IMG/VR virus record: IMGVR_UViG_3300048589_001642
Coordinates: 1-54,647 of that record
Length of the DNA stretch: 54,647 bases
Reading direction: 5' to 3' (one strand)
DNA from: a virus
In this document: in pieces, positions 1-54,647 of the stretch
Position numbering within the stretch: position 1 is the first letter of the stretch
How the letters are laid out: each line of letters opens with the position of its first letter
Position numbers and translations under genes: made by a program
Notes under the pieces: generated by a model
The model's database searches: none
What the model saw: the letters and a program-made list of their open reading frames with translations, nothing else
Told to the model about the DNA's origin: nothing

Positions 1-231
1 GTCCCCCGCGGCGTCCCCCGCGGCGGCCCTCGCGGCGTCCCACGCGGCGTCCCACGCGGCGTCCCCCGCGGCTTCCCCCGCGGCGTCCCTCGCGGCGTCC
101 CTCGCGGCGTCCCCCGCGGCGTCCCTCGCGGCGGCCCTCGCGGCGGCCCTCGCGGCGGCCCTCGCGGCGGCCCTCGCGGCGGCCCTCGCGGCGTCCCCCG
201 CGGCGTCCCACGCGGCGGCCCTCGCGGCGTC
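1..231. repeat. Degenerate 12-bp tandem repeat (gcggcgtccccc type)
   Basis: About nineteen 12-bp units encode (G/W/R/A)(D/A)AA tetrapeptides on the minus strand. The first 75 or so bases nearly match bases starting near 45168 in the paralogue, apart from one 12-bp unit present or absent. The window edge falls inside this array. Confidence 0.9.
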
Positions 232-647
232 GACGCTCGGCTTCGCCTCGCGTGCGGACGTAGTGTCGGTCAGCGCCGCGAGCTGCTCAAGAGTGTGCGC
301 ATGGTCGTTCAGACCGGCGAGCCGTAGCCATGCCGGGGTGAACTCGCGCACCAGCCAGTCCGTCGCCATCCAGGCGCGGCGCTCCTCCACCTCGGCCGTG
401 GAGCGCGTGCCCACGAGGCGTGGGATGTAGGGCAGGAGCATCTGCCGTTCCTCGTCGTTGAGCGAGTCGTTCCACGAGCGCAGGAACGCGCCGAGCACCG
501 GGCAGGCACACCTGGGGTTGTCGCTCCAGGGCTCGCCTGCGACGTAGGCGACGGCCTCCATCACGCACGCCTCGAAGGCGCCGTTCGGCTCGGAGTGAGC
601 GCCGCCAGGAGGCGCAGATCGGGGGGAAGATCACGAATGATGTTCAC
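1..647 (-). pseudogene. Ala-rich tetrapeptide-repeat protein, copy 1 (frameshifted, cut by the window edge)
   Basis: This is a paralogue of the complete gene at 45062-45835. From the 606 frame downwards it reads GGAHSEPNGAF, then a conserved helical region (AHTLEQLAALTD), then (x)DAA tetrapeptide repeats that run off the window at base 1. The likely start is the GTG at 647, placed just after the AGGAAGAGGAACCC leader. That frame reads MNIIRDLPPDLRLL and is one base short of the repeat frame, so it stops at 561. Compared with copy 2 a single base is missing near 600-610. Either the gene is broken, the sequence has an error, or translation starts further downstream (for example at the in-frame ATG of CVMEAV). 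It is the last visible gene of the ERF operon. Function unknown. Confidence 0.7.
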
Positions 648-676
648 GGGGTTCCTCTTCCTCTCGTGGTGGTCGG

Positions 677-910
677 TCACTTCGCCCAGACGGCCGGGTC
701 GTATCCCGGCGCGTAGGGGTCCCACTTGGTTCCGGCCTGCTCCTCGTCGCGCCACGTCGGGCGCAGGTCGTCGAGGGCCCGGGGGTTCTGCTTCGACCCC
801 GGGCAGGGGAGCGGACCGGGGCGCATCGGGCGCTCCGAGTGAAAGCCGGTGAGGCCGCTCGGGAGAACCCGCACGATCTCGCCACAATGGGGGCAGCGTC
901 CCTCGGTCAT
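677..910 (-). CDS. Small zinc-finger protein
   Basis: 77-residue protein beginning MTEGRCPHCGEIVRVL, with one CxxC pair near the N terminus and a further cysteine (LPCPGS) near residue 36. The ATG at 910 overlaps the stop of the upstream gene (TGATG), which decides the start and suggests translational coupling. It belongs to the ERF operon. The C-terminal half is rich in Asp, Pro and Trp without a recognised domain. A zinc-binding role is inferred from the cysteines only. Confidence 0.7.
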   Translation of the reverse strand: MTEGRCPHCGEIVRVLPSGLTGFHSERPMRPGPLPCPGSKQNPRALDDLRPTWRDEEQAGTKWDPYAPGYDPAVWAK

Positions 911-1200
911 CACAGATCCTTCCAGGGCGGGCGGACCGGGCGGTCGCGCTCGCGGGGCGGGATGATCCGGCGCTCGCGCTCGGCCGCGGCCTCGCAGAGC
1001 GTCCGGAGGTGATTGGCGACGGCGATGATCGGAGTCGCGAGACCCGTCATCGACCACTCGCCGAGGTACTCGTCGATCGCGTCCGCGAGGTCTTCGCGGG
1101 GGCAGGCCGAGGCGCGCAGCTCGTCGGCCTTCACGTCGATCGGGTGCCGCTCCGGGGGCGCCTTGCGGCGGCGCCCCCGGGCGAGGTAGGGGGTGGTCAC
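910..1200 (-). CDS. Hypothetical protein of the ERF operon
   Basis: 96-residue protein with a basic N terminus (LARGRRRKAPPERHP) and a mostly helical middle (ADELRASACPREDLADAID, then ANHLRTLCEAAAERERR). It starts 4 bases after the ERF stop and ends in a TGATG overlap with the next gene, so it is probably co-transcribed. No family recognised. Its position suggests an accessory recombination or early role, which is inference only. Confidence 0.7.
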   Translation of the reverse strand: MTTPYLARGRRRKAPPERHPIDVKADELRASACPREDLADAIDEYLGEWSMTGLATPIIAVANHLRTLCEAAAERERRIIPPRERDRPVRPPWKDL

Positions 1201-1204
1201 GGGA

Positions 1205-2203
1205 TCAGACGTGCGGGTCCGTGCCCGGCCCGGCCGTCCCGGTGGGCGGGGGGAAGGTCCCCTGCGATGCGTCCCACGACTCGGCCGCGGCGCGGTCGGC
1301 GTCGCTCTGCGTCGGGGCCGCCGGCATGTCGGAGGACGGGGCCGCGGCCTGCGGCGGCGGGGCGGCCGGGTACTGCGCCTCGAGCGCCTCGGCGATCGTG
1401 AAGCCGTAGCCGCGCGCGACGTCGATGACCGTCGCGGCCTTGTCGGCCGGGTAGATCCAGAGCTTCTTCTCGCGGTCGAAGGACCCGCCGAGGCCCTTCC
1501 ACATATCCCGCATCGCCGCGAAGTCGGCGTTCGAGTCGGTGCCGGACTTGACGCCGATGCGTCCGCCCTCGCCGACCATGACCCGAGCCCAGACGTCGGC
1601 CTCGAAGGTCGGCAGCTCGCCCGTCCCGGTCACGCCTTCGGCGGCCGACGAACCGCCACCGCCGCCGGATCCCTTCTGCTCGGGGTCCTCGTCGGTCGCG
1701 ATGTGGAAGAGCATCTTGTAGAGGTTCACGCGCGCGAAGCTGGACGCCTGGTTGACATGCTTCTCCGACCCCTCGGGGTCCGCCGAGTAGCCCTCGCTCG
1801 TCGCGGTCTGCGACTCCCCGCCCCCGCCGATGCGCCAGGTGACGACCATGTGCGCGTGGTGGCGGTACTGCGTGTACGGGCCATCCCGCCCGGTCTTCTC
1901 GCGCCCCTTGACGTCGGTCGTCGTCCGCGTCTTGGTCGGGATGATCGAGACGCCCTCGGCCGCGAGCAGCGGCGTCACGGCGGCGGCGAGCGCGTTGATC
2001 GAGGCGTAGGAGTAGGTCCGGTCGCCCCCGGTCATCTTGCGGTCGGCGTGGACCTGGAGCAGTCCCCCGATACGCGCGATGCGCTCGTCGAGGGTGCCGG
2101 TCCCGGGCTCGCCGAAGCGTCCCCGGTCGAGATGGATCGGGGCCGGCGCCTCGCTCTCTCCCGATCCGTGGCCGTTGGTCTGCGGTGCGGTCTGCGTCGC
2201 CAT
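1205..2203 (-). CDS. erf: ERF-family single-strand annealing protein
   Basis: 332 residues. The region from about residue 35 to 180 has the features of the ERF family: ERIARIGGLLQVHADRK, then TYSYASINALAAAVTPLLAAEGVSI, the MVVTWRI strand and the closing KHVNQASSFARVNLYKMLFHIATDEDPE. ERF proteins anneal complementary single strands during phage recombination. The tail holds a Gly-rich linker and a C-terminal region with Ala/Pro-rich sequence. The ATG at 2203 follows the conserved leader at 2205-2219. It heads a four-gene minus operon driven by the operator-bearing promoter at 2231-2267, opposite the repressor gene, so it is probably shut off in lysogens. A gene for a single-strand exonuclease partner was not seen. 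Confidence 0.85.
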   Translation of the reverse strand: MATQTAPQTNGHGSGESEAPAPIHLDRGRFGEPGTGTLDERIARIGGLLQVHADRKMTGGDRTYSYASINALAAAVTPLLAAEGVSIIPTKTRTTTDVKGREKTGRDGPYTQYRHHAHMVVTWRIGGGGESQTATSEGYSADPEGSEKHVNQASSFARVNLYKMLFHIATDEDPEQKGSGGGGGSSAAEGVTGTGELPTFEADVWARVMVGEGGRIGVKSGTDSNADFAAMRDMWKGLGGSFDREKKLWIYPADKAATVIDVARGYGFTIAEALEAQYPAAPPPQAAAPSSDMPAAPTQSDADRAAAESWDASQGTFPPPTGTAGPGTDPHV

Positions 2204-2204
2204 T

Positions 2205-2292
2205 GGGCTCCTCTTCCTCGTGGCGGAATGTGACCTGATTAGACCACATCCGGCGACCGGAAGTCAACGTATCAGACGACCTCTTGACCTCC
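2205..2292 (-). promoter_or_regulatory. ERF-operon promoter, operator and leader
   Basis: Reading leftwards: -35 TTGACT (2267-2262), 18-bp spacer, -10 TCTAAT (2243-2238). The imperfect palindrome TGACCTGATTAGACCA (2231-2246) covers the -10. The leader GAGGAAGAGGAGCCC lies at 2219-2205, just before the ATG. Upstream, 2262-2292 closely resembles 8487-8517. A second TTGACC on the plus strand (2284-2289) faces the repressor but has no clear -10 at normal spacing. Confidence 0.75.
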
Positions 2293-2398
2293 CGATTGCA
2301 AGATCCGTTGACTCTCGCCCGATGACCCTGGACCGATGGGTAGGCTCGTCGGGTTAGTCCGCGCGGAGGCGCCCGGGAACGGGTGGAGGAGACGGGTC

Positions 2399-2818
2399 AT
2401 GGCCGACTTCATCGAGAGGTCCGAGCACCTCGGAAACGCCGTCTGGATGCGGCGCGATCGCGAGCTCGGCCTCAGCCGGGAGGCGCTGGCCAGGCGACTA
2501 GGCTGGTCCCTTATCGGGGAAGGGAAGAGATCCGAGTCGGGCTGGAGTCCGAAGACCATCGTGAGGATTGAGCGCGCTCAACGCGGCGTCCGCTCGATGC
2601 AGGAACTCAACGCATTGGCCGACGCTCTCGGGTTGACCTCTGACCAACTAATCGCCAGAGTCGCGCAGGCCGAATCCACCCCGCGCACTGGAGAGGCCGA
2701 TGGGATCAGCGACGCAATCGCAGGGATCCGGGACGAGGAGCTCCGCGCCATCGTCCGGCGCATCGCTGACGACCTCGCCGGCCTCGCTCGAGCGCTCGGC
2801 GACCGAGGACCCGAGTAG
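2399..2818 (+). CDS. Cro/CI-type HTH immunity repressor (putative)
   Basis: 139 residues. An Xre-type helix-turn-helix spans about residues 20-75: LGLSREALARRLGW, an insertion of about ten residues, then SPKTIVRIERAQRGVRSM and ALADALGLTSDQLIARV. The C-terminal part is short and acidic with no peptidase domain, so it is not a LexA-like self-cleaving repressor. The start at 2399 is chosen for the GGAGGAG ribosome site 9 bases upstream; an ATG at 2336 would add 21 residues of unlikely sequence. It is the only larger regulator gene pointing away from the lytic genes, divergent from ERF. It is the natural candidate to bind the TGACCT-N4-AGGTCA operators. Confidence 0.75.
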   Translation: MADFIERSEHLGNAVWMRRDRELGLSREALARRLGWSLIGEGKRSESGWSPKTIVRIERAQRGVRSMQELNALADALGLTSDQLIARVAQAESTPRTGEADGISDAIAGIRDEELRAIVRRIADDLAGLARALGDRGPE

Positions 2819-2954
2819 CGACCTCGGCTCGCTCGTCCGGGTCGCCCGCGAGGAGGCCGGCGACATGACCGAGAGCGTCCTCAGAACGACCGCGGCCCAC
2901 CTCCGGGCCCTCGCTCAGACCTTCGAGGACGAGGCCGACTCCCGGCTGACCTAG
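2700..2954 (+). CDS. Possible small ORF overlapping the repressor end
   Basis: An 84-codon frame overlaps the end of the repressor gene. Only its last 45 codons look like protein (SDLGSLVRVAREEAGDM, TESVLRTTAAHLRALAQTF). A GAGGAGG motif precedes an internal ATG near 2871, which would give a peptide of about 28 residues. It may be a translationally coupled small protein or a remnant. Low confidence in the start. Confidence 0.4.
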   Translation: MGSATQSQGSGTRSSAPSSGASLTTSPASLERSATEDPSSDLGSLVRVAREEAGDMTESVLRTTAAHLRALAQTFEDEADSRLT

Positions 2955-2980
2955 CCCCGGGCGGCGGGACCCGCGGGCTA
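2952..2980. terminator. Hairpin between converging genes
   Basis: TAGCCC (2952-2957) pairs with GGGCTA (2975-2980), with an inner GCGGG/CCCGC stem. It lies exactly between the end of the plus-strand repressor unit and the stop of the minus-strand gene at 2978, so it can serve both directions. There is no T-run. Confidence 0.5.
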
Positions 2981-3256
2981 CCTCCGGGCGGCCTGCGGGT
3001 CCTTCGAGAAGAGCGCCTGCGCACGCTGGACCGAGACGCCAAGGCGCGCCGCGATCTGAGGGAACGTCGCGCCTGCGTCCCGCGCATCGCGCACGGCCAG
3101 CCGCAGGGCCGAGCGCGCATCCTGGAGCGCCGTCCTCGCCGCCACGACCTCGCGCATCGCGGCCTCTCGCCGAGCCTCCGCGCGCAGCGTGTCCCGGTGA
3201 GTCCTCGACAAGGCGTCGAGCGCCTCGTGAGCCCCGATCACTACCTGCGTCGCCAT
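2978..3256 (-). CDS. Small helical protein with C-terminal HTH
   Basis: 92 residues. The first two thirds are a charged, heptad-like helix (EALDALSRTHRDTLRAEA, then EVVAARTALQDARSALRL). The end looks like a helix-turn-helix: AGATFPQIAARLGVSVQRA. The start at 3256 is supported by GGGAGG 8 bases upstream; longer frames exist but lack a site. It converges on the repressor gene and is alone behind a 120-base non-coding region with inverted repeats. It could be a Cro-like or anti-repressor factor, inferred from position only. Confidence 0.65.
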   Translation of the reverse strand: MATQVVIGAHEALDALSRTHRDTLRAEARREAAMREVVAARTALQDARSALRLAVRDARDAGATFPQIAARLGVSVQRAQALFSKDPQAARR

Positions 3257-3376
3257 AGAGGAACCTCCCGGTCGGTCGTCGTGCCTAGCGATCATGCACC
3301 TCCCCGCCTGGTGGTGTCACGGGGAAACCCGTCAGATGTTGCGGATTCGTCGCAATCTTGACCGAACGTGCGGATG
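3257..3376 (-). promoter_or_regulatory. Intergenic regulatory region with inverted repeats
   Basis: Holds TTGCG-N7-CGCAA (3339-3355) and, partly in the neighbouring frame, the spaced arms GAACGTG...CACGTTC and TGACC...GGTCA (about 3359-3390). No promoter with good boxes was found, but the repeats suggest control of the small HTH gene. Confidence 0.4.
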
Positions 3377-3751
3377 TCAGGTCACGTTCAGTACGCGGAT
3401 GGGGTCCTCTTTGGTCGAGGCGTGGCGCCTCGACCGTGCCGAAGTGGTCGGGGTAGACCGACCGACTGACCCCCCCAGGAGGGTCGGGAGGGAGACCGAG
3501 AGCGCCCGCGATTCATCATCGGCAGGACGTCCGCCGACCTTGCGTGCCCCGTCGTTCGCGCGGAGTTGCCGGGGTCGGCGACGGAGGGGGGCCGCAGGCG
3601 CCCCGACCAAGACGGCCGCGGTGCCGTGCGATCCGTCCGGGACGTCTCCGGGCTGCGGCCTGGAGCTCGCAGCGGTGAGGGCCGGGTTGGGCGTAGGGAC
3701 GGCGGCGTAGCCGGCGGCCCCTAGACCGACGCGGCCCTCTGTCCGGGTCAC
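3377..3751 (-). CDS. Doubtful ORF of low-complexity composition
   Basis: A 124-codon frame starts with a GTG that overlaps the stop of the upstream gene (GTGA), which is how most genes here are joined, and third positions are GC-rich. The protein is rich in Ser, Arg, Pro and Ala and shows no recognisable fold. The end of the frame contains the 10-bp perfect hairpin at 3413-3435. It may be a real gene or an open non-coding stretch. Confidence 0.35.
   Translation of the reverse strand: MTRTEGRVGLGAAGYAAVPTPNPALTAASSRPQPGDVPDGSHGTAAVLVGAPAAPLRRRPRQLRANDGARKVGGRPADDESRALSVSLPTLLGGSVGRSTPTTSARSRRHASTKEDPIRVLNVT
3413..3435. other. Perfect 10-bp stem-loop
   Basis: GGTCGAGGCG, a TGG loop, then CGCCTCGACC. 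It has no T-run on either side, so it may be a terminator at the end of the FtsK operon or an RNA structure upstream of the HTH gene. Confidence 0.5.
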
Positions 3752-3891
3752 GATCGGGGGTCGTCGTGCTCGGGCCGGTAGCCGTCCGGGTCCGGCAGCT
3801 CGGCCCACGGCGGGGGGTCGTAGAAGCCGTCGTCCGGCTCGCCGAGATCCCACGCCTCGGGGGTGCCCGTGTCGTCGTAGGGACCGCCCAT
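3748..3891 (-). CDS. Small acidic Pro/Asp-rich protein
   Basis: 47 residues (MGGPYDDTGTPEAWDLG, ending YRPEHDDPRS), strongly acidic. The ATG at 3891 overlaps the stop of the gene upstream (TGATG). It is one of three very short genes after the FtsK-like gene. No family recognised. Confidence 0.55.
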   Translation of the reverse strand: MGGPYDDTGTPEAWDLGEPDDGFYDPPPWAELPDPDGYRPEHDDPRS

Positions 3892-4025
3892 CAGAACGGC
3901 GGCTTGTCGGAGTCGTCGTCGTCTGACCATCCCCAGATCGACGAGTCGGGGTGCCCGCCGTTGGAGTCCTGCCAGATCCGATCGTCGCCGTACTCGTCCG
4001 GCTCGTAGGGCCAGGGGTCAGGCAT
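3891..4025 (-). CDS. Small acidic protein
   Basis: 44 residues (MPDPWPYEPDEYGDDRIW, ending DDDDSDKPPF), very acidic, similar in style to the next gene and possibly related by duplication. The ATG at 4025 overlaps the end of the upstream zinc-ribbon gene by 8 bases. No known family. Confidence 0.55.
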   Translation of the reverse strand: MPDPWPYEPDEYGDDRIWQDSNGGHPDSSIWGWSDDDDSDKPPF

Positions 4026-4137
4026 CGTGCGCCTCCTCCTCGGGATTGCACTTCGGGCAGAACCAGACGTAGCCGAACCGCTGCTCGAGGACGGCCCGGC
4101 AGGTCTGGCAGCGGTACTCGTCATCGGCTGCGCTCAC
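4018..4137 (-). CDS. 39-residue zinc-ribbon protein
   Basis: Two CxxC pairs (YRCQTCRAV and WFCPKCNPE), about 17 residues apart, form a classic zinc ribbon. The GTG at 4137 has GAGGGAGA upstream. It lies directly after the hairpin at 4165-4197 and overlaps the next start. Such short ribbons in phages often bind nucleic acids or RNA polymerase; the role here is not known. Confidence 0.7.
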   Translation of the reverse strand: MSAADDEYRCQTCRAVLEQRFGYVWFCPKCNPEEEAHDA

Positions 4138-4164
4138 GGCTGCGTCTCCCTCGTGGTGGATGGT

Positions 4165-4197
4165 GAGCGGGACGGGGAATAGTTCCCCGTCCCGCTC
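4165..4197 (-). terminator. Strong hairpin after the FtsK-like gene
   Basis: A perfect 15-bp inverted repeat, GAGCGGGACGGGGAA with a TAG loop and its exact complement, about 60 bases after the stop at 4255. No T-run follows, but the stem is the tightest in the window. It probably ends or attenuates the 8.4-4.2 kb transcript. Confidence 0.65.
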
Positions 4198-4254
4198 TGC
4201 CCGGGGGCGTCTCCGATCCTCAGAAGAGAGGTCGTTCGCCCGGGGCCTTGGTGG

Positions 4255-6459
4255 TCAGAAGAGCACGCCGAAGACGGCGGCGATGACGGTCGGCAGGAGA
4301 GGGACGATCTTCGGTGCGAGGAAGCCCGCGAGGTAGCGCCCGGTCGCCGTCGCGATCGCCGCCCGCGACTTCGCCCGGACGGTCGCGCGCGCGTGGCGCT
4401 TGATCCTGTAGCGGCTCCACCACTTGCGCTTCTCCCGGAGCGCCCAGAACGTCTCCTTGCGCCGGTCCTCGTCGGCCGCCGGGTCGATGCGCTTGGTCGC
4501 GCGATGGTCGGGGTTCGTGCGGCCGCGGTTGCGCCAGATCTTGAACGCCCACGGGACGAGCGTGGTCGCGACGTAGACGAGCGCCGCGAGCGCCGGCCAC
4601 TTCCACCCGCCGCCGACGATCCCGAGCCCGCCGAGCAGACCGAGCAGGAGGAGCGCACCGAAGACGACCTGATCGACGTGGACGACCTCGAGCAGCGGCG
4701 CGACGTTCTTCCGCAGCGCCGACCCGGCCGAGTCGTCGACCGTCGCCGTGCGCCGACGGATCGCGCGCGCCGTCCGCTCGCCCGCCGTCTTCGCCGCGTG
4801 ACATGACGGCTTGCCCGGCCTCATGCAGAGGAGCTGCGTGTTCTCGACGACGTCCGCGCCGCCGGCCGAGAGCATCCTCCGGTGATCGACCTGGAGCTGC
4901 CCCGCGCGCCCGCACCACCGGCAACGCCCGTTGCCCTCTGCGTGCGCCTGCCTGATGACCTTCGGGTCCCGCCTCCTGCTCCCCGCCTCCAGGTGTCCCC
5001 ACAGGTGCCGCAGGCCCCACGCCCGCAGGATCATCCTCGCGAGCCATCCCGTCGCCAACGCCCGCCCGCCCTGAGCCGCCGCCCTCCACCACGCCTCCTC
5101 TCCTACTCCCGCCCCGACCTGCCATCCCCATACCCCTTCTCTGTGTCCCCCCCCTACGGGGGGACCCACTGGCGAAGGTGTTGGATCCGGCGCGTCGGGC
5201 ACAGCCGAGAAGAGACTCGGGCGCCCACCGGGGCCGCCCCGCTCGACCTCGACGAACATCCGCGTGTGGCGCTTGCGCCCCGCCTTCTGATTCAAGAGCT
5301 GCTTCTCGAGGGTGCCGAGCGGGACGCCGGTCTCCTCGGCGACCTCCCGCCGCGAGGAGCGCGGGTGCTCGGCCAGGTGCGCCCACACCTTGCGGGCCTG
5401 ATCGTCGAGGCCGGGCGTCGGCTGGCCGTCGTCGGGGTCCTCGGGATCGGTCCCCGCGTGCCGGCGGACGAAGGGCTTCGGGTCGAATCCGAGACCGTCC
5501 CCGGCGCCCTTGAGGGCGGCGTAGTTCGCGAGGTTGATCTCGGGCACGAGGAGGCGCGCGAGCGACTTGCCGCCCATGTTCGTAGCCCACCCGTGACCGG
5601 CCGTGAGCGAGTCCCCCTCGGGCGGGATCATCCGCGCCCCGGAGTCGCCGAACATCATCTTGTAGTGGTCCTCGGTGACCTCGCCGAGGACGAGCCGCGA
5701 GGGGAACTGCTCGCGCACGAGACCGCCCGCCGTCTCGGAGACGTCCATGCGCTGATTGCCGATGACGATGACGTAGCCGGCCGAGCGCGACTTGCGGGCG
5801 ACGTGAGTGAAATCGCGGGCGACCTTCGCCTTCATCCCGTCCTTCCAGAACCCCGGCGGGAAGTCATCCGGATTCGGATTCATCAGGTCGGAGAGCTCGT
5901 CCACGAAGACGGCCCGGGGCCAGAGGCCGTACTCGTCCCACTCGGCCGGGGTGAGGTGCCAGATCGAGACCTCGCCGTCCTCGCGCTCGATGCCCGAGTC
6001 GTCGACCCGGTCCTTCACGATCTCGCCGAGGAGGCGGTTGCGCGCCTGCGTGTCCCGGGCGATGTCGGCCAGGGCGTCGAGCAGATCCTCGGGCTCCTTC
6101 ACGAGGACCGCCCCCATGTTCTGAGCGGGCTGGTAGGCCGCCGTCGCCTTCGGGTCGAGGATCAGCGTCTCGCCCCATCCCGCCCCGAGGAGCTGATTCC
6201 AGAGGGTCGGGTAGATCGCCCAGGTCGCGAGCAGTTGCGTCTTGCCGCCGCCGGAGGTACCGGAGACGATCGCCCTCGAGCCGTCGCGGCCGACGTCCCA
6301 CCACAGACGCTCGCGCTGGCCGACGACGTAAGCGGCGACGCAGAACTGCCCCGGCTCGGCGACGTCGATCACCTCCCACTTCACCTTCCGGGGGAGGTTC
6401 GTCTTGCCGAGCATCACGTCGCCGCGGACGGCGCGCTCTCTGCGGATGAGGTCGAGCAT
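4255..6459 (-). CDS. FtsK/TraB-type DNA translocase fused to HNH and membrane segments
   Basis: 734 residues in one frame. Residues 1-330 form an FtsK-like ATPase with Walker A GTSGGGKT (67-74), Walker B AVFVDE (183-188) and the RKSRSAGYVIVIGNQR motif. Residues 353-405 look like a winged helix. Residues 505-560 hold an HNH motif (CRWC, LQVDHRRML, N540, then LLCMRPGKPSC). Hydrophobic stretches follow at 598-618, 622-639 and 710-733. FtsK-type enzymes pump double-stranded DNA; a nuclease and C-terminal membrane anchors on the same chain are unusual. The ATG at 6459 overlaps the previous stop (TGATG). It is the last large gene of the 8.4 kb promoter unit. It might act in DNA transfer, partition or exclusion; packaging is already served by the terminase. 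Confidence 0.75.
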   Translation of the reverse strand: MLDLIRRERAVRGDVMLGKTNLPRKVKWEVIDVAEPGQFCVAAYVVGQRERLWWDVGRDGSRAIVSGTSGGGKTQLLATWAIYPTLWNQLLGAGWGETLILDPKATAAYQPAQNMGAVLVKEPEDLLDALADIARDTQARNRLLGEIVKDRVDDSGIEREDGEVSIWHLTPAEWDEYGLWPRAVFVDELSDLMNPNPDDFPPGFWKDGMKAKVARDFTHVARKSRSAGYVIVIGNQRMDVSETAGGLVREQFPSRLVLGEVTEDHYKMMFGDSGARMIPPEGDSLTAGHGWATNMGGKSLARLLVPEINLANYAALKGAGDGLGFDPKPFVRRHAGTDPEDPDDGQPTPGLDDQARKVWAHLAEHPRSSRREVAEETGVPLGTLEKQLLNQKAGRKRHTRMFVEVERGGPGGRPSLFSAVPDAPDPTPSPVGPPVGGGHREGVWGWQVGAGVGEEAWWRAAAQGGRALATGWLARMILRAWGLRHLWGHLEAGSRRRDPKVIRQAHAEGNGRCRWCGRAGQLQVDHRRMLSAGGADVVENTQLLCMRPGKPSCHAAKTAGERTARAIRRRTATVDDSAGSALRKNVAPLLEVVHVDQVVFGALLLLGLLGGLGIVGGGWKWPALAALVYVATTLVPWAFKIWRNRGRTNPDHRATKRIDPAADEDRRKETFWALREKRKWWSRYRIKRHARATVRAKSRAAIATATGRYLAGFLAPKIVPLLPTVIAAVFGVLF

Positions 6460-6641
6460 CAGTCGTCGAAGTAGCCGCCGAAGAGACCGTCGAGGATCCC
6501 CTCGCGCTCTCCGCTCCCCATGCAGTCCGGGCAGAGGCACATCGCGCCGTTGCCCGAGAACGCCGGCTCGCCGATCCCGAGGGCCGAGTTGCCCTCGGCC
6601 GGGCCCTCGCCCATGCCGATGCACGTCCAGCACATGCCCAT
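6459..6641 (-). CDS. 60-residue double-CxxC protein
   Basis: Begins MGMCWTCIGMGEGPAEG and has a second CLCPDC group at about residues 35-40, followed by Gly/Phe-rich sequence (LDGLFGGYFDD). Zinc binding is likely. It overlaps both neighbours by one base (TGATG), so it is tightly coupled to the translocase gene downstream and may work with it. Confidence 0.65.
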   Translation of the reverse strand: MGMCWTCIGMGEGPAEGNSALGIGEPAFSGNGAMCLCPDCMGSGEREGILDGLFGGYFDD

Positions 6642-7012
6642 CAGTACCTCCCTACCCGCTCCGGTGCCGGGAGAGCGGGCGTGTGGCGCTCCGCGGCCTT
6701 CCCGGTACGGATCAATAGGTCGGCCAACGTCTGGGCCTCAGATCGCCCCTCCGCCTCGCAGTAGGTGATCTCGCCCTCGGAGTCCACGGAGGCCAGAGCG
6801 TCGGCCCCGTCCTGTCGCTCGAAGCGCGGATAGGCCCGCTCCCCCGACCCCGGCTCCGCCGCGCGGGCGACCGCGACGACGAAGGCCGGAGCCGAGACGG
6901 CACCCGAGCGGACCGCGAGTGCCGGCCCGCCGCCGAGGACGAGCCGGTAGACGGCCCATCCCTGGTCGGCGAGCGCGGCCTCGACGAGATGTCGAGTGCG
7001 GTCGGGCGTCAT
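6641..7012 (-). CDS. Hypothetical protein
   Basis: 123 residues starting MTPDRTRHLVEAALADQGW. The pattern of alternating strands (WAVYRLVLGGGPALAV, then FVVAVARAAE) and one helix near the end (AQTLADLLIRTGKAAE) suggests a small alpha/beta domain. The start at 7012 overlaps the end of the previous gene by 4 bases. No family recognised. Confidence 0.65.
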   Translation of the reverse strand: MTPDRTRHLVEAALADQGWAVYRLVLGGGPALAVRSGAVSAPAFVVAVARAAEPGSGERAYPRFERQDGADALASVDSEGEITYCEAEGRSEAQTLADLLIRTGKAAERHTPALPAPERVGRY

Positions 7013-7425
7013 CTGAACTCCACGTCCTCGCCGGATTCGTGAGCCATGACGAGACCCGCGATGAACTGCTCGCACTTCGCCCGGTCCGTGTGGGTCGGGT
7101 ACGGACCGTCGTTGCTCAGAGCGGGCAGTAGCTCGCGCAGGCGCTCGGCCAGCGGGAGCGTGTGCCGGTGGCGGATCCACCCGTCGCAGTCCGAGTGGTC
7201 GATGAGCACCCGCAGCGGGTCAGCGGGCTCGCCCTCGGGCCAGTCGCCATCCATGCGCGTCAGCGGGAAGTCGGTCGCCTCCCACCACGCCGGGACGGGT
7301 CGCGGCTCCTCGGGTCGGCTGCTCGGGACGACCTCCACGTCAGCGGCGGCGCAGAGCGCGAGCCGCCACCGCATGAACGCCGAGTACGGTCCGTGCCAGC
7401 AGTCGTGAGTGGTGTCGAGCCCCAC
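7009..7425 (-). CDS. Conserved phage protein (MGLDTTHDCWHG family)
   Basis: 138 residues. The opening MGLDTTHDCWHGPYSAF, the middle LIDHSDCDGWI and the end GLVMAHESGEDVEF match a protein often seen in bacteriophages and prophages, whose function is not known to me. Conserved His, Asp and Cys residues could bind metal. It follows the upstream gene by 2 bases. Confidence 0.75.
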   Translation of the reverse strand: MGLDTTHDCWHGPYSAFMRWRLALCAAADVEVVPSSRPEEPRPVPAWWEATDFPLTRMDGDWPEGEPADPLRVLIDHSDCDGWIRHRHTLPLAERLRELLPALSNDGPYPTHTDRAKCEQFIAGLVMAHESGEDVEFR

Positions 7426-7427
7426 GT

Positions 7428-7625
7428 CTACGCCCCGCGACGACGCGACGTGCTGGCGGCGCGCGGCGTGCGCGGTGCGCCGTGGCGCGCGTTGAGGTAG
7501 GCCAGCACGCGAGCCCGCGCGTCGTCGGGGAGCGAGGAGAGCCGCTCGTTCGTCTCGGTGAGCGCCGCCATCTCGGAATCGAAGGCGTCGACGGGCGTGT
7601 GCTGCTCGGGGGTCATGGTGTCCAT
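7428..7625 (-). CDS. Small helical protein
   Basis: 65 residues (MDTMTPEQHTPVDAF, with helix MAALTETNERLSSLPDDARARVLAYLNARH). The start at 7625 is supported by GGAGAT about 6 bases upstream. The C-terminal tail is short and basic. No known family. Confidence 0.6.
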   Translation of the reverse strand: MDTMTPEQHTPVDAFDSEMAALTETNERLSSLPDDARARVLAYLNARHGAPRTPRAASTSRRRGA

Positions 7626-7694
7626 GTGGATCTCCTTCGTCGTGTCGGTCGATGGTCGCATCGGTACTCGGTCGTTCTCGCTTCGCCAGAGTCG

Positions 7695-8042
7695 CTAGTC
7701 GGCGTCACCTCCCGGGCCGATGACGCGCACGTCGGCGTCGATGATCTCGCCCGTCTCCGGATGCCACGCACGCGCCGGCCGGTCGCCGGTCACGCGCACC
7801 TCGACGACGACGTGCTGCGGTCGCTCGCGGATGTACTCCGTTCGCGGCGTCGGCGGAACGAACGAGCGCGACGGCTCCGACGGGTGCGAGTGCTCGACCT
7901 CGATCGCCACGAAGACGATCGTGAGCACCACCCACACGCCGAGCGCAACGCGCAGGGAGATCCCCGGAGGGACGACGACGAACGCAGCGGAGATCGCGCC
8001 CGCGACTGCGGCGGCCGCCTTGATCGGCGGGTCGCCCGTCAC
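7695..8042 (-). CDS. Small membrane protein with two helices
   Basis: 115 residues. Hydrophobic segments at about 8-24 (AAAAVAGAISAAFVVVP) and 31-50 (RVALGVWVVLTIVFVAIEV) precede a polar tail with strand-rich sequence (HVVVEVRVTGDRPARAW). The GTG at 8042 overlaps the previous stop (GTGA). It may be a membrane-associated accessory or exclusion protein; this is a guess from topology. Confidence 0.6.
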   Translation of the reverse strand: MTGDPPIKAAAAVAGAISAAFVVVPPGISLRVALGVWVVLTIVFVAIEVEHSHPSEPSRSFVPPTPRTEYIRERPQHVVVEVRVTGDRPARAWHPETGEIIDADVRVIGPGGDAD

Positions 8043-8377
8043 GACGCACGCCCGAGCGCGTCGCGCGTCGTCGCGTAGGCGTCGTGCGCGCCGAGGTCGA
8101 AGCGCTCCGACCATGCGACGACGACGAGCGGTGCGTCGACCTCCAGGTGCAGGAGCCGAGTGCCGCGACGCCACACGCGCAGACGAGTACCGGAGAACTC
8201 CGGCTCGAGCGAGCGCGGTGCGCCGTCGGCGATCGACGCGCAGATCGGGCAGAACCACGGATTGAGCCGCACGCCGGCGAGCAGGTCGTCGAGCGGCGCG
8301 AGCGCGAGCCGCGCGCGAGCGTCGTTGACGAAACGCAGGACGGCGGCGACGTGTAGGTCAACGGGGGTGGCGAGCAC
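8039..8377 (-). CDS. Hypothetical protein, first main gene of the 8.4 kb unit
   Basis: 112 residues from the GTG at 8377 (MLATPVDLHVAAVLRF). It holds one CPIC pair near residue 43 and a strand-rich second half (LEVDAPLVVVAWSERF). The conserved leader at 8409-8423 serves an ATG at 8405 in another frame, which stops after 15 codons, so the GTG may be reached by coupling from that short frame. A start error or a one-base indel is also possible. Confidence 0.55.
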   Translation of the reverse strand: MLATPVDLHVAAVLRFVNDARARLALAPLDDLLAGVRLNPWFCPICASIADGAPRSLEPEFSGTRLRVWRRGTRLLHLEVDAPLVVVAWSERFDLGAHDAYATTRDALGRAS

Positions 8378-8405
8378 AGCCGCGCCCCGGATTCATGTTC
8401 GTCAT
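8358..8405 (-). CDS. 15-codon upstream frame after the conserved leader
   Basis: ATG at 8405 lies 3 bases from the conserved AGGAACCC leader and encodes MTNMNPGRGCARHPR before a TGA. It overlaps the GTG of the next gene by 20 bases. It may be a coupling leader peptide or the displaced 5' end of that gene. Confidence 0.4.
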   Translation of the reverse strand: MTNMNPGRGCARHPR

Positions 8406-8408
8406 CGA

Positions 8409-8517
8409 GGGTTCCTCTTCCTCACGTTGACGACGGAACGTGTGTTCCGAATGTGTGCGCCGAGGCTACTGCCCGTCGCGGCGCGATGTCAACCTATCGC
8501 GCGACCTCTTGACTTCC
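8409..8517 (-). promoter_or_regulatory. Promoter, palindromic operator and leader of the 8.4 kb unit
   Basis: Reading left: -35 TTGACA (8492-8487), 18-bp spacer, -10 TAGCCT (8468-8463). The perfect 6-4-6 palindrome CGGAACGTGTGTTCCG lies at 8434-8449, just after the expected start point, and the leader GAGGAAGAGGAACCC at 8423-8409. The upstream box 8502-8517 (CGACCTCTTGACTTCC) is nearly the same as 2277-2292. Confidence 0.75.
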
Positions 8518-8525
8518 GACATACA

Positions 8526-8580
8526 GAGGGACCGGCGGGGAGGAACCCAACGCTCGCGCGTGAGGACCCGCCGGTCCCTC
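8526..8580 (-). terminator. Long hairpin after the lysis genes
   Basis: GAGGGACCGGCGGG (8526-8539) and its exact complement (8567-8580) enclose 27 bases. It lies just after the holin-like gene and before the next promoter, so it probably ends the late transcript. No T-run follows. Confidence 0.65.
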
Positions 8581-8610
8581 GATCACTCTAACCCGAGATC
8601 GGGCGTCGCG

Positions 8611-8916
8611 TCACTCCGCGGGGGGGACGCGCTCCTCGATCGTCTGCTCGATGCCGACCCCGTCGAGCGCCGGCGGGCTCGCGGCGTTGCGGACCATGTA
8701 TCCGAACGGGACCGAGAGCAGGAGGCCGGTCGACCCGACGAGCACGGCGACGATTCCGGCGCCCGATGCGTCCGGGATCCCCTCCGCGCCGACGGTCAGG
8801 AGACCCTCGCGCAGTCCGTCCCACAGAACGAGGAGGAGGGTCCAGAGGATGGTGCTCGCCGCCTGACCGAGTGCGGACGCGGTCAGCTTCGGATCTACTG
8901 CGAGGTTCGTGTTCAC
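8611..8916 (-). CDS. Holin-like membrane protein
   Basis: 101 residues with hydrophobic segments at about 15-35 (ALGQAASTILWTLLLVLW) and 52-75 (GAGIVAVLVGSTGLLLSV) and a charged tail (EQTIEERVPPAE). The size, topology and place 15 bases after the endolysin gene fit a holin, which forms lesions in the membrane and sets lysis time. The start is the ATG at 8916. Confidence 0.7.
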   Translation of the reverse strand: MNTNLAVDPKLTASALGQAASTILWTLLLVLWDGLREGLLTVGAEGIPDASGAGIVAVLVGSTGLLLSVPFGYMVRNAASPPALDGVGIEQTIEERVPPAE

Positions 8917-8931
8917 GTCGTCGTGTCTCCC

Positions 8932-9786
8932 TTATCGGTTGGCGAGGACCCACGGCCAGAGCACGGGGCCCGGGCATGAGGTCGAGGTCCACTCGAGGTG
9001 CCCGGTGCGTCGGCCCCATCGCTCATGCGTCCGCAACGCGACGAGCGTCGCGTACTGCTCGGGCGTCGGCGTCGGCGAGTCGGTGCCCGCGAGGATCAGC
9101 ACGCCGGGGTAGCCGTTGGCCGTGTTGTTGCCCGAGTGCGCGCCGCGCACGTTGCGCCCGCGGCCGACGAGGACCGTGCAGAGACCGCCGCGCGCGGAGT
9201 CGCGCAGGATGATCCAGTTGTATCCGATGTCGCTCCAGTCGAGCCGGTCGTGGTGGTAGTGCGCGAACGAGAGCGTCTGCGCGATGCCCGCCTCGAGTCC
9301 GATCGCCGCGCGGCCGGGGCCGAACCAGTGGACGACGTGCGGAACCCCGGGGGCGTGGATCGCGGGCGTGACCGCGCGCGGCGCGAAGTCGCACCAGTCG
9401 TTGCGCTCGATGATCCGGAGCGCTCCGCCCGAGGGGGGCCGCTCGGTCGCCGCGATCTCCGCGAGCCTCTGCTGATAGCGGTCCGCCGCCTTCGCGCGCT
9501 CCAGGTCGCCGCGCCGGGCGACCCAATCGCCGGGCACCTTGCGGAAGCCGAGGAGGACGAGCAGCTCGTCGGCGACGATCGCGCCGGCGATGTGCGGGGC
9601 CCCCGCGCGCTCCTGCCATGTCGAGACGGCGAGCGAGGTCCGCGCGCCGTAGGTCCCGTCCTGCTCGATCCCGTAGCCGCGCAGTCGGTGCTGCACGTCA
9701 GCGACGAGCGCCGCGTTGCCGTCGCTCGACGCGCGCCCCATGCGCGGCGTCGTGAGCTTGAGCGTGACGATCCTCGGTCGGCTCAT
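8932..9786 (-). CDS. Endolysin: N-acetylmuramoyl-L-alanine amidase (PGRP type)
   Basis: 284 residues. Residues 24-60 resemble a peptidoglycan-binding repeat (ALVADVQHRLRGYGI, then TYGARTSLAVSTWQ). Residues 120-284 form an amidase_2/PGRP domain with probable zinc ligands H153 (HVVHWFG), H263 (GHLEW) and C271 (STSCPG), plus DIGYNWII and GAHSGNN. It cleaves the bond between muramic acid and the stem peptide. The ATG at 9786 follows a GAGAGGAACCC site like the phage leader. It has no signal peptide, so export needs the holin. Confidence 0.85.
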   Translation of the reverse strand: MSRPRIVTLKLTTPRMGRASSDGNAALVADVQHRLRGYGIEQDGTYGARTSLAVSTWQERAGAPHIAGAIVADELLVLLGFRKVPGDWVARRGDLERAKAADRYQQRLAEIAATERPPSGGALRIIERNDWCDFAPRAVTPAIHAPGVPHVVHWFGPGRAAIGLEAGIAQTLSFAHYHHDRLDWSDIGYNWIILRDSARGGLCTVLVGRGRNVRGAHSGNNTANGYPGVLILAGTDSPTPTPEQYATLVALRTHERWGRRTGHLEWTSTSCPGPVLWPWVLANR

Positions 9787-9971
9787 GGGTTCCTCTCCCC
9801 TTCCACGGGTGGGCATTGCGGCGAGAGCGCGAGCGCGGCCTCGATCACCTCGACGGTCGCCTCGACGATCTGCGCGTCACCCGGCAGGCCGCGCGTGCTG
9901 ACGACGACGCGCACGTTCCCGAAGTAGTTCGCGAGCGAGCACGCGAGCGTGTCGATGTCGGTGATCGGCAC
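9783..9971 (-). pseudogene. 3' part of a lysis-region gene split by a duplication
   Basis: 62 codons from a GTG at 9971 (MPITDIDTLACSLANYFG) to a stop overlapping the endolysin ATG. The segment before it (9845-10180) carries the same ITDIDTLAC sequence and would read straight into this frame if the 29-bp tandem duplication at 9939-9996 were single. The joined product would be about 125 residues. The fragment may still be translated by coupling. Confidence 0.6.
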
Positions 9972-10180
9972 GCGAGCGTGTCGATGTCGGTGATCCGCTC
10001 GCGTCGGTCCTCCGCCTGCGCGGCGAAGACGCGCTCGAGGGCGTCGCGGTCGGCAGTCGCGTCGCCGACGATGTCCTGTATCCGGATGAAGCCGAAGACC
10101 ATCCCGGCCGCGAGGAGGACGTAGGCGATGACGAGACCGTGCCGCCGCGAGAACCGCGCGACGTGTCGGTGCGGGCTCAC
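9845..10180 (-). pseudogene. 5' part of the split lysis-region gene (membrane anchor)
   Basis: From the GTG at 10180: a basic N terminus, one membrane helix at about residues 16-33 (LVIAYVLLAAGMVFGF), and a charged helix (ADRDALERVFAAQAEDRRERITDIDTLA). After the duplicated segment the frame becomes Ser/Arg/Thr-rich nonsense until 9845. A single-pass protein with a helical outer domain next to the holin and endolysin resembles a spanin-like or lysis regulator, but no family was recognised. Confidence 0.6.
9939..9996. repeat. 29-bp perfect tandem duplication
   Basis: The unit beginning gcacgcgagcgtgtcgatgt at 9939 repeats at 9968 (28 of 28 compared bases identical). Because 29 is not a multiple of 3, it shifts the frame of the host gene. 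Confidence 0.85.
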
Positions 10181-10257
10181 GAGAAGCGGACCGCGATCGC
10201 CGCGACGACGATCGACCACGCGATGACGTAGCCGACCGTGAGCGGGTAGGCGCTCAC
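10177..10257 (-). CDS. 26-residue single-helix membrane peptide
   Basis: MSAYPLTVGYVIAWSIVVAAIAVRFS: almost entirely one transmembrane helix. The GTG at 10257 overlaps the upstream stop and its own stop overlaps the next start (both GTGA), so it is fitted exactly into the lysis operon. It may be a small holin partner or pinholin-like peptide. Confidence 0.5.
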   Translation of the reverse strand: MSAYPLTVGYVIAWSIVVAAIAVRFS

Positions 10258-10499
10258 GACTTGCGCGAGTCCGCGCGGGCGACGAGAGGGAACCCGAGAA
10301 GAGCGAGGGCCGCCGCCACGAGGGCCGGGTCCGACGTCTCGGCGACGAGCGTCTCGTTCACGAGGATCATCGCGGCGAGCAGAAGAGAGGTCAGGTCGCG
10401 GACCGCCGGCAACGATGGCGGCCAGGTCAACCGGCCCGCGCCTTCCGTGCCGTGACCACTCTGCGGGGGTCCGATCCGTCCGTTCTCCGATCCGTCCAC
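10254..10499 (-). CDS. Two-helix membrane protein, possible second holin
   Basis: 81 residues. A polar N-terminal 30 residues precedes helices at about 36-53 (LTSLLLAAMILVNETLVA) and 57-74 (DPALVAAALALLGFPLVA) and a short basic tail. The start GTG at 10499 follows a GGGGGG-rich stretch. With the gene at 8611 this gives two holin-like proteins, a known arrangement in which one may act as antiholin. Confidence 0.55.
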   Translation of the reverse strand: MDGSENGRIGPPQSGHGTEGAGRLTWPPSLPAVRDLTSLLLAAMILVNETLVAETSDPALVAAALALLGFPLVARADSRKS

Positions 10500-10537
10500 G
10501 AGTCAAGGCATCCCCCCGCCCTGCACCGGGCGATCAA

Positions 10538-10789
10538 TCAGGTGGACAGGTCGCCTTCGCCGGAGCCGCTGCCCGACGCCGTGACATCGGGCGTCTGCGC
10601 CTGCGAGCTCGCGGTCGTATCCGGCGCGCGGCGCACGGGCGGACGGCGCTTGGGCGCGAGATCCTCGAGCCATCCCGACCGGATCGCGGCGCGCACTCCG
10701 CGCGAGTCCTCGACGTCGGCGACCTCGCCGGCGCGGAGGCCGCAGACGTTGATGTTCGCTCGAACGCGCATCGTCGCTCCTTCGCTCAT
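10538..10789 (-). CDS. Small tail-region protein with Gly-Ser-Glu tail
   Basis: 83 residues. Residues 7-45 (MRVRANINVCGLRAGEVADVE, then RAAIRSGWLEDL) look like a short beta domain. The rest is disordered and ends SGSGSGEGDLST, similar to linkers in the large tail protein at 12776. The ATG at 10789 overlaps the previous stop (ATGA); a second ATG lies at 10771. Function unknown. Confidence 0.6.
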   Translation of the reverse strand: MSEGATMRVRANINVCGLRAGEVADVEDSRGVRAAIRSGWLEDLAPKRRPPVRRAPDTTASSQAQTPDVTASGSGSGEGDLST

Positions 10790-11475
10790 GTGATCGGGCC
10801 GCAGTAGCGCAGGCTGAGGAACGCCTGCTCGACGAGGCGGCTCACCGAGCCGGCCGACTGCTGGAAGGCGAGCAGCTCGACGAAGCCGCCGGCGGCGAGG
10901 TAGTAGTCGCGGCTGCACGAGAGCCAGAGCGGCGCCGAGAGGGAACCGTCGGGCGTGCGCGTGAGCGCCTCGGCCGTACCGCCGATGAGGAGGTCCGTCC
11001 CGTTGCCGCGTATCGCGATCTGCCGCAGCTCGGCGCCGGTCCAGGCTGCGTCGCCCCAGACCGCGCCCGCGACGACGTGATACACGCCCGCGACCGGAGC
11101 GGCGAGGCGCTGGCCCGCCGTCCTCATGCTGTCGGTGTCCCACGGGACCGAGGCGTCGAACTCGAGGACGGTGAAGGTGTTGTGCGGGATGCTCTCGTTG
11201 ACCATCCGACCGGCGGCCATCGGGGGGGCGAGCGCGATCGGGCTGCCGCCCGTCCCGTCGCCGGAGATCCCGTCGCCGCTGTTGACGCCTTCGGCGATCT
11301 CGACGCCGACGAAGAGACCGTCGTCGCGGCACTCGAGGGAGTTGCCGACGTCGTCCGAGAGCGCCGGCGAGAGGAGGTAGGGGTTGTTCGTCTGCCCCGT
11401 CCCCGTGACGGTCAGGCAGTCGGTCCCCTCGATGAGGCACCGACAGACCTCGCCGCAGCCGCCACACCTCGGCAT
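10786..11475 (-). CDS. Minor tail or receptor-binding protein, C1q-like end
   Basis: 229 residues. The N-terminal part is Cys-rich (MPRCGGCGEVCRCLIEGTDC) and may bind metal. From about residue 90 the sequence has the strands typical of a trimeric C1q-like knob: VLEFDASVPWDT, VAGVYHVVAGAVWG, then SAPLWLSCSRDYYLAAGGFVELLAF and AFLSLRYCGP. Such knobs sit at the tip of tail fibres and can bind the host surface. It is downstream of the tail tip genes, fitting that role. Confidence 0.6.
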   Translation of the reverse strand: MPRCGGCGEVCRCLIEGTDCLTVTGTGQTNNPYLLSPALSDDVGNSLECRDDGLFVGVEIAEGVNSGDGISGDGTGGSPIALAPPMAAGRMVNESIPHNTFTVLEFDASVPWDTDSMRTAGQRLAAPVAGVYHVVAGAVWGDAAWTGAELRQIAIRGNGTDLLIGGTAEALTRTPDGSLSAPLWLSCSRDYYLAAGGFVELLAFQQSAGSVSRLVEQAFLSLRYCGPIT

Positions 11476-11478
11476 CCG

Positions 11479-11694
11479 TCAGTCCGCCATGACGAGCGTC
11501 GTCGCGTTGTCGGAGAGCCGCCGGACCTGGAGGTCGCCCGAGGTCTCGTCGACCTCCAGGGCGAAGCCGCCGATACGGAGCGAGCCGACGCCGACGCGGC
11601 CGGAGAGGAATGCGCGCGACTCGATGCGGCGCACGCGGTCGTCGAGCGACCTCAGCATGTCCGCCTCATCGACGACTGATCCACGGGAAGCCAC
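11479..11694 (-). CDS. Small tail-region protein
   Basis: 71 residues from the GTG at 11694. It has a helix (ADMLRSLDDRVRRIESRAF) followed by strands (VGSLRIGGFALEVDETSGDLQVRRL), like the trimer-forming start of a tail spike. An ATG at 11658 with GAGGCGG upstream is an alternative start. No family recognised. Confidence 0.55.
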   Translation of the reverse strand: MASRGSVVDEADMLRSLDDRVRRIESRAFLSGRVGVGSLRIGGFALEVDETSGDLQVRRLSDNATTLVMAD

Positions 11695-11719
11695 GAGGCT
11701 GAGGGTATCAACTCGTCGC

Positions 11720-12775
11720 CTAACCCGTTGCGACCGCGCCGAGCGGCTCGAGGTCGATATCGACCGACTCGACGACCCCTCCCCCGCCCTCGCGCGCAAC
11801 GGCGACCTTGACGGCGTTGAGGCGCTGCGTCGTGCGGACGGGGAGGCACGTCTCCGAGAGCGCGACCTTCACGCGCGCGCCCGGGACGAGCTGCGCCATA
11901 GTCACGGGCGCCTCGGGCGTGAGCCGGCCGCCGCGGATGATCGAGACCGAGGTGCGCGAGCGCGCGAGCCGGGTCGCGGCCGCCTCGTCGGCCGAGCCGA
12001 TGTCGAGGATCGAGTCCTCGGATGCGACGGCCTCGAGCAGGCCCTCGGGTCCGGGCGTCGCGCTCGCCTCGCCGACGACCTCGTCTCCCTCCGCCCCGCC
12101 GCCGGAGCCCGAGACGATCCAGCGATTCGCGCGCGCGAGGCCGTCGCGCTCGACGTCGGGCGCATCGACGAAGTGCGTGTCGATGAGCGTGCCGATCGGC
12201 GGCGTGTCGATCTCGTCCGGCCCGACGTAGTGCGTACGGTGGACGACGGTCCAGTCCAGGCCGGTCCGCCCGAGCTCGCGCAGCTCGTCGCCGGCGAGGC
12301 GGTGCTGCTCTGCGAGCACCTCCCGGTCCCCCTCGACCGCGCCCGCCGTAACCGAGAGCGCGTAGTCGGGGACCGGGTCGGGCGCCATCGCGTCATTCCA
12401 GAACGACTGATAGATCGCCGTGAGGTCTTCGGCGACGTGGAAGTGGTCGTCGTGGACGAGGCGCCGGTCGAGCCAGGCCGACAGGTCCCGCGCCTCAATG
12501 ATGAGCCCCTCGCCGCGCGTCGCCCGGATGCCGACGATCGGCCCGCTCCAGACCGGACCCTCGCCGAGCCGGATGATCAAGACCTGATGCGACCACGCGC
12601 CGATGTCGTCGTCGAGGAGATCGCGGCAGCATCCCCCGCCGGCGCGGATCGTCGCCGCCGACGTGTCGTCGAGCGTCCGGCCGTACTCGAACGATGCCCA
12701 GGGGATGTCGAAGAGGCCGCGGGCGAGGGTCGCCCGGGTGTGGACGAGGATCCGGTAGTCGCCGCAGCCGAGCAT
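11720..12775 (-). CDS. Tail hub-type minor tail protein (Gp37-like)
   Basis: 351 residues. The opening GDYRILVHTRATLARGLFDIPWASFEYGRTLDDTS and the later EGLIIEARDLSAWLDRRLV and LTPEAPVTMAQLVPGARVKVAL segments match the Gp37-like proteins that follow the distal tail protein in siphoviruses of Gram-positive hosts. These form the tail hub that the tape measure contacts. The ATG at 12775 directly abuts the previous TAG. Identification rests on pattern and gene order. Confidence 0.7.
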   Translation of the reverse strand: MLGCGDYRILVHTRATLARGLFDIPWASFEYGRTLDDTSAATIRAGGGCCRDLLDDDIGAWSHQVLIIRLGEGPVWSGPIVGIRATRGEGLIIEARDLSAWLDRRLVHDDHFHVAEDLTAIYQSFWNDAMAPDPVPDYALSVTAGAVEGDREVLAEQHRLAGDELRELGRTGLDWTVVHRTHYVGPDEIDTPPIGTLIDTHFVDAPDVERDGLARANRWIVSGSGGGAEGDEVVGEASATPGPEGLLEAVASEDSILDIGSADEAAATRLARSRTSVSIIRGGRLTPEAPVTMAQLVPGARVKVALSETCLPVRTTQRLNAVKVAVAREGGGGVVESVDIDLEPLGAVATG

Positions 12776-15106
12776 CTAGGCGAGAAACCGCTGCTGCGTC
12801 TGGATCTCGACGGCCATGACCGCCTCGTCTCCCCCGTCGTGTGAGACGACGACGCAGGTCGGCAGGCAGCCGGTCGACTCGGGCCACTCGTAGGAGTCGC
12901 CCGATCCGAGTACGACGTAGGGCAGGGCGTCGCGTTCCTCCTCGCCCGGCTCGCGGATTGTGAGGCGACGCCGGGCGCCGTCGAGGACGACCGTCGAGTC
13001 CGACGGGACGTCGGCGAGCTCCAGGCGATAGCAGGGCGGGCTCTCGCGGGCGGTGTCGCAGTCCTCGCCGGGCAGGAGGGTCCATCCCTCGATGACGAAG
13101 TCCCGGTCCTTCGGATCGCTCCCGGTCTCGATCGTGACGATGAGGCCGACGATGCCGAATGGGGTCGGGGGGTCGAAGCCCGCGATCCACTCCGCCGACT
13201 CGCCCGAGGTGGTCGGCTCGGTCGGGCCGAGCGTGCGCGGGAGGACGACGACCGGGCACTCGTAGAGCCAGGGGTCGGCGGCGACCATCTTCCAGGTGAC
13301 GTCGAGGTAGTCGCATCCCTGCCGGCCGACCGAGTCGGCGACGCGCGTCGGGCCCTCGATGAGGCCGACGTCATAGAGGGTCTTGAGGCCGACGTCCGAG
13401 AGCGGCGGCTCCAGGCCGGGCGGGCAGGTCGTCCGCACCTCCAGGGCATAGGAGCCGCAGTCGTCGCAGGGGTCGTTCGCGAGGGTGTGCGAGAGCCAGC
13501 GGCGGCCGTAGTCGAGGCCGGCGCAGGTCGTCGCGACGAGGGTCGCCTCGACGCTGATCTCGCGGACCGACTGGCGCTGCACGCCGAGGAAGCCGCCGCC
13601 GGGGGCCGCGCCCCGGTCGGTGACCGATCGCGAGACGACCGAGTCGAGGCCGGTGAGATCGGTCACCATCACGCCGAGGAACTCCGCGCTCTCGGGGACC
13701 TCGGCGCGATACCAGGGAGCGGGGTCACCGGAGGTCGGCCCGATCGGCGCGTCGGGGCGCAGGTAGTCGACCGCGTTGCCGTTGCCGTCGGTGAAGAGGA
13801 CTGGGCACGGACAGCAGTCCGTGATCTTCACGTTCCAGCGCGGCGAGACGCCGGGGACGCCGGCGGCCGGGTCGTAAACCTCCTCGGGATTGCCGGTCAC
13901 CCGAAGAGGGACCTGGTCGACGACCTCGTGCCCGTCGCCGTCGTCCCAGATGATCCAGTACGTCCCGAGGGCGGTCGGGGCGGTGATCGTGGCGACGTAG
14001 ATCCCCTCGCCCTCCTCGACAATGCCGGAGGTCTGGCGCGGGACGAACGTCGCGCCGAGGCCGTCGTCCACGCGCACGCCGAGGACGCCGAGGATCCCCG
14101 GCGGGAAGTAGGTCCCGGTCCCGCCCTGGAGGGTCGCCTCGAAGGACGACCCCGGAGCGACGACGCCCGGCAGACAGGGCTGCGGATTGCCCGGCGAGGT
14201 CCGGCCGCGGGCGAGGTACGACATGACCCGCGCGTCGTTGGCGATCTCCTGCCCGCCGAAGACGAGCCAGCCGAGGGGCCCGGAGTCGCCGCAGTCGATC
14301 CGGCCCTCGGTGGTGCCGAAGTCCATCACGGTCTCGTCGTCGCCCTCGGAGGAGAATCCGAGGATGGCCGGGACGAAGTCGAGGGCGGCCTCGGTCTCGT
14401 CGTCGCCGATCGACTCGAACTCGATCGTCTCCTCGTCGCCGCCCTCTCCGGAGCCGCTGCCCTCTCCCGAGCCCGACCCGGAGCCGCTACCGGAGCCGGA
14501 GCCCTCCTCCTCGAGCGCGCGGTACTCGACGAGATCGACGACGAGCGCGCCGCCGTTGCTCTCGATCGCGATAGACCCGGCCCCCGGCGCGGTGATCGTC
14601 TGATCCGTCCCGAGCTGCGTGAAGGTCCCCGACGCCGTGATGTCGGTCCATGCCGAGATCGTCGTCCCGTCGATGCGGATGCCGAGGAGCATCCCGTCGG
14701 CGCCTTCGAGGTTCGTATCGACTACTGCCGTCTGGAGCGCCGTGTTGATGAGCTGACGCAGGCGCCAGCGGTCGGCGACTCCCGCCTGCCGCGCGAAGTC
14801 GAGGGTCCATGAGTCGGCCCCCGCGCCGGGCTGCTGCCCGGCGACGTGGAAGAAGAGCCGACGGGTGTCGGCTATCAGGGTCGGAACTCGGAGGACGTAG
14901 TCGCCGTCGCCGAAGGTCGCGACCGTGTGAGCGTCGCGATAGTTGCCCTCCGACCCGTGCGTGACGTTCCCCGAGGTGACCTGGAGGTCGCCGTTGCCCG
15001 CGATGAAGGGCCCGTCCCATGCGGCGTCATCCCGGAGGTTGCCGTTCGCGTAGGCGTCGAAGTCGTAGACCGCGAGCAGCGGTCCGGTTCCGAATGGGAC
15101 GGGCAT
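12776..15106 (-). CDS. Large minor tail protein with lectin-like N domain
   Basis: 776 residues. Residues 10-195 look like a concanavalin/LamG-type jelly roll (VYDFDAYANGNLRDDAAWDG, then ISAWTDITASGTFTQLG), which often binds sugars. A Gly-Ser-Glu linker follows (about 203-225). The middle holds an Ig-like domain (APGSSFEATLQGGTGTYFP to YWIIWDDGDGHEV). The C-terminal 300 residues, with many cysteines (TTCAGLDYGRRWLSHTL, DPCDDCGSYALEV), resemble distal tail proteins of actinophages. It therefore probably combines tail-tip structure and carbohydrate binding. Confidence 0.65.
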   Translation of the reverse strand: MPVPFGTGPLLAVYDFDAYANGNLRDDAAWDGPFIAGNGDLQVTSGNVTHGSEGNYRDAHTVATFGDGDYVLRVPTLIADTRRLFFHVAGQQPGAGADSWTLDFARQAGVADRWRLRQLINTALQTAVVDTNLEGADGMLLGIRIDGTTISAWTDITASGTFTQLGTDQTITAPGAGSIAIESNGGALVVDLVEYRALEEEGSGSGSGSGSGSGEGSGSGEGGDEETIEFESIGDDETEAALDFVPAILGFSSEGDDETVMDFGTTEGRIDCGDSGPLGWLVFGGQEIANDARVMSYLARGRTSPGNPQPCLPGVVAPGSSFEATLQGGTGTYFPPGILGVLGVRVDDGLGATFVPRQTSGIVEEGEGIYVATITAPTALGTYWIIWDDGDGHEVVDQVPLRVTGNPEEVYDPAAGVPGVSPRWNVKITDCCPCPVLFTDGNGNAVDYLRPDAPIGPTSGDPAPWYRAEVPESAEFLGVMVTDLTGLDSVVSRSVTDRGAAPGGGFLGVQRQSVREISVEATLVATTCAGLDYGRRWLSHTLANDPCDDCGSYALEVRTTCPPGLEPPLSDVGLKTLYDVGLIEGPTRVADSVGRQGCDYLDVTWKMVAADPWLYECPVVVLPRTLGPTEPTTSGESAEWIAGFDPPTPFGIVGLIVTIETGSDPKDRDFVIEGWTLLPGEDCDTARESPPCYRLELADVPSDSTVVLDGARRRLTIREPGEEERDALPYVVLGSGDSYEWPESTGCLPTCVVVSHDGGDEAVMAVEIQTQQRFLA

Positions 15107-15132
15107 GGTCGGCCTCTACTCCTCGTCCGCCG

Positions 15133-15525
15133 CTATGGCGCCGGGTTCTCGGTGTGCGTGATGCCGCCGGCCGGGACGACGAAGTCCTGACCGTTGACCG
15201 GGGTCCGCGGCTGCGTGAGCGTGCCGTCGAACCAATAGGCCGTGCCGGTCGACGCCTTGTAGAGCCGCGCTGAGACCGCCTGCGTGTGAGGGCCGCCCGA
15301 GGTCGGGCCCGGGAACGGGACGGGGGCCTGCAACTCCAGCGGCGAGCCGTTGGCGCCCCAGGTCGCCTCGTCGGCGTCCACCTCCTGCCGGACGTACCCG
15401 GGATAGGAGAGCTCGGTCCCCGTGTTGCTGAGGAGGCCGAGGTACATGACGGTCGGGGGGGTCGGCATCCCGGTCCCCCGCAGGTAGTTCTCGCACGCTC
15501 GCGCGTGGACTGCGCTCTTCGCCAT
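15133..15525 (-). CDS. Phage tail-tip accessory protein
   Basis: 130 residues. The opening MAKSAVHARACENYLRGTG and later VMYLGLLSNTGTELSYPG and YVRQEVDADEATWGANGS resemble small proteins coded next to actinophage tail fibres, where YLGLxxxxxTE is common. It is probably all-beta. It lies 6 bases after the polysaccharide-lyase-like gene. The exact role is not known. Confidence 0.65.
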   Translation of the reverse strand: MAKSAVHARACENYLRGTGMPTPPTVMYLGLLSNTGTELSYPGYVRQEVDADEATWGANGSPLELQAPVPFPGPTSGGPHTQAVSARLYKASTGTAYWFDGTLTQPRTPVNGQDFVVPAGGITHTENPAP

Positions 15526-15531
15526 CGGTGT

Positions 15532-16827
15532 CTAGCTCCCGGTGTAGGGGGTGAACGTGCCGTTCGGGCGCTTGGTGAGGCGCTCGCCGGTCACGCGGTG
15601 GAAGAAGTGGAACGGGGGGTTGACGGAGAACCCGCGCGAGACGAGGAGCTCGACGGCCTCCCGCGACTCGGGGTCGTAGGCGCCGCTCGGGATCCGGGCG
15701 ACCACGTCTTCCGGCGCGATAGTCACCTCGGTCACGTCCTCGTATTCGAGGGCGAACGTCGAGGCGTCGGAGCCGACCGAGTCGAATCCGATCTCGATGT
15801 CATCGACCGGCGGAGGCTCCTCCTCGGTCGGGAAGACCGTGACGATGAAGGAGTCGACCGCGAGCTGCGCCCCGCCGGCCCCGGCATGGAGGGCGGCGTA
15901 GAAGCCGTCGTCGCGACCGGCCGTCAGAGCGTCGAGCGAGAGCGAGTCCGTGATCGTCGAGTCGCCCGCCGCCGGGGTGTGGGTCTTCGAGATCCCCGAC
16001 GCCCCGAGGCCGACGTAGAGGAACGTCCCGGCCGGGAGGTCGTCGAGGTCGATCGTGTAGGGGAGCGTCCCGACGTAGATGCCGCCGGCCGTCGGGGTCG
16101 TCGCGTCCACGGTCGGGGTCGGGGTCGGGGTGCCGCCGCCGCCGGGGTAGCCGGGATTCGTGTCATGGACCTGGAAGCCGGCGATGTTCATGTCGTCGGT
16201 CCCGGTGACCGACCAATAGGTATAGAACCCGATCTCCGGGTAGTGGTTGCCCGACTGAGTCGTGTTGGAGCGCCCGTTCTCCTCGTAGAGGAGCTCGTTG
16301 TCGCGGTAGTAGCGGAGCCAGCCGGTACTACCGACCGAGTGCCGGCAGCCGACCCGATAGTGATGCCACTCGCCGAGATCGGCCGACCGCTCACCCTCGA
16401 AGCCGTGAGTGAACGATCCCGGTCCGATCCAGTGACGGAACTTCGTCACGGTCGGGTTCTCGGAGAGGTTGAGCGTCCAGACGCCCCCGGGGTTCGCGCT
16501 CGGAGTGTGCGACTCGACGCACATGTGAAAGTCGTCGGAGACCCGGATCGCGACGCTGTTGAAGCGGATCCAGAACTCCGACCACCGCTCCGTCTCCATC
16601 GGATAGATGCCCGGCCCCTGGAGCTGCGCCCGCGAGAGCGAGCCCTGATCGGACGCGATCCACTGGGAGAAGTCGCCCTGGAATCGGCGCATCCTGATCG
16701 AGCGATCCCACCGCGTATCCGGCGGCCGGACGGCGGGCTCGTCGAAGGCGCGGGTCCCCTCTCCCCCGGCGGGCCCCTGCCAGGTCCCCCACGCGGACCG
16801 GCGGTCGAGGGTGCGGATGATCGCCAT
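15532..16827 (-). CDS. Tail protein with polysaccharide-lyase-like domain
   Basis: 431 residues. Residues 1-225 resemble the heparin-lyase-I-like jelly roll (Polysacc_lyase family): WSEFWIRFNSVAIRV, FRHWIGPGSF, LGEWHHYRVGCRHSVGSTGW, LRYYRDNELLYEENGRSNTT and YPEIGFYTYWS. That order (GEWH, GWLR, NT, YP-IG) is typical. A Pro/Thr linker (GGGGTPTPTPTVDATTP) and a beta-rich C-terminal half follow. If active it would cut capsule or cell-wall polysaccharide at adsorption. It could also be a binding module that has lost catalysis; the key residues cannot be settled by eye. Confidence 0.65.
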   Translation of the reverse strand: MAIIRTLDRRSAWGTWQGPAGGEGTRAFDEPAVRPPDTRWDRSIRMRRFQGDFSQWIASDQGSLSRAQLQGPGIYPMETERWSEFWIRFNSVAIRVSDDFHMCVESHTPSANPGGVWTLNLSENPTVTKFRHWIGPGSFTHGFEGERSADLGEWHHYRVGCRHSVGSTGWLRYYRDNELLYEENGRSNTTQSGNHYPEIGFYTYWSVTGTDDMNIAGFQVHDTNPGYPGGGGTPTPTPTVDATTPTAGGIYVGTLPYTIDLDDLPAGTFLYVGLGASGISKTHTPAAGDSTITDSLSLDALTAGRDDGFYAALHAGAGGAQLAVDSFIVTVFPTEEEPPPVDDIEIGFDSVGSDASTFALEYEDVTEVTIAPEDVVARIPSGAYDPESREAVELLVSRGFSVNPPFHFFHRVTGERLTKRPNGTFTPYTGS

Positions 16828-16859
16828 TACGTCTGCTCCTGTGTCTCGGTGCTCATGGG

Positions 16860-19800
16860 CTACCTCCTCGCCGCGCGGGCGGTTCGATTCGTGAGGGCAC
16901 GGGCGATCGAGTCGCCGAGCACCTGCGGATCCACGCCCGGCGCGGCGACGACGATCGACTCGACGACCGTCTGCGGCGGGGCGTTCGTGAAGGCGCGCTG
17001 TAGCGCCCGGAGTTCCTTGAGCGACTCGGTGTGCTCCTTCGCCCGGGCCGTGAGCTGGCGCTGCTCGCTCGCGACGATCCGGGTCCCGCCGGCCGACGAC
17101 TCCTTGCGGAACGTCTCCTCGAGCTTCTGCCGCTGCGCCGCCTGTGACTGACGGACGCGCTCCAGCTCGGAGGCGAACGAGGAGCGGAGGACGTTGCGGG
17201 TCGTGATCGCCTCGGCGATCGCCGCCTGCTGCGGGTTCTCGATGCCGGGGATGAACCCCTTCGGCAGCTTCGGAGCGCGGCCGACCGCCCCCGCCTGCGC
17301 CCGGGTCTGCCCGAGCGCGAGGTTGAAGGCATCGACGTAGGCGGTCCCGAGCTGCGCCCCGACCGCCGCGATGTTGACCCCGTTCGCCGCGAGAGTCGCG
17401 GCGACCCCGGCATTGAACTCGCCGATCTTGATGCGTCCGGCGTTGAGGTTGGCGGCGAGGTCCGCGAGCTGCTGCTGTAGCGCCGTCCTCTTCGCCTCGG
17501 TGACCTCCGCCGCGACGCGCTGCTCCTCCGAGAGGCGGGCCTGGTCCTGCCCGAGGAGGAAGCGCTCCAGCTCGAGGCGCTGCGCCCGGGCGGGGTCCTC
17601 GGCCGCGATGCGGGCGTCCTCCAGGCGGATGCGCTCGCGCTCGCGCTGGAGCGGCGAGAGCCGCGCGTTCTGCTCCGGGGTCCTCCGGGCGGCGGCGGCC
17701 GAGAGGGCGGCGAATCGCTTCTGCGCCTGCTCGCGGCCGGCCTCGGCGAGCGAGACGGCGTTGCGGAGCTGGCGCTCCTGATCGACCGCCCCCGCCGAAT
17801 CGAGGGCCGCCGAGCGCGATGCGAGCGCGCTCTCCTGCGGCCGGAAGCTCGGGGCCGCCGCGTCGATCGCCTGCGAGGCGAGGTCGGCGAGCTGCGACGC
17901 GAAGCCCGAGAGGTTCGACCGGGCGGTGAGGACCGACTCGCGCAGGGCGGAGGAGATCGCGGTCGAGATCGTCGCCCGGATCGTCGGGCCCGTGACGCGG
18001 AAACCGTCGCCGAACGCCTTCGCGGCGAGCTTCCCCTGCGTCTTCGCGTTGACGACGCCGACCCGGGCGGCGCCGCGGATCGCTGCGGCGGCGAGCGCGG
18101 CGCCCGACTTGTCGGTCTTCCCCTGCTCGGCGGCCATGCCGACCTGGAGGCCGCGGCCGATCTGCTTGCCGGTCTCGGTGGTGAGCTTCGACGGGCTCTC
18201 GACCTGCGCGCCGCGCTTGACGGCGGCCGCGCCCGCGGCGCCCGCGCGCTCACCCGCGGCGACGATCGCCGGGAGCTGCGCGTCGATGCCCCTGACGATT
18301 CCAGTCCCGAGCCCCGTCCCCGCTGTCTCCCCGCCGGCTTCCATGAGCGGCGCCGCGCTCTCGGTCCCCTTGGCCGCCGACTCGCCGCCCTTGGCGCCCT
18401 GCGCCCGGATCTGCCCGTCCCGGGACCGGAGGCCGGCGACGAATCCGTTCGCCTGCGCCTGCCCCGAGCGGAGGCCGGCCGCCCGGAGCCGACCGATCAG
18501 ACCCTCGGCCGCCTTGATCCGCTCGGTCGCGGCCCTCTTCTCCGCGCCCGTCGCCCTGCTCGAGGACGCGATCGCCTGGTCGATCTTGATAGCGCGCTGC
18601 GCCGTCGCAATGCCGTTCGCCCGCGCGGCGGCGGCGGCCGTGGTGCTCTCGCGCGCTTCGGTCTTGAGCTGCGACGCGAGCTTCTTCCCGGCGGCCGTCG
18701 TCGTATCGACCGCCTGCGCGCTCTGGCGCGCGACCGTCGCCGACTGCTGGAGCCGCGTCGATGCCGCCGCCTGCGCCCGCGCCTGACCCGAGAGCGCCTG
18801 CGCGTAGTTGAGCGCCCCCGCCCGGCCGATGTTCGTCGCGATCGCCGCCTGAACCTGCGAGCGGTTGAGGTTGCCGGTGACCGCGATGCGGGCCTGAGCC
18901 GCGGCGAGCGCCCGCCCCGACGCGGCCTGCTCGGTCTGCGCGGCCGTGAGGGCGTTGCGCGCCTGGACCGACCCCTCGCGACGAGCGAGGTTGAGGTTGT
19001 TCTCGGCCTGCGCGAGTCGGTTCTTCGCCGCGGCGAGGGCGTCGGCCTTGCCCGCCTCTCCGCCGAAGTCCCCCGCCGGCGCGGCCTGGACGCGGGCGAA
19101 CTCGCCGCGCGCGCCCTGCACGGCGCCGCGTGCGTCGTCGATGCCGACCCGGGCGTTGATGACTCCCGTGAGCGCCCCGCGCTGGCGCTCGAGGGCGGCC
19201 GTCGCGACGTCGGCGGCGGTCGCCTGGTCGCGCATCGCCTCGCTCGTCTCGCGGATCGCCTGCTCGGCGTTGCTCTCGCGAGAGGTGAGGATGAAGGCAC
19301 CGGCCGCGAGGGCGGACGCGGCGAGGATCGCAGCGGAGGCGGGGCCGCCTGCGAGCCCGACGAGCCCGGCCCCGAGTCCGCGGGCGGCTCCCGCGGCGCG
19401 CGAGAGGCTCGCCCCGGTCCGCACGGCCGCGGCCCCGGCGGCGGTCGAGGGACCGACGAGTCCGATCGCCGAGACCGAGGCGGCGCGATTGGCGGCGATC
19501 GTCGCGGCCGTCGTCGCGGCCTGCGCCTTCTGCGCCGCGGCGAATGCGGTGATCCTCGGCAGCGCGGAGCCCGCGGCGCGGCCGACCGTCCCGTAGGCGA
19601 GCGCCGTGAGCAGGAGGCCCGGCCCGAGCGGGCTCGCCGCGAGCGCCCCGAACGCCTGCGCGACCTCCCGGACGGCGGGAGAGGTCGCCGACGCCGATGC
19701 CTGGACGGCGCCGAAGACGTCGCCGGCGGTCTGGCCGAATGCCCGGACCGAGGCGATGGTCGCCGGGTCGGTGACCGCCCCCGCGATGTCGTCGGCGATC

Positions 19801-20945
19801 GAGGCCACTCCGCGCTTGAATCCCGACGAGGCGCTGATGCGATTGAGCCCGGCCTCCAGGTCGTCGGCGAGGCGGGCGACGGCGGGGGCCGCGGCGTCGC
19901 CGATCGCGAGCCCGAAGTTCTCCGCGCTGATCTTCGCCCGCTCGAACGACCGGCCGGCCGAGCGCTCGATCTGCGCGAGCGCCTTGTCGGTGACCCCCGC
20001 GGCCTTGCCCTGGTTGACGAGCTCATCGGAGAAGAGCCCCGCGCCCTTGCCCGTGAGGGTGAGAATCGCGTTGAGGCCCTCGACGTTCCCGACGAGGCGC
20101 TGCAGCTTGATCGACGACCCGCCCGAGGCGTCGCGGACGAGCTCCAGGGTCTTCTTGAGGCCGAGGCCCTTGAGCGCCGCCTGCCCGCTCGCGAATCCGG
20201 CCTTCTCGAAGACCGGCGTGATCGTCTTCTCGGCGATCTTCGACGGGGCGATGATCGACTGAATCGCCTGTCGGAGCTGCGTCGTCGCAACCGAGGCCGG
20301 AACGCCTCCGGCCGTGAGGGTCGCGATCGCCGCGCCGACCGTCTGGAGGTCCACGCCCGCGGAGGCGGCGATCGGGGCGACGTTGAAGAGCGACGAGGCG
20401 AGCTCGTCGAAGGTGACCTTACCGGCGTTGACCGTCTGGAAGAGGGAGTCGGAGACCTTCGCGGCGTCCGACGCCTTGAGCCCATAGGCGTTGATGACGG
20501 TCGTGATCCCGTCGACCGCCGTGTTGAGCTCCGTGACGCCGGCCGTCGCGGCTTTCGAGGAGACCCGGAGGAACTCGATCGCGTTGCCGCGCGGGACCCC
20601 GGCCCCGAGCGCCTCGTAGAGCCCGCCGCTGATCTCCTCCTGCGCGATGCCGACCTCGCGCGAGAGGGCGGCGACCTCGCGGGAGAACGACCCGAACGTC
20701 CTCTCGGCCTCGCCTCCGACCTGACCGAGCAGGCCGACCGACTCACGGAGGGACTTCTGGAGCGATCCGGCCGCGCCGATCTGCTGAGAGATCGTGCGGA
20801 CGAGGCCGCCCGCGACGAGCGCCCCGCCGGCGACCTTCGCGATCCGCCCGAGGGACGATCCGACCGAGCCGCGCAGCTCGGAGTCGAAGCCCCGGGAGTC
20901 GGGGCGGATCCGGACACTCGCCTCGCCGACGATGTTCGAGCTCAT
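16860..20945 (-). CDS. Tape measure protein
   Basis: 1361 residues, the longest gene. Residues 70-330 contain the PhageMin_Tail region (VAALSREVGIAQEEISGGLY, VNAGKVTFDELASSLFNVAP, LTAGGVPASVATTQLRQAIQ). A hydrophobic stretch near 500-560 and very long Ala/Arg/Gln-rich coiled coils follow, with another membrane-like segment near the middle. The tape measure sets tail length: at about 1.5 angstrom per residue the tail would be roughly 200 nm. The ATG overlaps the small gene upstream. No peptidase motif was seen. Confidence 0.92.
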   Translation of the reverse strand: MSSNIVGEASVRIRPDSRGFDSELRGSVGSSLGRIAKVAGGALVAGGLVRTISQQIGAAGSLQKSLRESVGLLGQVGGEAERTFGSFSREVAALSREVGIAQEEISGGLYEALGAGVPRGNAIEFLRVSSKAATAGVTELNTAVDGITTVINAYGLKASDAAKVSDSLFQTVNAGKVTFDELASSLFNVAPIAASAGVDLQTVGAAIATLTAGGVPASVATTQLRQAIQSIIAPSKIAEKTITPVFEKAGFASGQAALKGLGLKKTLELVRDASGGSSIKLQRLVGNVEGLNAILTLTGKGAGLFSDELVNQGKAAGVTDKALAQIERSAGRSFERAKISAENFGLAIGDAAAPAVARLADDLEAGLNRISASSGFKRGVASIADDIAGAVTDPATIASVRAFGQTAGDVFGAVQASASATSPAVREVAQAFGALAASPLGPGLLLTALAYGTVGRAAGSALPRITAFAAAQKAQAATTAATIAANRAASVSAIGLVGPSTAAGAAAVRTGASLSRAAGAARGLGAGLVGLAGGPASAAILAASALAAGAFILTSRESNAEQAIRETSEAMRDQATAADVATAALERQRGALTGVINARVGIDDARGAVQGARGEFARVQAAPAGDFGGEAGKADALAAAKNRLAQAENNLNLARREGSVQARNALTAAQTEQAASGRALAAAQARIAVTGNLNRSQVQAAIATNIGRAGALNYAQALSGQARAQAAASTRLQQSATVARQSAQAVDTTTAAGKKLASQLKTEARESTTAAAAARANGIATAQRAIKIDQAIASSSRATGAEKRAATERIKAAEGLIGRLRAAGLRSGQAQANGFVAGLRSRDGQIRAQGAKGGESAAKGTESAAPLMEAGGETAGTGLGTGIVRGIDAQLPAIVAAGERAGAAGAAAVKRGAQVESPSKLTTETGKQIGRGLQVGMAAEQGKTDKSGAALAAAAIRGAARVGVVNAKTQGKLAAKAFGDGFRVTGPTIRATISTAISSALRESVLTARSNLSGFASQLADLASQAIDAAAPSFRPQESALASRSAALDSAGAVDQERQLRNAVSLAEAGREQAQKRFAALSAAAARRTPEQNARLSPLQRERERIRLEDARIAAEDPARAQRLELERFLLGQDQARLSEEQRVAAEVTEAKRTALQQQLADLAANLNAGRIKIGEFNAGVAATLAANGVNIAAVGAQLGTAYVDAFNLALGQTRAQAGAVGRAPKLPKGFIPGIENPQQAAIAEAITTRNVLRSSFASELERVRQSQAAQRQKLEETFRKESSAGGTRIVASEQRQLTARAKEHTESLKELRALQRAFTNAPPQTVVESIVVAAPGVDPQVLGDSIARALTNRTARAARR

Positions 20946-21193
20946 CGGCGGGCCCCGCGATCGGATGGTTCCGGGTCGGGGTCGGCGCTCCCGCCGGTCG
21001 GGTTCGAGGCCCGGCGCCGGGTGCCGGAGATCCGGCGGGTCGAGCGCGGGCCGCGGCGCTGCCAGGCCGAGACGAGCACGCGGCGACGGCGGCCGCGGCG
21101 CACGGCGAGGACGAGACGGGTCGAGCCCGCTCCCCCGCTCGCGCGCAGGCCGCGCAGGAAGTCGCCCGGGCTCGTCATCGGCCCGCCGCTCAC
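20942..21193 (-). CDS. Small basic protein before the tape measure
   Basis: 83 residues (MSGGPMTSPGDFLRGLRA), with an Arg-rich middle (VLAVRRGRRRRVLVSAWQRR) and a disordered tail. The GTG at 21193 overlaps the stop of the T frame, and its own stop overlaps the tape measure ATG (ATGA). The position suggests a tail assembly factor. No family recognised. Confidence 0.55.
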   Translation of the reverse strand: MSGGPMTSPGDFLRGLRASGGAGSTRLVLAVRRGRRRRVLVSAWQRRGPRSTRRISGTRRRASNPTGGSADPDPEPSDRGARR

Positions 21194-21513
21194 GGGATCT
21201 GCCCCGTCATCATCGCGCGCATCATGGCGCCGACGTTCTCGCCCGCCGTCTCGGGGACGGGCGGCCGGGCCGACGCTCCGGGCTCGGCGGACGGGAGCGT
21301 GAAGATCCGTTCCAGCTCACGCACGCCGGTCTCGTCGAGCCCGATGGTCAGGTCGGCCCACACGACCGCTAGGAGTCGCCCGAGGTCGCCGGAGAGGGGA
21401 CCGAGGCCAGGGCCGCCGGCGAGGACGAGCCGCGCGTCGAGGTCGAGCCATCGCTCCGGATCCCAAATCCAGAGGAATAGGGCGACGGCCCGAGCGTAGG
21501 GCGTCTCGTGTAG
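21190..21513 (-). CDS. Tail assembly chaperone, -1 frame extension (T)
   Basis: A coding frame without its own start codon lies in the -1 frame relative to the G gene. It reads ETPYARAVALFLWIWDPERW, DLGRLLAVVWADLTIGLDE and GENVGAMMRAMMTGQIP. This is the usual GT arrangement of siphoviruses, where ribosomes slip back one base to make a long chaperone that loads the tape measure. The upper limit is approximate, since the slippery site could not be identified. The end of G in its own frame is Ser/Pro-rich, as expected. Confidence 0.7.
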   Translation of the reverse strand, partial: LHETPYARAVALFLWIWDPERWLDLDARLVLAGGPGLGPLSGDLGRLLAVVWADLTIGLDETGVRELERIFTLPSAEPGASARPPVPETAGENVGAMMRAMMTGQIP

Positions 21514-21785
21514 TGCTCGATCACCTCGTCGTACAGGTCGAGCAGCACGCCCTGCGGGTTCGAGTCCCAGAGCGCCGAGAAGCGCTGACGATCGCCCGGG
21601 TCGGGCATGAGCTCGCAGATCGTCTTGATGACGCGCTCGAGCGCCTCGGTGTTCGTCTCCGGCCTCGACGACTCCTCGACCTTGGCGGCCATCCAGCGCG
21701 CGCCCACGGTCGGCTGCATCGTGAAGGTCTCGCCGCAGGCGTGGAGCGGGATCCCTGCGATCGGGCTGTACTGATCGGTCGTCAT
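21369..21785 (-). CDS. Tail assembly chaperone (G)
   Basis: 138 residues from the ATG at 21785, chosen for AAAGGA 9 bases upstream; an ATG at 21821 overlapping the previous stop is an alternative. HACGETFTMQPTVGARWMAAKV, the acidic helix TEALERVIKTICELM and DPGDRQRFSALWDSN with VLLDLYDEVIEHYTRRPT are typical of G-type chaperones of actinophages. It binds the tape measure with the T extension during tail assembly. Confidence 0.8.
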   Translation of the reverse strand: MTTDQYSPIAGIPLHACGETFTMQPTVGARWMAAKVEESSRPETNTEALERVIKTICELMPDPGDRQRFSALWDSNPQGVLLDLYDEVIEHYTRRPTLGPSPYSSGFGIRSDGSTSTRGSSSPAALASVPSPATSGDS

Positions 21786-21817
21786 CGGTGCGGTCCTTTC
21801 GGGAGTCATCGGGAGGG

Positions 21818-22123
21818 TCATGCGGCCGCCGCGAGGGCGGGTACGAGGAACGGGCGGGCGCTCATGTAGCGGGTCCCCAACTCGACATAGACGCCGTAGA
21901 AGACGTTCGTGCCGACCTCGGCGTAGATCCCGCCGCCGTCGAAGGCGATGCGCCAGGTGACCGAGGAGCGAAGGCGCCCGGTGTCCACGGCGCAGAGGAC
22001 CTGCGCCCTGCTGCTGACGCGGATCGCCCGGCGAGCGAGGTCGCGCGCGACCGGGCCGCTCGGGCTGTTGATGAGCGCCGAGATCGCGCCGGGGTAGAGG
22101 CGGAGCGAGAATCCGGTCGCCAC
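21818..22123 (-). CDS. HK97-gp10-like head-tail joining protein
   Basis: 101 residues with ARDLARRAIRVSSRAQVLCAVDTGRLRSSV, then IYAEVGTNVFYGVYVELGT and MSARPFLVPAL. The pattern VDTGRLRSS...VGTNVxYxxYVELGTRxMxARPFL is the signature of gp10-like minor capsid/neck proteins. It lies between the connector genes and the tail chaperones, as in many siphoviruses. Confidence 0.8.
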   Translation of the reverse strand: MATGFSLRLYPGAISALINSPSGPVARDLARRAIRVSSRAQVLCAVDTGRLRSSVTWRIAFDGGGIYAEVGTNVFYGVYVELGTRYMSARPFLVPALAAAA

Positions 22124-22124
22124 G

Positions 22125-22667
22125 TCACGAGCCCGCGGCGCCGAGGTCGGGGTCCGGGTCGAGCTGGACGGCGACCTGCACGAACCATCCCGCGCACCCG
22201 CCCTGCTCCTCGACGGGCGTCAGGGGGCCGACCGTGATGGCGCGCTTCGGCATCCCCTCGCCGAAGAGCTCCGATCCCGCCCGGTTGTTGAGGCCGCACC
22301 ACATCGTCCACCCGTGAGAGTACAACGCGACGGCCGACCTGTTGATCGCGTCGGCGCTCGGAGGATTGCCCCGGTCGTCCACGCTCGGGACGCATCCGGT
22401 GATCTGGACGCGCAGCTCGACGAAGGTCATCCCGTGGCACGCGACGCCCTGCGCGATCCGGCCCTGATCGCCCGTGCGCTCCTCGTACCCCGTGACGACG
22501 TGGACCGCGAGCTGATCGCAGCAGTCGAGGGCGGGCGTCCCGACCGTGATGATCCGTCGGTCGGGAGCGCCCGGGACGCCGTTGCCGGGGTCGGCCGCCG
22601 AGTCGAGGATCTCGGCGGACTGGACGAGCAGCTCGGAGGCGAGCTCCAGGAGGTCGAGCGCCGGCAC
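22125..22667 (-). CDS. Head-tail connector / tail completion protein
   Basis: 180 residues. DLLELASELLVQSAEILDSAA, VHVVTGYEERT, then GMTFVELRVQITGCVPSV and NRSAVALYSHGWTMWCGLNN occur in the small protein that follows the adaptor in actinophage genomes. The several cysteines (DCCDQ, ACHG, CVPSV, WCG) are notable. The start is provisional, 1 base beyond the next stop. Confidence 0.65.
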   Translation of the reverse strand: MPALDLLELASELLVQSAEILDSAADPGNGVPGAPDRRIITVGTPALDCCDQLAVHVVTGYEERTGDQGRIAQGVACHGMTFVELRVQITGCVPSVDDRGNPPSADAINRSAVALYSHGWTMWCGLNNRAGSELFGEGMPKRAITVGPLTPVEEQGGCAGWFVQVAVQLDPDPDLGAAGS

Positions 22668-22949
22668 CTAGCCCTCGGCGCGCAGCGCGTCGAGCGCGGC
22701 CTGCGCGTCCTCCTTGCCCTTGACCTTGTCGTCGAGTCCCGGGATCGCGTAGTAGCCGCCGCCGACGTGGTACTCGCTCACGTCCGCCGCGAGCGCTGCG
22801 GGGGCCTCTGCGCCCTCGCCCTCGCCGGATGACGTCTCGGCCGCCGGGTCCGGCGCGGTCGCCTCGGGCGGCTCTACCACGGCGGGAGCGGCATCCTCGT
22901 CGCCGGTCCAGTAGTAGGCGGGGTCGAGCAGCGGGTTCCGTGCGGTCAT
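22668..22949 (-). CDS. Acidic small head-region protein
   Basis: 93 residues (MTARNPLLDPAYYWTGDED, then a disordered Pro/Ala/Glu stretch, then EYHVGGGYYAIPGLDDKVKG and EDAQAALDALRAEG). The closing helix DKVKGKEDAQAALDAL and VGGGYYxIPG pattern recur in small actinophage head-tail proteins. The ATG at 22949 overlaps the upstream stop. Confidence 0.6.
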   Translation of the reverse strand: MTARNPLLDPAYYWTGDEDAAPAVVEPPEATAPDPAAETSSGEGEGAEAPAALAADVSEYHVGGGYYAIPGLDDKVKGKEDAQAALDALRAEG

Positions 22950-23998
22950 GGTCCCTCCTCGGGAGCGGGCTCGGTGGAGACGACGAGCGGGTAGGGGGCG
23001 GAGTCGGGCGAGGCGATCGCGGCGCGGCGGCGGGTGGTCGGCAGGCTGCCGAGGAAGAGGTCCACCTCGGGAAGACCGAAGCCGCCCGAGCCGCCCTCGC
23101 CGTTGCGCGAGAGGTTCGTCGCGACCTGGACGCCCTGGCGGATAACGCGCTCGACGTTCTTCGGGAGCGAGCACGCCTGACCGGCGCACGCCTTCGCGAT
23201 CTCGCAGGCGAGCCGGGCGGCCGCGTGCTGGCCGGTGATCGGCGGGTCGAGGCCGTAGAGGTAGGAGACCTCGAAGGTCCCCTCCTCGGTCGCCTCCCGC
23301 TCGAGGTACTGACACGACGGCCAGACCTCGCCCTCGGTCGCGCGGACGAGATAGCGGCGCCCGAGAAGGGCGTACTCGGCCGGGTCGAGGATCACCCCGT
23401 CGAGGCGGACCTGCGTGATCTCCCGGATCGGGTAGCCGCCGAGGCGCACCCGGCCGAGCCGGCGGCATCCGGCGGGCCAGATGTCGGGGCCCCTCCAGAC
23501 CGGGCCGCAGGAGCGCGAGCGGGTCATCGGCCGGACGACCGCCGAGCAGGCTCCACCGAAGCGGCGGCCCGAGAGTCCGTAGAGGACCGTCGAGGCGACC
23601 TCGATCGCGTAGTCGAGGTCGGCGTCCTCGGCGAGGTCCGAGCAGCAGGCGGAGACGGCGTCGGCCGTCGTCCAGAGCGAGCAGGGGCCGCCGGGAGAGA
23701 GCGCGGGCGGCAGGGCCGGGCGGCCGTTGGCGGTGACCTCAAGGTCCTCGGAGGTGAAGGTCTCCGGCGAGACGACTCCCGTGTCCCATCCGATCGAGTA
23801 GCGGCCGATCGTCGTCGGGGCGTCGAGGAGCGCGACGTAGGAGCCCGAGCCCGCGACGAGCTCGGAGACGCCATCCGTCGTCGGGCCGTAGACCGTCGCC
23901 CCCTCGTTGTCGAGGACGCGGACCCGCACGGTCGCGAGGCCGGTCGGGTAGCCGAGGACGACCGGCTCGATCGCCTCTGCGGGGCGGGCGTAGATCAC
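22946..23998 (-). CDS. Head-to-tail adaptor with Ig-like N domain
   Basis: 350 residues from the GTG at 23998 (GTGA overlap). Residues 8-90 form an Ig-like domain (TVRVRVLDNEGATVYGPTTD to YSIGWDTGVV). The rest is the connector: DAVSACCSDLAEDADLDYAI, EVASTVLYGLSGRRFGGACS, GRVRLGGYPIREITQVRLDG and the helices GQHAAARLACEIAKACAG and NVERVIRQGVQVATNLSR. This part matches adaptor proteins that sit under the portal. The added Ig-like domain is a decoration. Confidence 0.75.
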   Translation of the reverse strand: MIYARPAEAIEPVVLGYPTGLATVRVRVLDNEGATVYGPTTDGVSELVAGSGSYVALLDAPTTIGRYSIGWDTGVVSPETFTSEDLEVTANGRPALPPALSPGGPCSLWTTADAVSACCSDLAEDADLDYAIEVASTVLYGLSGRRFGGACSAVVRPMTRSRSCGPVWRGPDIWPAGCRRLGRVRLGGYPIREITQVRLDGVILDPAEYALLGRRYLVRATEGEVWPSCQYLEREATEEGTFEVSYLYGLDPPITGQHAAARLACEIAKACAGQACSLPKNVERVIRQGVQVATNLSRNGEGGSGGFGLPEVDLFLGSLPTTRRRAAIASPDSAPYPLVVSTEPAPEEGP

Positions 23999-25128
23999 AG
24001 CGGAACTCCGTGTGCGGCGATGATCGAGGCGGCGACGTTCAGGCCGAAGCCGCGGACGAGGGTCGCGTGCGTGGTCGTGAGGTACTTGCGGTACTCGGTG
24101 TCGAAGCCGTAGTCCTCCTCGTAGAGGAAGGTCTCCAGGCGCCCGCCGATCTCGGGGACGTCGGCGACCCACGCGGCGAGGGGGATCGTCGGGAGGTCGA
24201 CCACGCGCTGGATCGACCCCGGCGTCCTCGACCCTCCCGTGTAGGCGAAGAGGTTCGTGTCGGGGTCGGAGATCGGGAGCGACTTGCGGGCGCAGGCGAT
24301 CGCCGCGTCGAGGAAGCGCGGGTCGCCCGAGGTGAGGTAGCCGACCGTCGCGAACCCGGACTGAGCCCAGGTATAGATGGCGTCGTAGCGGTTGGTCCCG
24401 CGGTGGTCGACGGCCGAGTTTGTGTCGGTGACCTCGGAGAAGTAGCCGACGGCCGGCTCGTCCTCGATGTAGCCGCACCCCCGCCAAAGACTCGGGTTGC
24501 CGACGGCCGTGGTCGGGTCGTAGGTGAACTCCCAGAGGTCATCGACATGGCCGACGCGCGTCGGGTCGAAGTCGCTCATCCTCGCCCCGAGCTGATAGGC
24601 GACGAGCTTGTAGATCATGAAGTTGCCGTTCGTGTAGTACGTCCGCTCGTTGCGGCCCGAGGCGTAGTCGAGCGCCGCGAGGATCTGCGTCGCCCATCGC
24701 TTCGTCCCGTTGAGGCAGGCGACGACGATCGCGATGTTCGAGAGAGCCATGAAGGTCGTCTCGCCCGAGTCGCCCGCGACGTTGGCAGCCGACGAGCGGA
24801 AGAGGCCCCCGGTGACGGGGTCCTGGAAGTCCTTGAAGTAGCGGTCGGTCGAGCGGATCGCCATGTCGCGGTAGCGGCGCCGGAAGACCGGATCGCGTGG
24901 GCGCTTGAAGCGGTACATCGTGGCGGCGAGCGCCGAGAGGCCCGGCTTCCAGTCGGTCCGGCCCGCCGCCCCGCCGGCCTCGGTCGCGTTCCACTCCCAA
25001 GTATCCGTCGCGAGGTTGTAATACTCCTCGGTGGACCCGGGCGTCCCGCCGTACCACGCCTCGATGATGTCCTCGCCGAGGTCCATGAGGAGGGCGAGAT
25101 CCTGCGTCGAGGGGCGGACGACCCCCAT
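23995..25128 (-). CDS. Possible six-hairpin (alpha/alpha) glycosidase-like protein
   Basis: 377 residues, helical throughout. Repeating helix pairs with aromatic loops (TDWKPGLSALAATMYRFKR, YRDMAIRSTDRYFKDFQD, GETTFMALSNIAIVVACL, RYDAIYTWAQSGFATVGY, FLDAAIACARKSLPISDP) resemble (alpha/alpha)6 barrel glycosidases and lyases. Such an enzyme would act on surface sugars during infection. Location between the adaptor and a tail fibre gene is consistent with a virion enzyme. No catalytic pair can be assigned; a structural role is possible. Confidence 0.5.
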   Translation of the reverse strand: MGVVRPSTQDLALLMDLGEDIIEAWYGGTPGSTEEYYNLATDTWEWNATEAGGAAGRTDWKPGLSALAATMYRFKRPRDPVFRRRYRDMAIRSTDRYFKDFQDPVTGGLFRSSAANVAGDSGETTFMALSNIAIVVACLNGTKRWATQILAALDYASGRNERTYYTNGNFMIYKLVAYQLGARMSDFDPTRVGHVDDLWEFTYDPTTAVGNPSLWRGCGYIEDEPAVGYFSEVTDTNSAVDHRGTNRYDAIYTWAQSGFATVGYLTSGDPRFLDAAIACARKSLPISDPDTNLFAYTGGSRTPGSIQRVVDLPTIPLAAWVADVPEIGGRLETFLYEEDYGFDTEYRKYLTTTHATLVRGFGLNVAASIIAAHGVPL

Positions 25129-26381
25129 CAGGAGATCCGCCCGACGATGAGGGTCGCCGCGTTGAGGTTCGCGAGGGACCCATCCGCGATCGTCGAGGGC
25201 GCGGGGAAGGACGAGAGCGCGCGAGGAGTCGTCCGGGCCGCGGCGCCGAGCCCGCCGATCGAGAAGGGGAGCTGCGCGAGCGCGGCGTTCGCCATGTTCC
25301 CATTGACCCGCGCGACCGTGACGGTGTTGTTATCGGCGCCGAGACCGAGGTAGAGCACCTGCCCTCGCGTAACGGGAAGGTCCGGGTCGTAGACGATCTG
25401 CCAGGCGTTCGAGCCGGCCGCCGCGACCGCCCCGCTCGCCGAGATCCGGGTGAGGGGCGCCTGCGAGTCGTAGACGGAAATCTCGATGTTCCCCGAGGCG
25501 GTCCCGACGAAGACGGCCAGGTCGCGCAGGCGCCCCGACTTCGGGACGACCACCCGCACCATCCGCAACTCGTTTGCCGTCTGAGTATTAAGCGTCGAGC
25601 TGACGTTGAGCGGGTTGAAGGTCGCGACGACCGAGTCCGACCAAGGCATCGCGATACTCCCGGCGGAGGCGATCGCGTCGTCGGCGTAGATCGCAGCCGC
25701 GTCCTCGGCCGCGTCCGCCTTCGCCTGCGCGCCCGCGAGGGTCTCGAGGAGCGACGTATCGGCGATGCCGTGGATCGACGTCGTGTCCGCCGCGTGCGCG
25801 TCGAGCTCGGCCTGCGTCGCCATGTCGGCGGCGAAGCCGGGGTTCGGGTAGGTGCCCGAGAGGACGCCCCCCGCCGCGCCGGTCGGCGTGCGGGCGTTGG
25901 AGAGGCGCGAGTCGTTTCCCGCCGCGGCCTGCGTCGCCCCGGTCCCGAGCGTGCGCCGCGAGGCCGTCCCCGCCGCCGCGTCGGATGCGAGAGCGAGCTT
26001 CGACTCGGCGATCGCCGGGTCCGCGTTGATGTCGGCGTTAACGATGACGCCCGACGCGATATCGGGATTCGGGTAGGTCCCCGAGAGGTCCCCGCCCGCG
26101 GGCCCGGTCGGCTCTCCTCCCCCACCGCCCTCGGGCGCATCGACCCACCGGACCCCGGCCGTCGCCGTCGAGTCCGCCGCGAGGATCTGATCGTTCGTCC
26201 CGACGGGGACCCGCGCGATCGTGTCCGGCGCCGTCCCGACGAGGAGGTCGCCCTTGGCATCGACGATCGTGTCGGCGAGGAGCGCGGACGTGTCCGGGAT
26301 ACCGTGGACGTCCGTCGTGTCCTCGTTGTGCTCCTCGATCAGCTCGGCGGCGTTGTTGATCTGCGGTGCGATGGCGGTCAT
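25128..26381 (-). CDS. Tail fibre protein
   Basis: 417 residues. Two copies of the collagen-like fibre motif GDLSGTYPNP / GVLSGTYPNP, flanked by AADxxTxxHGIxDTS segments (DTTDVHGIPDTSAL and DTTSIHGIADTSLL), are characteristic of phage fibre stalks. The C-terminal 180 residues are strands (GRLRDLAVFVGTASGNIEI, GQVLYLGLGADNNTVTVA) and probably form the distal knob. The ATG at 26381 overlaps the upstream stop (ATGA). Next to glycan genes, so it may carry or recognise the sugar. Confidence 0.75.
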   Translation of the reverse strand: MTAIAPQINNAAELIEEHNEDTTDVHGIPDTSALLADTIVDAKGDLLVGTAPDTIARVPVGTNDQILAADSTATAGVRWVDAPEGGGGGEPTGPAGGDLSGTYPNPDIASGVIVNADINADPAIAESKLALASDAAAGTASRRTLGTGATQAAAGNDSRLSNARTPTGAAGGVLSGTYPNPGFAADMATQAELDAHAADTTSIHGIADTSLLETLAGAQAKADAAEDAAAIYADDAIASAGSIAMPWSDSVVATFNPLNVSSTLNTQTANELRMVRVVVPKSGRLRDLAVFVGTASGNIEISVYDSQAPLTRISASGAVAAAGSNAWQIVYDPDLPVTRGQVLYLGLGADNNTVTVARVNGNMANAALAQLPFSIGGLGAAARTTPRALSSFPAPSTIADGSLANLNAATLIVGRIS

Positions 26382-27400
26382 CGGGCGGCCTCCAGGGCTC
26401 CGGTCAGGGAGCCGGTCGATCGGCCGGCGAGGCGCAGCACAGCGGCCGCGGCCCGCTCGGCGGGGTCGTCGTAGGGGTAGAGCTCCGCGCTGATCTCGCG
26501 GCGACGGCGGGCGATGGCCGGGAGGTCGTCGAGGGCGACGGAGACCGCCGTCTCCAGGTCGCCCGGTCGATCGACCTGGACCCCGACGTCGGCGCAGTCC
26601 CAGAACCGGAGGCCGTGCTCGACGTCGCGGCGGAAGGCGGGAGCGTTGAGGACGACGACCGGGCCGCCGAACGCGGCGAACTCGTAGAGGGTGCTGCTCG
26701 CGTCGTTGACGTAGACCGCCGCCGTGTCGAGTACCTCGTCGAAGTGCTCGATGAACGGGACGCCCGCGGCGGCCGCGAGCGTGCGCGCCTCGCGCCGGAT
26801 GCGCGGGTGCGAGTGCATGGCGACCCGGAAGTGACGGGCGAGCGGGCGGATCGCCCGGCCGTAGTGCCCGATCGCCGTGGTCGCCTCGGGGATCCCGATG
26901 CCGGCCCTCCAATGGAAGGACACGACGACGAGATCGCCCCGGGGGCCGGCCTCCCGGAACCGGCCCCCGAGCTTGGGGGCGCCGACGACCTCGACCTCGG
27001 CGCCCGGATATGCGTCGCGCCAGAGCGCGGCGTGGCGGTCGTTGACGGCGAGGAAGAGCGAGACGCCCTCGAATCCCTCGCCGCCCGAGTAGCCCTTGCG
27101 GCGCGAGCCGTCGGCGTTGACGAACGACTGCCCGACCCCGTGCCCCTGGTAGGCGATCGGCCGCCGCGCTGCCCGGGCCCGCCGGAGATCCTGCGTCGCG
27201 GCGACGAGGACCGGGTCCGCGCTCTCGTCGAAGGGCGGCTGCCCGCCCTCGTAGGCCGTCGCCTCGACGCCGAGCGCGGTCGCGTGGTCGAGGAGCTTCG
27301 AGGGGACGAAGAACGACCCGCGGGCGTCGGCCGGCAGGGCGAGCCAGGTCGGGGCGAGGTGCTCGAGGTAGTGCTCGAGGCGGGCGGTCGCGTCGATCAT
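26378..27400 (-). CDS. CDP-glycerol glycerophosphotransferase-like (TagB/TagF) protein
   Basis: 340 residues. The C-terminal half has the family signature: YVNDASSTLYEFAAFGGPVV (about 230-250) with HSHPRIRREARTLAA before it and HGVGQSF (about 86) as the usual His motif. TagB/TagF enzymes transfer glycerol phosphate or related groups to polymers; the GT-B-like fold is also used by other sugar transferases. It is the last gene of the glycan cassette and overlaps both neighbours by 4 bases. Likely target: a phage structural protein or the host wall. Confidence 0.7.
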   Translation of the reverse strand: MIDATARLEHYLEHLAPTWLALPADARGSFFVPSKLLDHATALGVEATAYEGGQPPFDESADPVLVAATQDLRRARAARRPIAYQGHGVGQSFVNADGSRRKGYSGGEGFEGVSLFLAVNDRHAALWRDAYPGAEVEVVGAPKLGGRFREAGPRGDLVVVSFHWRAGIGIPEATTAIGHYGRAIRPLARHFRVAMHSHPRIRREARTLAAAAGVPFIEHFDEVLDTAAVYVNDASSTLYEFAAFGGPVVVLNAPAFRRDVEHGLRFWDCADVGVQVDRPGDLETAVSVALDDLPAIARRRREISAELYPYDDPAERAAAAVLRLAGRSTGSLTGALEAAR

Positions 27401-28083
27401 GCCGGGACCGCCGTCTCGGCCATGAGCTCGCGCATCGCGCCCGGGTCGGTCCGGGCCGCCTTGTACCGCGCCGCGAGCGCCCCGTTCTCCGGGCTCGCGC
27501 GGTGGTCGCCGTACTCGTCGAGCGCGGGCGGATGCCAGAGGTGGAAGAGCGGCGCGCGGGTCCGGCGCCATTCCATGCCGACGAGGCAGCGCAGGGCGTC
27601 GCGCCATGCCGGATCCTCGGCGCCCCATCCGACGAAGCGCGGGTCGGGCGGGACGGCGGCGAGGGTCGCGGCGGGGAGGACGACGATCCCGCCGCCGGCG
27701 ATCCCGCGATAGGGGCGCTTCGCGCAGGGCATCCGCTCGTCGGGCTCGGTCCCGCAGAGGACGTCGGTCGTCGCCTCGGTCGAGAGGCGATGCACGCGGT
27801 GATGGGGGACCGCCCACGGGTAGCCCGCGGCGACGGCCGCTACCGCCTCGGGAAGGCCGTCGCACCACACGTCGGCGTCGTGGACGATGACGATGTCGCC
27901 GGTCGCGTGCGCCGTCCCCCGGATGATCGCGCGGGACTTGCTCCAGGGCTCGGCCTCGGGCGTGTCGGAGAGGGCGATCGACCATCCCGGGCAGCGCTCG
28001 ACGATCCGGCGCGAGAGCCAGACGAAGGCGCGGGTCCGGTCGGGGTCGCCGCCCTGCCAGGGGATGATGATGCTCACGCTCAC
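27397..28083 (-). CDS. Family-2-type glycosyltransferase
   Basis: 228 residues. SVSIIIPWQGGDPDRT begins the GT-A fold. VHDADVW (about 68-72) provides the DxD metal site, with GIAGGGIVVLPAATL and FVGWGAEDPAWRDAL as the later acceptor/catalytic ED motif typical of chondroitin-synthase-type transferases. HP and HLWH motifs near the end fit as well. GTG at 28083 overlaps the previous stop. Likely adds a sugar to a virion protein. Confidence 0.75.
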   Translation of the reverse strand: MSVSIIIPWQGGDPDRTRAFVWLSRRIVERCPGWSIALSDTPEAEPWSKSRAIIRGTAHATGDIVIVHDADVWCDGLPEAVAAVAAGYPWAVPHHRVHRLSTEATTDVLCGTEPDERMPCAKRPYRGIAGGGIVVLPAATLAAVPPDPRFVGWGAEDPAWRDALRCLVGMEWRRTRAPLFHLWHPPALDEYGDHRASPENGALAARYKAARTDPGAMRELMAETAVPA

Positions 28084-28733
28084 CCGGCCCACAGCGCCTC
28101 CCGGGATCGGAAGAGGGCGCGGCCGGCCTCGCGGGTCGCGCGGCCGATGCGATAGGTCGCGTCCTCGGGGGCGCGGCCGAAGGACGGGTGGAGGTGCTCG
28201 ACGACGGCGTCGGTCGCGAATGCGATCGCGCCCCGGGCACGCGCGGTCGCGACGAGCTCGTCGTCGGTCCACTCGTGCGGGTAGCCCTCGTGCATCAGCT
28301 TCCCGGAGTCCGGCTCGTCGATCGTCCCGAGGGCGAGGTAGCGGCGGTCGACGAGGAAGTGCGTCGCGTGGCGGCCCTCGCGGACCCGGCGCGTCCCGAG
28401 GTCGTTGACCCCGACGACCTGGACCGGACCGACCATCAGCGCGCGGGCCGCCACGAGCCATCCCGGCCGGAAGGCGAGGTCGTCGGCGCCGGTGAAGATG
28501 AGCGGCTCCGAGGTGCATCGGATCCCGGCGTTGATCTTCGCCGCGTAGCTGCCGCCGTGGACGATGAGCCCGGCGCCCGCGCGCATGACCGCCGCGATCT
28601 GCTCCTCGTCGCCCGGGTCGGCGATGAAGACGACCCGATGCGGGGCCGGGGTCGCGGAGGAGATCGAGGCGAGGAGCGGCTCGACGCGGTGGGGCCGGCC
28701 GAGGACCGGGACGATGACGACGAGGCGGCTCAC
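28080..28733 (-). CDS. Second GT-A glycosyltransferase-like protein
   Basis: 217 residues. MSRLVVIVPVLGRPHRVEP and VVFIADPGDEEQI open the fold; GSYAAKINAGIRCTSEPLIF and TGADDLAF (about 81-88) supply the donor-binding DD. The C-terminal helix carries HEGYPHEWTDDELVATAR and VEHLHPSFG. These are seen in phage-encoded GT2-like proteins. GTG at 28733 overlaps the methyltransferase stop. Confidence 0.75.
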   Translation of the reverse strand: MSRLVVIVPVLGRPHRVEPLLASISSATPAPHRVVFIADPGDEEQIAAVMRAGAGLIVHGGSYAAKINAGIRCTSEPLIFTGADDLAFRPGWLVAARALMVGPVQVVGVNDLGTRRVREGRHATHFLVDRRYLALGTIDEPDSGKLMHEGYPHEWTDDELVATARARGAIAFATDAVVEHLHPSFGRAPEDATYRIGRATREAGRALFRSREALWAG

Positions 28734-29227
28734 GGCCGGACCGCGAGCGCCTGCGTGTCGGCGCCCTGCTCGCGCGCCTCGACGACCGCGAGGCCGGCGC
28801 CGCGCATGACGTCGGCCAGGCGCAGGGCGGAGACGTTGAGGTAGTGCTCTCCCTCGTAGAGCTTCCACCCGCCGTCGATCGCCGAGTGCGGCCGGCGGCC
28901 GGGGCCGGCGCAGGTCACGATGAGGACGCCGCCGGGGGCGAGCCAGTCGGCGACGCGGCGGACCATGCCGGGCCACTCGGCCATGTGCTCGAAGACCTCG
29001 CAGCACACGACGAGGTCGGGCGGGCTCTCGGGCTCGTACTCGCGGGCGTCGCCGATCCAGTCCACGCCGGGCCCGGGGAAGAGGTCGAGGCCGACGTAGC
29101 GGTCGACCGCGGGGAAGAGGTCACGGATCGTGCCGTTGATGTCGCGCGATCCGATCTCGACGACCGAGCCGGGCGGGACGAGCGCGGCGACCTTCTCTGC
29201 GACGAACTGGTGCGCTGCCGTGTGCAT
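28730..29227 (-). CDS. Class I SAM-dependent methyltransferase
   Basis: 165 residues. Motif I SVVEIGSRDINGTI (21-34), the acidic loop YVGLDLFPGPGVDW (45-58), motif IV DLVVCCEVFEHM (71-82) and post-motif LAPGGVLIVTCAGPG are clear. The substrate may be the sugar made by the neighbouring transferases. First gene of the glycan cassette, after a strong hairpin. Confidence 0.8.
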   Translation of the reverse strand: MHTAAHQFVAEKVAALVPPGSVVEIGSRDINGTIRDLFPAVDRYVGLDLFPGPGVDWIGDAREYEPESPPDLVVCCEVFEHMAEWPGMVRRVADWLAPGGVLIVTCAGPGRRPHSAIDGGWKLYEGEHYLNVSALRLADVMRGAGLAVVEAREQGADTQALAVRP

Positions 29228-29264
29228 CGGGAGAGGCGGGCTCCTGCTCGCGTCGGACGGGGAG

Positions 29265-29301
29265 CCCCGGCGCCGCCCCGGGGGCGGGGACGACGCCGGG
29301 G
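29265..29301 (-). terminator. GC-rich nested hairpin after the major tail gene
   Basis: CCCCGGCG pairs with CGCCGGGG, and inside it CCGCCCC pairs with GGGGCGG with a one-base loop. It lies 13 bases after the major tail protein stop and before the glycan cassette, so it may limit read-through and keep those genes at a lower level. Confidence 0.6.
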
Positions 29302-29313
29302 TGATCGGTGGGA

Positions 29314-29976
29314 CTAGGAGCCCGAGCCGACCGCCGCGTAGTCGCAGGCGGCCTCGGGGAGGAACGAGTCGAAGAACCAGGCCGGGCGGCCGTCCGGGTT
29401 GTCGTACTCCGCGGGCATGTCGCCGTAGGGGTCCCCGAACGCCGGGTTGTTCTCCGAGTAGCCCGTCGCCGTGATGGTCGCGAACTCGGCCGAGAACTCG
29501 TTGTCGCCGAGGCGCCACACCGACTTCGGAACGACCCACCGGATGTACGGGACCCCGGCGAGCGGCTTGTCGCCGTCCCAGGCCCGCGTCCAGAACTCGA
29601 AGCCGATGCCGCCGGCCGTGAGGTCGCAGGCGCCGATGCCGGCCGGGAGGATGTTGCCGATGTACTCGCCCTCCTCCGCGCCGGGGATGAGGTCGGCGCC
29701 GAACATCAGCTCGAAGAGCGCGGCCTCCAGGCGGCAGTTGTCGAGCTCGTAGAGCCACCGCTTGATCTGGTCCGGCGCCTTGTAGGTGAGGCAGGCGCAG
29801 TCGGCTCCGTTCTTCTGGATCCGGTCCTCGCCCTCCTCGACGTCGGCGTTCATCGCGACGCGCATCGGGTGGCCGGTGACGTAGCTCGAGGTCGCGCCAT
29901 CGACGGGGGTGCCGTCGGCGTTGAGCCGGGTCGCCCGCGCGGCGAGGACGTGGATGGATCCTGGACAGCTAGCCAC
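29314..29976 (-). CDS. Major tail protein (putative)
   Basis: 220 residues from GTG at 29976. QKNGADCACLTYKAPDQIKR, NCRLEAALFELMFGADLIPG, GACDLTAGGIGFEFWTRAWD and YIRWVVPKSVWRLGDNEFS match a family of actinophage tube proteins. The position between capsid-linked gene and fibre differs from the usual place just before the chaperones. It ends AVGSGS. An alternative reading is a head decoration protein. Confidence 0.6.
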   Translation of the reverse strand: MASCPGSIHVLAARATRLNADGTPVDGATSSYVTGHPMRVAMNADVEEGEDRIQKNGADCACLTYKAPDQIKRWLYELDNCRLEAALFELMFGADLIPGAEEGEYIGNILPAGIGACDLTAGGIGFEFWTRAWDGDKPLAGVPYIRWVVPKSVWRLGDNEFSAEFATITATGYSENNPAFGDPYGDMPAEYDNPDGRPAWFFDSFLPEAACDYAAVGSGS

Positions 29977-30003
29977 GAGGGGCCTCCTGGTATCGGTGGG
30001 TCA

Positions 30004-30876
30004 TCACTCGCCCGAGCCGGAGCCGGGGAGGACGGGGGTCTCGGCCTCGCCGTGGCCGGCGAGCTGCGCGACGTGAAGGCAGCGGTCCCACTCGACGAGG
30101 ACGAGGCGCTCCGCGCGGATGACGACGTGATTCGTGTCGCGGCGCGTGACCTCGGCCGGGCGGGTGGACTGGAGGGCGATCGGGTCGAGACGGACCCGGA
30201 GGGGCCCGGTCGCGTACATCCAGGAGGACCCGGCGGGCGGGTCGTCTCCCTCGGGCGAGGTGCCCGGGTAGCCCGCTCCCGCGACGACGGGCGTCCCGAG
30301 GGCGAGGGTGCGGAGGCGCTGCCCGTCCACGACGATGAGCCCGTAGCGGGCGGCCCAGGTCGCGGCGGCGGGCGTCATGTGGATCACGCCCGCGCGGCAT
30401 GAGGACGCGATGGCCTGCTCGAGCGCGGCGATCGCGTCCACGATCCCGGCCGGGTCTCCGGCGAGCTCGGCGTCGGTGGACGCGAGCCTCGGGTTCGTCG
30501 TGACGATCTCGCCGCCCCAGAGCTCCCGCTCGATCGCGACGTGCTGCGTCGCCTCCAGCGTGAGGGTGAGCGCGGCCTCGAACTCGGTCCGCGGCCCGAC
30601 CCCGAGGGTCGAGCATGAGTCGTCCTGGTAGACGACGAACGGATCGAAGCGGCGGTCGATGCCGTCGCCCGTCGAGGGCGTGTCGCCCTCCAGAGCGGTC
30701 GGCGTCGGGTCGCAGGCGGGATCCCATCCGAGGGCGCACCCGCAGGGGTAGGGGTCGATCGCGACTCCGCCCTGCCAGCGCCCCCCCGCGTCGAGCGTCT
30801 GCGCGACGGCGAGGAGGCCCCGGAGGGGAGCCGACGGGGAGGGCCCGTCGGCTCGGATGTACTGGCGGGCGATGAC
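30004..30876 (-). CDS. Capsid-following protein with no normal start codon
   Basis: 290 codons, in the same frame as the capsid gene and immediately after its TAG. Reading begins GTC ATC GCC and no ATG, GTG or TTG occurs for about 145 codons; the first is the GTG at 30441. The upstream part is clearly coding (RWQGGVAIDPYPCGCALGWD, GPRTEFEAALTLTLEATQHV, AIERELWGGEIVTTNPRL), as is the rest (AAATWAARYGLIVVDGQRLR, TLALGTPVVAGAGYPGTS). Related actinophage proteins follow the capsid gene, probably as minor capsid proteins. It may start at a rare codon (GTC or ATC) or be made by read-through of the capsid TAG. Confidence 0.7.
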   Translation of the reverse strand, partial: VIARQYIRADGPSPSAPLRGLLAVAQTLDAGGRWQGGVAIDPYPCGCALGWDPACDPTPTALEGDTPSTGDGIDRRFDPFVVYQDDSCSTLGVGPRTEFEAALTLTLEATQHVAIERELWGGEIVTTNPRLASTDAELAGDPAGIVDAIAALEQAIASSCRAGVIHMTPAAATWAARYGLIVVDGQRLRTLALGTPVVAGAGYPGTSPEGDDPPAGSSWMYATGPLRVRLDPIALQSTRPAEVTRRDTNHVVIRAERLVLVEWDRCLHVAQLAGHGEAETPVLPGSGSGE

Positions 30877-32772
30877 CTAGCTCCCGAAGGCGAGAGCCGT
30901 CGAGGTCTCGGCGGCGCAGTCGAGGAGGCGTCCGGCCTCCTGGACCTGACCCGTGTAGCAGACCGTCGAGGTGAGCCAGTACGACTCGATCCCCGTGCGG
31001 GCGACCTTCTCGAAGGTCTCCGCGAAGAGCTGATAGTCGTTGGTCGCGTTGAGCGTCGAGTCCCGGACGAGGCCGAGGTCGAGGATCCCGTTGTCGAGGG
31101 CGATGAACGTGCCCTCGGGGAAGAACGCCCACTGGACCGTGGTCGGGAAGTCGAGCAGGGCCGAGGCGCTCTGCGCGCCGAAGACCTGCGCCGTCCCGCC
31201 CGTGACGCCGTCCTTGTACCAGGAGACCGAGACGCCGTAGCGCTCGAGCGCCGACTGGACGGTCGCCCGGACGAGGTCGGCGTGCCCGGAGGCCGGGCCG
31301 CCGCGCAGACCGTCGAGCGGCAGAGCCTCGGCGATCCACTCGGGGAGGATCACGCGGAAGCGCTGCGCGGAGCTCATGCGGTGGCGGGAGATCATCCCGG
31401 CGCGCGCCTTGAGGATCGCGCCGACGATGTCCGACATCGCGTTCCCGACCTTGGCGACCGAGACCGCCGTCGAGAGGGTCTTGATCTGGTTGAGGAACTG
31501 CGTCTCGGCGAGGCGCGAGTGCGCGGCGATCGAGAGATCGACGTAGTGCGCGATCCGCTCGGGCCAGGTCCGCACGTCGAGGTTGCCGATCGTCAGGCAG
31601 CGGTAGATCGCCTCGATCTCGGCCGTCTCCAGGTCGTCGCACTCCACGCGCAGGCACGCCTTGACGTCGCCGCCGGAGCCGGCCGCGTCCTCGTCGTCGG
31701 AGACCGTCCACACGCCGACCGATCCGGAGAGGTCCCCGATCGTGTTCGAGCGCATGTAGGTGATGCCGCCGCGCGAGGCGTTGAAGGTCGGCAGGGCGTC
31801 GCGGACGGGCCGGTCGGCGACCGCGAAGGTCTCGACGTCATACATCGGCTCGGGCGGCGCGCAGATCCCGCCGGCGGCGACGAGCGCCTGACCCTGCGCG
31901 GAGCGGCCGAGGATCGCGTCCATGATCCGGGTGTTCTCCTCGGCGTCGCCGCGGAGGCGACGGTCCTCGGGGTACTCGGTCACGACCTGCGCGACCGGGA
32001 CCTTCTCGCCGGAGGCGGCGGCGGAGGCGCGGCCGAGGTTGCGGCCGCGGGCCTGGTAGGCAAGCGCGAGCGTCCGGCGGTCCGGGATGCCCTCGCCCAT
32101 CGGGACGCCCGGGATGTCGGCTGCGGCCGTGATGGTGACCGTCGGGGCCGTTGAGCCCGGAGCGGCCTCGCGTGGAGCGTGACGGGCGGGGGCCGGCGCG
32201 CGGCGGGCGGGGCGGAGAGCGGTCGCGAGGCGGTCGGCGACCGACTGCGCGAGGGCGTCGGCGTCGATCGAGGCGACGAGCGCGGGCTCGCGGTCCTCGA
32301 CCTGCGCGGCCTCGGGGGTCTCGGGCTGCTCGTCGGCGGGCTGCTCGGCCTCGGGCTGCTCGGTCTCCTCGACTTCGGCCTCGGGGGCGGCGGCACGGGT
32401 GGCGAGCGCCTCGAGCGCCGCGGCCTGCTCCGCCTCCTGCGTGGCGAGCGTGTCGATGTGCGACGAGAGGGCGTCGCGCTGATCCAGCGCGGCGGCTGCG
32501 GCCTGCTGCGCGTCGATCGGGCTCATGTCACCGATCACGCCCGAGCGGACCTCGGGGTCGGTGGAGCGGAGCGCGTCGATGACCTGCGCGGCGCGCTCGG
32601 TGAGCTGCGTCGCGAGGGCCTCGGCGTCGGCGCGCGAGAGGGTCGAGAGGTCGGCGGGGACCTCGGGGAACAGCGCCTCGGGGTCGGCGCCACCGATGAA
32701 GGGGACGAGCCGGCCCTCGACGTCCCAGTAGGTGACGCCGTCGATCTCGATGCGGCGGATGTCTGCGGCCAT
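30877..32772 (-). CDS. Major capsid protein with N-terminal scaffold-like region
   Basis: 631 residues. The first 250 residues are helical and acidic (RADAEALATQLTERAAQVID, then a Glu/Pro/Gln stretch) and probably act as a delta domain removed by the protease. The HK97-type core follows from about residue 280: DVETFAVADRPVRDALPTF, GGITYMRSNTIGDLSGSVG, CLTIGNLDVRTWPERIAHYV and FRVILPEWIAEALPLDG, ending TNDYQLFAETFEKVARTGIE. The ATG at 32772 follows GGAGGACCCC. A promoter lies at 32868-32896. The stop is a TAG followed in frame by the next coding frame. Confidence 0.85.
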   Translation of the reverse strand: MAADIRRIEIDGVTYWDVEGRLVPFIGGADPEALFPEVPADLSTLSRADAEALATQLTERAAQVIDALRSTDPEVRSGVIGDMSPIDAQQAAAAALDQRDALSSHIDTLATQEAEQAAALEALATRAAAPEAEVEETEQPEAEQPADEQPETPEAAQVEDREPALVASIDADALAQSVADRLATALRPARRAPAPARHAPREAAPGSTAPTVTITAAADIPGVPMGEGIPDRRTLALAYQARGRNLGRASAAASGEKVPVAQVVTEYPEDRRLRGDAEENTRIMDAILGRSAQGQALVAAGGICAPPEPMYDVETFAVADRPVRDALPTFNASRGGITYMRSNTIGDLSGSVGVWTVSDDEDAAGSGGDVKACLRVECDDLETAEIEAIYRCLTIGNLDVRTWPERIAHYVDLSIAAHSRLAETQFLNQIKTLSTAVSVAKVGNAMSDIVGAILKARAGMISRHRMSSAQRFRVILPEWIAEALPLDGLRGGPASGHADLVRATVQSALERYGVSVSWYKDGVTGGTAQVFGAQSASALLDFPTTVQWAFFPEGTFIALDNGILDLGLVRDSTLNATNDYQLFAETFEKVARTGIESYWLTSTVCYTGQVQEAGRLLDCAAETSTALAFGS

Positions 32773-32867
32773 TTCGGGGGTCCTCCAGGGGGTCAGTGAC
32801 GACTCGACCCGGAGCTACGCCCGGTCTTCCGATGGGGGCCGACTAGGCCGCACCCCTCACGGGCGGG

Positions 32868-32896
32868 ATGGTAACCGCGACCCTCAAGATACGCAA
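32868..32896 (-). promoter_or_regulatory. Capsid gene promoter (putative)
   Basis: -35 TTGCGT (32896-32891), 17-bp spacer, -10 TACCAT (32873-32868), about 95 bases before the capsid ATG. The -35 lies in GACGGGTTGCG, which resembles the motif seen at 35850 and 38988. Confidence 0.55.
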
Positions 32897-32912
32897 CCCG
32901 TCGTCCGATGCA

Positions 32913-32972
32913 TTGACTACCGGACGGACCACCGGGTATTATCTATCCACGACATCGAGGGAAGAGGAACCC
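32913..32972 (+). promoter_or_regulatory. Strong promoter and leader of the plus-strand cassette
   Basis: -35 TTGACT (32913-32918), 18-bp spacer, -10 TATTAT (32937-32942): the closest match to the sigma-70/SigA consensus in the window. The leader GAGGGAAGAGGAACCC (32957-32972) precedes the ATG at 32978. No TGACCT-type operator is present, so it could be active in lysogens. Confidence 0.75.
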
Positions 32973-32977
32973 ACGCG

Positions 32978-33334
32978 ATGACCGACTACCGCATCAACCC
33001 GACGGGCGTCACGATGCTGGACGTGGCCTCCGAGCTGAACGCCTCCGACCCGGCCGAGGGCCGCGGCGGGCACCTGGACTACCCGACGTCCGACATCGAG
33101 CGGACCGAGCGGTGCCCGGAGTGCGAGGGGTCCGGCGAGGAATGGGCCGAGGTCGACGGGCAGTACGAGGCCGTCGCCGAGTGCCGGATCTGCCTCGGCT
33201 CGGGCAAGGGCGACGACGCGGCGTGGATCCGCTACAACGCCGAGACCGAGCGCGCCCGCATCGCGGCGCAGCGCACGCGGCGGGCGATCGCCCTCGCCTT
33301 CTCGCTGGAGCGCGAGCGGGAGGCGGCCCGATGA
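32978..33334 (+). CDS. Zinc-finger protein with two CxxCxGxG-like motifs
   Basis: 118 residues. RCPECEGSGEEW and ECRICLGSGKGDD form a DnaJ-type zinc centre at about residues 46-76. A charged helix follows (RIAAQRTRRAIALAFSLERE). First gene of the plus-strand cassette, directly behind the strong promoter and conserved leader. Function unknown; DnaJ-like centres bind protein or RNA. Confidence 0.75.
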   Translation: MTDYRINPTGVTMLDVASELNASDPAEGRGGHLDYPTSDIERTERCPECEGSGEEWAEVDGQYEAVAECRICLGSGKGDDAAWIRYNAETERARIAAQRTRRAIALAFSLEREREAAR

Positions 33335-33558
33335 GCGCCGTCCCGATCTACCTCATCCTCCGCGACGACGGCGCCCCCGAGGGGGTCTACGCCTCGACCG
33401 ACGAGGCGGCGCGGGATCAGGCGCTCCTCGAGCTTCTGCTCGGCCAGGAGGCCGGCGTCCGCTACACGCCCGACGTGCTGCTCGTCGGCGACCGGGCGGT
33501 CGTCGATCACCTCATCGAGACGGCGAACGCGGAGCGGTGCGAGGCGGTCTACGGGTGA
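33331..33558 (+). CDS. Small alpha/beta protein
   Basis: 75 residues (MSAVPIYLILRDDGAPEGVY, then ASTDEAARDQALLELLLGQE and VLLVGDRAVVDHLIETANAE). The ATG overlaps the previous stop. The fold appears to be a small beta-alpha unit. No family recognised. Confidence 0.65.
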   Translation: MSAVPIYLILRDDGAPEGVYASTDEAARDQALLELLLGQEAGVRYTPDVLLVGDRAVVDHLIETANAERCEAVYG

Positions 33559-33738
33559 CCTGCGACCGCTGCCATGACGCCCCCCCCCCTGGTCTGCGCG
33601 ATCGACGCGCCCGAGCAAGACGGCGGACTGATGTTCGGTGACCCCCTGCTCGGCCTGCTGCTCTGCGGGTCCTGTCTGACCGCCACCGAGGCCGACGGCC
33701 CGTGGTCATCGGTCGAGCGTCTGGACGTTGCCGCATGA
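33555..33738 (+). pseudogene. Zinc-ribbon gene with frame broken at a C10 tract
   Basis: Starts with a GTG overlapping the previous stop: MTCDRCHDAPP. At the run of ten C (33580-33589) the frame is lost; the frame one base away continues as LVCAIDAPEQDGGLMFGD, LLLCGSCLTATEADG and ends at 33738, overlapping the next ATG. Nine C would restore a 60-residue CxxC...CxxC ribbon. The tract may be a sequencing error or a phase-variable switch. Confidence 0.65.
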
Positions 33739-33938
33739 CGACGACCGTCGGCGAGGTCATGCGCGAGAACGCCCGGGCCGCCGGGATCGACCTCTCGCAC
33801 GTTGACGACGCCGAGCTCGGCGTCCGCTTCGTCTCGATGCCCGTCGCTCTGACCGAGGAGGAGCGCCTCGTGTCGATCTGGATGCGCTACGGGATGCCCG
33901 AGGCTCCGGTTGATGCGCGGGGTAGAGTGCGGGCATGA
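33735..33938 (+). CDS. Small acidic protein
   Basis: 67 residues (MTTTVGEVMRENARAAGIDL, then ELGVRFVSMPVALTEEERLV). The end DARGRVRA is coded by a 28-bp segment that recurs at 34148 and that contains the promoter of the next gene. No family recognised. Confidence 0.6.
   Translation: MTTTVGEVMRENARAAGIDLSHVDDAELGVRFVSMPVALTEEERLVSIWMRYGMPEAPVDARGRVRA
33912..33934 (+). promoter_or_regulatory. Leaderless-type promoter, copy 1 of a 28-bp repeat
   Basis: -10-like TAGAGT (33923-33928) ends 6 bases before the ATG at 33935, the geometry of leaderless transcripts in actinobacteria. The 28-bp segment 33912-33939 is repeated at 34148-34175 with two differences. Confidence 0.6.
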
Positions 33939-34174
33939 GATCCCGCTCGCGCCCGGCGCAGGTCGGCCTACGCGACGACCGCTGCTCCTGCTCCGGCCTC
34001 ATCCTTCTCGACGGCCGCCACGTCACGCTCGGGGATTGCTGCGATTGGTGCGCCCGTGGTCAGCGCGTCGGCGGCGACTGGAGCGCGGCCTTCCACGACT
34101 ACCCCCTTCCGCTGCCCACCTACAACTACGCTCCGAGAGGGCCGCTCGATGCGCGGGGTAGGGTGCGGGCGTGA
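33935..34174 (+). CDS. Cys-rich small protein
   Basis: 79 residues with RCSCSGLILLDGRHVTLGDC and CDWCARGQRVGGDW: four or five cysteines and one His likely bind zinc. The end DARGRVRA repeats that of the previous gene because both ends lie in the duplicated promoter segment. ATG overlaps the upstream stop. Function unknown. Confidence 0.65.
   Translation: MRSRSRPAQVGLRDDRCSCSGLILLDGRHVTLGDCCDWCARGQRVGGDWSAAFHDYPLPLPTYNYAPRGPLDARGRVRA
34148..34170 (+). promoter_or_regulatory. Leaderless-type promoter, copy 2 of the repeat
   Basis: -10-like TAGGGT (34159-34164) ends 6 bases before the GTG at 34171, the same spacing as copy 1. Confidence 0.6.
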
Positions 34175-34491
34175 GCGGATTCGTAGGACTTCTGAACGTC
34201 TCCCCCGAGGGGGTCATCCGCGAGCCCGCGGGCGGCGGGTACGCGCGACTCAAGATCGCCGAAGGGCGCGACCTCTATCGGCAGCTTTCGTTTCCCGGAC
34301 CGACTTCGGAATGGATGGACGGCCTCCCCGTGACGGCGGTCGGCGTCTTCTTGAGCCCGGACGACCCTGTGCCCGTTCGCGTCATCGACCTATTCGGCCG
34401 CGGCCGATCGTCGATGATCGGGGTCGATCTCGCCCTCAAGGTCTCGCAGTCGAGCACGGTCGAGCAGGTCCCCGAAGTGCGGCGGGCCTAG
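34171..34491 (+). CDS. Hypothetical protein, last gene of the cassette
   Basis: 106 residues (MSGFVGLLNVSPEGVIREPA, AEGRDLYRQLSFPGPTSEW, PVTAVGVFLSPDDPVPVRVI). The beta-rich pattern resembles small phage proteins of the type that annotate surface or decoration functions, but no family was recognised. It overlaps the end of the converging protease gene by 4 bases. Confidence 0.65.
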   Translation: MSGFVGLLNVSPEGVIREPAGGGYARLKIAEGRDLYRQLSFPGPTSEWMDGLPVTAVGVFLSPDDPVPVRVIDLFGRGRSSMIGVDLALKVSQSSTVEQVPEVRRA

Positions 34492-35834
34492 ACCCTCTCG
34501 GCCAGGCGGGCGAGCTCGGGCTCGACGACCCGGGTCGCGAGGCGCTCCAGGTCGGGCGCCTGCACGCGGCGCGCCAGAGCGTCGAGGCCGGCGACGAATC
34601 CGCTCGCGTCCGCAGAGACCGTCACGGTCGCCCCGGCCGTGACCGTGCGCCGGACCTTCGTCATGCGGCCCATCACGCGAGCGGTCTGCGTGGCGACGCG
34701 CAGGGCGCCGGCCGCGATGAGCGAGACGGCGCGATCGGTCGACTCGCCCGGGGCGTAGGAGCCGCGGGGGATCGGGTAGCCCGGCACGTTGACCGCGAGC
34801 GCCCCGATCATCTCGAGGTTCCCGCGGTAGTCGCGCCAATCCCCGGAGAGCTTGGCGGCGCGGAGCTCGACGAGCTGCGACTCCGAGAGGCCGGGCCGCA
34901 GGGCGCCGGCAACCCAGATCCCGTGAGGGTCCTCGCCCGAGGCGACGTCGGCGACGGCCGCGCCCGTGTGCTCGTAGTGCTCGCGGGCGGCCTTCGCGCC
35001 GAGGGCCATCCCGGCGTGGTTGGTCGCGAGGGTGATCTGACCTACGGCGACGGGCCCGCGGTCGGTCTCGCGCTCGCCGAGACGGAAGAGGGCGTAGTCG
35101 GTCGCCGAGGTCGGAGGCTGGACGCATGAGCCGGGGTAGCCGACGTGGCAGCTCCCCCAGGCGGCGAGGTGCCCGAAGATCCGGCCCTCGGGGGTGATGG
35201 TCATGGGCGTCGGGCCGTCGAGCATCGGGTCGGCGAACCACTCGGCCGGCGGGAGCGCGGGGGCCGAGGAGGCGACGAGCGCGTCGAGCGCCTGGATCTG
35301 CCCCTCGGCGAAGGCGGGCGTCGCGACGACGGTCGCCGCCATGATCGTCCCGGCCTGGACGCGCAGGGAGACGACCGTCTCGACCTGGAGCCAGACCTCG
35401 TCGTCGTCGGCCGTCGCCTCGGGCTCGTCGAGGTCGATCAGATCGTCCGACTCGGGGATCTCCTTGCCCTCCTCATCGACGAGGGCGACGCCCGCGTCCA
35501 TCGGGGCGAGCATGTAGAGGTCGAGGCCGACGTCCACGGAGACGCCGCGGACGACTCCCTGCCGGATGAGGTCGATCGCCGAGAGGACCGTCGTGTCCTC
35601 GGTCTCGGCCCACGTCCCGCGCCCGACGATGTCCGCCGTCCCCTCGCCCGTGCCGACGCGCTCGATCTCGGTGATCGCGCCGATCGCGAAGGCCGTGTCG
35701 TGGCCGGCGGCCGTCTCCGGCTGGAACATCAGCGTGAGCGGCAGGTCCCGCCATGAGACCGAGTCAAGGTCGAAGAGGCGACCGTCGCCGGTCGGCGTGC
35801 CCTCGACCATCAGGACTGCTTCCCATTCGTTCAC
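34488..35834 (-). CDS. Capsid maturation protease
   Basis: 448 residues. AGHDTAFAIGAITEIERVGT, VVRGVSVDVGLDLYMLAP and MAATVVATPAFAEGQI form the N-terminal protease region; TPEGRIFGHLAAWGSCHVGY, QITLATNHAGMALGAKAARE, HYEHTGAAVADVASGEDPHG and RAAKLSGDWRDYRGNLEMIG are strongly conserved in actinophage head proteases. It should trim the capsid N terminus during head expansion. The GTG at 35834 has no ribosome site, but TACCGT lies 7 bases upstream, so the mRNA may be leaderless. Confidence 0.8.
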   Translation of the reverse strand: MNEWEAVLMVEGTPTGDGRLFDLDSVSWRDLPLTLMFQPETAAGHDTAFAIGAITEIERVGTGEGTADIVGRGTWAETEDTTVLSAIDLIRQGVVRGVSVDVGLDLYMLAPMDAGVALVDEEGKEIPESDDLIDLDEPEATADDDEVWLQVETVVSLRVQAGTIMAATVVATPAFAEGQIQALDALVASSAPALPPAEWFADPMLDGPTPMTITPEGRIFGHLAAWGSCHVGYPGSCVQPPTSATDYALFRLGERETDRGPVAVGQITLATNHAGMALGAKAAREHYEHTGAAVADVASGEDPHGIWVAGALRPGLSESQLVELRAAKLSGDWRDYRGNLEMIGALAVNVPGYPIPRGSYAPGESTDRAVSLIAAGALRVATQTARVMGRMTKVRRTVTAGATVTVSADASGFVAGLDALARRVQAPDLERLATRVVEPELARLAERV

Positions 35835-35841
35835 GAGGACG

Positions 35842-35862
35842 ACGGTAACGCATCAACCCGTC
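35842..35862 (-). promoter_or_regulatory. Leaderless-type promoter of the protease gene with a recurring 13-mer
   Basis: -10-like TACCGT (35847-35842) ends 7 bases before the GTG. Just upstream is GACGGGTTGATGC (35862-35850), identical to 38988-39000 on the other strand. The -35 is weak. Confidence 0.5.
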
Positions 35863-35897
35863 GCGCGAAAGGGTGCGAGCCGCCTACCCCGGTCGGC

Positions 35898-36272
35898 TCA
35901 GTCTTCGAGCGCCCCGTCCACCCGGGCGGCGAGGTCGGGCTCGCAGGAGCGCAGGTCGTCGGCGGCCGTCGCCATCTTCGTCCGCACCGATGCGCCGGTC
36001 GTCTCGTCGGCGAGCGCCGTCGGGGCCTGCTCGAGGACGTCGAGCGCCGGGTCGATCAGCTCGGCGGGTCGGCCGCCGGCGAGGGCGAAATCCTCGTCGG
36101 TCCCGCCGTCGCAGGCGTAGAGCGACGAGAGGCCGAACGCCGCGACGGCCTGCGCCTCGAATCCGTCGATCGTGGTCCGGGTCGGCTCGGCGACCTCGGT
36201 GTCCGACGACCCTCCCCCACCGCAGCCGGCGAGGAGGGCGAGCGCCGCGAGAGCTAGTGCGAGCCTCCACAT
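35898..36272 (-). CDS. Phage-encoded lipoprotein
   Basis: 124 residues. A short signal peptide MWRLALALAALALLAGC ends in the lipobox LAGC with Cys17, followed by a Gly/Ser linker. The rest is helical and acidic with two cysteines (LYACDGGTDED and DDLRSCEPDLA). The ATG lies inside the last 19 bases of the MuF gene. Lipoproteins in phages often block superinfection by related phages; this role is inferred. Confidence 0.75.
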   Translation of the reverse strand: MWRLALALAALALLAGCGGGGSSDTEVAEPTRTTIDGFEAQAVAAFGLSSLYACDGGTDEDFALAGGRPAELIDPALDVLEQAPTALADETTGASVRTKMATAADDLRSCEPDLAARVDGALED

Positions 36273-37108
36273 GCGCCGCACCCTACAGAGGCGAGGAGGG
36301 CCGAGGACCCGAGGGGGCCGTCGTAGCCCTCCGGGCCATCGGCCATGACGACCGAGCAGCGGCACGCGATGACGTTCCCGGCCGAGCCGGACGGGTCGCC
36401 CGGGTAGTCGAGCTCGTCGCCGCCGACGGCGAAGGTGTCGTCGATCCGGCGGGTCTGCCCGGCCGCGTTCGCGTGAGCCTGCCGGGTGCGGGCGTCGTTG
36501 GTCGCGAGCCAGGTCTTCCACTCGGCAGCGCCCGAGAGGCGGGCGGCCGCGACCGAGCCGGCGTTGGCGATCGCGACGAGCTCGGTCCGGGCGATCGTGC
36601 GGGCGCGGACGGGGGCGACGGCGGCGACCTTCGTGCGGATGTCCCGCGCGGCCTGCGGGATGCTCGCCCCCGTGTCGTAGCTCGCCTGGAGGGAGTCGCG
36701 CACGAGGTCCCAGGCCGAGGAGGAGAGGTCCGTCCGATTGCGGACCGACCGCAGCACCCCGGCGAGGACGGGATTGGCGAGGTCGAAAGCGACGCCGAGG
36801 GCCGCTCCGATCTCGGCCATCGTCACGCGGAGCGCCTCGGCGCGGACGCGCTCGATCGCTCCCGTGTGCCGGCCGACCCATGACTCGTCGAGGCGACGGC
36901 GCAGCTCCGCCGTGAGGGCCTCCGGCTCGGCCGCCGTCCAGGCCGCGGCCGTGAGACTGTCGCCCCGATGCGACAGATCCTCGGCGACCATCGCCCCGAG
37001 CGATCGGAGCGCCGTCGCGTGGACCTCCTCTACCCGCGTCAGGCGGCGGGCGAGGGCGTCATGCGCGAGACCGATCCCCCGGTTCAGGTCCGCGGGGGAC
37101 GGGGTCAT
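36254..37108 (-). CDS. MuF-like minor head protein
   Basis: 284 residues. The helical N half is followed by the SPP1 gp7/Mu F signature: RARTIARTELVAIANAGSVA, EWKTWLATNDARTRQAHANA, GQTRRIDDTFAVGGDELDYP and NVIACRCSVVMADG. It enters the head with the portal and helps DNA ejection or assembly. The ATG at 37108 overlaps the portal stop. A terminal Cys-rich stretch (SVGCGACGGSH) is unusual. Confidence 0.85.
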   Translation of the reverse strand: MTPSPADLNRGIGLAHDALARRLTRVEEVHATALRSLGAMVAEDLSHRGDSLTAAAWTAAEPEALTAELRRRLDESWVGRHTGAIERVRAEALRVTMAEIGAALGVAFDLANPVLAGVLRSVRNRTDLSSSAWDLVRDSLQASYDTGASIPQAARDIRTKVAAVAPVRARTIARTELVAIANAGSVAAARLSGAAEWKTWLATNDARTRQAHANAAGQTRRIDDTFAVGGDELDYPGDPSGSAGNVIACRCSVVMADGPEGYDGPLGSSALLASVGCGACGGSH

Positions 37109-38880
37109 CGCAGGGGCGCCGGCTCGGCCTCGAAGAGCGTGCGGGCCGCGTGAGTCTCGACGGCGAACGCCTGGACCTCGTCGAAGCCGGCGGCGCGGAA
37201 GCATCCCGTGGCGCCCGCGACGAGCGCCGATGGCTCGAGGCCGAGGTCATCGATCGCCTGCTGCCCGAGAGTCGCGCAGACCGACGCGCGGTCCACGCCG
37301 CGTAGATCCGGACGGGTCGAGGCGGGCTCGCGCTGTAGGCGGGTGAGGACCCGAGCGCCTGCGGCCTCGCGGCATCGGGCCAGGGCGACACGGACGGCGC
37401 CGGCGGTGACGGCCGCCTCTCCCCCGTCCTCTGTCTCGGGCGGCCCCTCGTCCACGTTGCCCGGCCCCGCGGGCGGCTCGTCGGGCTCGGAGGGCGCCGC
37501 TCCCGCGCCGGTAGGCTCGCCGCCCATCGCCGCGCCGAAGTCCCCGAGCTTGACGCCGATGCGGCGGTTGAGCTCGTCCGGCTTCGGCGCGTCGTCGTCG
37601 TCCCATCCCATCGACTCGCGCAGGGTCGCGTCCGAGATCACGAGGCGGTCGTGCGCCTGCTGCGCGTCCTCGGAGCGGTCGGGCTTCGTGACGAGCTCGG
37701 CCGCGTCGTACCAGACCCGATAGTCCCCGCCGGCCGTGAGGGGGGCGAGGTAGGCCGAGGTCAGGTCGCCGCACATCTGCTCGACGAGCGGCTGTAGATG
37801 CCCCTCCCACATTGAGTCGCTGATCTGCCACGCGCTCCAGTGGTTCGCGTCGGCCATCCCCTTGATGACCTCGGGCGGCATGTCGAGGCCCTGCCCGATG
37901 CGCTGGATGACGTGGACCTCGCGCTCGGTCTCGGGGTAGGTCGCCGCGGGGTCGACGAAGGTGATGTGCTGGATCTTGTCGAGGTACTCGGCGGGGCCGC
38001 GGAAGATGAGCGGGACCGCGGCGGCGGCGGAGTCCTCGTCGGCGATCGCCGTGCCGGCCGTCTCGATGAGGTCGGTCATCAGAGGATCGACGCCGGGGTC
38101 CTCGTCCATGCCCTCTTCGGTCGCGCCCTCGGAGAACTCGTCGGGGAGGACGAGCAGTCCGGCGGAGGCGAGGCGCGATCGGGCCCTCGAGCGGACGGCT
38201 CGCGGCAGGAGGCGGAGCTCCTCGCAGAGGTCGAGGACCGCCATCATCGGGGCCTCGGGGTCCTCGGAGAATCGGGGATGAGGTCGCCAGAGCCGGAGGG
38301 CGACGGCCTGCCCGGCTTGCGGCGGCATGGTCGAGGCGGGCTCGTACTCGCGCTCGGATCCCCGACCGTCGCGACTCGTGCGCCGGATGATCTTCCCGTT
38401 CTTGAGCTGGACCTCGTCGGCGCTCAGAATCTCCCAGACCTCCTCGCCGTCGAGGATGTGGCCGAAGAGGTAGTTCTCGCCGGCGACGAACATCGTCTCG
38501 GCGTAGTTGCGCTGGAGGTCGCCCCGGTCGCCGCGCGTGCCGCGGACCTTCTCGAAGGTCTCGAAGGCCGGGCCGGAGTCCACCTCCTCCCAGCCATCCT
38601 TCGTGCGCTGCTGCACCAGGAGCCGGACGCGCGCGACGTTGGCGCCGAAGAAGTCCGCGGCGTAGCGGATCTCTCCGAGGGTGTCGTAGTAGTCCCACGC
38701 TCTCGCCTGCCAGGCGGGGCGCTTGGCGCCCTTGGGCGCGAGACCCTCGCGGAGCCTCGTCGCGGCGGCGGTGAAGGAGCGGCGCGCGACCCGGACCGGA
38801 TCGGCGCCGCCCTGCCGCGCTGGAGCCGCGGAGCGCCTGACCAATCCCGCCGCGGTCAGGGCCCGTTCGGCGACCGGCAC
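37105..38880 (-). CDS. Portal protein
   Basis: 591 residues. ARAWDYYDTLGEIRYAADFF, FVAGENYLFGHILDGEEVWE, GLDMPPEVIKGMADANHWSA, and WQISDSMWEGHLQPLVEQMC are the SPP1/HK97-type portal motifs seen in actinophages. The C-terminal 150 residues form a Cys-poor helical extension. The portal is the 12-fold DNA gate at the unique head vertex. GTG at 38880 abuts the TAG of the peptide gene. Confidence 0.88.
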   Translation of the reverse strand: MPVAERALTAAGLVRRSAAPARQGGADPVRVARRSFTAAATRLREGLAPKGAKRPAWQARAWDYYDTLGEIRYAADFFGANVARVRLLVQQRTKDGWEEVDSGPAFETFEKVRGTRGDRGDLQRNYAETMFVAGENYLFGHILDGEEVWEILSADEVQLKNGKIIRRTSRDGRGSEREYEPASTMPPQAGQAVALRLWRPHPRFSEDPEAPMMAVLDLCEELRLLPRAVRSRARSRLASAGLLVLPDEFSEGATEEGMDEDPGVDPLMTDLIETAGTAIADEDSAAAAVPLIFRGPAEYLDKIQHITFVDPAATYPETEREVHVIQRIGQGLDMPPEVIKGMADANHWSAWQISDSMWEGHLQPLVEQMCGDLTSAYLAPLTAGGDYRVWYDAAELVTKPDRSEDAQQAHDRLVISDATLRESMGWDDDDAPKPDELNRRIGVKLGDFGAAMGGEPTGAGAAPSEPDEPPAGPGNVDEGPPETEDGGEAAVTAGAVRVALARCREAAGARVLTRLQREPASTRPDLRGVDRASVCATLGQQAIDDLGLEPSALVAGATGCFRAAGFDEVQAFAVETHAARTLFEAEPAPLR

Positions 38881-38958
38881 CTACCCGCCCGAGGGGGTCG
38901 GCTCGGGAGCCGGCTTCGCAGGCTTCGGCCTACGCGATCCTCCACATCCACAACCCAT
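38881..38958 (-). CDS. 25-residue Cys-rich peptide before the portal
   Basis: Sequence MGCGCGGSRRPKPAKPAPEP and TPSGG. The ATG at 38958 has GGGAGGG about 8 bases upstream, and its TAG abuts the portal GTG. Small MGCGC/MCGCG peptides precede portals in other actinophages, so it is probably real. It may help portal translation by coupling. Confidence 0.55.
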   Translation of the reverse strand: MGCGCGGSRRPKPAKPAPEPTPSGG

Positions 38959-38959
38959 A

Positions 38960-39023
38960 GCGAGCCCTCCCCGTCAACGTGTCGAGTGACGGGTTGATGC
39001 TAACGGGGAGGGCGGGTACTCGC
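38960..39023. other. Long inverted repeat with 28-base loop
   Basis: CCCTCCCCGT (38965-38974) and its exact complement (39003-39012), with further arms GCGAG/CTCGC outside. The loop contains the 13-mer GACGGGTTGATGC. The hairpin covers the ribosome site of the MGCGCG peptide and lies between it and the previous gene; it may be a terminator/attenuator. Confidence 0.5.
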
Positions 39024-39244
39024 TAGGCGGCGGTCATCAGGAACCTCTGCGCCCGGTCCTGCGCGCTTCGGAGGGTCCGGGCGACCTCCGGGTCGGCCGT
39101 TCGGCGGGCGTGGTCGAGCGCCGACTCGGCCGACTCCAGGGCTCCTATGGTCTCCCCGAGAACTGCGGCGATCTCGAGGAGGCAGGCGGAGAAGGGCGGC
39201 CCGAGATCGGCGGCGAGGGCGTGGAGCTCATCTGTTCGGCTCAT
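39023..39244 (-). CDS. Small helical protein
   Basis: 73 residues (MSRTDELHALAADLGPPFSA, then LEIAAVLGETIGALESAESA and VARTLRSAQDRAQRFLMTA). It is all-helical. The ATG at 39244 is 8 bases after a TACGAT box, suggesting a leaderless transcript. No family recognised. Confidence 0.6.
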   Translation of the reverse strand: MSRTDELHALAADLGPPFSACLLEIAAVLGETIGALESAESALDHARRTADPEVARTLRSAQDRAQRFLMTAA

Positions 39245-39282
39245 GGCGCGGAATCGTAGCGCCTGCGAACGTGTGTTCTCGA
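39245..39282 (-). promoter_or_regulatory. Leaderless-type promoter with GAACGTGTGTTC operator
   Basis: -35 TCGAGA (39282-39277), 18-bp spacer, -10 TACGAT (39258-39253), 8 bases before the ATG. The palindrome GAACGTGTGTTC (39267-39278) overlaps the -35 and matches the core of the operator at 8434-8449. It may drive the portal and head genes. Confidence 0.6.
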
Positions 39283-39296
39283 TCCGCCGGAATCGC

Positions 39297-39569
39297 CTAG
39301 GGCACCACGACTTCGCCGTCGATGAGCGAGGCGACCCGCTCGGCCCACGCCTTGAGCGCTTCGGCGTTGCCGATCAGGCGCTCGGGCACCACGACCACGA
39401 CGACCCCGTTCCCCTCCAGGGCGAGGCCCTGAGCATTGATCGTGCGGGCGACCGTCGGTCCCTCGGGAAGATCGACGAACCGATCGCCGCTCGTCCCGGC
39501 GTAGACCTCGAGACCCACGCGGGCGTTTCCCCATCCGATCCAGCCGGGGATGACCTTGGGACGGTTCAC
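39297..39569 (-). CDS. Hypothetical small protein
   Basis: 90 residues from the GTG at 39569 (MNRPKVIPGWIGWGNARVGL). It has strands (GLALEGNGVVVVVVPERLI) and a helix (AEALKAWAERVASLIDGE). GTG overlaps the stop of the membrane protein upstream. Function unknown. Confidence 0.65.
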   Translation of the reverse strand: MNRPKVIPGWIGWGNARVGLEVYAGTSGDRFVDLPEGPTVARTINAQGLALEGNGVVVVVVPERLIGNAEALKAWAERVASLIDGEVVVP

Positions 39570-39898
39570 GACGGGTCGAGCCTCGCCGTCACCAGGGCCG
39601 CGCCGGCGGAGACGGCCCACGGAAGGGCGAAGGCGATCGCCCACATCGGAGAGACCCACCACCCGGCGACGAGGGCGAGGGAGATCCAATATCCAAGACA
39701 GAAGGGGCAGGCCCAGAGATCGGCGATCCACTTCGGGCGGCGGGCCCCGGTCGGGTGACCCTCGTCGTCCTCCCCGGTGAGCCAGGTCCGGGCGGCCATC
39801 ATCGGGGGGAAGGAGTCGAGGGCGAGGAAGCGGTACAGGCGGTATGCCGCGAGGACGAGGAGGATCAGCTCGACGGCGGTCGGGGTCGCGAGGGTCAC
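39566..39898 (-). CDS. DUF1360-like membrane protein
   Basis: 110 residues. The N-terminal helix AVELILLVLAAYRLYRFLAL, the WACPFCLGYWISLAL motif and two further hydrophobic segments match the DUF1360 family found in phages and Gram-positive bacteria. The role is unknown. GTG at 39898 overlaps the upstream stop. Confidence 0.7.
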   Translation of the reverse strand: MTLATPTAVELILLVLAAYRLYRFLALDSFPPMMAARTWLTGEDDEGHPTGARRPKWIADLWACPFCLGYWISLALVAGWWVSPMWAIAFALPWAVSAGAALVTARLDPS

Positions 39899-40380
39899 AG
39901 GCCCGACCTCCGCGCTCGCTCGACGCCCCAGAACTCGGCGGGGCGCTCGGCCTCGATCACGCCGTCGTCGTGCCAGCGGACCCCGCGCCCGTCGAGGAGG
40001 CGGGTGACGTGCGGGCCGAGGTGACTGGCGCCAAGCTCGCAGACCATCGCCTCGCGCTCGACTACTCCGTCCGCGGTCGCGCCGAGGACGATCGACCGCT
40101 CGGCCCCACAGTGAAGGAACCCGTCCGCGCCGAGCCGGTAGTCCCCTCGCCCCGCGAGCTCTTCGCGGAGATCGGCCATGTCGGCGACCTCCCCCTCTTC
40201 CTCCTCGACGTAGGCCAGCGCTTCGGCCGCGGCGGCGTGCGCGCGGGAGACGGCGGCGACGGCCATCGCGCAGGCGTTGGACTCCTCGACGCTTTGCGCC
40301 GTGTGATCGTGGAAGCTGAGGATGCGGCCGGCCTGCTCGGCGCGACGCCCCGCCTCCTCGGCGTGTTCGCGTGCGTTCAT
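39895..40380 (-). CDS. Hypothetical helical/beta protein after the terminase
   Basis: 161 residues. The first 75 are helical (EHAEEAGRRAEQAGRILSFH, AHAAAAEALAYVEEEEGEVA). The second part contains two cysteines (FLHCGAERSIVLG and AMVCELGASHLGPHVTRL) and a GVRWHDDGVIEAE strand. The HLGPHVT pattern with a Cys before it is common in small phage proteins that may bind zinc. The ATG overlaps the terminase stop. Confidence 0.65.
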   Translation of the reverse strand: MNAREHAEEAGRRAEQAGRILSFHDHTAQSVEESNACAMAVAAVSRAHAAAAEALAYVEEEEGEVADMADLREELAGRGDYRLGADGFLHCGAERSIVLGATADGVVEREAMVCELGASHLGPHVTRLLDGRGVRWHDDGVIEAERPAEFWGVERARRSGL

Positions 40381-41696
40381 CGGGAAAGCCTCCGGGTCAT
40401 CGCCGAGGATCGGCGCGTGGTGGATCCGCCGGCGCCCGAGAGGGAGCCGGTCGGGCGGGACGCAGATGCGGGACGCTGCGTCGCGAGCTTGAGCTTCGAG
40501 AGGGCCCAGACCATCGCGTCGAGGCGGCCCGGGGAGGGGAGGCCGGAGTCGGGGACCCATGACGTGAGCTCCTCGCAGAGGGCGTCGAGGCCGGGGGCGA
40601 GGGCGATCCTGCCCTGCTCGAAGAGCGCCGAGATCGGCTCGGCTCGGGTCTGCTTGCCGCGGCTCGCGCGGACGGGCGAGTAGGGGATCCGCGAGCGGAC
40701 CGACCGGATCGTGTCCTCGACCATTTCCCCGCCGTTGTTGACCTCGGCGACGATGCGGTCGGCCTCCAGGTCGTCGAAGAGCTTGACCGCGCGGGCGGCC
40801 CACTCCCTCGGGCGGACGCCCTGGATCGAGCGGTCCTCGACGACGGCCCCGATCCCGTCCGCGCGGCGGCCGGCGGCGACGATGCCCGTCACGTCGGCAT
40901 CCTCGCCGGAGGTCACGGCCGGGTCGATGCCGACGTAGAGCCGCGAGAAGGAGGGGTCGGGCGTCCAGAGCGCTCGGGCCGCCTCGATCATCGCCCACGT
41001 CCAGAGCGCGCCCTCGACGTCGTCGAGGAGCTCGCCGTAGAGCTCCTGCCGGCCGAGGCGCGTGCCCTTGTACCGGGCGAGGAGCTTCTCCTTGATCGCG
41101 GCGGGAAGGTGAGGATTGTCGAAGATCGTCCCCCGCGTGATGGCGGTCGACGGGGCCTTGACGAGCGAGCGGTAGAAGGGGAACGGCCGCGGGGTCGTGG
41201 ACATCACCGAGACGGGATGCTCGCCGAGCCGGAGCCCGAACTCGGCCTGCTCCCAGGCGGCCTTGAGCTGAGGATTCGCCGCCCCCTCCTCCCACCAGTC
41301 GATGTGACGATTACCGGAGGCGCGCAGGCGCTCGACGTCGCGCGGGGTCGGGGTCCCGATACAGAGGGCGACAGAGCCGTTAGGCCAGTGGACGTGAAGG
41401 CCGCCGGCCTGCGTGACGACCCGGACCTCGGGGTCGATCGACTTGAGCCCGGAGTGGCCGTCGAGGCAGGACTCGACGACGTCGCCGAGGGTCGGGCCGA
41501 TGATCCTCCCGCGATGGCCGGGATTGGTCCGCATGTGCTCGGCGTAGAAGCGCGCGGCCCCCTCGGTCTTCCCCGAGCCTCGGCCGCCCTCGGCGATCCA
41601 GAGATCCCAGAGGCCGGGGGGCGGGGTCTGATGCGGCTCGAGGGGCGGCCGGCCCTCGGGGGCCCAGGGCGGGGGGTTGAGGATGTCGGCGGCCAT
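40377..41696 (-). CDS. Terminase large subunit
   Basis: 439 residues. Walker A GGRGSGKT (37-44), RGRIIGPTLGDVVESCLDGH, the Walker B HIDWWEEGA and the coupling motif VMSTTPRPF form the ATPase. The RNase-H-like nuclease begins at LYVGIDPAVTSGEDADVTGI, with later acidic residues in IVAEVNNGGEMVEDTIR and GRLDAMVWALSKL. It packages DNA into the head through the portal. Start ATG at 41696. Confidence 0.92.
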   Translation of the reverse strand: MAADILNPPPWAPEGRPPLEPHQTPPPGLWDLWIAEGGRGSGKTEGAARFYAEHMRTNPGHRGRIIGPTLGDVVESCLDGHSGLKSIDPEVRVVTQAGGLHVHWPNGSVALCIGTPTPRDVERLRASGNRHIDWWEEGAANPQLKAAWEQAEFGLRLGEHPVSVMSTTPRPFPFYRSLVKAPSTAITRGTIFDNPHLPAAIKEKLLARYKGTRLGRQELYGELLDDVEGALWTWAMIEAARALWTPDPSFSRLYVGIDPAVTSGEDADVTGIVAAGRRADGIGAVVEDRSIQGVRPREWAARAVKLFDDLEADRIVAEVNNGGEMVEDTIRSVRSRIPYSPVRASRGKQTRAEPISALFEQGRIALAPGLDALCEELTSWVPDSGLPSPGRLDAMVWALSKLKLATQRPASASRPTGSLSGAGGSTTRRSSAMTRRLSR

Positions 41697-41725
41697 CGCC
41701 CACGGGTTCGGGGGGGCGAGGGTCG

Positions 41726-42424
41726 CTATGACACGACCGCCAGCGGATCGCCGACGTCGATGCCGCGGAGCGCCTCGTCGGCCGCACCGATAGCCGCGCG
41801 CCGGGCGCCATCGACGAGCGCACGGACCGCGGGCTCCTCCAGCGTGCCGGTGACCCCGGCCGCCATCGCCGACAGAGCGGCCGTGACCGCCGCGTCGACC
41901 ACCCGGGCGAGCGCCTGACCCTGCGCCTCGGCGATCCGCACCCGGCGCTCATCGACGCCCGCGTCGAGGCAGAGCTTCGAGTAGCGGGCGAGCCGGTCGC
42001 GCTCGGCGTCGTAGATCTTGACGAGGACGTTCTCGCGCTCGGGGATCGTGACGTACTCGCCCTCGATCGCAGGGAGGACGATCCCGTCGCGGTCGATGTC
42101 GGGGATGAGGCGGCCGACGACCATCCGATAGACCTGGACGTTCGCTGCTGCTTCGCGCACCAGGCCGACGAGCGCGTCGAGCGGCTGCACGTCGATCGCT
42201 CCGCCGAGGCGCGCGACCTCTCGCACGGCCTCCCCTACCGCCCGCCGCTGCTTTGCCTTTGCCTTCGCCTGCGGCGAGCTGCCGCCGTGCATCCGGCAGA
42301 CGAGCGCGCCCTTCATCGGAGGGTTCCCGCAGGGCTCGCCGGTCCGCTTGGATCGGGCCGTGCATTTGCGCTCGGCCGGGGGATGCATGGGGTCGCGCGG
42401 GCCGCGTCGATTGCTAGGCGTCAT
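41726..42424 (-). CDS. Terminase small subunit
   Basis: 232 residues. The start has a probable zinc-binding CTARSKRTGEPCGNPPMKGA with VCRMHGGSSPQAKAKAKQRR, typical of actinophage small terminases. The middle is helical (PLDALVGLVREAAANVQVYR, REVARLGG) with an ENVLVKIYDAERDRLARYSK motif. It selects the packaging site. It is 29 bases upstream of the large subunit. Confidence 0.8.
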   Translation of the reverse strand: MTPSNRRGPRDPMHPPAERKCTARSKRTGEPCGNPPMKGALVCRMHGGSSPQAKAKAKQRRAVGEAVREVARLGGAIDVQPLDALVGLVREAAANVQVYRMVVGRLIPDIDRDGIVLPAIEGEYVTIPERENVLVKIYDAERDRLARYSKLCLDAGVDERRVRIAEAQGQALARVVDAAVTAALSAMAAGVTGTLEEPAVRALVDGARRAAIGAADEALRGIDVGDPLAVVS

Positions 42425-42651
42425 CGACCCTCACCCGACACCCGCGCCATGATCCGCTGGTACTCGCTCGACCGCATCAGGTAGAGCCATGCGAGCCCTT
42501 CGTCGCCTCGCGCGCGAGCGTCTAGCGCCCGCTCGGCGCACGCCCAGGCCGCAGACCACGCGCAGAGAGCCGCCACGCGGCGATGCCCGTCGGCGTAGAG
42601 CCACGGGCCGCCCATCCCGCGCGGACCAACGTCGGCATCGCGCTCGCTCAC
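42421..42651 (-). CDS. Small helical protein
   Basis: 76 residues (MSERDADVGPRGMGGPWLYA, then ALCAWSAAWACAERALDARA and EGLAWLYLMRSSEYQRIMAR). GTG at 42651 overlaps the previous stop (GTGA). No family recognised. Confidence 0.6.
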   Translation of the reverse strand: MSERDADVGPRGMGGPWLYADGHRRVAALCAWSAAWACAERALDARARGDEGLAWLYLMRSSEYQRIMARVSGEGR

Positions 42652-42920
42652 GCGCTCATCGCCTCCGCGCCCGGCTCACCCTCCCGCCGGGACGGCCCCG
42701 GTCCCGGCGCAGGGTAGGAGGGCGGCAGGCCGAGGCGAAGCTCGCAGTCGCGGATGCGGAAGCGGCAGTCGGTCAGTTCGTCGGGGAGCCGGCGCTCCAG
42801 CTCGCGCAGGCGCTCGAGCCGGATGCGGAGGGTGTCAAGGTTGCGGGCCTCCAGGTCCCAGGCGATCGAGCCGGGGCGGGGGTCGCGGGGGAGGTGGCCG
42901 TTGGCGACGCTCGGGGTCAT
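42648..42920 (-). CDS. Small helical protein
   Basis: 90 residues. The core is a charged helix (LEARNLDTLRIRLERLRELE, RRLPDELTDCRFRIRDCELR). The ends are disordered. The ATG at 42920 overlaps the previous stop. It could be a coiled-coil partner of the zinc proteins around it; function unknown. Confidence 0.6.
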   Translation of the reverse strand: MTPSVANGHLPRDPRPGSIAWDLEARNLDTLRIRLERLRELERRLPDELTDCRFRIRDCELRLGLPPSYPAPGPGPSRREGEPGAEAMSA

Positions 42921-43126
42921 ATCCTCACGACCTCTCCGACGCCGAGGCACCACGGGCAGCGGCCGGGCTCCAGGCCGCCGAGGCCGTCGTCGGTGAAGAC
43001 GACGCGCTGGCCCCAACATCCCGAGCAGGTCGTCCAGACGATGACCTCGGGGTCTGCTTCGGGCAGGGCGCGGCGGCCCGGGGGGGTGAACCGAGCGAGG
43101 AGGCGTTCGTCGGCGCTCACGATCAC
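42917..43126 (-). CDS. DnaJ-type zinc-finger protein
   Basis: 69 residues. WTTCSGCWGQRVVF and GRCPWCLGVGEVV form a four-Cys centre. GTG at 43126 overlaps the previous stop (GTGA); an internal GTG at 43120 is possible. Similar to the plus-strand protein at 32978 in motif but not in the rest. Confidence 0.7.
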   Translation of the reverse strand: MIVSADERLLARFTPPGRRALPEADPEVIVWTTCSGCWGQRVVFTDDGLGGLEPGRCPWCLGVGEVVRI

Positions 43127-43362
43127 AGCCGCCGGACCGACTGGAGATCGGAGGATGGAGGCCATTGGTCGCGCCACAGCTCCAGCGATCGGCGCTTTCG
43201 GAGGCGACGGACGGCCTGATCGAAGTCCAGGTCGCTCGGGACCTCGGGGAGGGTCTCGCGGAGGGTCTTGACCGGGACCCATCCAGCGACCGCGACGCGG
43301 GCGAGGCGCTCGATCGCGACGAGGATCTGCGACTCGATGATGGACGGAGTCGAGGGGGTCAT
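43123..43362 (-). CDS. Small winged-helix-like protein
   Basis: 79 residues (ESQILVAIERLARVAVAGWV, PVKTLRETLPEVPSDLDFDQ, AVRRLRKRRSLELWRDQ). The helix-helix-turn-helix-wing pattern suggests DNA binding. The ATG at 43362 overlaps the upstream stop. Confidence 0.6.
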   Translation of the reverse strand: MTPSTPSIIESQILVAIERLARVAVAGWVPVKTLRETLPEVPSDLDFDQAVRRLRKRRSLELWRDQWPPSSDLQSVRRL

Positions 43363-43940
43363 GCGGCGACCTGCCTCTCACGCGCGTCGGCCAGGGTGGC
43401 GAGGACCTCGGCGCGGCGTGCGGGGTCGTGGCCGATGCAGTAGTCCGATCCGGCGAGGGCGGGGCGCCGGCAGGGGCGGCCCTTGCTCGGGTAGGTCTGC
43501 TTCACCCCGGAGCAGGTCCGGTCGGCGATCTCCCCTCGGGCGACGCGCATCCGCCGGATGTGGTCCGGGTCGCGCGACTTGCGCGGCGCCAGGCCGTGGG
43601 TGGTCGACGCCGCGACGGTCGCCTCGATCCGCTCGCGGCGCGGCAGGCCGAGGCGGACGAACTGACCGTGCAGGGCGTTCGCGCACGCTTTCTCGGAGGC
43701 GTACCGGGTGCGCGGGAAGATGCGCTTCGCGCACCCCCGGAGGCTGAGGCCCTCGGCGTAGAGGCGGTGGACCGCGCGGACCTGAGCGTCGGTGAGGTAG
43801 CCGTGGACGCCTGCGGGCTTGCCCTTCCTGCGGGGAGCGTGGGCGAGCGTCGGTGTGTCGCACCAGACGCACGCGCCGGAGGGCATGGGCGTCACTTCCT
43901 CGACGCACGTTGGGCACCAGGCGTAGGGCGGCGGGTTCAC
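43359..43940 (-). CDS. Zinc-finger and HTH-containing protein
   Basis: 193 residues from the GTG at 43940. A zinc knuckle CPTCVEEVTPMPSGACVWCD opens it. Then LTDAQVRAVHRLYAEGLSLR with GCAKRIF resembles a helix-turn-helix of the resolvase type. The end has RTCSGVKQTYPSKGRPCRRP and DYCIGHDPARR, a second CCCH zinc site like that of the terminase small subunit. Possibly a regulator or DNA-binding factor for packaging. Confidence 0.65.
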   Translation of the reverse strand: MNPPPYAWCPTCVEEVTPMPSGACVWCDTPTLAHAPRRKGKPAGVHGYLTDAQVRAVHRLYAEGLSLRGCAKRIFPRTRYASEKACANALHGQFVRLGLPRRERIEATVAASTTHGLAPRKSRDPDHIRRMRVARGEIADRTCSGVKQTYPSKGRPCRRPALAGSDYCIGHDPARRAEVLATLADARERQVAA

Positions 43941-44143
43941 GCGGTGCCGCCGATGGTCGTCTGACGCGCGGCGGCGGTTCGCTCGCGCTGGACTCGCCAG
44001 TAGGCCGCGGCGACGTGGCCGGCGCGCAGGCCGAGCAGTCCGGCGACGACGTGGAAGGCTTCGGTCCGGGTCGCCCCGGAGCGCATGGCGTCCTCGACGC
44101 GGTCGTGCATCTGATCGCGCTTGCGCTGCTCGACGTTCGTCAT
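43937..44143 (-). CDS. Small helical protein
   Basis: 68 residues (MTNVEQRKRDQMHDRVEDAM, then TEAFHVVAGLLGLRAGHVAA). The pattern may be a short helix-turn-helix. The ATG at 44143 overlaps the end of the protease gene. No family recognised. Confidence 0.6.
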   Translation of the reverse strand: MTNVEQRKRDQMHDRVEDAMRSGATRTEAFHVVAGLLGLRAGHVAAAYWRVQRERTAAARQTTIGGTA

Positions 44144-44817
44144 CGAGCAGCCGCCGCCAGCATGGCCGCGCGGCCCCCGCACGACGCCCCCCAGATCGCA
44201 CGCCGCCACGACCGCGCATCCCGCGTCCGCCACGTCTTCGACCCGGTAGCCCGCGCTGAGGCCGCCCTGATCGCCGCCGTGTCGGCCGGGTAGGAGGCCG
44301 GCGAGAACATCCGAGCTCGCCAGAAGCGCCACCCCCAGGCCGGCATCAGGTCGGCCGTGAGGGCGTCGACGATCCCCTCCTCGACGTTGATCCCTCCCGG
44401 CTGCTCGCCCCAGCACCGGACGGTGTCGCGGCGGTGCAGCAGCTCGTGCACCACCGATGCCGCGCCCGGCGAGTAGAAGCGCCCGCGGTGCTCCAGGTCC
44501 GGCGTCCGGTCGAGCAGGTACTCGGCGAGATACGGGCGCAGACGGACGTGGTCCGGCTCGGCGAAGCCCACCCGGTACTCGGCATCGTTGAGTTCGTCCA
44601 TGTCGTTGGTGATGAGGAAGGGCCGCGGGTCGATCGACGCGCGCAGGGTCTCCTCGAGCCACGCCCGGGTGCGGTCGGCGATCGCCTGGACCTGATCAGG
44701 CATCGCCGGCGATGCCAGGGGCGGCGCCTTCGGCTCGCCGGGATGGGCGGTCGCGACGCTGGGCACCACTGCCCAGCAGGCCGCGCAGGCGATGATGGCA
44801 CCGATGGTCGCCTTCAT
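44140..44817 (-). CDS. Secreted zincin-type metalloprotease
   Basis: 225 residues. Signal peptide MKATIGAIIACAACWAVVPS with cleavage likely after VATA. The HExxH motif HELLH is at 124-128 within AASVVHELLHRRD, and Glu146/147 (INVEEGIVDAL) could be the third ligand. The protein therefore belongs to secreted zincins, though the subfamily is not clear. The last 35 residues are Arg/Ala-rich and may reflect a frame change near 44260. A secreted protease could act on host wall or extracellular proteins. Confidence 0.7.
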   Translation of the reverse strand: MKATIGAIIACAACWAVVPSVATAHPGEPKAPPLASPAMPDQVQAIADRTRAWLEETLRASIDPRPFLITNDMDELNDAEYRVGFAEPDHVRLRPYLAEYLLDRTPDLEHRGRFYSPGAASVVHELLHRRDTVRCWGEQPGGINVEEGIVDALTADLMPAWGWRFWRARMFSPASYPADTAAIRAASARATGSKTWRTRDARSWRRAIWGASCGGRAAMLAAAAR

Positions 44818-45065
44818 CGGTTCGCCCTCCTGGACTCCCGGACGATCTTCCGCCGGGCCCTCCGTCGTGATGCGCGGCGGGACAGCGCCTCGGACGCGGC
44901 GATGCGGCCCTCGGCGCGGCGGAGCGCGAGCCGCTCGCTGATGCGCCGACGAGCCATGCGCGCGAGCGCCTGCTCGCGGTAGACCCTGTCGCGCATCGTC
45001 GCGCCGATCATGGGCCAGTCGATGCGGCCGGTCGGGTACTGGTGGCGGCGCCGACCGCCGCTCAC
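44814..45065 (-). CDS. Small very basic protein
   Basis: 83 residues from the GTG at 45065 (GTGA overlap). After MSGGRRRHQYPTGRIDWPMI it is dominated by Arg-rich helix (RISERLALRRAEGRIAASEA, SRRASRRRARRKIVRESRR). It may bind nucleic acid. Function unknown. Confidence 0.6.
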   Translation of the reverse strand: MSGGRRRHQYPTGRIDWPMIGATMRDRVYREQALARMARRRISERLALRRAEGRIAASEALSRRASRRRARRKIVRESRRANR

Positions 45066-45835
45066 GGCGTCACCTCGATCATCCGGTCGAGCAGCGCGAG
45101 CGCCGACACCTGGAGCGCCTTGACCGTGGGGCGCAGAGCTTCCCCCGCGGCGTCCCCCGCGGCGTCCCCCGCGGCGTCCCCCGCGGCGGCCCTCGCGGCG
45201 TCCCACGCGGCGTCCCACGCGGCGTCCCACGCGGCGTCCCCCGCGGCTTCCCCCGCGGCGTCCCTCGCGGCGTCCCTCGCGGCGTCCCCCGCGGCGTCCC
45301 CCGCGGCGTCCCCCGCGGCGTCCCCCGCGGCGTCCCACGCGGCGTCCCCCGCGGCGTCCCTCGCGGCGTCCCCCGCGGCGTCCCCCGCGGCGTCCCACGC
45401 GGCGTCCCCCGCGGCGTCGACGCTCGGCTTCGCCTCGCGTGCGGTTTCGGTGCTCGTCAGCGCGACGAGCTGCTCCAGAGTGTGCGCCTGATCGTTGAGC
45501 CCGGCGAGCCGGAGCCACGCCGGGGTGTACTCGCGCACCAGCCAGTCCGTCGCCATCCAGGCGCGACGCTCCTCCACCCCGGCCGTGGAGCGCGTGCCCA
45601 CCAGGCGGGGGACGTAGGGCAGGAGGATCTGCCGATCCTCGTCGTCGAGCGAATCGTTCCACGACCGCAGGAACGCGCCGAGCACGGGGCAGGCCCACTC
45701 GGGGCTATCGCTCCAGGGTTCGCCCGCGACGTAGGCGACGGCCTCCATCACGCACGCCTCGAAGGCACCGTTCGGCTCGGAGTGCGCGCCGCGCCCGAGG
45801 CGCAGGTCGGTGGGGAGGGATCGGGTGGTCGCCAT
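45062..45835 (-). CDS. Ala-rich tetrapeptide-repeat protein, copy 2 (complete)
   Basis: 257 residues. Residues 1-140 are a globular domain: LRLGRGAHSEPNGAFEACVM, EAVAYVAGEPWSDSPEWACP, VLGAFLRSWNDSLDDEDRQI, LLPYVPRLVGT and WMATDWLVREYTPAWLRLAG. About 23 tetrapeptides of GDAA/WDAA/RDAA type follow (about 141-234), then LRPTVKALQVSALALLDRMI. The repeat should form a long amphipathic Ala helix. Similar repeat proteins occur in actinobacteria and their phages without known function. The ATG overlaps the previous stop. Confidence 0.8.
   Translation of the reverse strand: MATTRSLPTDLRLGRGAHSEPNGAFEACVMEAVAYVAGEPWSDSPEWACPVLGAFLRSWNDSLDDEDRQILLPYVPRLVGTRSTAGVEERRAWMATDWLVREYTPAWLRLAGLNDQAHTLEQLVALTSTETAREAKPSVDAAGDAAWDAAGDAAGDAARDAAGDAAWDAAGDAAGDAAGDAAGDAARDAARDAAGEAAGDAAWDAAWDAAWDAARAAAGDAAGDAAGDAAGEALRPTVKALQVSALALLDRMIEVTP
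45141..45417. repeat. 12-bp tandem repeat array in the Ala-rich gene
   Basis: About 23 units of the form gcggcgtccccc, with variants for Trp, Arg and Glu codons. Nearly identical to 1-231 over long parts. Confidence 0.9.
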
Positions 45836-46446
45836 CAGCCGGTCACCGCAGGGGTCCGGCAGACCGGGCCGGGTCGGCGAACGACGGCGGTCCTCGTCTT
45901 CACGACCTCCCCGTCCCGCTTCCAGACGACCGAGATCCTCACGATCGCGAAGCCGCGATCGCCGACCCTCTTGCAGGCGATGGCGCGCAGGACGCGCTCG
46001 GAGCGGGTCGAGATCAGGCGCTTCGTGGTCTTGGTCTCCTTCTTGGTCCCGCCCTCCTTGACGACGACCGGGGGCGCCGCGACGACCGGCGGGTTCTGCT
46101 CGGCGACCGGGGGGACCGGGGCGGTGACGACGACCGGGGCGCAGGCCGCGGCGGGCGAGGTCCAGACCGAGCCGCGGTGGCGGGCGGTCGCGACGAGCGG
46201 GCCCGTCGTCGGGGCCGTGAGGGTGAGCGAGCCGGTCGGGCCGTTGAAGGCGTAGGGGCCGGTCCGGATGACCGAGCCGCCGACCGAGACCGTGAGGTCG
46301 TCCAGGGCGACGGGGCCGGTCCAGAAGCGCTCGAGCCCGACCGTCACGGTCCGATCCGTGCAGACCGCGGCGACGTTCGCCGAGGCGATCTGCGGGAGGA
46401 CGACGAGGCCGGCGAGGGCCGGGAGAGCGAGAGTGCGAGCGTTCAT
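45835..46446 (-). CDS. Secreted protein with Ig-like features
   Basis: 203 residues. Signal peptide MNARTLALPALAGLVVLPQI with likely cleavage after ASA. The mature part is beta-rich (RTVTVGLERFWTGPVALDDL, TVSVGGSVIRTGPYAF, SLTLTAPTTGPLVATARHRG) with a Pro/Val linker and a basic end (TKRLISTRSERVLRAIACKR). It is the first gene behind the operator-bearing 46.5 kb promoter and the conserved leader. Function unknown; an exported protein made in the lytic phase is unusual. Confidence 0.7.
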   Translation of the reverse strand: MNARTLALPALAGLVVLPQIASANVAAVCTDRTVTVGLERFWTGPVALDDLTVSVGGSVIRTGPYAFNGPTGSLTLTAPTTGPLVATARHRGSVWTSPAAACAPVVVTAPVPPVAEQNPPVVAAPPVVVKEGGTKKETKTTKRLISTRSERVLRAIACKRVGDRGFAIVRISVVWKRDGEVVKTRTAVVRRPGPVCRTPAVTG

Positions 46447-46450
46447 CGAG

Positions 46451-46512
46451 GGGTTCCTCTTCCTCTGTGGACTGTCCGCGACAAGATACCGATTGTGACC
46501 TAATAAGGTCAA
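46451..46512 (-). promoter_or_regulatory. 46.5 kb promoter, palindromic operator and leader
   Basis: -35 TTGACC (46512-46507), 18-bp spacer, -10 TATCTT (46488-46483). TGACCTAATAAGGTCA (46496-46511) overlaps the -35 and spacer. The leader GAGGAAGAGGAACCC (46465-46451) precedes the ATG at 46446. The HNH stop codon lies within the -35. Confidence 0.8.
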
Positions 46513-46973
46513 GTCGTGTCAGGCAATCCCCGTCGTCCGGTCAGGCGACGGAGGGCGGCGGCTATACCTCCGGCGGCCCGGACCGCCGCGAGCTGCTCGT
46601 CGAGCGAGAGGTGCGGGAGGAGGTCGAGGCGTCGGCCGTCGAACGCGCCGTGGCATCCCCCGTCGGTCTGGACGCAGAGCGGGACGACGTCGTCCGGGTG
46701 GACGTGGAGCGTCGTCGCGCCCTGGATGAGCGGTCGGTCGTGATCGCGCCCGATCGTGTGAGCCGCCTGGATCTCGACGCCCGGACCGGGCTCGGCGCCG
46801 CAGACCCGGCAGGCGCCGGCCCGGGTCACCTTGGCGCGGGCGTCGGTCCAGTCGCGCTCGACCGCGCGGGTCTGCACCATCCTCGAGCGCGTCGGGGCCG
46901 AGCGACGGGCGATCGTTCCCGAGCGGGAGAGCCCGCCCGTCCGGGCGAGGGGGGTGCGGCGGGAGAGGGTCAC
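46509..46973 (-). CDS. HNH endonuclease
   Basis: 154 residues from the GTG at 46973. The motif is complete: CRVCGAEPGPGVEIQAAHTI (C-x2-C, then AH), DDVVPLCVQTDGGCHGAFDG (the N/H part with C-x5-C). The basic N terminus binds DNA. It overlaps the methyltransferase remnant. Could be a homing or packaging-associated nuclease; it is far from the terminase. Confidence 0.8.
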   Translation of the reverse strand: MTLSRRTPLARTGGLSRSGTIARRSAPTRSRMVQTRAVERDWTDARAKVTRAGACRVCGAEPGPGVEIQAAHTIGRDHDRPLIQGATTLHVHPDDVVPLCVQTDGGCHGAFDGRRLDLLPHLSLDEQLAAVRAAGGIAAALRRLTGRRGLPDTT

Positions 46974-48085
46974 GCCGCGTCGCCGAAGAGGCTGACCTGA
47001 CCGCCGGCCTCGGGGGTGGTGGTCGACCACTCCGCCGCGCCCGGGTCGAAGCGGCGGCGGTACCGCTCGGCGGCCATCGCGGCGTATTCGGGCTCGCGCT
47101 CGATGCCGACGGCGCGGAAGCCCTCATCGCGGGCGGCGAGCAGGGTCGTACCGGAGCCGGCGAACGGGTCGAGGACCACGCCCCCCGGAGGCGTCACCAG
47201 GCGGACGCACCACCGCATCAGGGCGAGCGGCTTGACCGTCGGATGCGTCGCCCCGTCACGCTCGGCGCTGCTCGCCTTGGCGGTGTAGAAGAACCGGGAG
47301 GGGCCGCCGGTGTCGGTGCCGCGGGGCGCGTGGCACTCGCGCTGCCCCTCGAAGTCGCCGTATGCCGTGCGGAACTTGTCCGAGTCGCGCCGGGTCGGGT
47401 TGGCTCCGGAGGTGAGCTCCCCGACCTCCCCGTCCAGCCGCGCCGCCGCCTCCTCGTCCAGCACGACGTTCCCCGTCCCGTGCTGGAGGACGTTCGCCGC
47501 CACGGTGCCGGCGAGCGGCTTGCGCGCGACGACGATCGGCTCCCACGCGGGCTTAAGGGCGGTGCCCCAGCCCTCCCACTCGGCGGCCTCCGCGGTGGCG
47601 GGGGCGGTGAGGGTGCGAGGTGCCCCGCCCTCCCATGCGTCGTCGTTCATCACTCCGAGGTCGGTCGCCGACTCGCGCCCGGCGTAGCGACCCGGACCCA
47701 CGACCTCACGCTCGGCCCCGGCCGCCTTGTCGATGGCCTTGGACACGTCCAGCGACTTCGGGAAGCCCGAGCCGTAGAGCCAGGAGAGGCAGTCGCGGAT
47801 CTCGAAGCCCGCGTCCTCGATCGCGCAGGTCAGCCGGTGGTAGGTGCGCGTGCCGCCGAACGCGAGCATGTGCCCGCCGGGCTTGAGGACGCGGAGGGCT
47901 TCGACCGCCCACGTCTCACACCACGACTGGAAGTCGCGTGAGTCGCGGGCCATGCGGCGCTGGTAGTCCACCCCCGCGCGCTGACGGCCGCCCTGCCGGG
48001 AGGCCCCCGCGTTCACGGCGTCCTGGGCACCGTTGCGCCGCATCGGCATATCGGCGGGGGCAAAGGTCGAGTCCCACTTCTTCCC
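46970..48085 (-). pseudogene. DNA methyltransferase lacking the DPPY half
   Basis: From ATG 48049 the frame codes 359 residues: MARDSRDFQSWCETWAVEAL, RVLKPGGHMLAFGGTRTYHR, AIEDAGFEIRDCLSWLYGSG, FPKSLDVSKAIDKA and the SAM motif DPFAGSGTTLLAARDEGFRA. This class begins with a DPPY catalytic motif and a GKxWD segment. Here similarity starts only at GKKWDSTFAPAD (48085), with no start codon and no DPPY; upstream sequence belongs to an HTH gene in another frame. The protein is unlikely to methylate DNA. Confidence 0.75.
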
Positions 48086-48191
48086 CGCGCTCGGTCGCGA
48101 CCTCTCGGATCGTCGGGGAGTAGCCGAGCCGGTCGGCGACCGTCGCGGCTGCCTGGAGGGTCTGACGGGCGGAGGCGCCGGGTCCTCCCAT
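48086..48191 (-). pseudogene. 5' fragment of a LexA-type HTH gene
   Basis: From ATG 48191 the frame reads MGGPGASARQTLQAAATVAD and RLGYSPTIREVATERGEE, which resembles the N-terminal winged helix of LexA-type regulators (GYxPTIREVA). It then enters the methyltransferase segment out of frame and would stop at 47916. It looks like the surviving end of a gene joined to the methyltransferase by a deletion. Confidence 0.55.
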
Positions 48192-48724
48192 CAGGGGACC
48201 GGCTTGTAGCCGAGGCGGGCGTGCCCGCAGTTCGGCCAGGGAGCGAGGCCGCGCGACTCGTAGGCCCGGTCGGCTGCGCGCATCTGGCGCCACGCCGGCC
48301 AGTTGTTCGCCGTGCCGAGGGTCGCGTAGGCGTCGGGGTCGTAGGTCTGCTGGAAGGTCCGGTCCATCTGGAGCCCGCCGTAGTAGCCGTTCCCGGTGTT
48401 GACGTCCCAGTTGATCGCGCCCTTTCCGTCCCCCGACTCGCAGGAGGCGACGCGGAGCCACATCGCCTCGCGGGCGGAGCGGCGGGCGAGCTCCAGGTGA
48501 CGGCGCTCGGCCGCGGGGTGTGTCGCCCTCCAGCGCGACTCGGCGCGCGCCATGAAGCGCGACCACCGGAACGGGGTCTCGGCCTTCGTGCGCTCGAGGA
48601 GGTCCGGGTAGACCTTGGCGAGGACGGCCTGCCGCGGGATGTCGTGGTGCGCGGTCGCGGTCTCGGCGGCGAAGAGGACGCCGAAGGCGACGGCCGCTGC
48701 GGTGATGACCCGGGCGCCCCTCAC
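48191..48724 (-). CDS. Secreted transglycosylase-like (Rpf/lysozyme) protein
   Basis: 177 residues from GTG 48724 (GTGA overlap). Signal peptide about 1-25 (RVITAAAVAFGVLFAAETATA). Helical middle, then the catalytic domain WLRVASCESGDGKGAINWDV (Glu96), NTGNGYYGGLQMDRTFQQTY and WPAWRQMRAADRAYESRG, as in resuscitation-promoting factors and phage transglycosylases. It would cut glycan strands outside the membrane. It is in the early operon, apart from the amidase. Confidence 0.78.
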   Translation of the reverse strand: MRGARVITAAAVAFGVLFAAETATAHHDIPRQAVLAKVYPDLLERTKAETPFRWSRFMARAESRWRATHPAAERRHLELARRSAREAMWLRVASCESGDGKGAINWDVNTGNGYYGGLQMDRTFQQTYDPDAYATLGTANNWPAWRQMRAADRAYESRGLAPWPNCGHARLGYKPVP

Positions 48725-48909
48725 GCAATCATCTCCGAGAGGGCGATCGCGAGGCCGAAGAGCGCGGCCCCGAGGATCATGCCGACGCCGACGTCGATCC
48801 CCCACTCGATCGCGGGGTGGTGGCGGAGCGGGCGCTCGGCTCGGCCGACGAACGGGTCGCCGGGGAGGGTGGGCGACGGCTCGCCGCAGACGGCGTCGTC
48901 GTAGTTCAT
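48721..48909 (-). CDS. Small membrane protein
   Basis: 62 residues with one helix at the C terminus (IDVGVGMILGAALFGLAIAL). The N-terminal part is polar. ATG at 48909 overlaps the upstream stop. It might regulate the secreted transglycosylase downstream; function unknown. Confidence 0.6.
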   Translation of the reverse strand: MNYDDAVCGEPSPTLPGDPFVGRAERPLRHHPAIEWGIDVGVGMILGAALFGLAIALSEMIA

Positions 48910-49052
48910 CGAGGGACCTCCGGGGTCGTGTGGGTTGTCGGGGTGGAGTAGGGGGCCGTCGGGCCGACCGGGCGGACGTCTGCCTGGACGACGACCCACA
49001 GGCCGATCAGGACGGCGGCGAGGACGAGGACGCCTCGGGCGGTGCGGCGCAT
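48906..49052 (-). CDS. Small single-pass membrane protein
   Basis: 48 residues (MRRTARGVLVLAAVLIGLWV, then a Pro/Thr tail). The helix is near the N terminus with positive charges before it. The ATG at 49052 overlaps the previous stop. No family recognised. Confidence 0.55.
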   Translation of the reverse strand: MRRTARGVLVLAAVLIGLWVVVQADVRPVGPTAPYSTPTTHTTPEVPR

Positions 49053-49429
49053 CAGGCGCCACCGCGAGCACGGTCGTCGGCGGCGAGGGCGGCGTCGATC
49101 AGGACCCGGATCGAGTCCAGATATCGGACGTCCGGCCTGCTCATGGAGAGGGCGTCGACCAGGCCGTCGCCCGACCGCCTGAGCGCTGTCCGCAGCGCCT
49201 TCGCCCGCTCCTCGGCGGCGAGGCCCCGACGCATCCAGTCCTCGGCACGCTCCTCGGCGACGTCCCTCTCGGCCTTGGCGTTCTTGGTCCGACCGATGGC
49301 CGCCAGTTCTTCCGCCTCGGCAGCCTCGACGGTCGCCTCCCACCGCGACACGGCGTAGAAGGTGTGGGGCGCCATCGCCGCGACGGCCATGAACTCCGCC
49401 CGCTCCTCGCGGGTCAGCGGCTCGGCCAT
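49052..49429 (-). CDS. Coiled-coil protein
   Basis: 125 residues, helical throughout (LTREERAEFMAVAAMAPHTF, EAAEAEELAAIGRTKNAKAE, RDVAEERAEDWMRRGLAAEE, RAKALRTALRRSG). ATG at 49429 and GTG at 49432 are both possible. No family recognised. Confidence 0.6.
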   Translation of the reverse strand: MAEPLTREERAEFMAVAAMAPHTFYAVSRWEATVEAAEAEELAAIGRTKNAKAERDVAEERAEDWMRRGLAAEERAKALRTALRRSGDGLVDALSMSRPDVRYLDSIRVLIDAALAADDRARGGA

Positions 49430-49650
49430 CACGCGCTCCTCTCGCAGGCGTGGAGGGTGAAGCCGAGGCCGCGGCCGGCCGGGACGATCTGACCCTCGCG
49501 GTCGTTCAGGAGGATCACGGTCCCGCCCTCGGCGGGCGTCGCATTGAGGACGAGCCACTTCGACGAGTCCACCTCGCGGACGAGGAGGATCCGCTCCGGG
49601 CAGGACCGGCAGGCGGTCGGCTCGGGCGGTCGGGGGCCGCCTCGGCTCAT
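49429..49650 (-). CDS. Small zinc-binding-type protein
   Basis: 73 residues. CRSCPERILLVREVDSSKWL, VLNATPAEGGTVILLND and a late Cys (LHACERSA) resemble a small actinophage protein with a CxxC followed by strands. The ATG overlaps the next gene upstream. Confidence 0.65.
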   Translation of the reverse strand: MSRGGPRPPEPTACRSCPERILLVREVDSSKWLVLNATPAEGGTVILLNDREGQIVPAGRGLGFTLHACERSA

Positions 49651-50177
49651 CGCCCGCCGCCGATCGCGAGGCGCTGCCCGAGGTCGCCGACGACGGCCTC
49701 GATCGCCTCGCGCTGCGGTCCGGCCGGCAGGGACGCGAGGCCCCGGCTCCGGGTCTGCCGCTGCCGCGCCGCCTTCCACATGTCGCGGAGCTGCGCGCGG
49801 GCGGTCCCGAGATTGTCCTCGTCCACCGCGCAGAGCGTCCGCCATCCGAAGGAGGCGACGACCTCGGCGAGGGCGGGGTCGTCGAAGGTCGGCGAGCCGA
49901 GGTAGCCCTCGCGGCGGATCTGCCGCTGCACGTCCGCCCATGCCGTGTCCCACGCCTCGGGGTCCACGACCTCGCCGGCGAGGCGGGCGAGCTGCCCGCC
50001 GTCGGGGGGGAAGCCCGCGCCCTCGCGACCGTAGACCTCGAGCCCGGCGAGGACGGCGCCGAGCTCCTGTCCGGCGACCGTCGGCCACCAGGCGCGCGCC
50101 CACTCGACCGACCGGGGTCGGTCGGGCCACCGCTCGTTCATCGTCTCGACGACGACTGCCCACTCTTTCGGCGTCAT
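49647..50177 (-). CDS. Helicase-loader-like replication protein
   Basis: 176 residues. MTPKEWAVVVETMNERWPDR, VAGQELGAVLAGLEVYGREG and GFPPDGGQLARLAGEV fit the N-terminal domain of G39P-like helicase loaders, where the last segment reads FPPxPGEI. It directly follows the initiator, as loader genes do. The remaining half is helical. Identification is by pattern. Confidence 0.65.
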   Translation of the reverse strand: MTPKEWAVVVETMNERWPDRPRSVEWARAWWPTVAGQELGAVLAGLEVYGREGAGFPPDGGQLARLAGEVVDPEAWDTAWADVQRQIRREGYLGSPTFDDPALAEVVASFGWRTLCAVDEDNLGTARAQLRDMWKAARQRQTRSRGLASLPAGPQREAIEAVVGDLGQRLAIGGGR

Positions 50178-50998
50178 GCGACGCGCTCCTCAGACTCGGC
50201 CCACTCGCGGAGCCCGGATCGCCGGACCTCCCGGTCGAGGGCATTTCCGTTGCGTCTCGCGTCTCGCTTCGCCTGAGCGACGAGGGTCGGCCACTTCGCC
50301 CGGAGCTTTGGCATCGCGAGGATGTTCGGAGCCCAGAACTCGCTAGCGGCGACCCACGCGATCGCGCGCTCGATCTGCTCGGGCGTCCGGCCGTCGCGAT
50401 CGACCATGAGGCGGGCGGCCCGGAGCCATGCGTCAGTGATGCGTGGACGCTCGTCCGACTGGCGCTCGACGTGGTCTGCGAGCAAGCCGCAGAGCCGCTC
50501 GGCATGCAGGCGGCCCTCGGTCGCCTGCTGCTCTTCTCTTAGGTCTTTCCCTTCCTCTTCTATTAGAGGAGGGGGCGATCCGCCCCCCACGGGCGGGGTC
50601 TGCTGCCCGCCACGGGCGGGGCGTTCTGCCCTCCCCGTGGCGGCCCCCACGGGCGGGGCAATCTGCCCTCTCCGCAGCGATCCTCCGAACTCCTCCCGCC
50701 ACACGAATGCGTAGCGGTTGGAGCCGCCCTGGATCCGAGCGTGTCCGGTCCGCTCGCGGATGATGAGGCCCGCCTCGACGAGCGCGTTCGTCGCCCTCTT
50801 CACGGTCGAGGGATCCATACCGAGGCGCCCGCTCATCTCGTGGTGGGTGAACTCGACCCACTCGCCGTCGGCCTCGCCGGCGGCGGCGCTGTAGACGGCC
50901 TTCGCCGTCCAGGTGATCTCGAGCGCGCAAAGCCAGTCGGGGAAGAAAAGCCCGGTGAACATCCGCTTGGGGCAGAAGAGGATCGGCTCGTCGCTCAT
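50174..50998 (-). CDS. Replication initiator-like winged-helix protein
   Basis: 274 residues. The winged helix at about 20-110 (WLCALEITWTAKAVYSAAAG, FTHHEMSGRLGMDPSTVKRA, TNALVEAGLIIRERTG, SNRYAFVWREEFGG) resembles phage initiators. A Gly/Pro-rich linker encodes the iteron-like repeats. The C-terminal part (LRAARLMVDRDGRTPEQIER, AIAWVAASEFWAPNILAMPK) resembles DnaD/DnaB-type replisome organisers. As in lambda O, the origin may lie within the gene. Upstream of the loader-like gene. Confidence 0.72.
   Translation of the reverse strand: MSDEPILFCPKRMFTGLFFPDWLCALEITWTAKAVYSAAAGEADGEWVEFTHHEMSGRLGMDPSTVKRATNALVEAGLIIRERTGHARIQGGSNRYAFVWREEFGGSLRRGQIAPPVGAATGRAERPARGGQQTPPVGGGSPPPLIEEEGKDLREEQQATEGRLHAERLCGLLADHVERQSDERPRITDAWLRAARLMVDRDGRTPEQIERAIAWVAASEFWAPNILAMPKLRAKWPTLVAQAKRDARRNGNALDREVRRSGLREWAESEERVA
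50587..50667. repeat. Iteron-like direct repeats, putative phage origin
   Basis: Three 21-bp units CCACGGGCGGGG-N4-CTGCC at 50587-50607, 50610-50630 and 50647-50667, with a partial inverted copy (CCCCGTGG) at 50633-50640. A pyrimidine- and AT-rich stretch at about 50528-50572 adjoins them, as in lambdoid origins. The codons give PPVG repeats. Confidence 0.6.
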
Positions 50999-51546
50999 CG
51001 CCGCACCCACGGGCGCCCGTCGGCGATGACCGCCACGAAGACGCGGTGCATCTGATCCGGGTCGTCGCCCTCGACCTCATCGACTGCCGCAAGAGCTCGG
51101 TCGATGACCGCGTCGTAGCGCCGATAAGCCCGCGCTTCGTTCGTCCGACTCCTGCTGACGCGGTACGCGGGATCCAGGTCACAGGCGTGACTACGGGCGG
51201 CGACGTCGGCGAGCACGGCATCTTCGTGGCGGAGCCGAAGGTCGCTCTTCCTAGAGTTGCAGCGCCGACAGGACGCGACGAGGTTCCCAACCTCCCAAGG
51301 CCCACCAAGAGACTCGGGCACGATGTGGTCAAGGAGGAGCCGTGCGGTCTCCACGCGGAGGAAGGGCGCCTCCTCCGGCTCGAGCTCAGACCAGGGCGTC
51401 GCGCAGTACCAGCAAGTCCAGCGGTCGCGGTAGAAGACGCTCGACTGCGAGACGCGGCGGATCGGCAGCGTGTCCAGGTCGTAGGCGAACGCCTCGCCAT
51501 TGCGGTAGAGAATCCCGTCGCGGACGTCTTCGGGGCGCATGAACAT
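50995..51546 (-). CDS. HNH endonuclease
   Basis: 183 residues. CWYCATPWSELEPEEAPFLR, LLLDHIVPESLGGPWEVGNL and VASCRRCNSRKSDLR form the full HNH motif (two CxxC pairs with DH). The C-terminal half is helical and charged. ATG at 51546 or GTG at 51549 are possible starts. It is in the replication operon. Confidence 0.8.
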   Translation of the reverse strand: MFMRPEDVRDGILYRNGEAFAYDLDTLPIRRVSQSSVFYRDRWTCWYCATPWSELEPEEAPFLRVETARLLLDHIVPESLGGPWEVGNLVASCRRCNSRKSDLRLRHEDAVLADVAARSHACDLDPAYRVSRSRTNEARAYRRYDAVIDRALAAVDEVEGDDPDQMHRVFVAVIADGRPWVRR

Positions 51547-51884
51547 CACGCGGCCGCCAGCGATCGGGGGACCGGCGGGCGTAGCTCGCGGATCTCGTAG
51601 ACCCCGTCGAGGTCCGGGTGCGCGGCCATGATCGCCCGCGCGTAGCGACTCGTGTAGTTGTTGTTCAGGCGGAAGGGGGCGCCCGAGGTGCGGAGCGCGT
51701 GGTCCCACCGGACGACCTCGAAGAGCATCTTGATCCCGACGCGCCGGAGGCCCCGCGACCGGGCCTCGCGGGTGAGGCGGACGAGCTCGGTCATGACGTG
51801 CGGGTTCTCTGCGTGGAAGGCGGCGAAGTCGCGGTCGATCGCGTCCTCGCGGCGGGAGAGGTCGAGCGAGAGCTGATCGGTCAC
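51546..51884 (-). CDS. Conserved phage protein of unknown function
   Basis: 112 residues. FAAFHAENPHVMTELVRLTR, RGLRRVGIKMLFEVVRWDHA and FRLNNNYTSRYARAIMAAHP match a protein widely seen in phages and prophages (NNNYTSRYAR motif). Its biochemical function is not known to me. GTG at 51884 overlaps the previous stop. Confidence 0.8.
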   Translation of the reverse strand: MTDQLSLDLSRREDAIDRDFAAFHAENPHVMTELVRLTREARSRGLRRVGIKMLFEVVRWDHALRTSGAPFRLNNNYTSRYARAIMAAHPDLDGVYEIRELRPPVPRSLAAA

Positions 51885-52141
51885 GACCACCCCTCGGGGA
51901 GCGTGTTCGGCGTCGCGGCGGCCTCTTCGCTCGCCCGCCGCGCGACGACCGTCTCTTCGGATTCCATGCGGAACGCGGTCAGGCAGTCGGAGCACAGGTA
52001 GGGGCGCCGACGCCGAGCGCCCGGCCGCATCCGCCCGTATGCCTCGCGGACCATCGCCGGGAGGGGAGTCGAGGCGAGCCACACGACGGCGTCGCGACGG
52101 CAGCCGTCGCACCAGCCGATCTCGGCGAGGGGGCGCCTCAT
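51881..52141 (-). CDS. Zinc-finger protein
   Basis: 86 residues. WCDGCRRDAVVWLAS and YLCSDCLTAFRMESEE supply two CxxC pairs separated by a basic stretch (RMRPGARRRRP). Overlaps the RusA gene. It likely binds nucleic acid. Confidence 0.7.
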   Translation of the reverse strand: MRRPLAEIGWCDGCRRDAVVWLASTPLPAMVREAYGRMRPGARRRRPYLCSDCLTAFRMESEETVVARRASEEAAATPNTLPEGWS

Positions 52142-52659
52142 GCCGCGACCTCGGTCACGAACATCGCCGAGACCCAGACGACCGTCCGGGCGCCTCGCCC
52201 GTCATCCCAGACCTTGTCGACCTGGAGCGAGCAGACCTGGTGGTCGTCCGTCCATGCGAGGCCCTTGAGCCCGTCGAGGATCGGCTTCGCGAGGTTGTCG
52301 AGGTCGGCCAGCGTCGAAGTCGGCAGGTGCGAGCGCAGGCCGGCGGCCGAGAGCCCCCCGCCCTTGAGGAGGTGACCGGCCGGGCGCGGGTAGACCGCGA
52401 GGATCCTCACGGCGACCGGGCCCGTGATGCGCTTCGGCCGCCCGGCGCGACCGCCCGAGAACGTCCACGCCTGCGAGACGTCGGCCTGTACCGCCTTGGT
52501 CTTCGCCTGCGAGTAGCGGCGCCCGTCCGGGGTCGTGCCCGCGCGCTCGCCCGGACGAGGGCGGCCCTTGATCTCCAGGCGCACGGGGGCGACCGGGGCG
52601 CTCGCCCATGAGGTCCACTCGGCGGCCCACCCGCGCTCGGCGGCGGCGAGGTCAGTCAT
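52138..52659 (-). CDS. rusA: RusA-type Holliday junction resolvase
   Basis: 173 residues. The catalytic signature DLDNLAKPILDGLKGLAWTD (from residue 119) with DDHQVCSLQVDKVW is complete, including the acidic triad. Strands in the first half (VAPVRLEIKGRPRPG, VRILAVYPRPAGH) fit. RusA cuts four-way junctions arising in replication or recombination, probably together with ERF. ATG at 52659. Confidence 0.88.
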   Translation of the reverse strand: MTDLAAAERGWAAEWTSWASAPVAPVRLEIKGRPRPGERAGTTPDGRRYSQAKTKAVQADVSQAWTFSGGRAGRPKRITGPVAVRILAVYPRPAGHLLKGGGLSAAGLRSHLPTSTLADLDNLAKPILDGLKGLAWTDDHQVCSLQVDKVWDDGRGARTVVWVSAMFVTEVAA

Positions 52660-53153
52660 CGGCGCACCCGCTCGAGCACCTCGGCGACGGCCGAGTCCTG
52701 ACGGATCCACCTACGGTTCGGCGGCGGCGGGTCCTCGGAGACGAGAGCGCGGGCGCGCTCGACGGCCGAGGCGGGGTGCGCCTCGGGCTCGCGGAGGATC
52801 GCGCGGGCTTGGGTCTGGCGGTGCCGGAGGTGCTCGTCCGGGTCGAGCTGCCGGCGGGCGACCTGCCACATCCGGGCGTGATCGGGGCCGCAGGTCCGAC
52901 GACGGGCGGGGCGCGAGCATCCGGGGATGGCGCACACCGACGTCGGCTCGTCCGCGGGCGGGTCCGTCTCGGCGGCTCTCGCGCGCTCGGCGGCGATCTC
53001 CGCGCGCCGTCGCTCCTCCCGGGCCCGGCGGTTCGCCGAGCGGTCGGAGGGCTTCGCCCGCCGCGATAGCCTCGACTGGACCGCCTGCTTCGTGACGCCG
53101 TACCGCGCGCCGATCTCGACGTAGGTCTCGCCGTCGCGCCAGAGCGCGAGCAT
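52656..53153 (-). CDS. HTH protein with zinc motif, first gene of the early operon
   Basis: 165 residues from ATG 53153. MLALWRDGETYVEIGARYGV and TKQAVQSRLSRRAK form a helix-turn-helix; a CAIPGCSRPARRRTCGPDHA zinc motif follows at about 73-92. The rest is helical and charged. The frame is open upstream to about 53310 and follows the conserved leader at 53315, but no normal start occurs there except the rare CTG near 53311. It may be an early regulator. Confidence 0.6.
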   Translation of the reverse strand: MLALWRDGETYVEIGARYGVTKQAVQSRLSRRAKPSDRSANRRAREERRRAEIAAERARAAETDPPADEPTSVCAIPGCSRPARRRTCGPDHARMWQVARRQLDPDEHLRHRQTQARAILREPEAHPASAVERARALVSEDPPPPNRRWIRQDSAVAEVLERVRR

Positions 53154-53186
53154 CGCGGCCGTCTTGTCCCCGTCCTCGTGTCCCCC

Positions 53187-53199
53187 CCGTGCATCACGG
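53187..53199. promoter_or_regulatory. Palindrome of the GTGATGCAC family, site 3
   Basis: CCGTGATGCACGG (read on the minus strand). Shares its core with the sites at 53338-53352 and 54502-54516. Confidence 0.6.
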
Positions 53200-53314
53200 A
53201 GGCGGGTCGGGGCGGGGTCGGGCGAGGCGTGATCGCCGTTGCGATGCGGCTCGGGCCTGACCCCTAGGGGGTCTCGACCATGAGCATCGGATGTCCTGCT
53301 TCCTGATCGCAGCG

Positions 53315-53401
53315 GGGTTCCTCGCCCTCTCGCGGTCCCGGTGCATCACCGGAACATCACCAACGCGAGGGACGATACCCGCCTCGACCTGATTAGGTCA
53401 A
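53315..53401 (-). promoter_or_regulatory. Early-operon promoter, operator and leader
   Basis: -35 TTGACC (53401-53396), 18-bp spacer, -10 TATCGT (53377-53372). CGACCTGATTAGGTCA (53385-53400) overlaps -35 and spacer. A GTGATGCAC palindrome (53338-53352) lies in the transcribed leader, followed by the conserved ribosome-site leader GAGGGCGAGGAACCC (53329-53315). Confidence 0.78.
53338..53352. promoter_or_regulatory. Palindrome of the GTGATGCAC family, site 2
   Basis: CCGGTGATGCACCGG on the minus strand, a perfect 6-3-6 palindrome downstream of the early promoter. Confidence 0.65.
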
Positions 53402-53402
53402 G

Positions 53403-54488
53403 TCATGGCAGGAGGTCGGCGAGGTCGAGGACCGGATCGACGTCGTCGTCGATGAGGACGTGCGAGTAGACGTTGAGCGTCATCGCCGGGGACGAGTGCC
53501 CGAGGCGCTCGCGCACGACCGTGATCGGGACGCCCTGCATCACCAGGCGCGAGGCGTAGCGATGGCGGAGCATGTGGGGCGTGAGCGTCGGGCGCCCCCG
53601 CAGCGTCGTCCTCTTGTAGAGGATGTTCTGTAGCGACTTCCCCGAGAATCCGAGGACCGGCCGGTCGGGGCCGACGTCGTCGGGGATCAGCGCGAGGGTC
53701 GCGGGGCGGAGCGGTATCCAGCGCTCGCCGTGCCGGCCCGCCCGTGTCGTCTTCTTCGTGCGCTCGCGCCGGACGAGGATCCGCCCGCGGGAGCGGTCGA
53801 CGTCGCGGGCGAGCAGCGCCTCGGCCTCGCCGATCCTCATGCCCGAGCCCTCGATCACGCAGAGGATCGGGCCCCATCGCTCCGGGAGTGAGCGGACGAG
53901 CTCGACGAGGTACGCGGCCGAGGGCGGGCGGACCTCCGGGGAGTGATAGACCGGCAGGGTCAGACGGTCGCGGGCGACGGGATTCGGGTCGATGCCGGCC
54001 CGCGCCAGGGCGTCGCGCAGGAGGGCGACCGAGGCTCCGATCGAGGACGCCCCGAGCCTCCCCTCCCCCGCGACCCGATTGATCCAGCGCTGCACGACCA
54101 CGGGCGTCAGCTCGCCGACGCGCATCGCGCGGATCTCGGGCGGCAGGCGGCGCAGGCTGGAGCCGTAGTTGCCGATCGTCGCCTCGTCCACGTCCACCCG
54201 GGCGGCGATGTGATCGGCGACGAGCGCCTCGACGGTCGGCGATCGCTCAATCCGCTCGGAGGGATTGAGGTCCGGCACCCGGCCGGCGGCGAGCTCCTCG
54301 AGGATGTACCCGCGGCGGGCCTCGGCGAGCTTGCGCGTTCGCTCGCTGCCGCCGTGCCGCAGGCGCGAGTCGCGGCCCCCGAGGCGCCATCGGACGATGT
54401 ACCGCCGCTCGCCCTTCTCACCCGGCCGGGCGGCGCGCCAGCGGCCGTCGGCGCCGCGGACCCGGACGAGGATGTGCGCCGATCCCAT
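53403..54488 (-). CDS. int: Tyrosine integrase
   Basis: 361 residues. An arm-binding-like N terminus, a core-binding helical domain (about 85-180), and the catalytic domain with Arg218 (GSGMRIGEAEALL), Lys near 246, His305 and Arg308 (HMLRHRYAS), His331 (RLGHSSPAMTL) and Tyr341 (NVYSHV). All catalytic residues are present, so it should integrate and excise the phage. The ATG lies 6 bases from a TATCTT -10, so the mRNA is probably leaderless. No attachment site was recognised next to it. Confidence 0.92.
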   Translation of the reverse strand: MGSAHILVRVRGADGRWRAARPGEKGERRYIVRWRLGGRDSRLRHGGSERTRKLAEARRGYILEELAAGRVPDLNPSERIERSPTVEALVADHIAARVDVDEATIGNYGSSLRRLPPEIRAMRVGELTPVVVQRWINRVAGEGRLGASSIGASVALLRDALARAGIDPNPVARDRLTLPVYHSPEVRPPSAAYLVELVRSLPERWGPILCVIEGSGMRIGEAEALLARDVDRSRGRILVRRERTKKTTRAGRHGERWIPLRPATLALIPDDVGPDRPVLGFSGKSLQNILYKRTTLRGRPTLTPHMLRHRYASRLVMQGVPITVVRERLGHSSPAMTLNVYSHVLIDDDVDPVLDLADLLP

Positions 54489-54494
54489 CGGGCG

Positions 54495-54525
54495 AAGATA
54501 CCCCGTGATGCACGGGTGAGGTCAA
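54495..54525 (-). promoter_or_regulatory. Integrase promoter with central operator
   Basis: -35 TTGACC (54525-54520), 19-bp spacer, -10 TATCTT (54500-54495), ATG 6 bases later. The spacer is nearly filled by the palindrome CCCGTGATGCACGGG (54502-54516), so a bound protein would block this promoter. Confidence 0.72.
54502..54516. promoter_or_regulatory. Palindrome of the GTGATGCAC family, site 1
   Basis: CCCGTGATGCACGGG, perfect 6-3-6 palindrome inside the integrase promoter. Confidence 0.7.
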
Positions 54526-54527
54526 CG

Positions 54528-54647
54528 TCACTTCTCGACGAGCGTCCAGCGCTCGAGGGCCGCGTCGAGGTGCTCGCGCCGGATGAAGCAGCGGCGCACC
54601 CCGGGGACGCGGACGGTCGGCAGCTCGCGGAAGATCGCGTCGGCCAT
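54528..54647 (-). CDS. Excisionase/MerR-type DNA-binding protein, C-terminal part
   Basis: 39 residues are visible: MADAIFRELPTVRVPGVRRC, FIRREHLDAALERWTLVEK. The LPTVRVPGVRR-FIRREHLDAALE pattern is the wing and last helix of excisionase-type HTH proteins. An ATG lies exactly at the edge, but the HTH itself would be upstream, so the gene is probably cut. Next to the integrase, it fits an excisionase or directionality factor. Confidence 0.6.
   Translation of the reverse strand: MADAIFRELPTVRVPGVRRCFIRREHLDAALERWTLVEK

Follow-up and report, generated by a model that had tools for sequence, protein, structure and literature searches.

The window analysed here is a virus contig of 54,647 bases with a G+C content of 73%. 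Its minus strand encodes, in this order, the C-terminal 39 residues (MADAIFRELPTVRVPGVRRCFIRREHLDAALERWTLVEK) of a xis-like winged-HTH protein truncated by the contig end (54528-54647), a gap of 39 nt, a tyrosine integrase of 361 amino acids (int, 53403-54488), an early-type promoter, 250 non-coding bases, a small HTH protein (52656-53153) that heads the early operon, RusA (52138-52710) and the replication genes, among them a replication O-like gene (50174-51010). The predicted int promoter (TTGACC-19-TATCTT, 54495-54525, minus strand) is leaderless, with the ATG at 54488; it was read directly from the sequence, as its 19 bp spacer left it unlisted by a consensus promoter scan that allowed spacers of 16-18 bp. 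The predicted early promoter (TTGACC-18-TATCGT, 53372-53401, minus strand) has a -35 element that overlaps a palindrome of a separate family (TTGACCTAATCAGGTCGA, 53384-53401). Members of this family also lie at 46495-46512 and at about 2230-2247, and the three copies overlap three predicted promoters, one of which is divergent from a repressor-like gene (2336-2818). The copy near 2230 was recognized by eye and is more degenerate than the other two. Furthermore, a 630-bp gene segment with 12-bp alanine/arginine-rich repeats occurs twice in the window (3-627 and 45190-45816, 90% identical), and the truncation of one copy by the left contig end may explain why the assembly stopped there.

Three related palindromes had been described around the integrase gene in a sequence-only reading of this DNA, and all three were recovered at their positions: site 1 (CCCGTGATGCACGGG, 54502-54516, plus strand), site 2 (CCGGTGATGCACCGG, 53338-53352, read on the minus strand) and site 3 (CCGTGATGCACGG, 53187-53199, minus strand). 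Site 1 fills the spacer between TTGACC (54525-54520) and TATCTT (54500-54495) of the int promoter, the latter located 6 nt ahead of the int ATG, and sites 2 and 3 are situated within the 250 non-coding bases between int and the HTH gene. The three sites share the 9-mer GTGATGCAC, which occurs exactly three times in 54.6 kb (53189-53197, 53341-53349 and 54505-54513), each time in non-coding DNA near int and with extended dyad arms. Dyad symmetry and matching outer arms are present at sites 1, 2 and 3, and the central ATG of GTGATGCAC is fixed and asymmetric. Dinucleotide shuffles predicted 0.22 copies of the 9-mer compared with the three observed, and none of 100 shuffles reached three. When the free choice of motif was allowed for, an equally rare palindromic family clustered within 1.5 kb appeared in two, nine and ten of 120 simulated windows (Markov order 1, 3 and 5, respectively). 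The recurrence of GTGATGCAC alone is thus of moderate significance, and the case rests on its location and on the relatives described below.

The statement that there were no further copies holds for exact matches only, since a degenerate second unit, GTGATGTTC (53352-53360), lies 11 bp from site 2. Site 2 can therefore be read as a tandem pair, GTGATGTTC-CG-GTGATGCAC (53341-53360, minus strand), located 42 nt past the int stop codon; it is the best 11-bp tandem of GTGATGCAC in the window (2/18 bases off), and its two units differ at 2/9 bases. The partners 11 bp from the other sites are weaker, with 5/9 bases each, and give GTGATGCAC-GG-GTGAGGTCA as a possible pair at site 1 and GTGATGCAC-GG-GGGGGACAC at site 3 (53178-53199, minus strand). 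The functional unit is likely the 9-bp half of a direct repeat with an 11-bp period and not the palindrome. The dyad at site 2 would then require no explanation of its own, because any unit with G as its first and C as its last base yields a dyad automatically when it is repeated across a CG linker. A direct-repeat reader leaves the dyad arms at sites 1 and 3 unexplained; we estimate the chance of their occurrence at roughly 1 in 1000.

Eighteen of 399 genomes from one bacterial class, probably the Thermoleophilia, encode integrases 31-40% identical to that of the window, most of them adjoining a xis-like protein. A protein of this kind is encoded upstream of int in relatives such as L165, L167-L171, L174, L177, L179, L289-L291 and the viral contig L295, and in one relative it weakly matched Pfam HTH_17. 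Of 22 relatives, nine carry a tandem pair starting with GTG in the 130 nt that follow int, compared with 3/1047 control windows (Fisher p 2e-14); the GTG condition was chosen after viewing, and without it the counts are 10/22 versus 98/1047 (p 2e-5). A strict 11-bp test that included viral relatives gave 10/32 versus 4/566 (p 4e-11). These pairs read GTGGTGTCC-TG-GTGGTGTTC in L165, GTGCTACCC-CC-GTGCTACCT in L171, GTGGTGTCT-CG-GTGGTGTCT in L172, GTGTGGTCC-CG-GTGTGGTCC in L174, GTGATGCCC-CC-GTGATGCCC in L176 and, as a perfect repeat, GTGTGGTCC-CC-GTGTGGTCC in L178. What is conserved after int is the direct repeat with its 11-bp period; the palindrome is not retained (see the units GTGATGCCC, GTGGTGTCC and GTGCTACCC). 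The link of the three sites to the integrase was rightly proposed in the sequence-only reading. In six relatives TTTGCAG/CTGCAAA follows at +19 to +26 from the pair, and a tRNA-Ala gene is located 52 bp beyond the pair of L165. A tandem pair combined with a core motif or a tRNA end after int marks these regions as attachment sites. No clear pair follows int in about half or more of the relatives, in some perhaps owing to an int that is located away from att, and across 13 loci no significant covariation was detected between the arm sequence and the N-terminal domain of the integrase (Mantel rho 0.16, p 0.19). In five relatives (L169, L174, L290, L291 and L293), xis and int are separated by a long leader that looks structured and includes a short upstream reading frame as well as a GAGGAGGTC-like stretch; the window has no such leader.

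Viral contigs show how such pairs are arranged around a core. In L295 the core is flanked on either side by pairs in direct orientation with 143 bp between them, and site 2 and site 3 of the window are likewise separated by 143 bp. L370 carries an exact GTGATGCAC-CG-GTGATGCAC, followed by CTGCAAA and then, at 133 bp, by a second pair that is degenerate, and these pairs precede an integrase 35% identical to that of the relative L179. In L371, a pair directly precedes an open reading frame that, judged by eye, resembles an integrase beginning with an arm-binding part. Searches of viral contigs with the integrase, the HTH protein and gene 51546 yielded no usable close relatives of the window. The major capsid protein matched distant kin and L125, a 4.6-kb piece of the identical phage; as the capsid proteins are 100% identical and L125 originates from another metagenome, the phage is present in a second sample.

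Based on this arrangement, the pair at 53341-53360 would form the proximal arm and site 3 with its weak partner the distal arm (53178-53197) of a candidate attP beside int, in which short repeated units flank the predicted core. By the spacing in the relatives, the core is tentatively placed about 20-42 nt beyond the proximal pair, at 53299-53322 (minus strand, GGAACCCCGCTGCGATCAGGAAG), a stretch that lacks the TTTGCAG/CTGCAAA of the relatives. A search of 389 genomes of one class, which is possibly not that of the host, revealed no convincing attB. The candidates obtained with the query 53195-53345 were scattered GC-rich matches in unrelated genes and were rejected.

The integrase matches PF00589 (E 4e-16) and contains the catalytic residues R218, H305, R308, H331 and Y341, of which R218, H305, R308 and Y341 are invariant among 11 relatives. 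Its AlphaFold2 model (pLDDT 83.8) has a beta-beta-beta-alpha N-terminus (E3-11, E17-19, E28-35, E43-49 and H52-67) ahead of the core-binding and catalytic domains, and Foldseek aligned the model along full-length lambda Int (1z1g, 345 columns) and also with Tn1549 Int. Pfam Arm-DNA-bind_3 gave a weak match in 2 of the 11 relatives. An N-terminal domain of this predicted fold ahead of core-binding and catalytic domains characterizes integrases in which arm and core DNA are bound as separate sites. The window shares with the heterobivalent integrases of the lambda and Tn916 type a predicted arm-binding N-terminal fold, the catalytic residues and helix-turn-spaced direct-repeat units flanking the predicted core; it differs from their attP in the arm sequence, in the location of the candidate attP after the 3' end of int and in that core and attB were not identified here. 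We consider it probable, from the sequence and the structural model, that the phage's own lambda-like tyrosine integrase uses the GTGATGCAC sites as arm-type sites, that the region at 53.18-53.36 kb is attP and that site 1 is an autoregulatory copy. The arms would be held by the N-terminal domain and the core cut by the catalytic domain. Counting against this are the relatives without a clear pair, the mismatched or weak partner units, the lack of significant covariation, the absent TTTGCAG and attB, the dyads of sites 1 and 3, the distance and strand of site 1 and the weak Pfam matches. Integrase arm sites as such are ordinary in kind; the copy in the int promoter is unusual.

The same unit also occurs in host genomes. 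Exact or one-off tandems of GTGATGCAC were detected at 24 places in the 399 genomes, compared with none for the reversed control, and most of them are located just inside direct repeats of the rnpB 3' end, where one repeat copy ends a full RNase P RNA gene. The intervals bounded by these repeats span 1.7-4.7 kb and contain ordinary host-type genes (e.g., regulators, a transporter, a decarboxylase); one of them (L282) encodes a Xer-like integrase without an arm domain, which counts against the units being integrase arm sites. The intervals look like gene cassettes inserted at rnpB. In seven loci (L271, L274, L275, L280, L282, L283 and L286) the cassette-like interval extends from a partial copy of the rnpB 3' end (AGCAGGCCTGTAAGCCGGATT) to the next copy, which is often the full RNase P RNA gene, and GTGATGCAC pairs or single units are present inside the interval ends. 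Furthermore, a conserved GGCTTAACCATGCGGTTC-like stretch is found between the rnpB-end copy (or an integrase) and the arm pair in the 3' flank of L290 and in L166, L217-L223 and L228. A literature search for rnpB together with gene cassettes or Thermoleophilia returned nothing relevant.

The main rival to the integrase as binder is the excisionase, a candidate close to one already named in the sequence-only reading, and we regard it as rather unlikely. The xis-like protein would bind the sites in two roles, for excision at attP and for repression or activation of the int and early promoters, in the manner of Apl of phage 186 or RdfS. The direct repeats recognized by recombination directionality factors, at att sites and at promoters, are spaced by about one helix turn (PMC7498355; PMC11963761), and such factors can repress promoters (PMC7498355). 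The window resembles these systems and BldC-type factors in having the C-terminus of a winged-HTH, MerR/BldC-type protein (54528-54647) directly upstream of int, and the positions of the sites at att and promoters are compatible with such a role. In contrast to Apl, RdfS and BldC-type factors, however, pairs here flank both sides of the core, as in L295 and the rnpB elements, which is typical of integrase arms, and they occur where no xis-like gene was seen: the perfect pair of L178 follows an int upstream of which no xis-like peptide was found, and the rnpB elements show no xis-like gene. The integrase is favoured because of the pairs on both core sides and the L178 pair.

Alternatively, the sites could be palindromic operators through which a transcription factor (the phage repressor, the HTH protein or a host regulator) jointly switches int and the early operon. 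In favour of this option are the dyad symmetry and the matching outer arms of sites 1, 2 and 3 and their location in or near two promoters, yet the fixed central ATG is asymmetric, the units of the relatives are non-palindromic and the phage repressor family seems to use a different operator, the TTGACCTAATCAGGTCGA type (at 53384, 46495 and, degenerate, near 2230), which together make operators improbable. A host regulon was rejected, as in the 399 genomes the motif takes palindromic and asymmetric forms with about equal frequency (79 versus 71 among the 150 matches listed). The earlier suspicion of a shared DNA-binding factor is retained, but the probable function of the sites shifts from transcriptional operators to recombination, and nothing was found to favour the HTH protein as the binder. 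Both int and the early operon may nonetheless be controlled jointly: the int promoter contains site 1, and the predicted early promoter is followed closely by site 2. As for a short motif recurring by chance in this GC-rich sequence, whole-window simulations yield an equally rare palindrome family in 2-8% of cases; against chance, all three copies are non-coding and next to int, and their unit and spacing recur at the attachment regions of relatives and in host elements. We consider chance very improbable. A first pattern scan (CCGTGATGCACGGG, 119 stretches) gave scattered single matches, with two palindromic copies at one locus only, and the pattern of promoter plus palindrome gave 24 matches in viral contigs, about the chance level by our own estimate and with no integrase downstream by eye. 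Site 2 lies inside a predicted leader hairpin (z -2.4) that matched no Rfam family, and a shared RNA signal is unlikely, as site 1 is located upstream of the predicted transcription start and is reversed.

If site 1 is an arm-type site of the integrase, the enzyme bound between the -35 and -10 elements would switch off its own gene. Repression of int by its own product through att or arm sites was reported for IntS of KplE1 (PMC2951348) and IntS of ICEMlSym (PMC11963761), and, as in these systems, the predicted integrase site of the window overlaps the int promoter. In contrast to both, where the promoter-overlapping site is situated within attL/attP, site 1 lies outside the recombination region, 1.15 kb from the candidate attP and across the whole int gene, and on the strand opposite to the attP arms. 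Among the relatives, no copy was found right before int; L165 has degenerate copies upstream of xis.

The candidate attP separates the operator-bearing early promoter (53372-53401) from the early operon with the HTH, RusA and replication genes. As suggested by this gene order, integration would sever the replication operon from its promoter, leaving xis, int and the promoter at one end of the prophage and a promoterless early operon at the other, and excision would rejoin both. In integration-dependent immunity of mycobacteriophage BPs, integration at attP likewise alters which phage genes can be expressed (PMC4557955). In BPs attP is inside the repressor gene, whereas here the repressor-like gene (2336-2818) is distant from the candidate attP (53.18-53.36 kb), which is located between early promoter and early operon. 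We tentatively hypothesize that the integrase has two roles, joining the phage to the chromosome and gating the lytic operon, with the arm-site copy in its own promoter limiting its level, a possibility that we hold at well below even.

A previously unexplained palindrome family thus leads to a located candidate attachment site in a phage of an apparently uncultured actinobacterial lineage. For the xis-int module, the relatives suggest a rule for finding attP: a pair of 9-mers starting with GTG, with an 11-bp period, 20-60 nt after int and often followed by TTTGCAG. As the arm unit is common to the phage and the host rnpB cassettes, both may share one recombination code. If integration does split the early operon from its promoter, integration itself would be part of the lysis-lysogeny decision.
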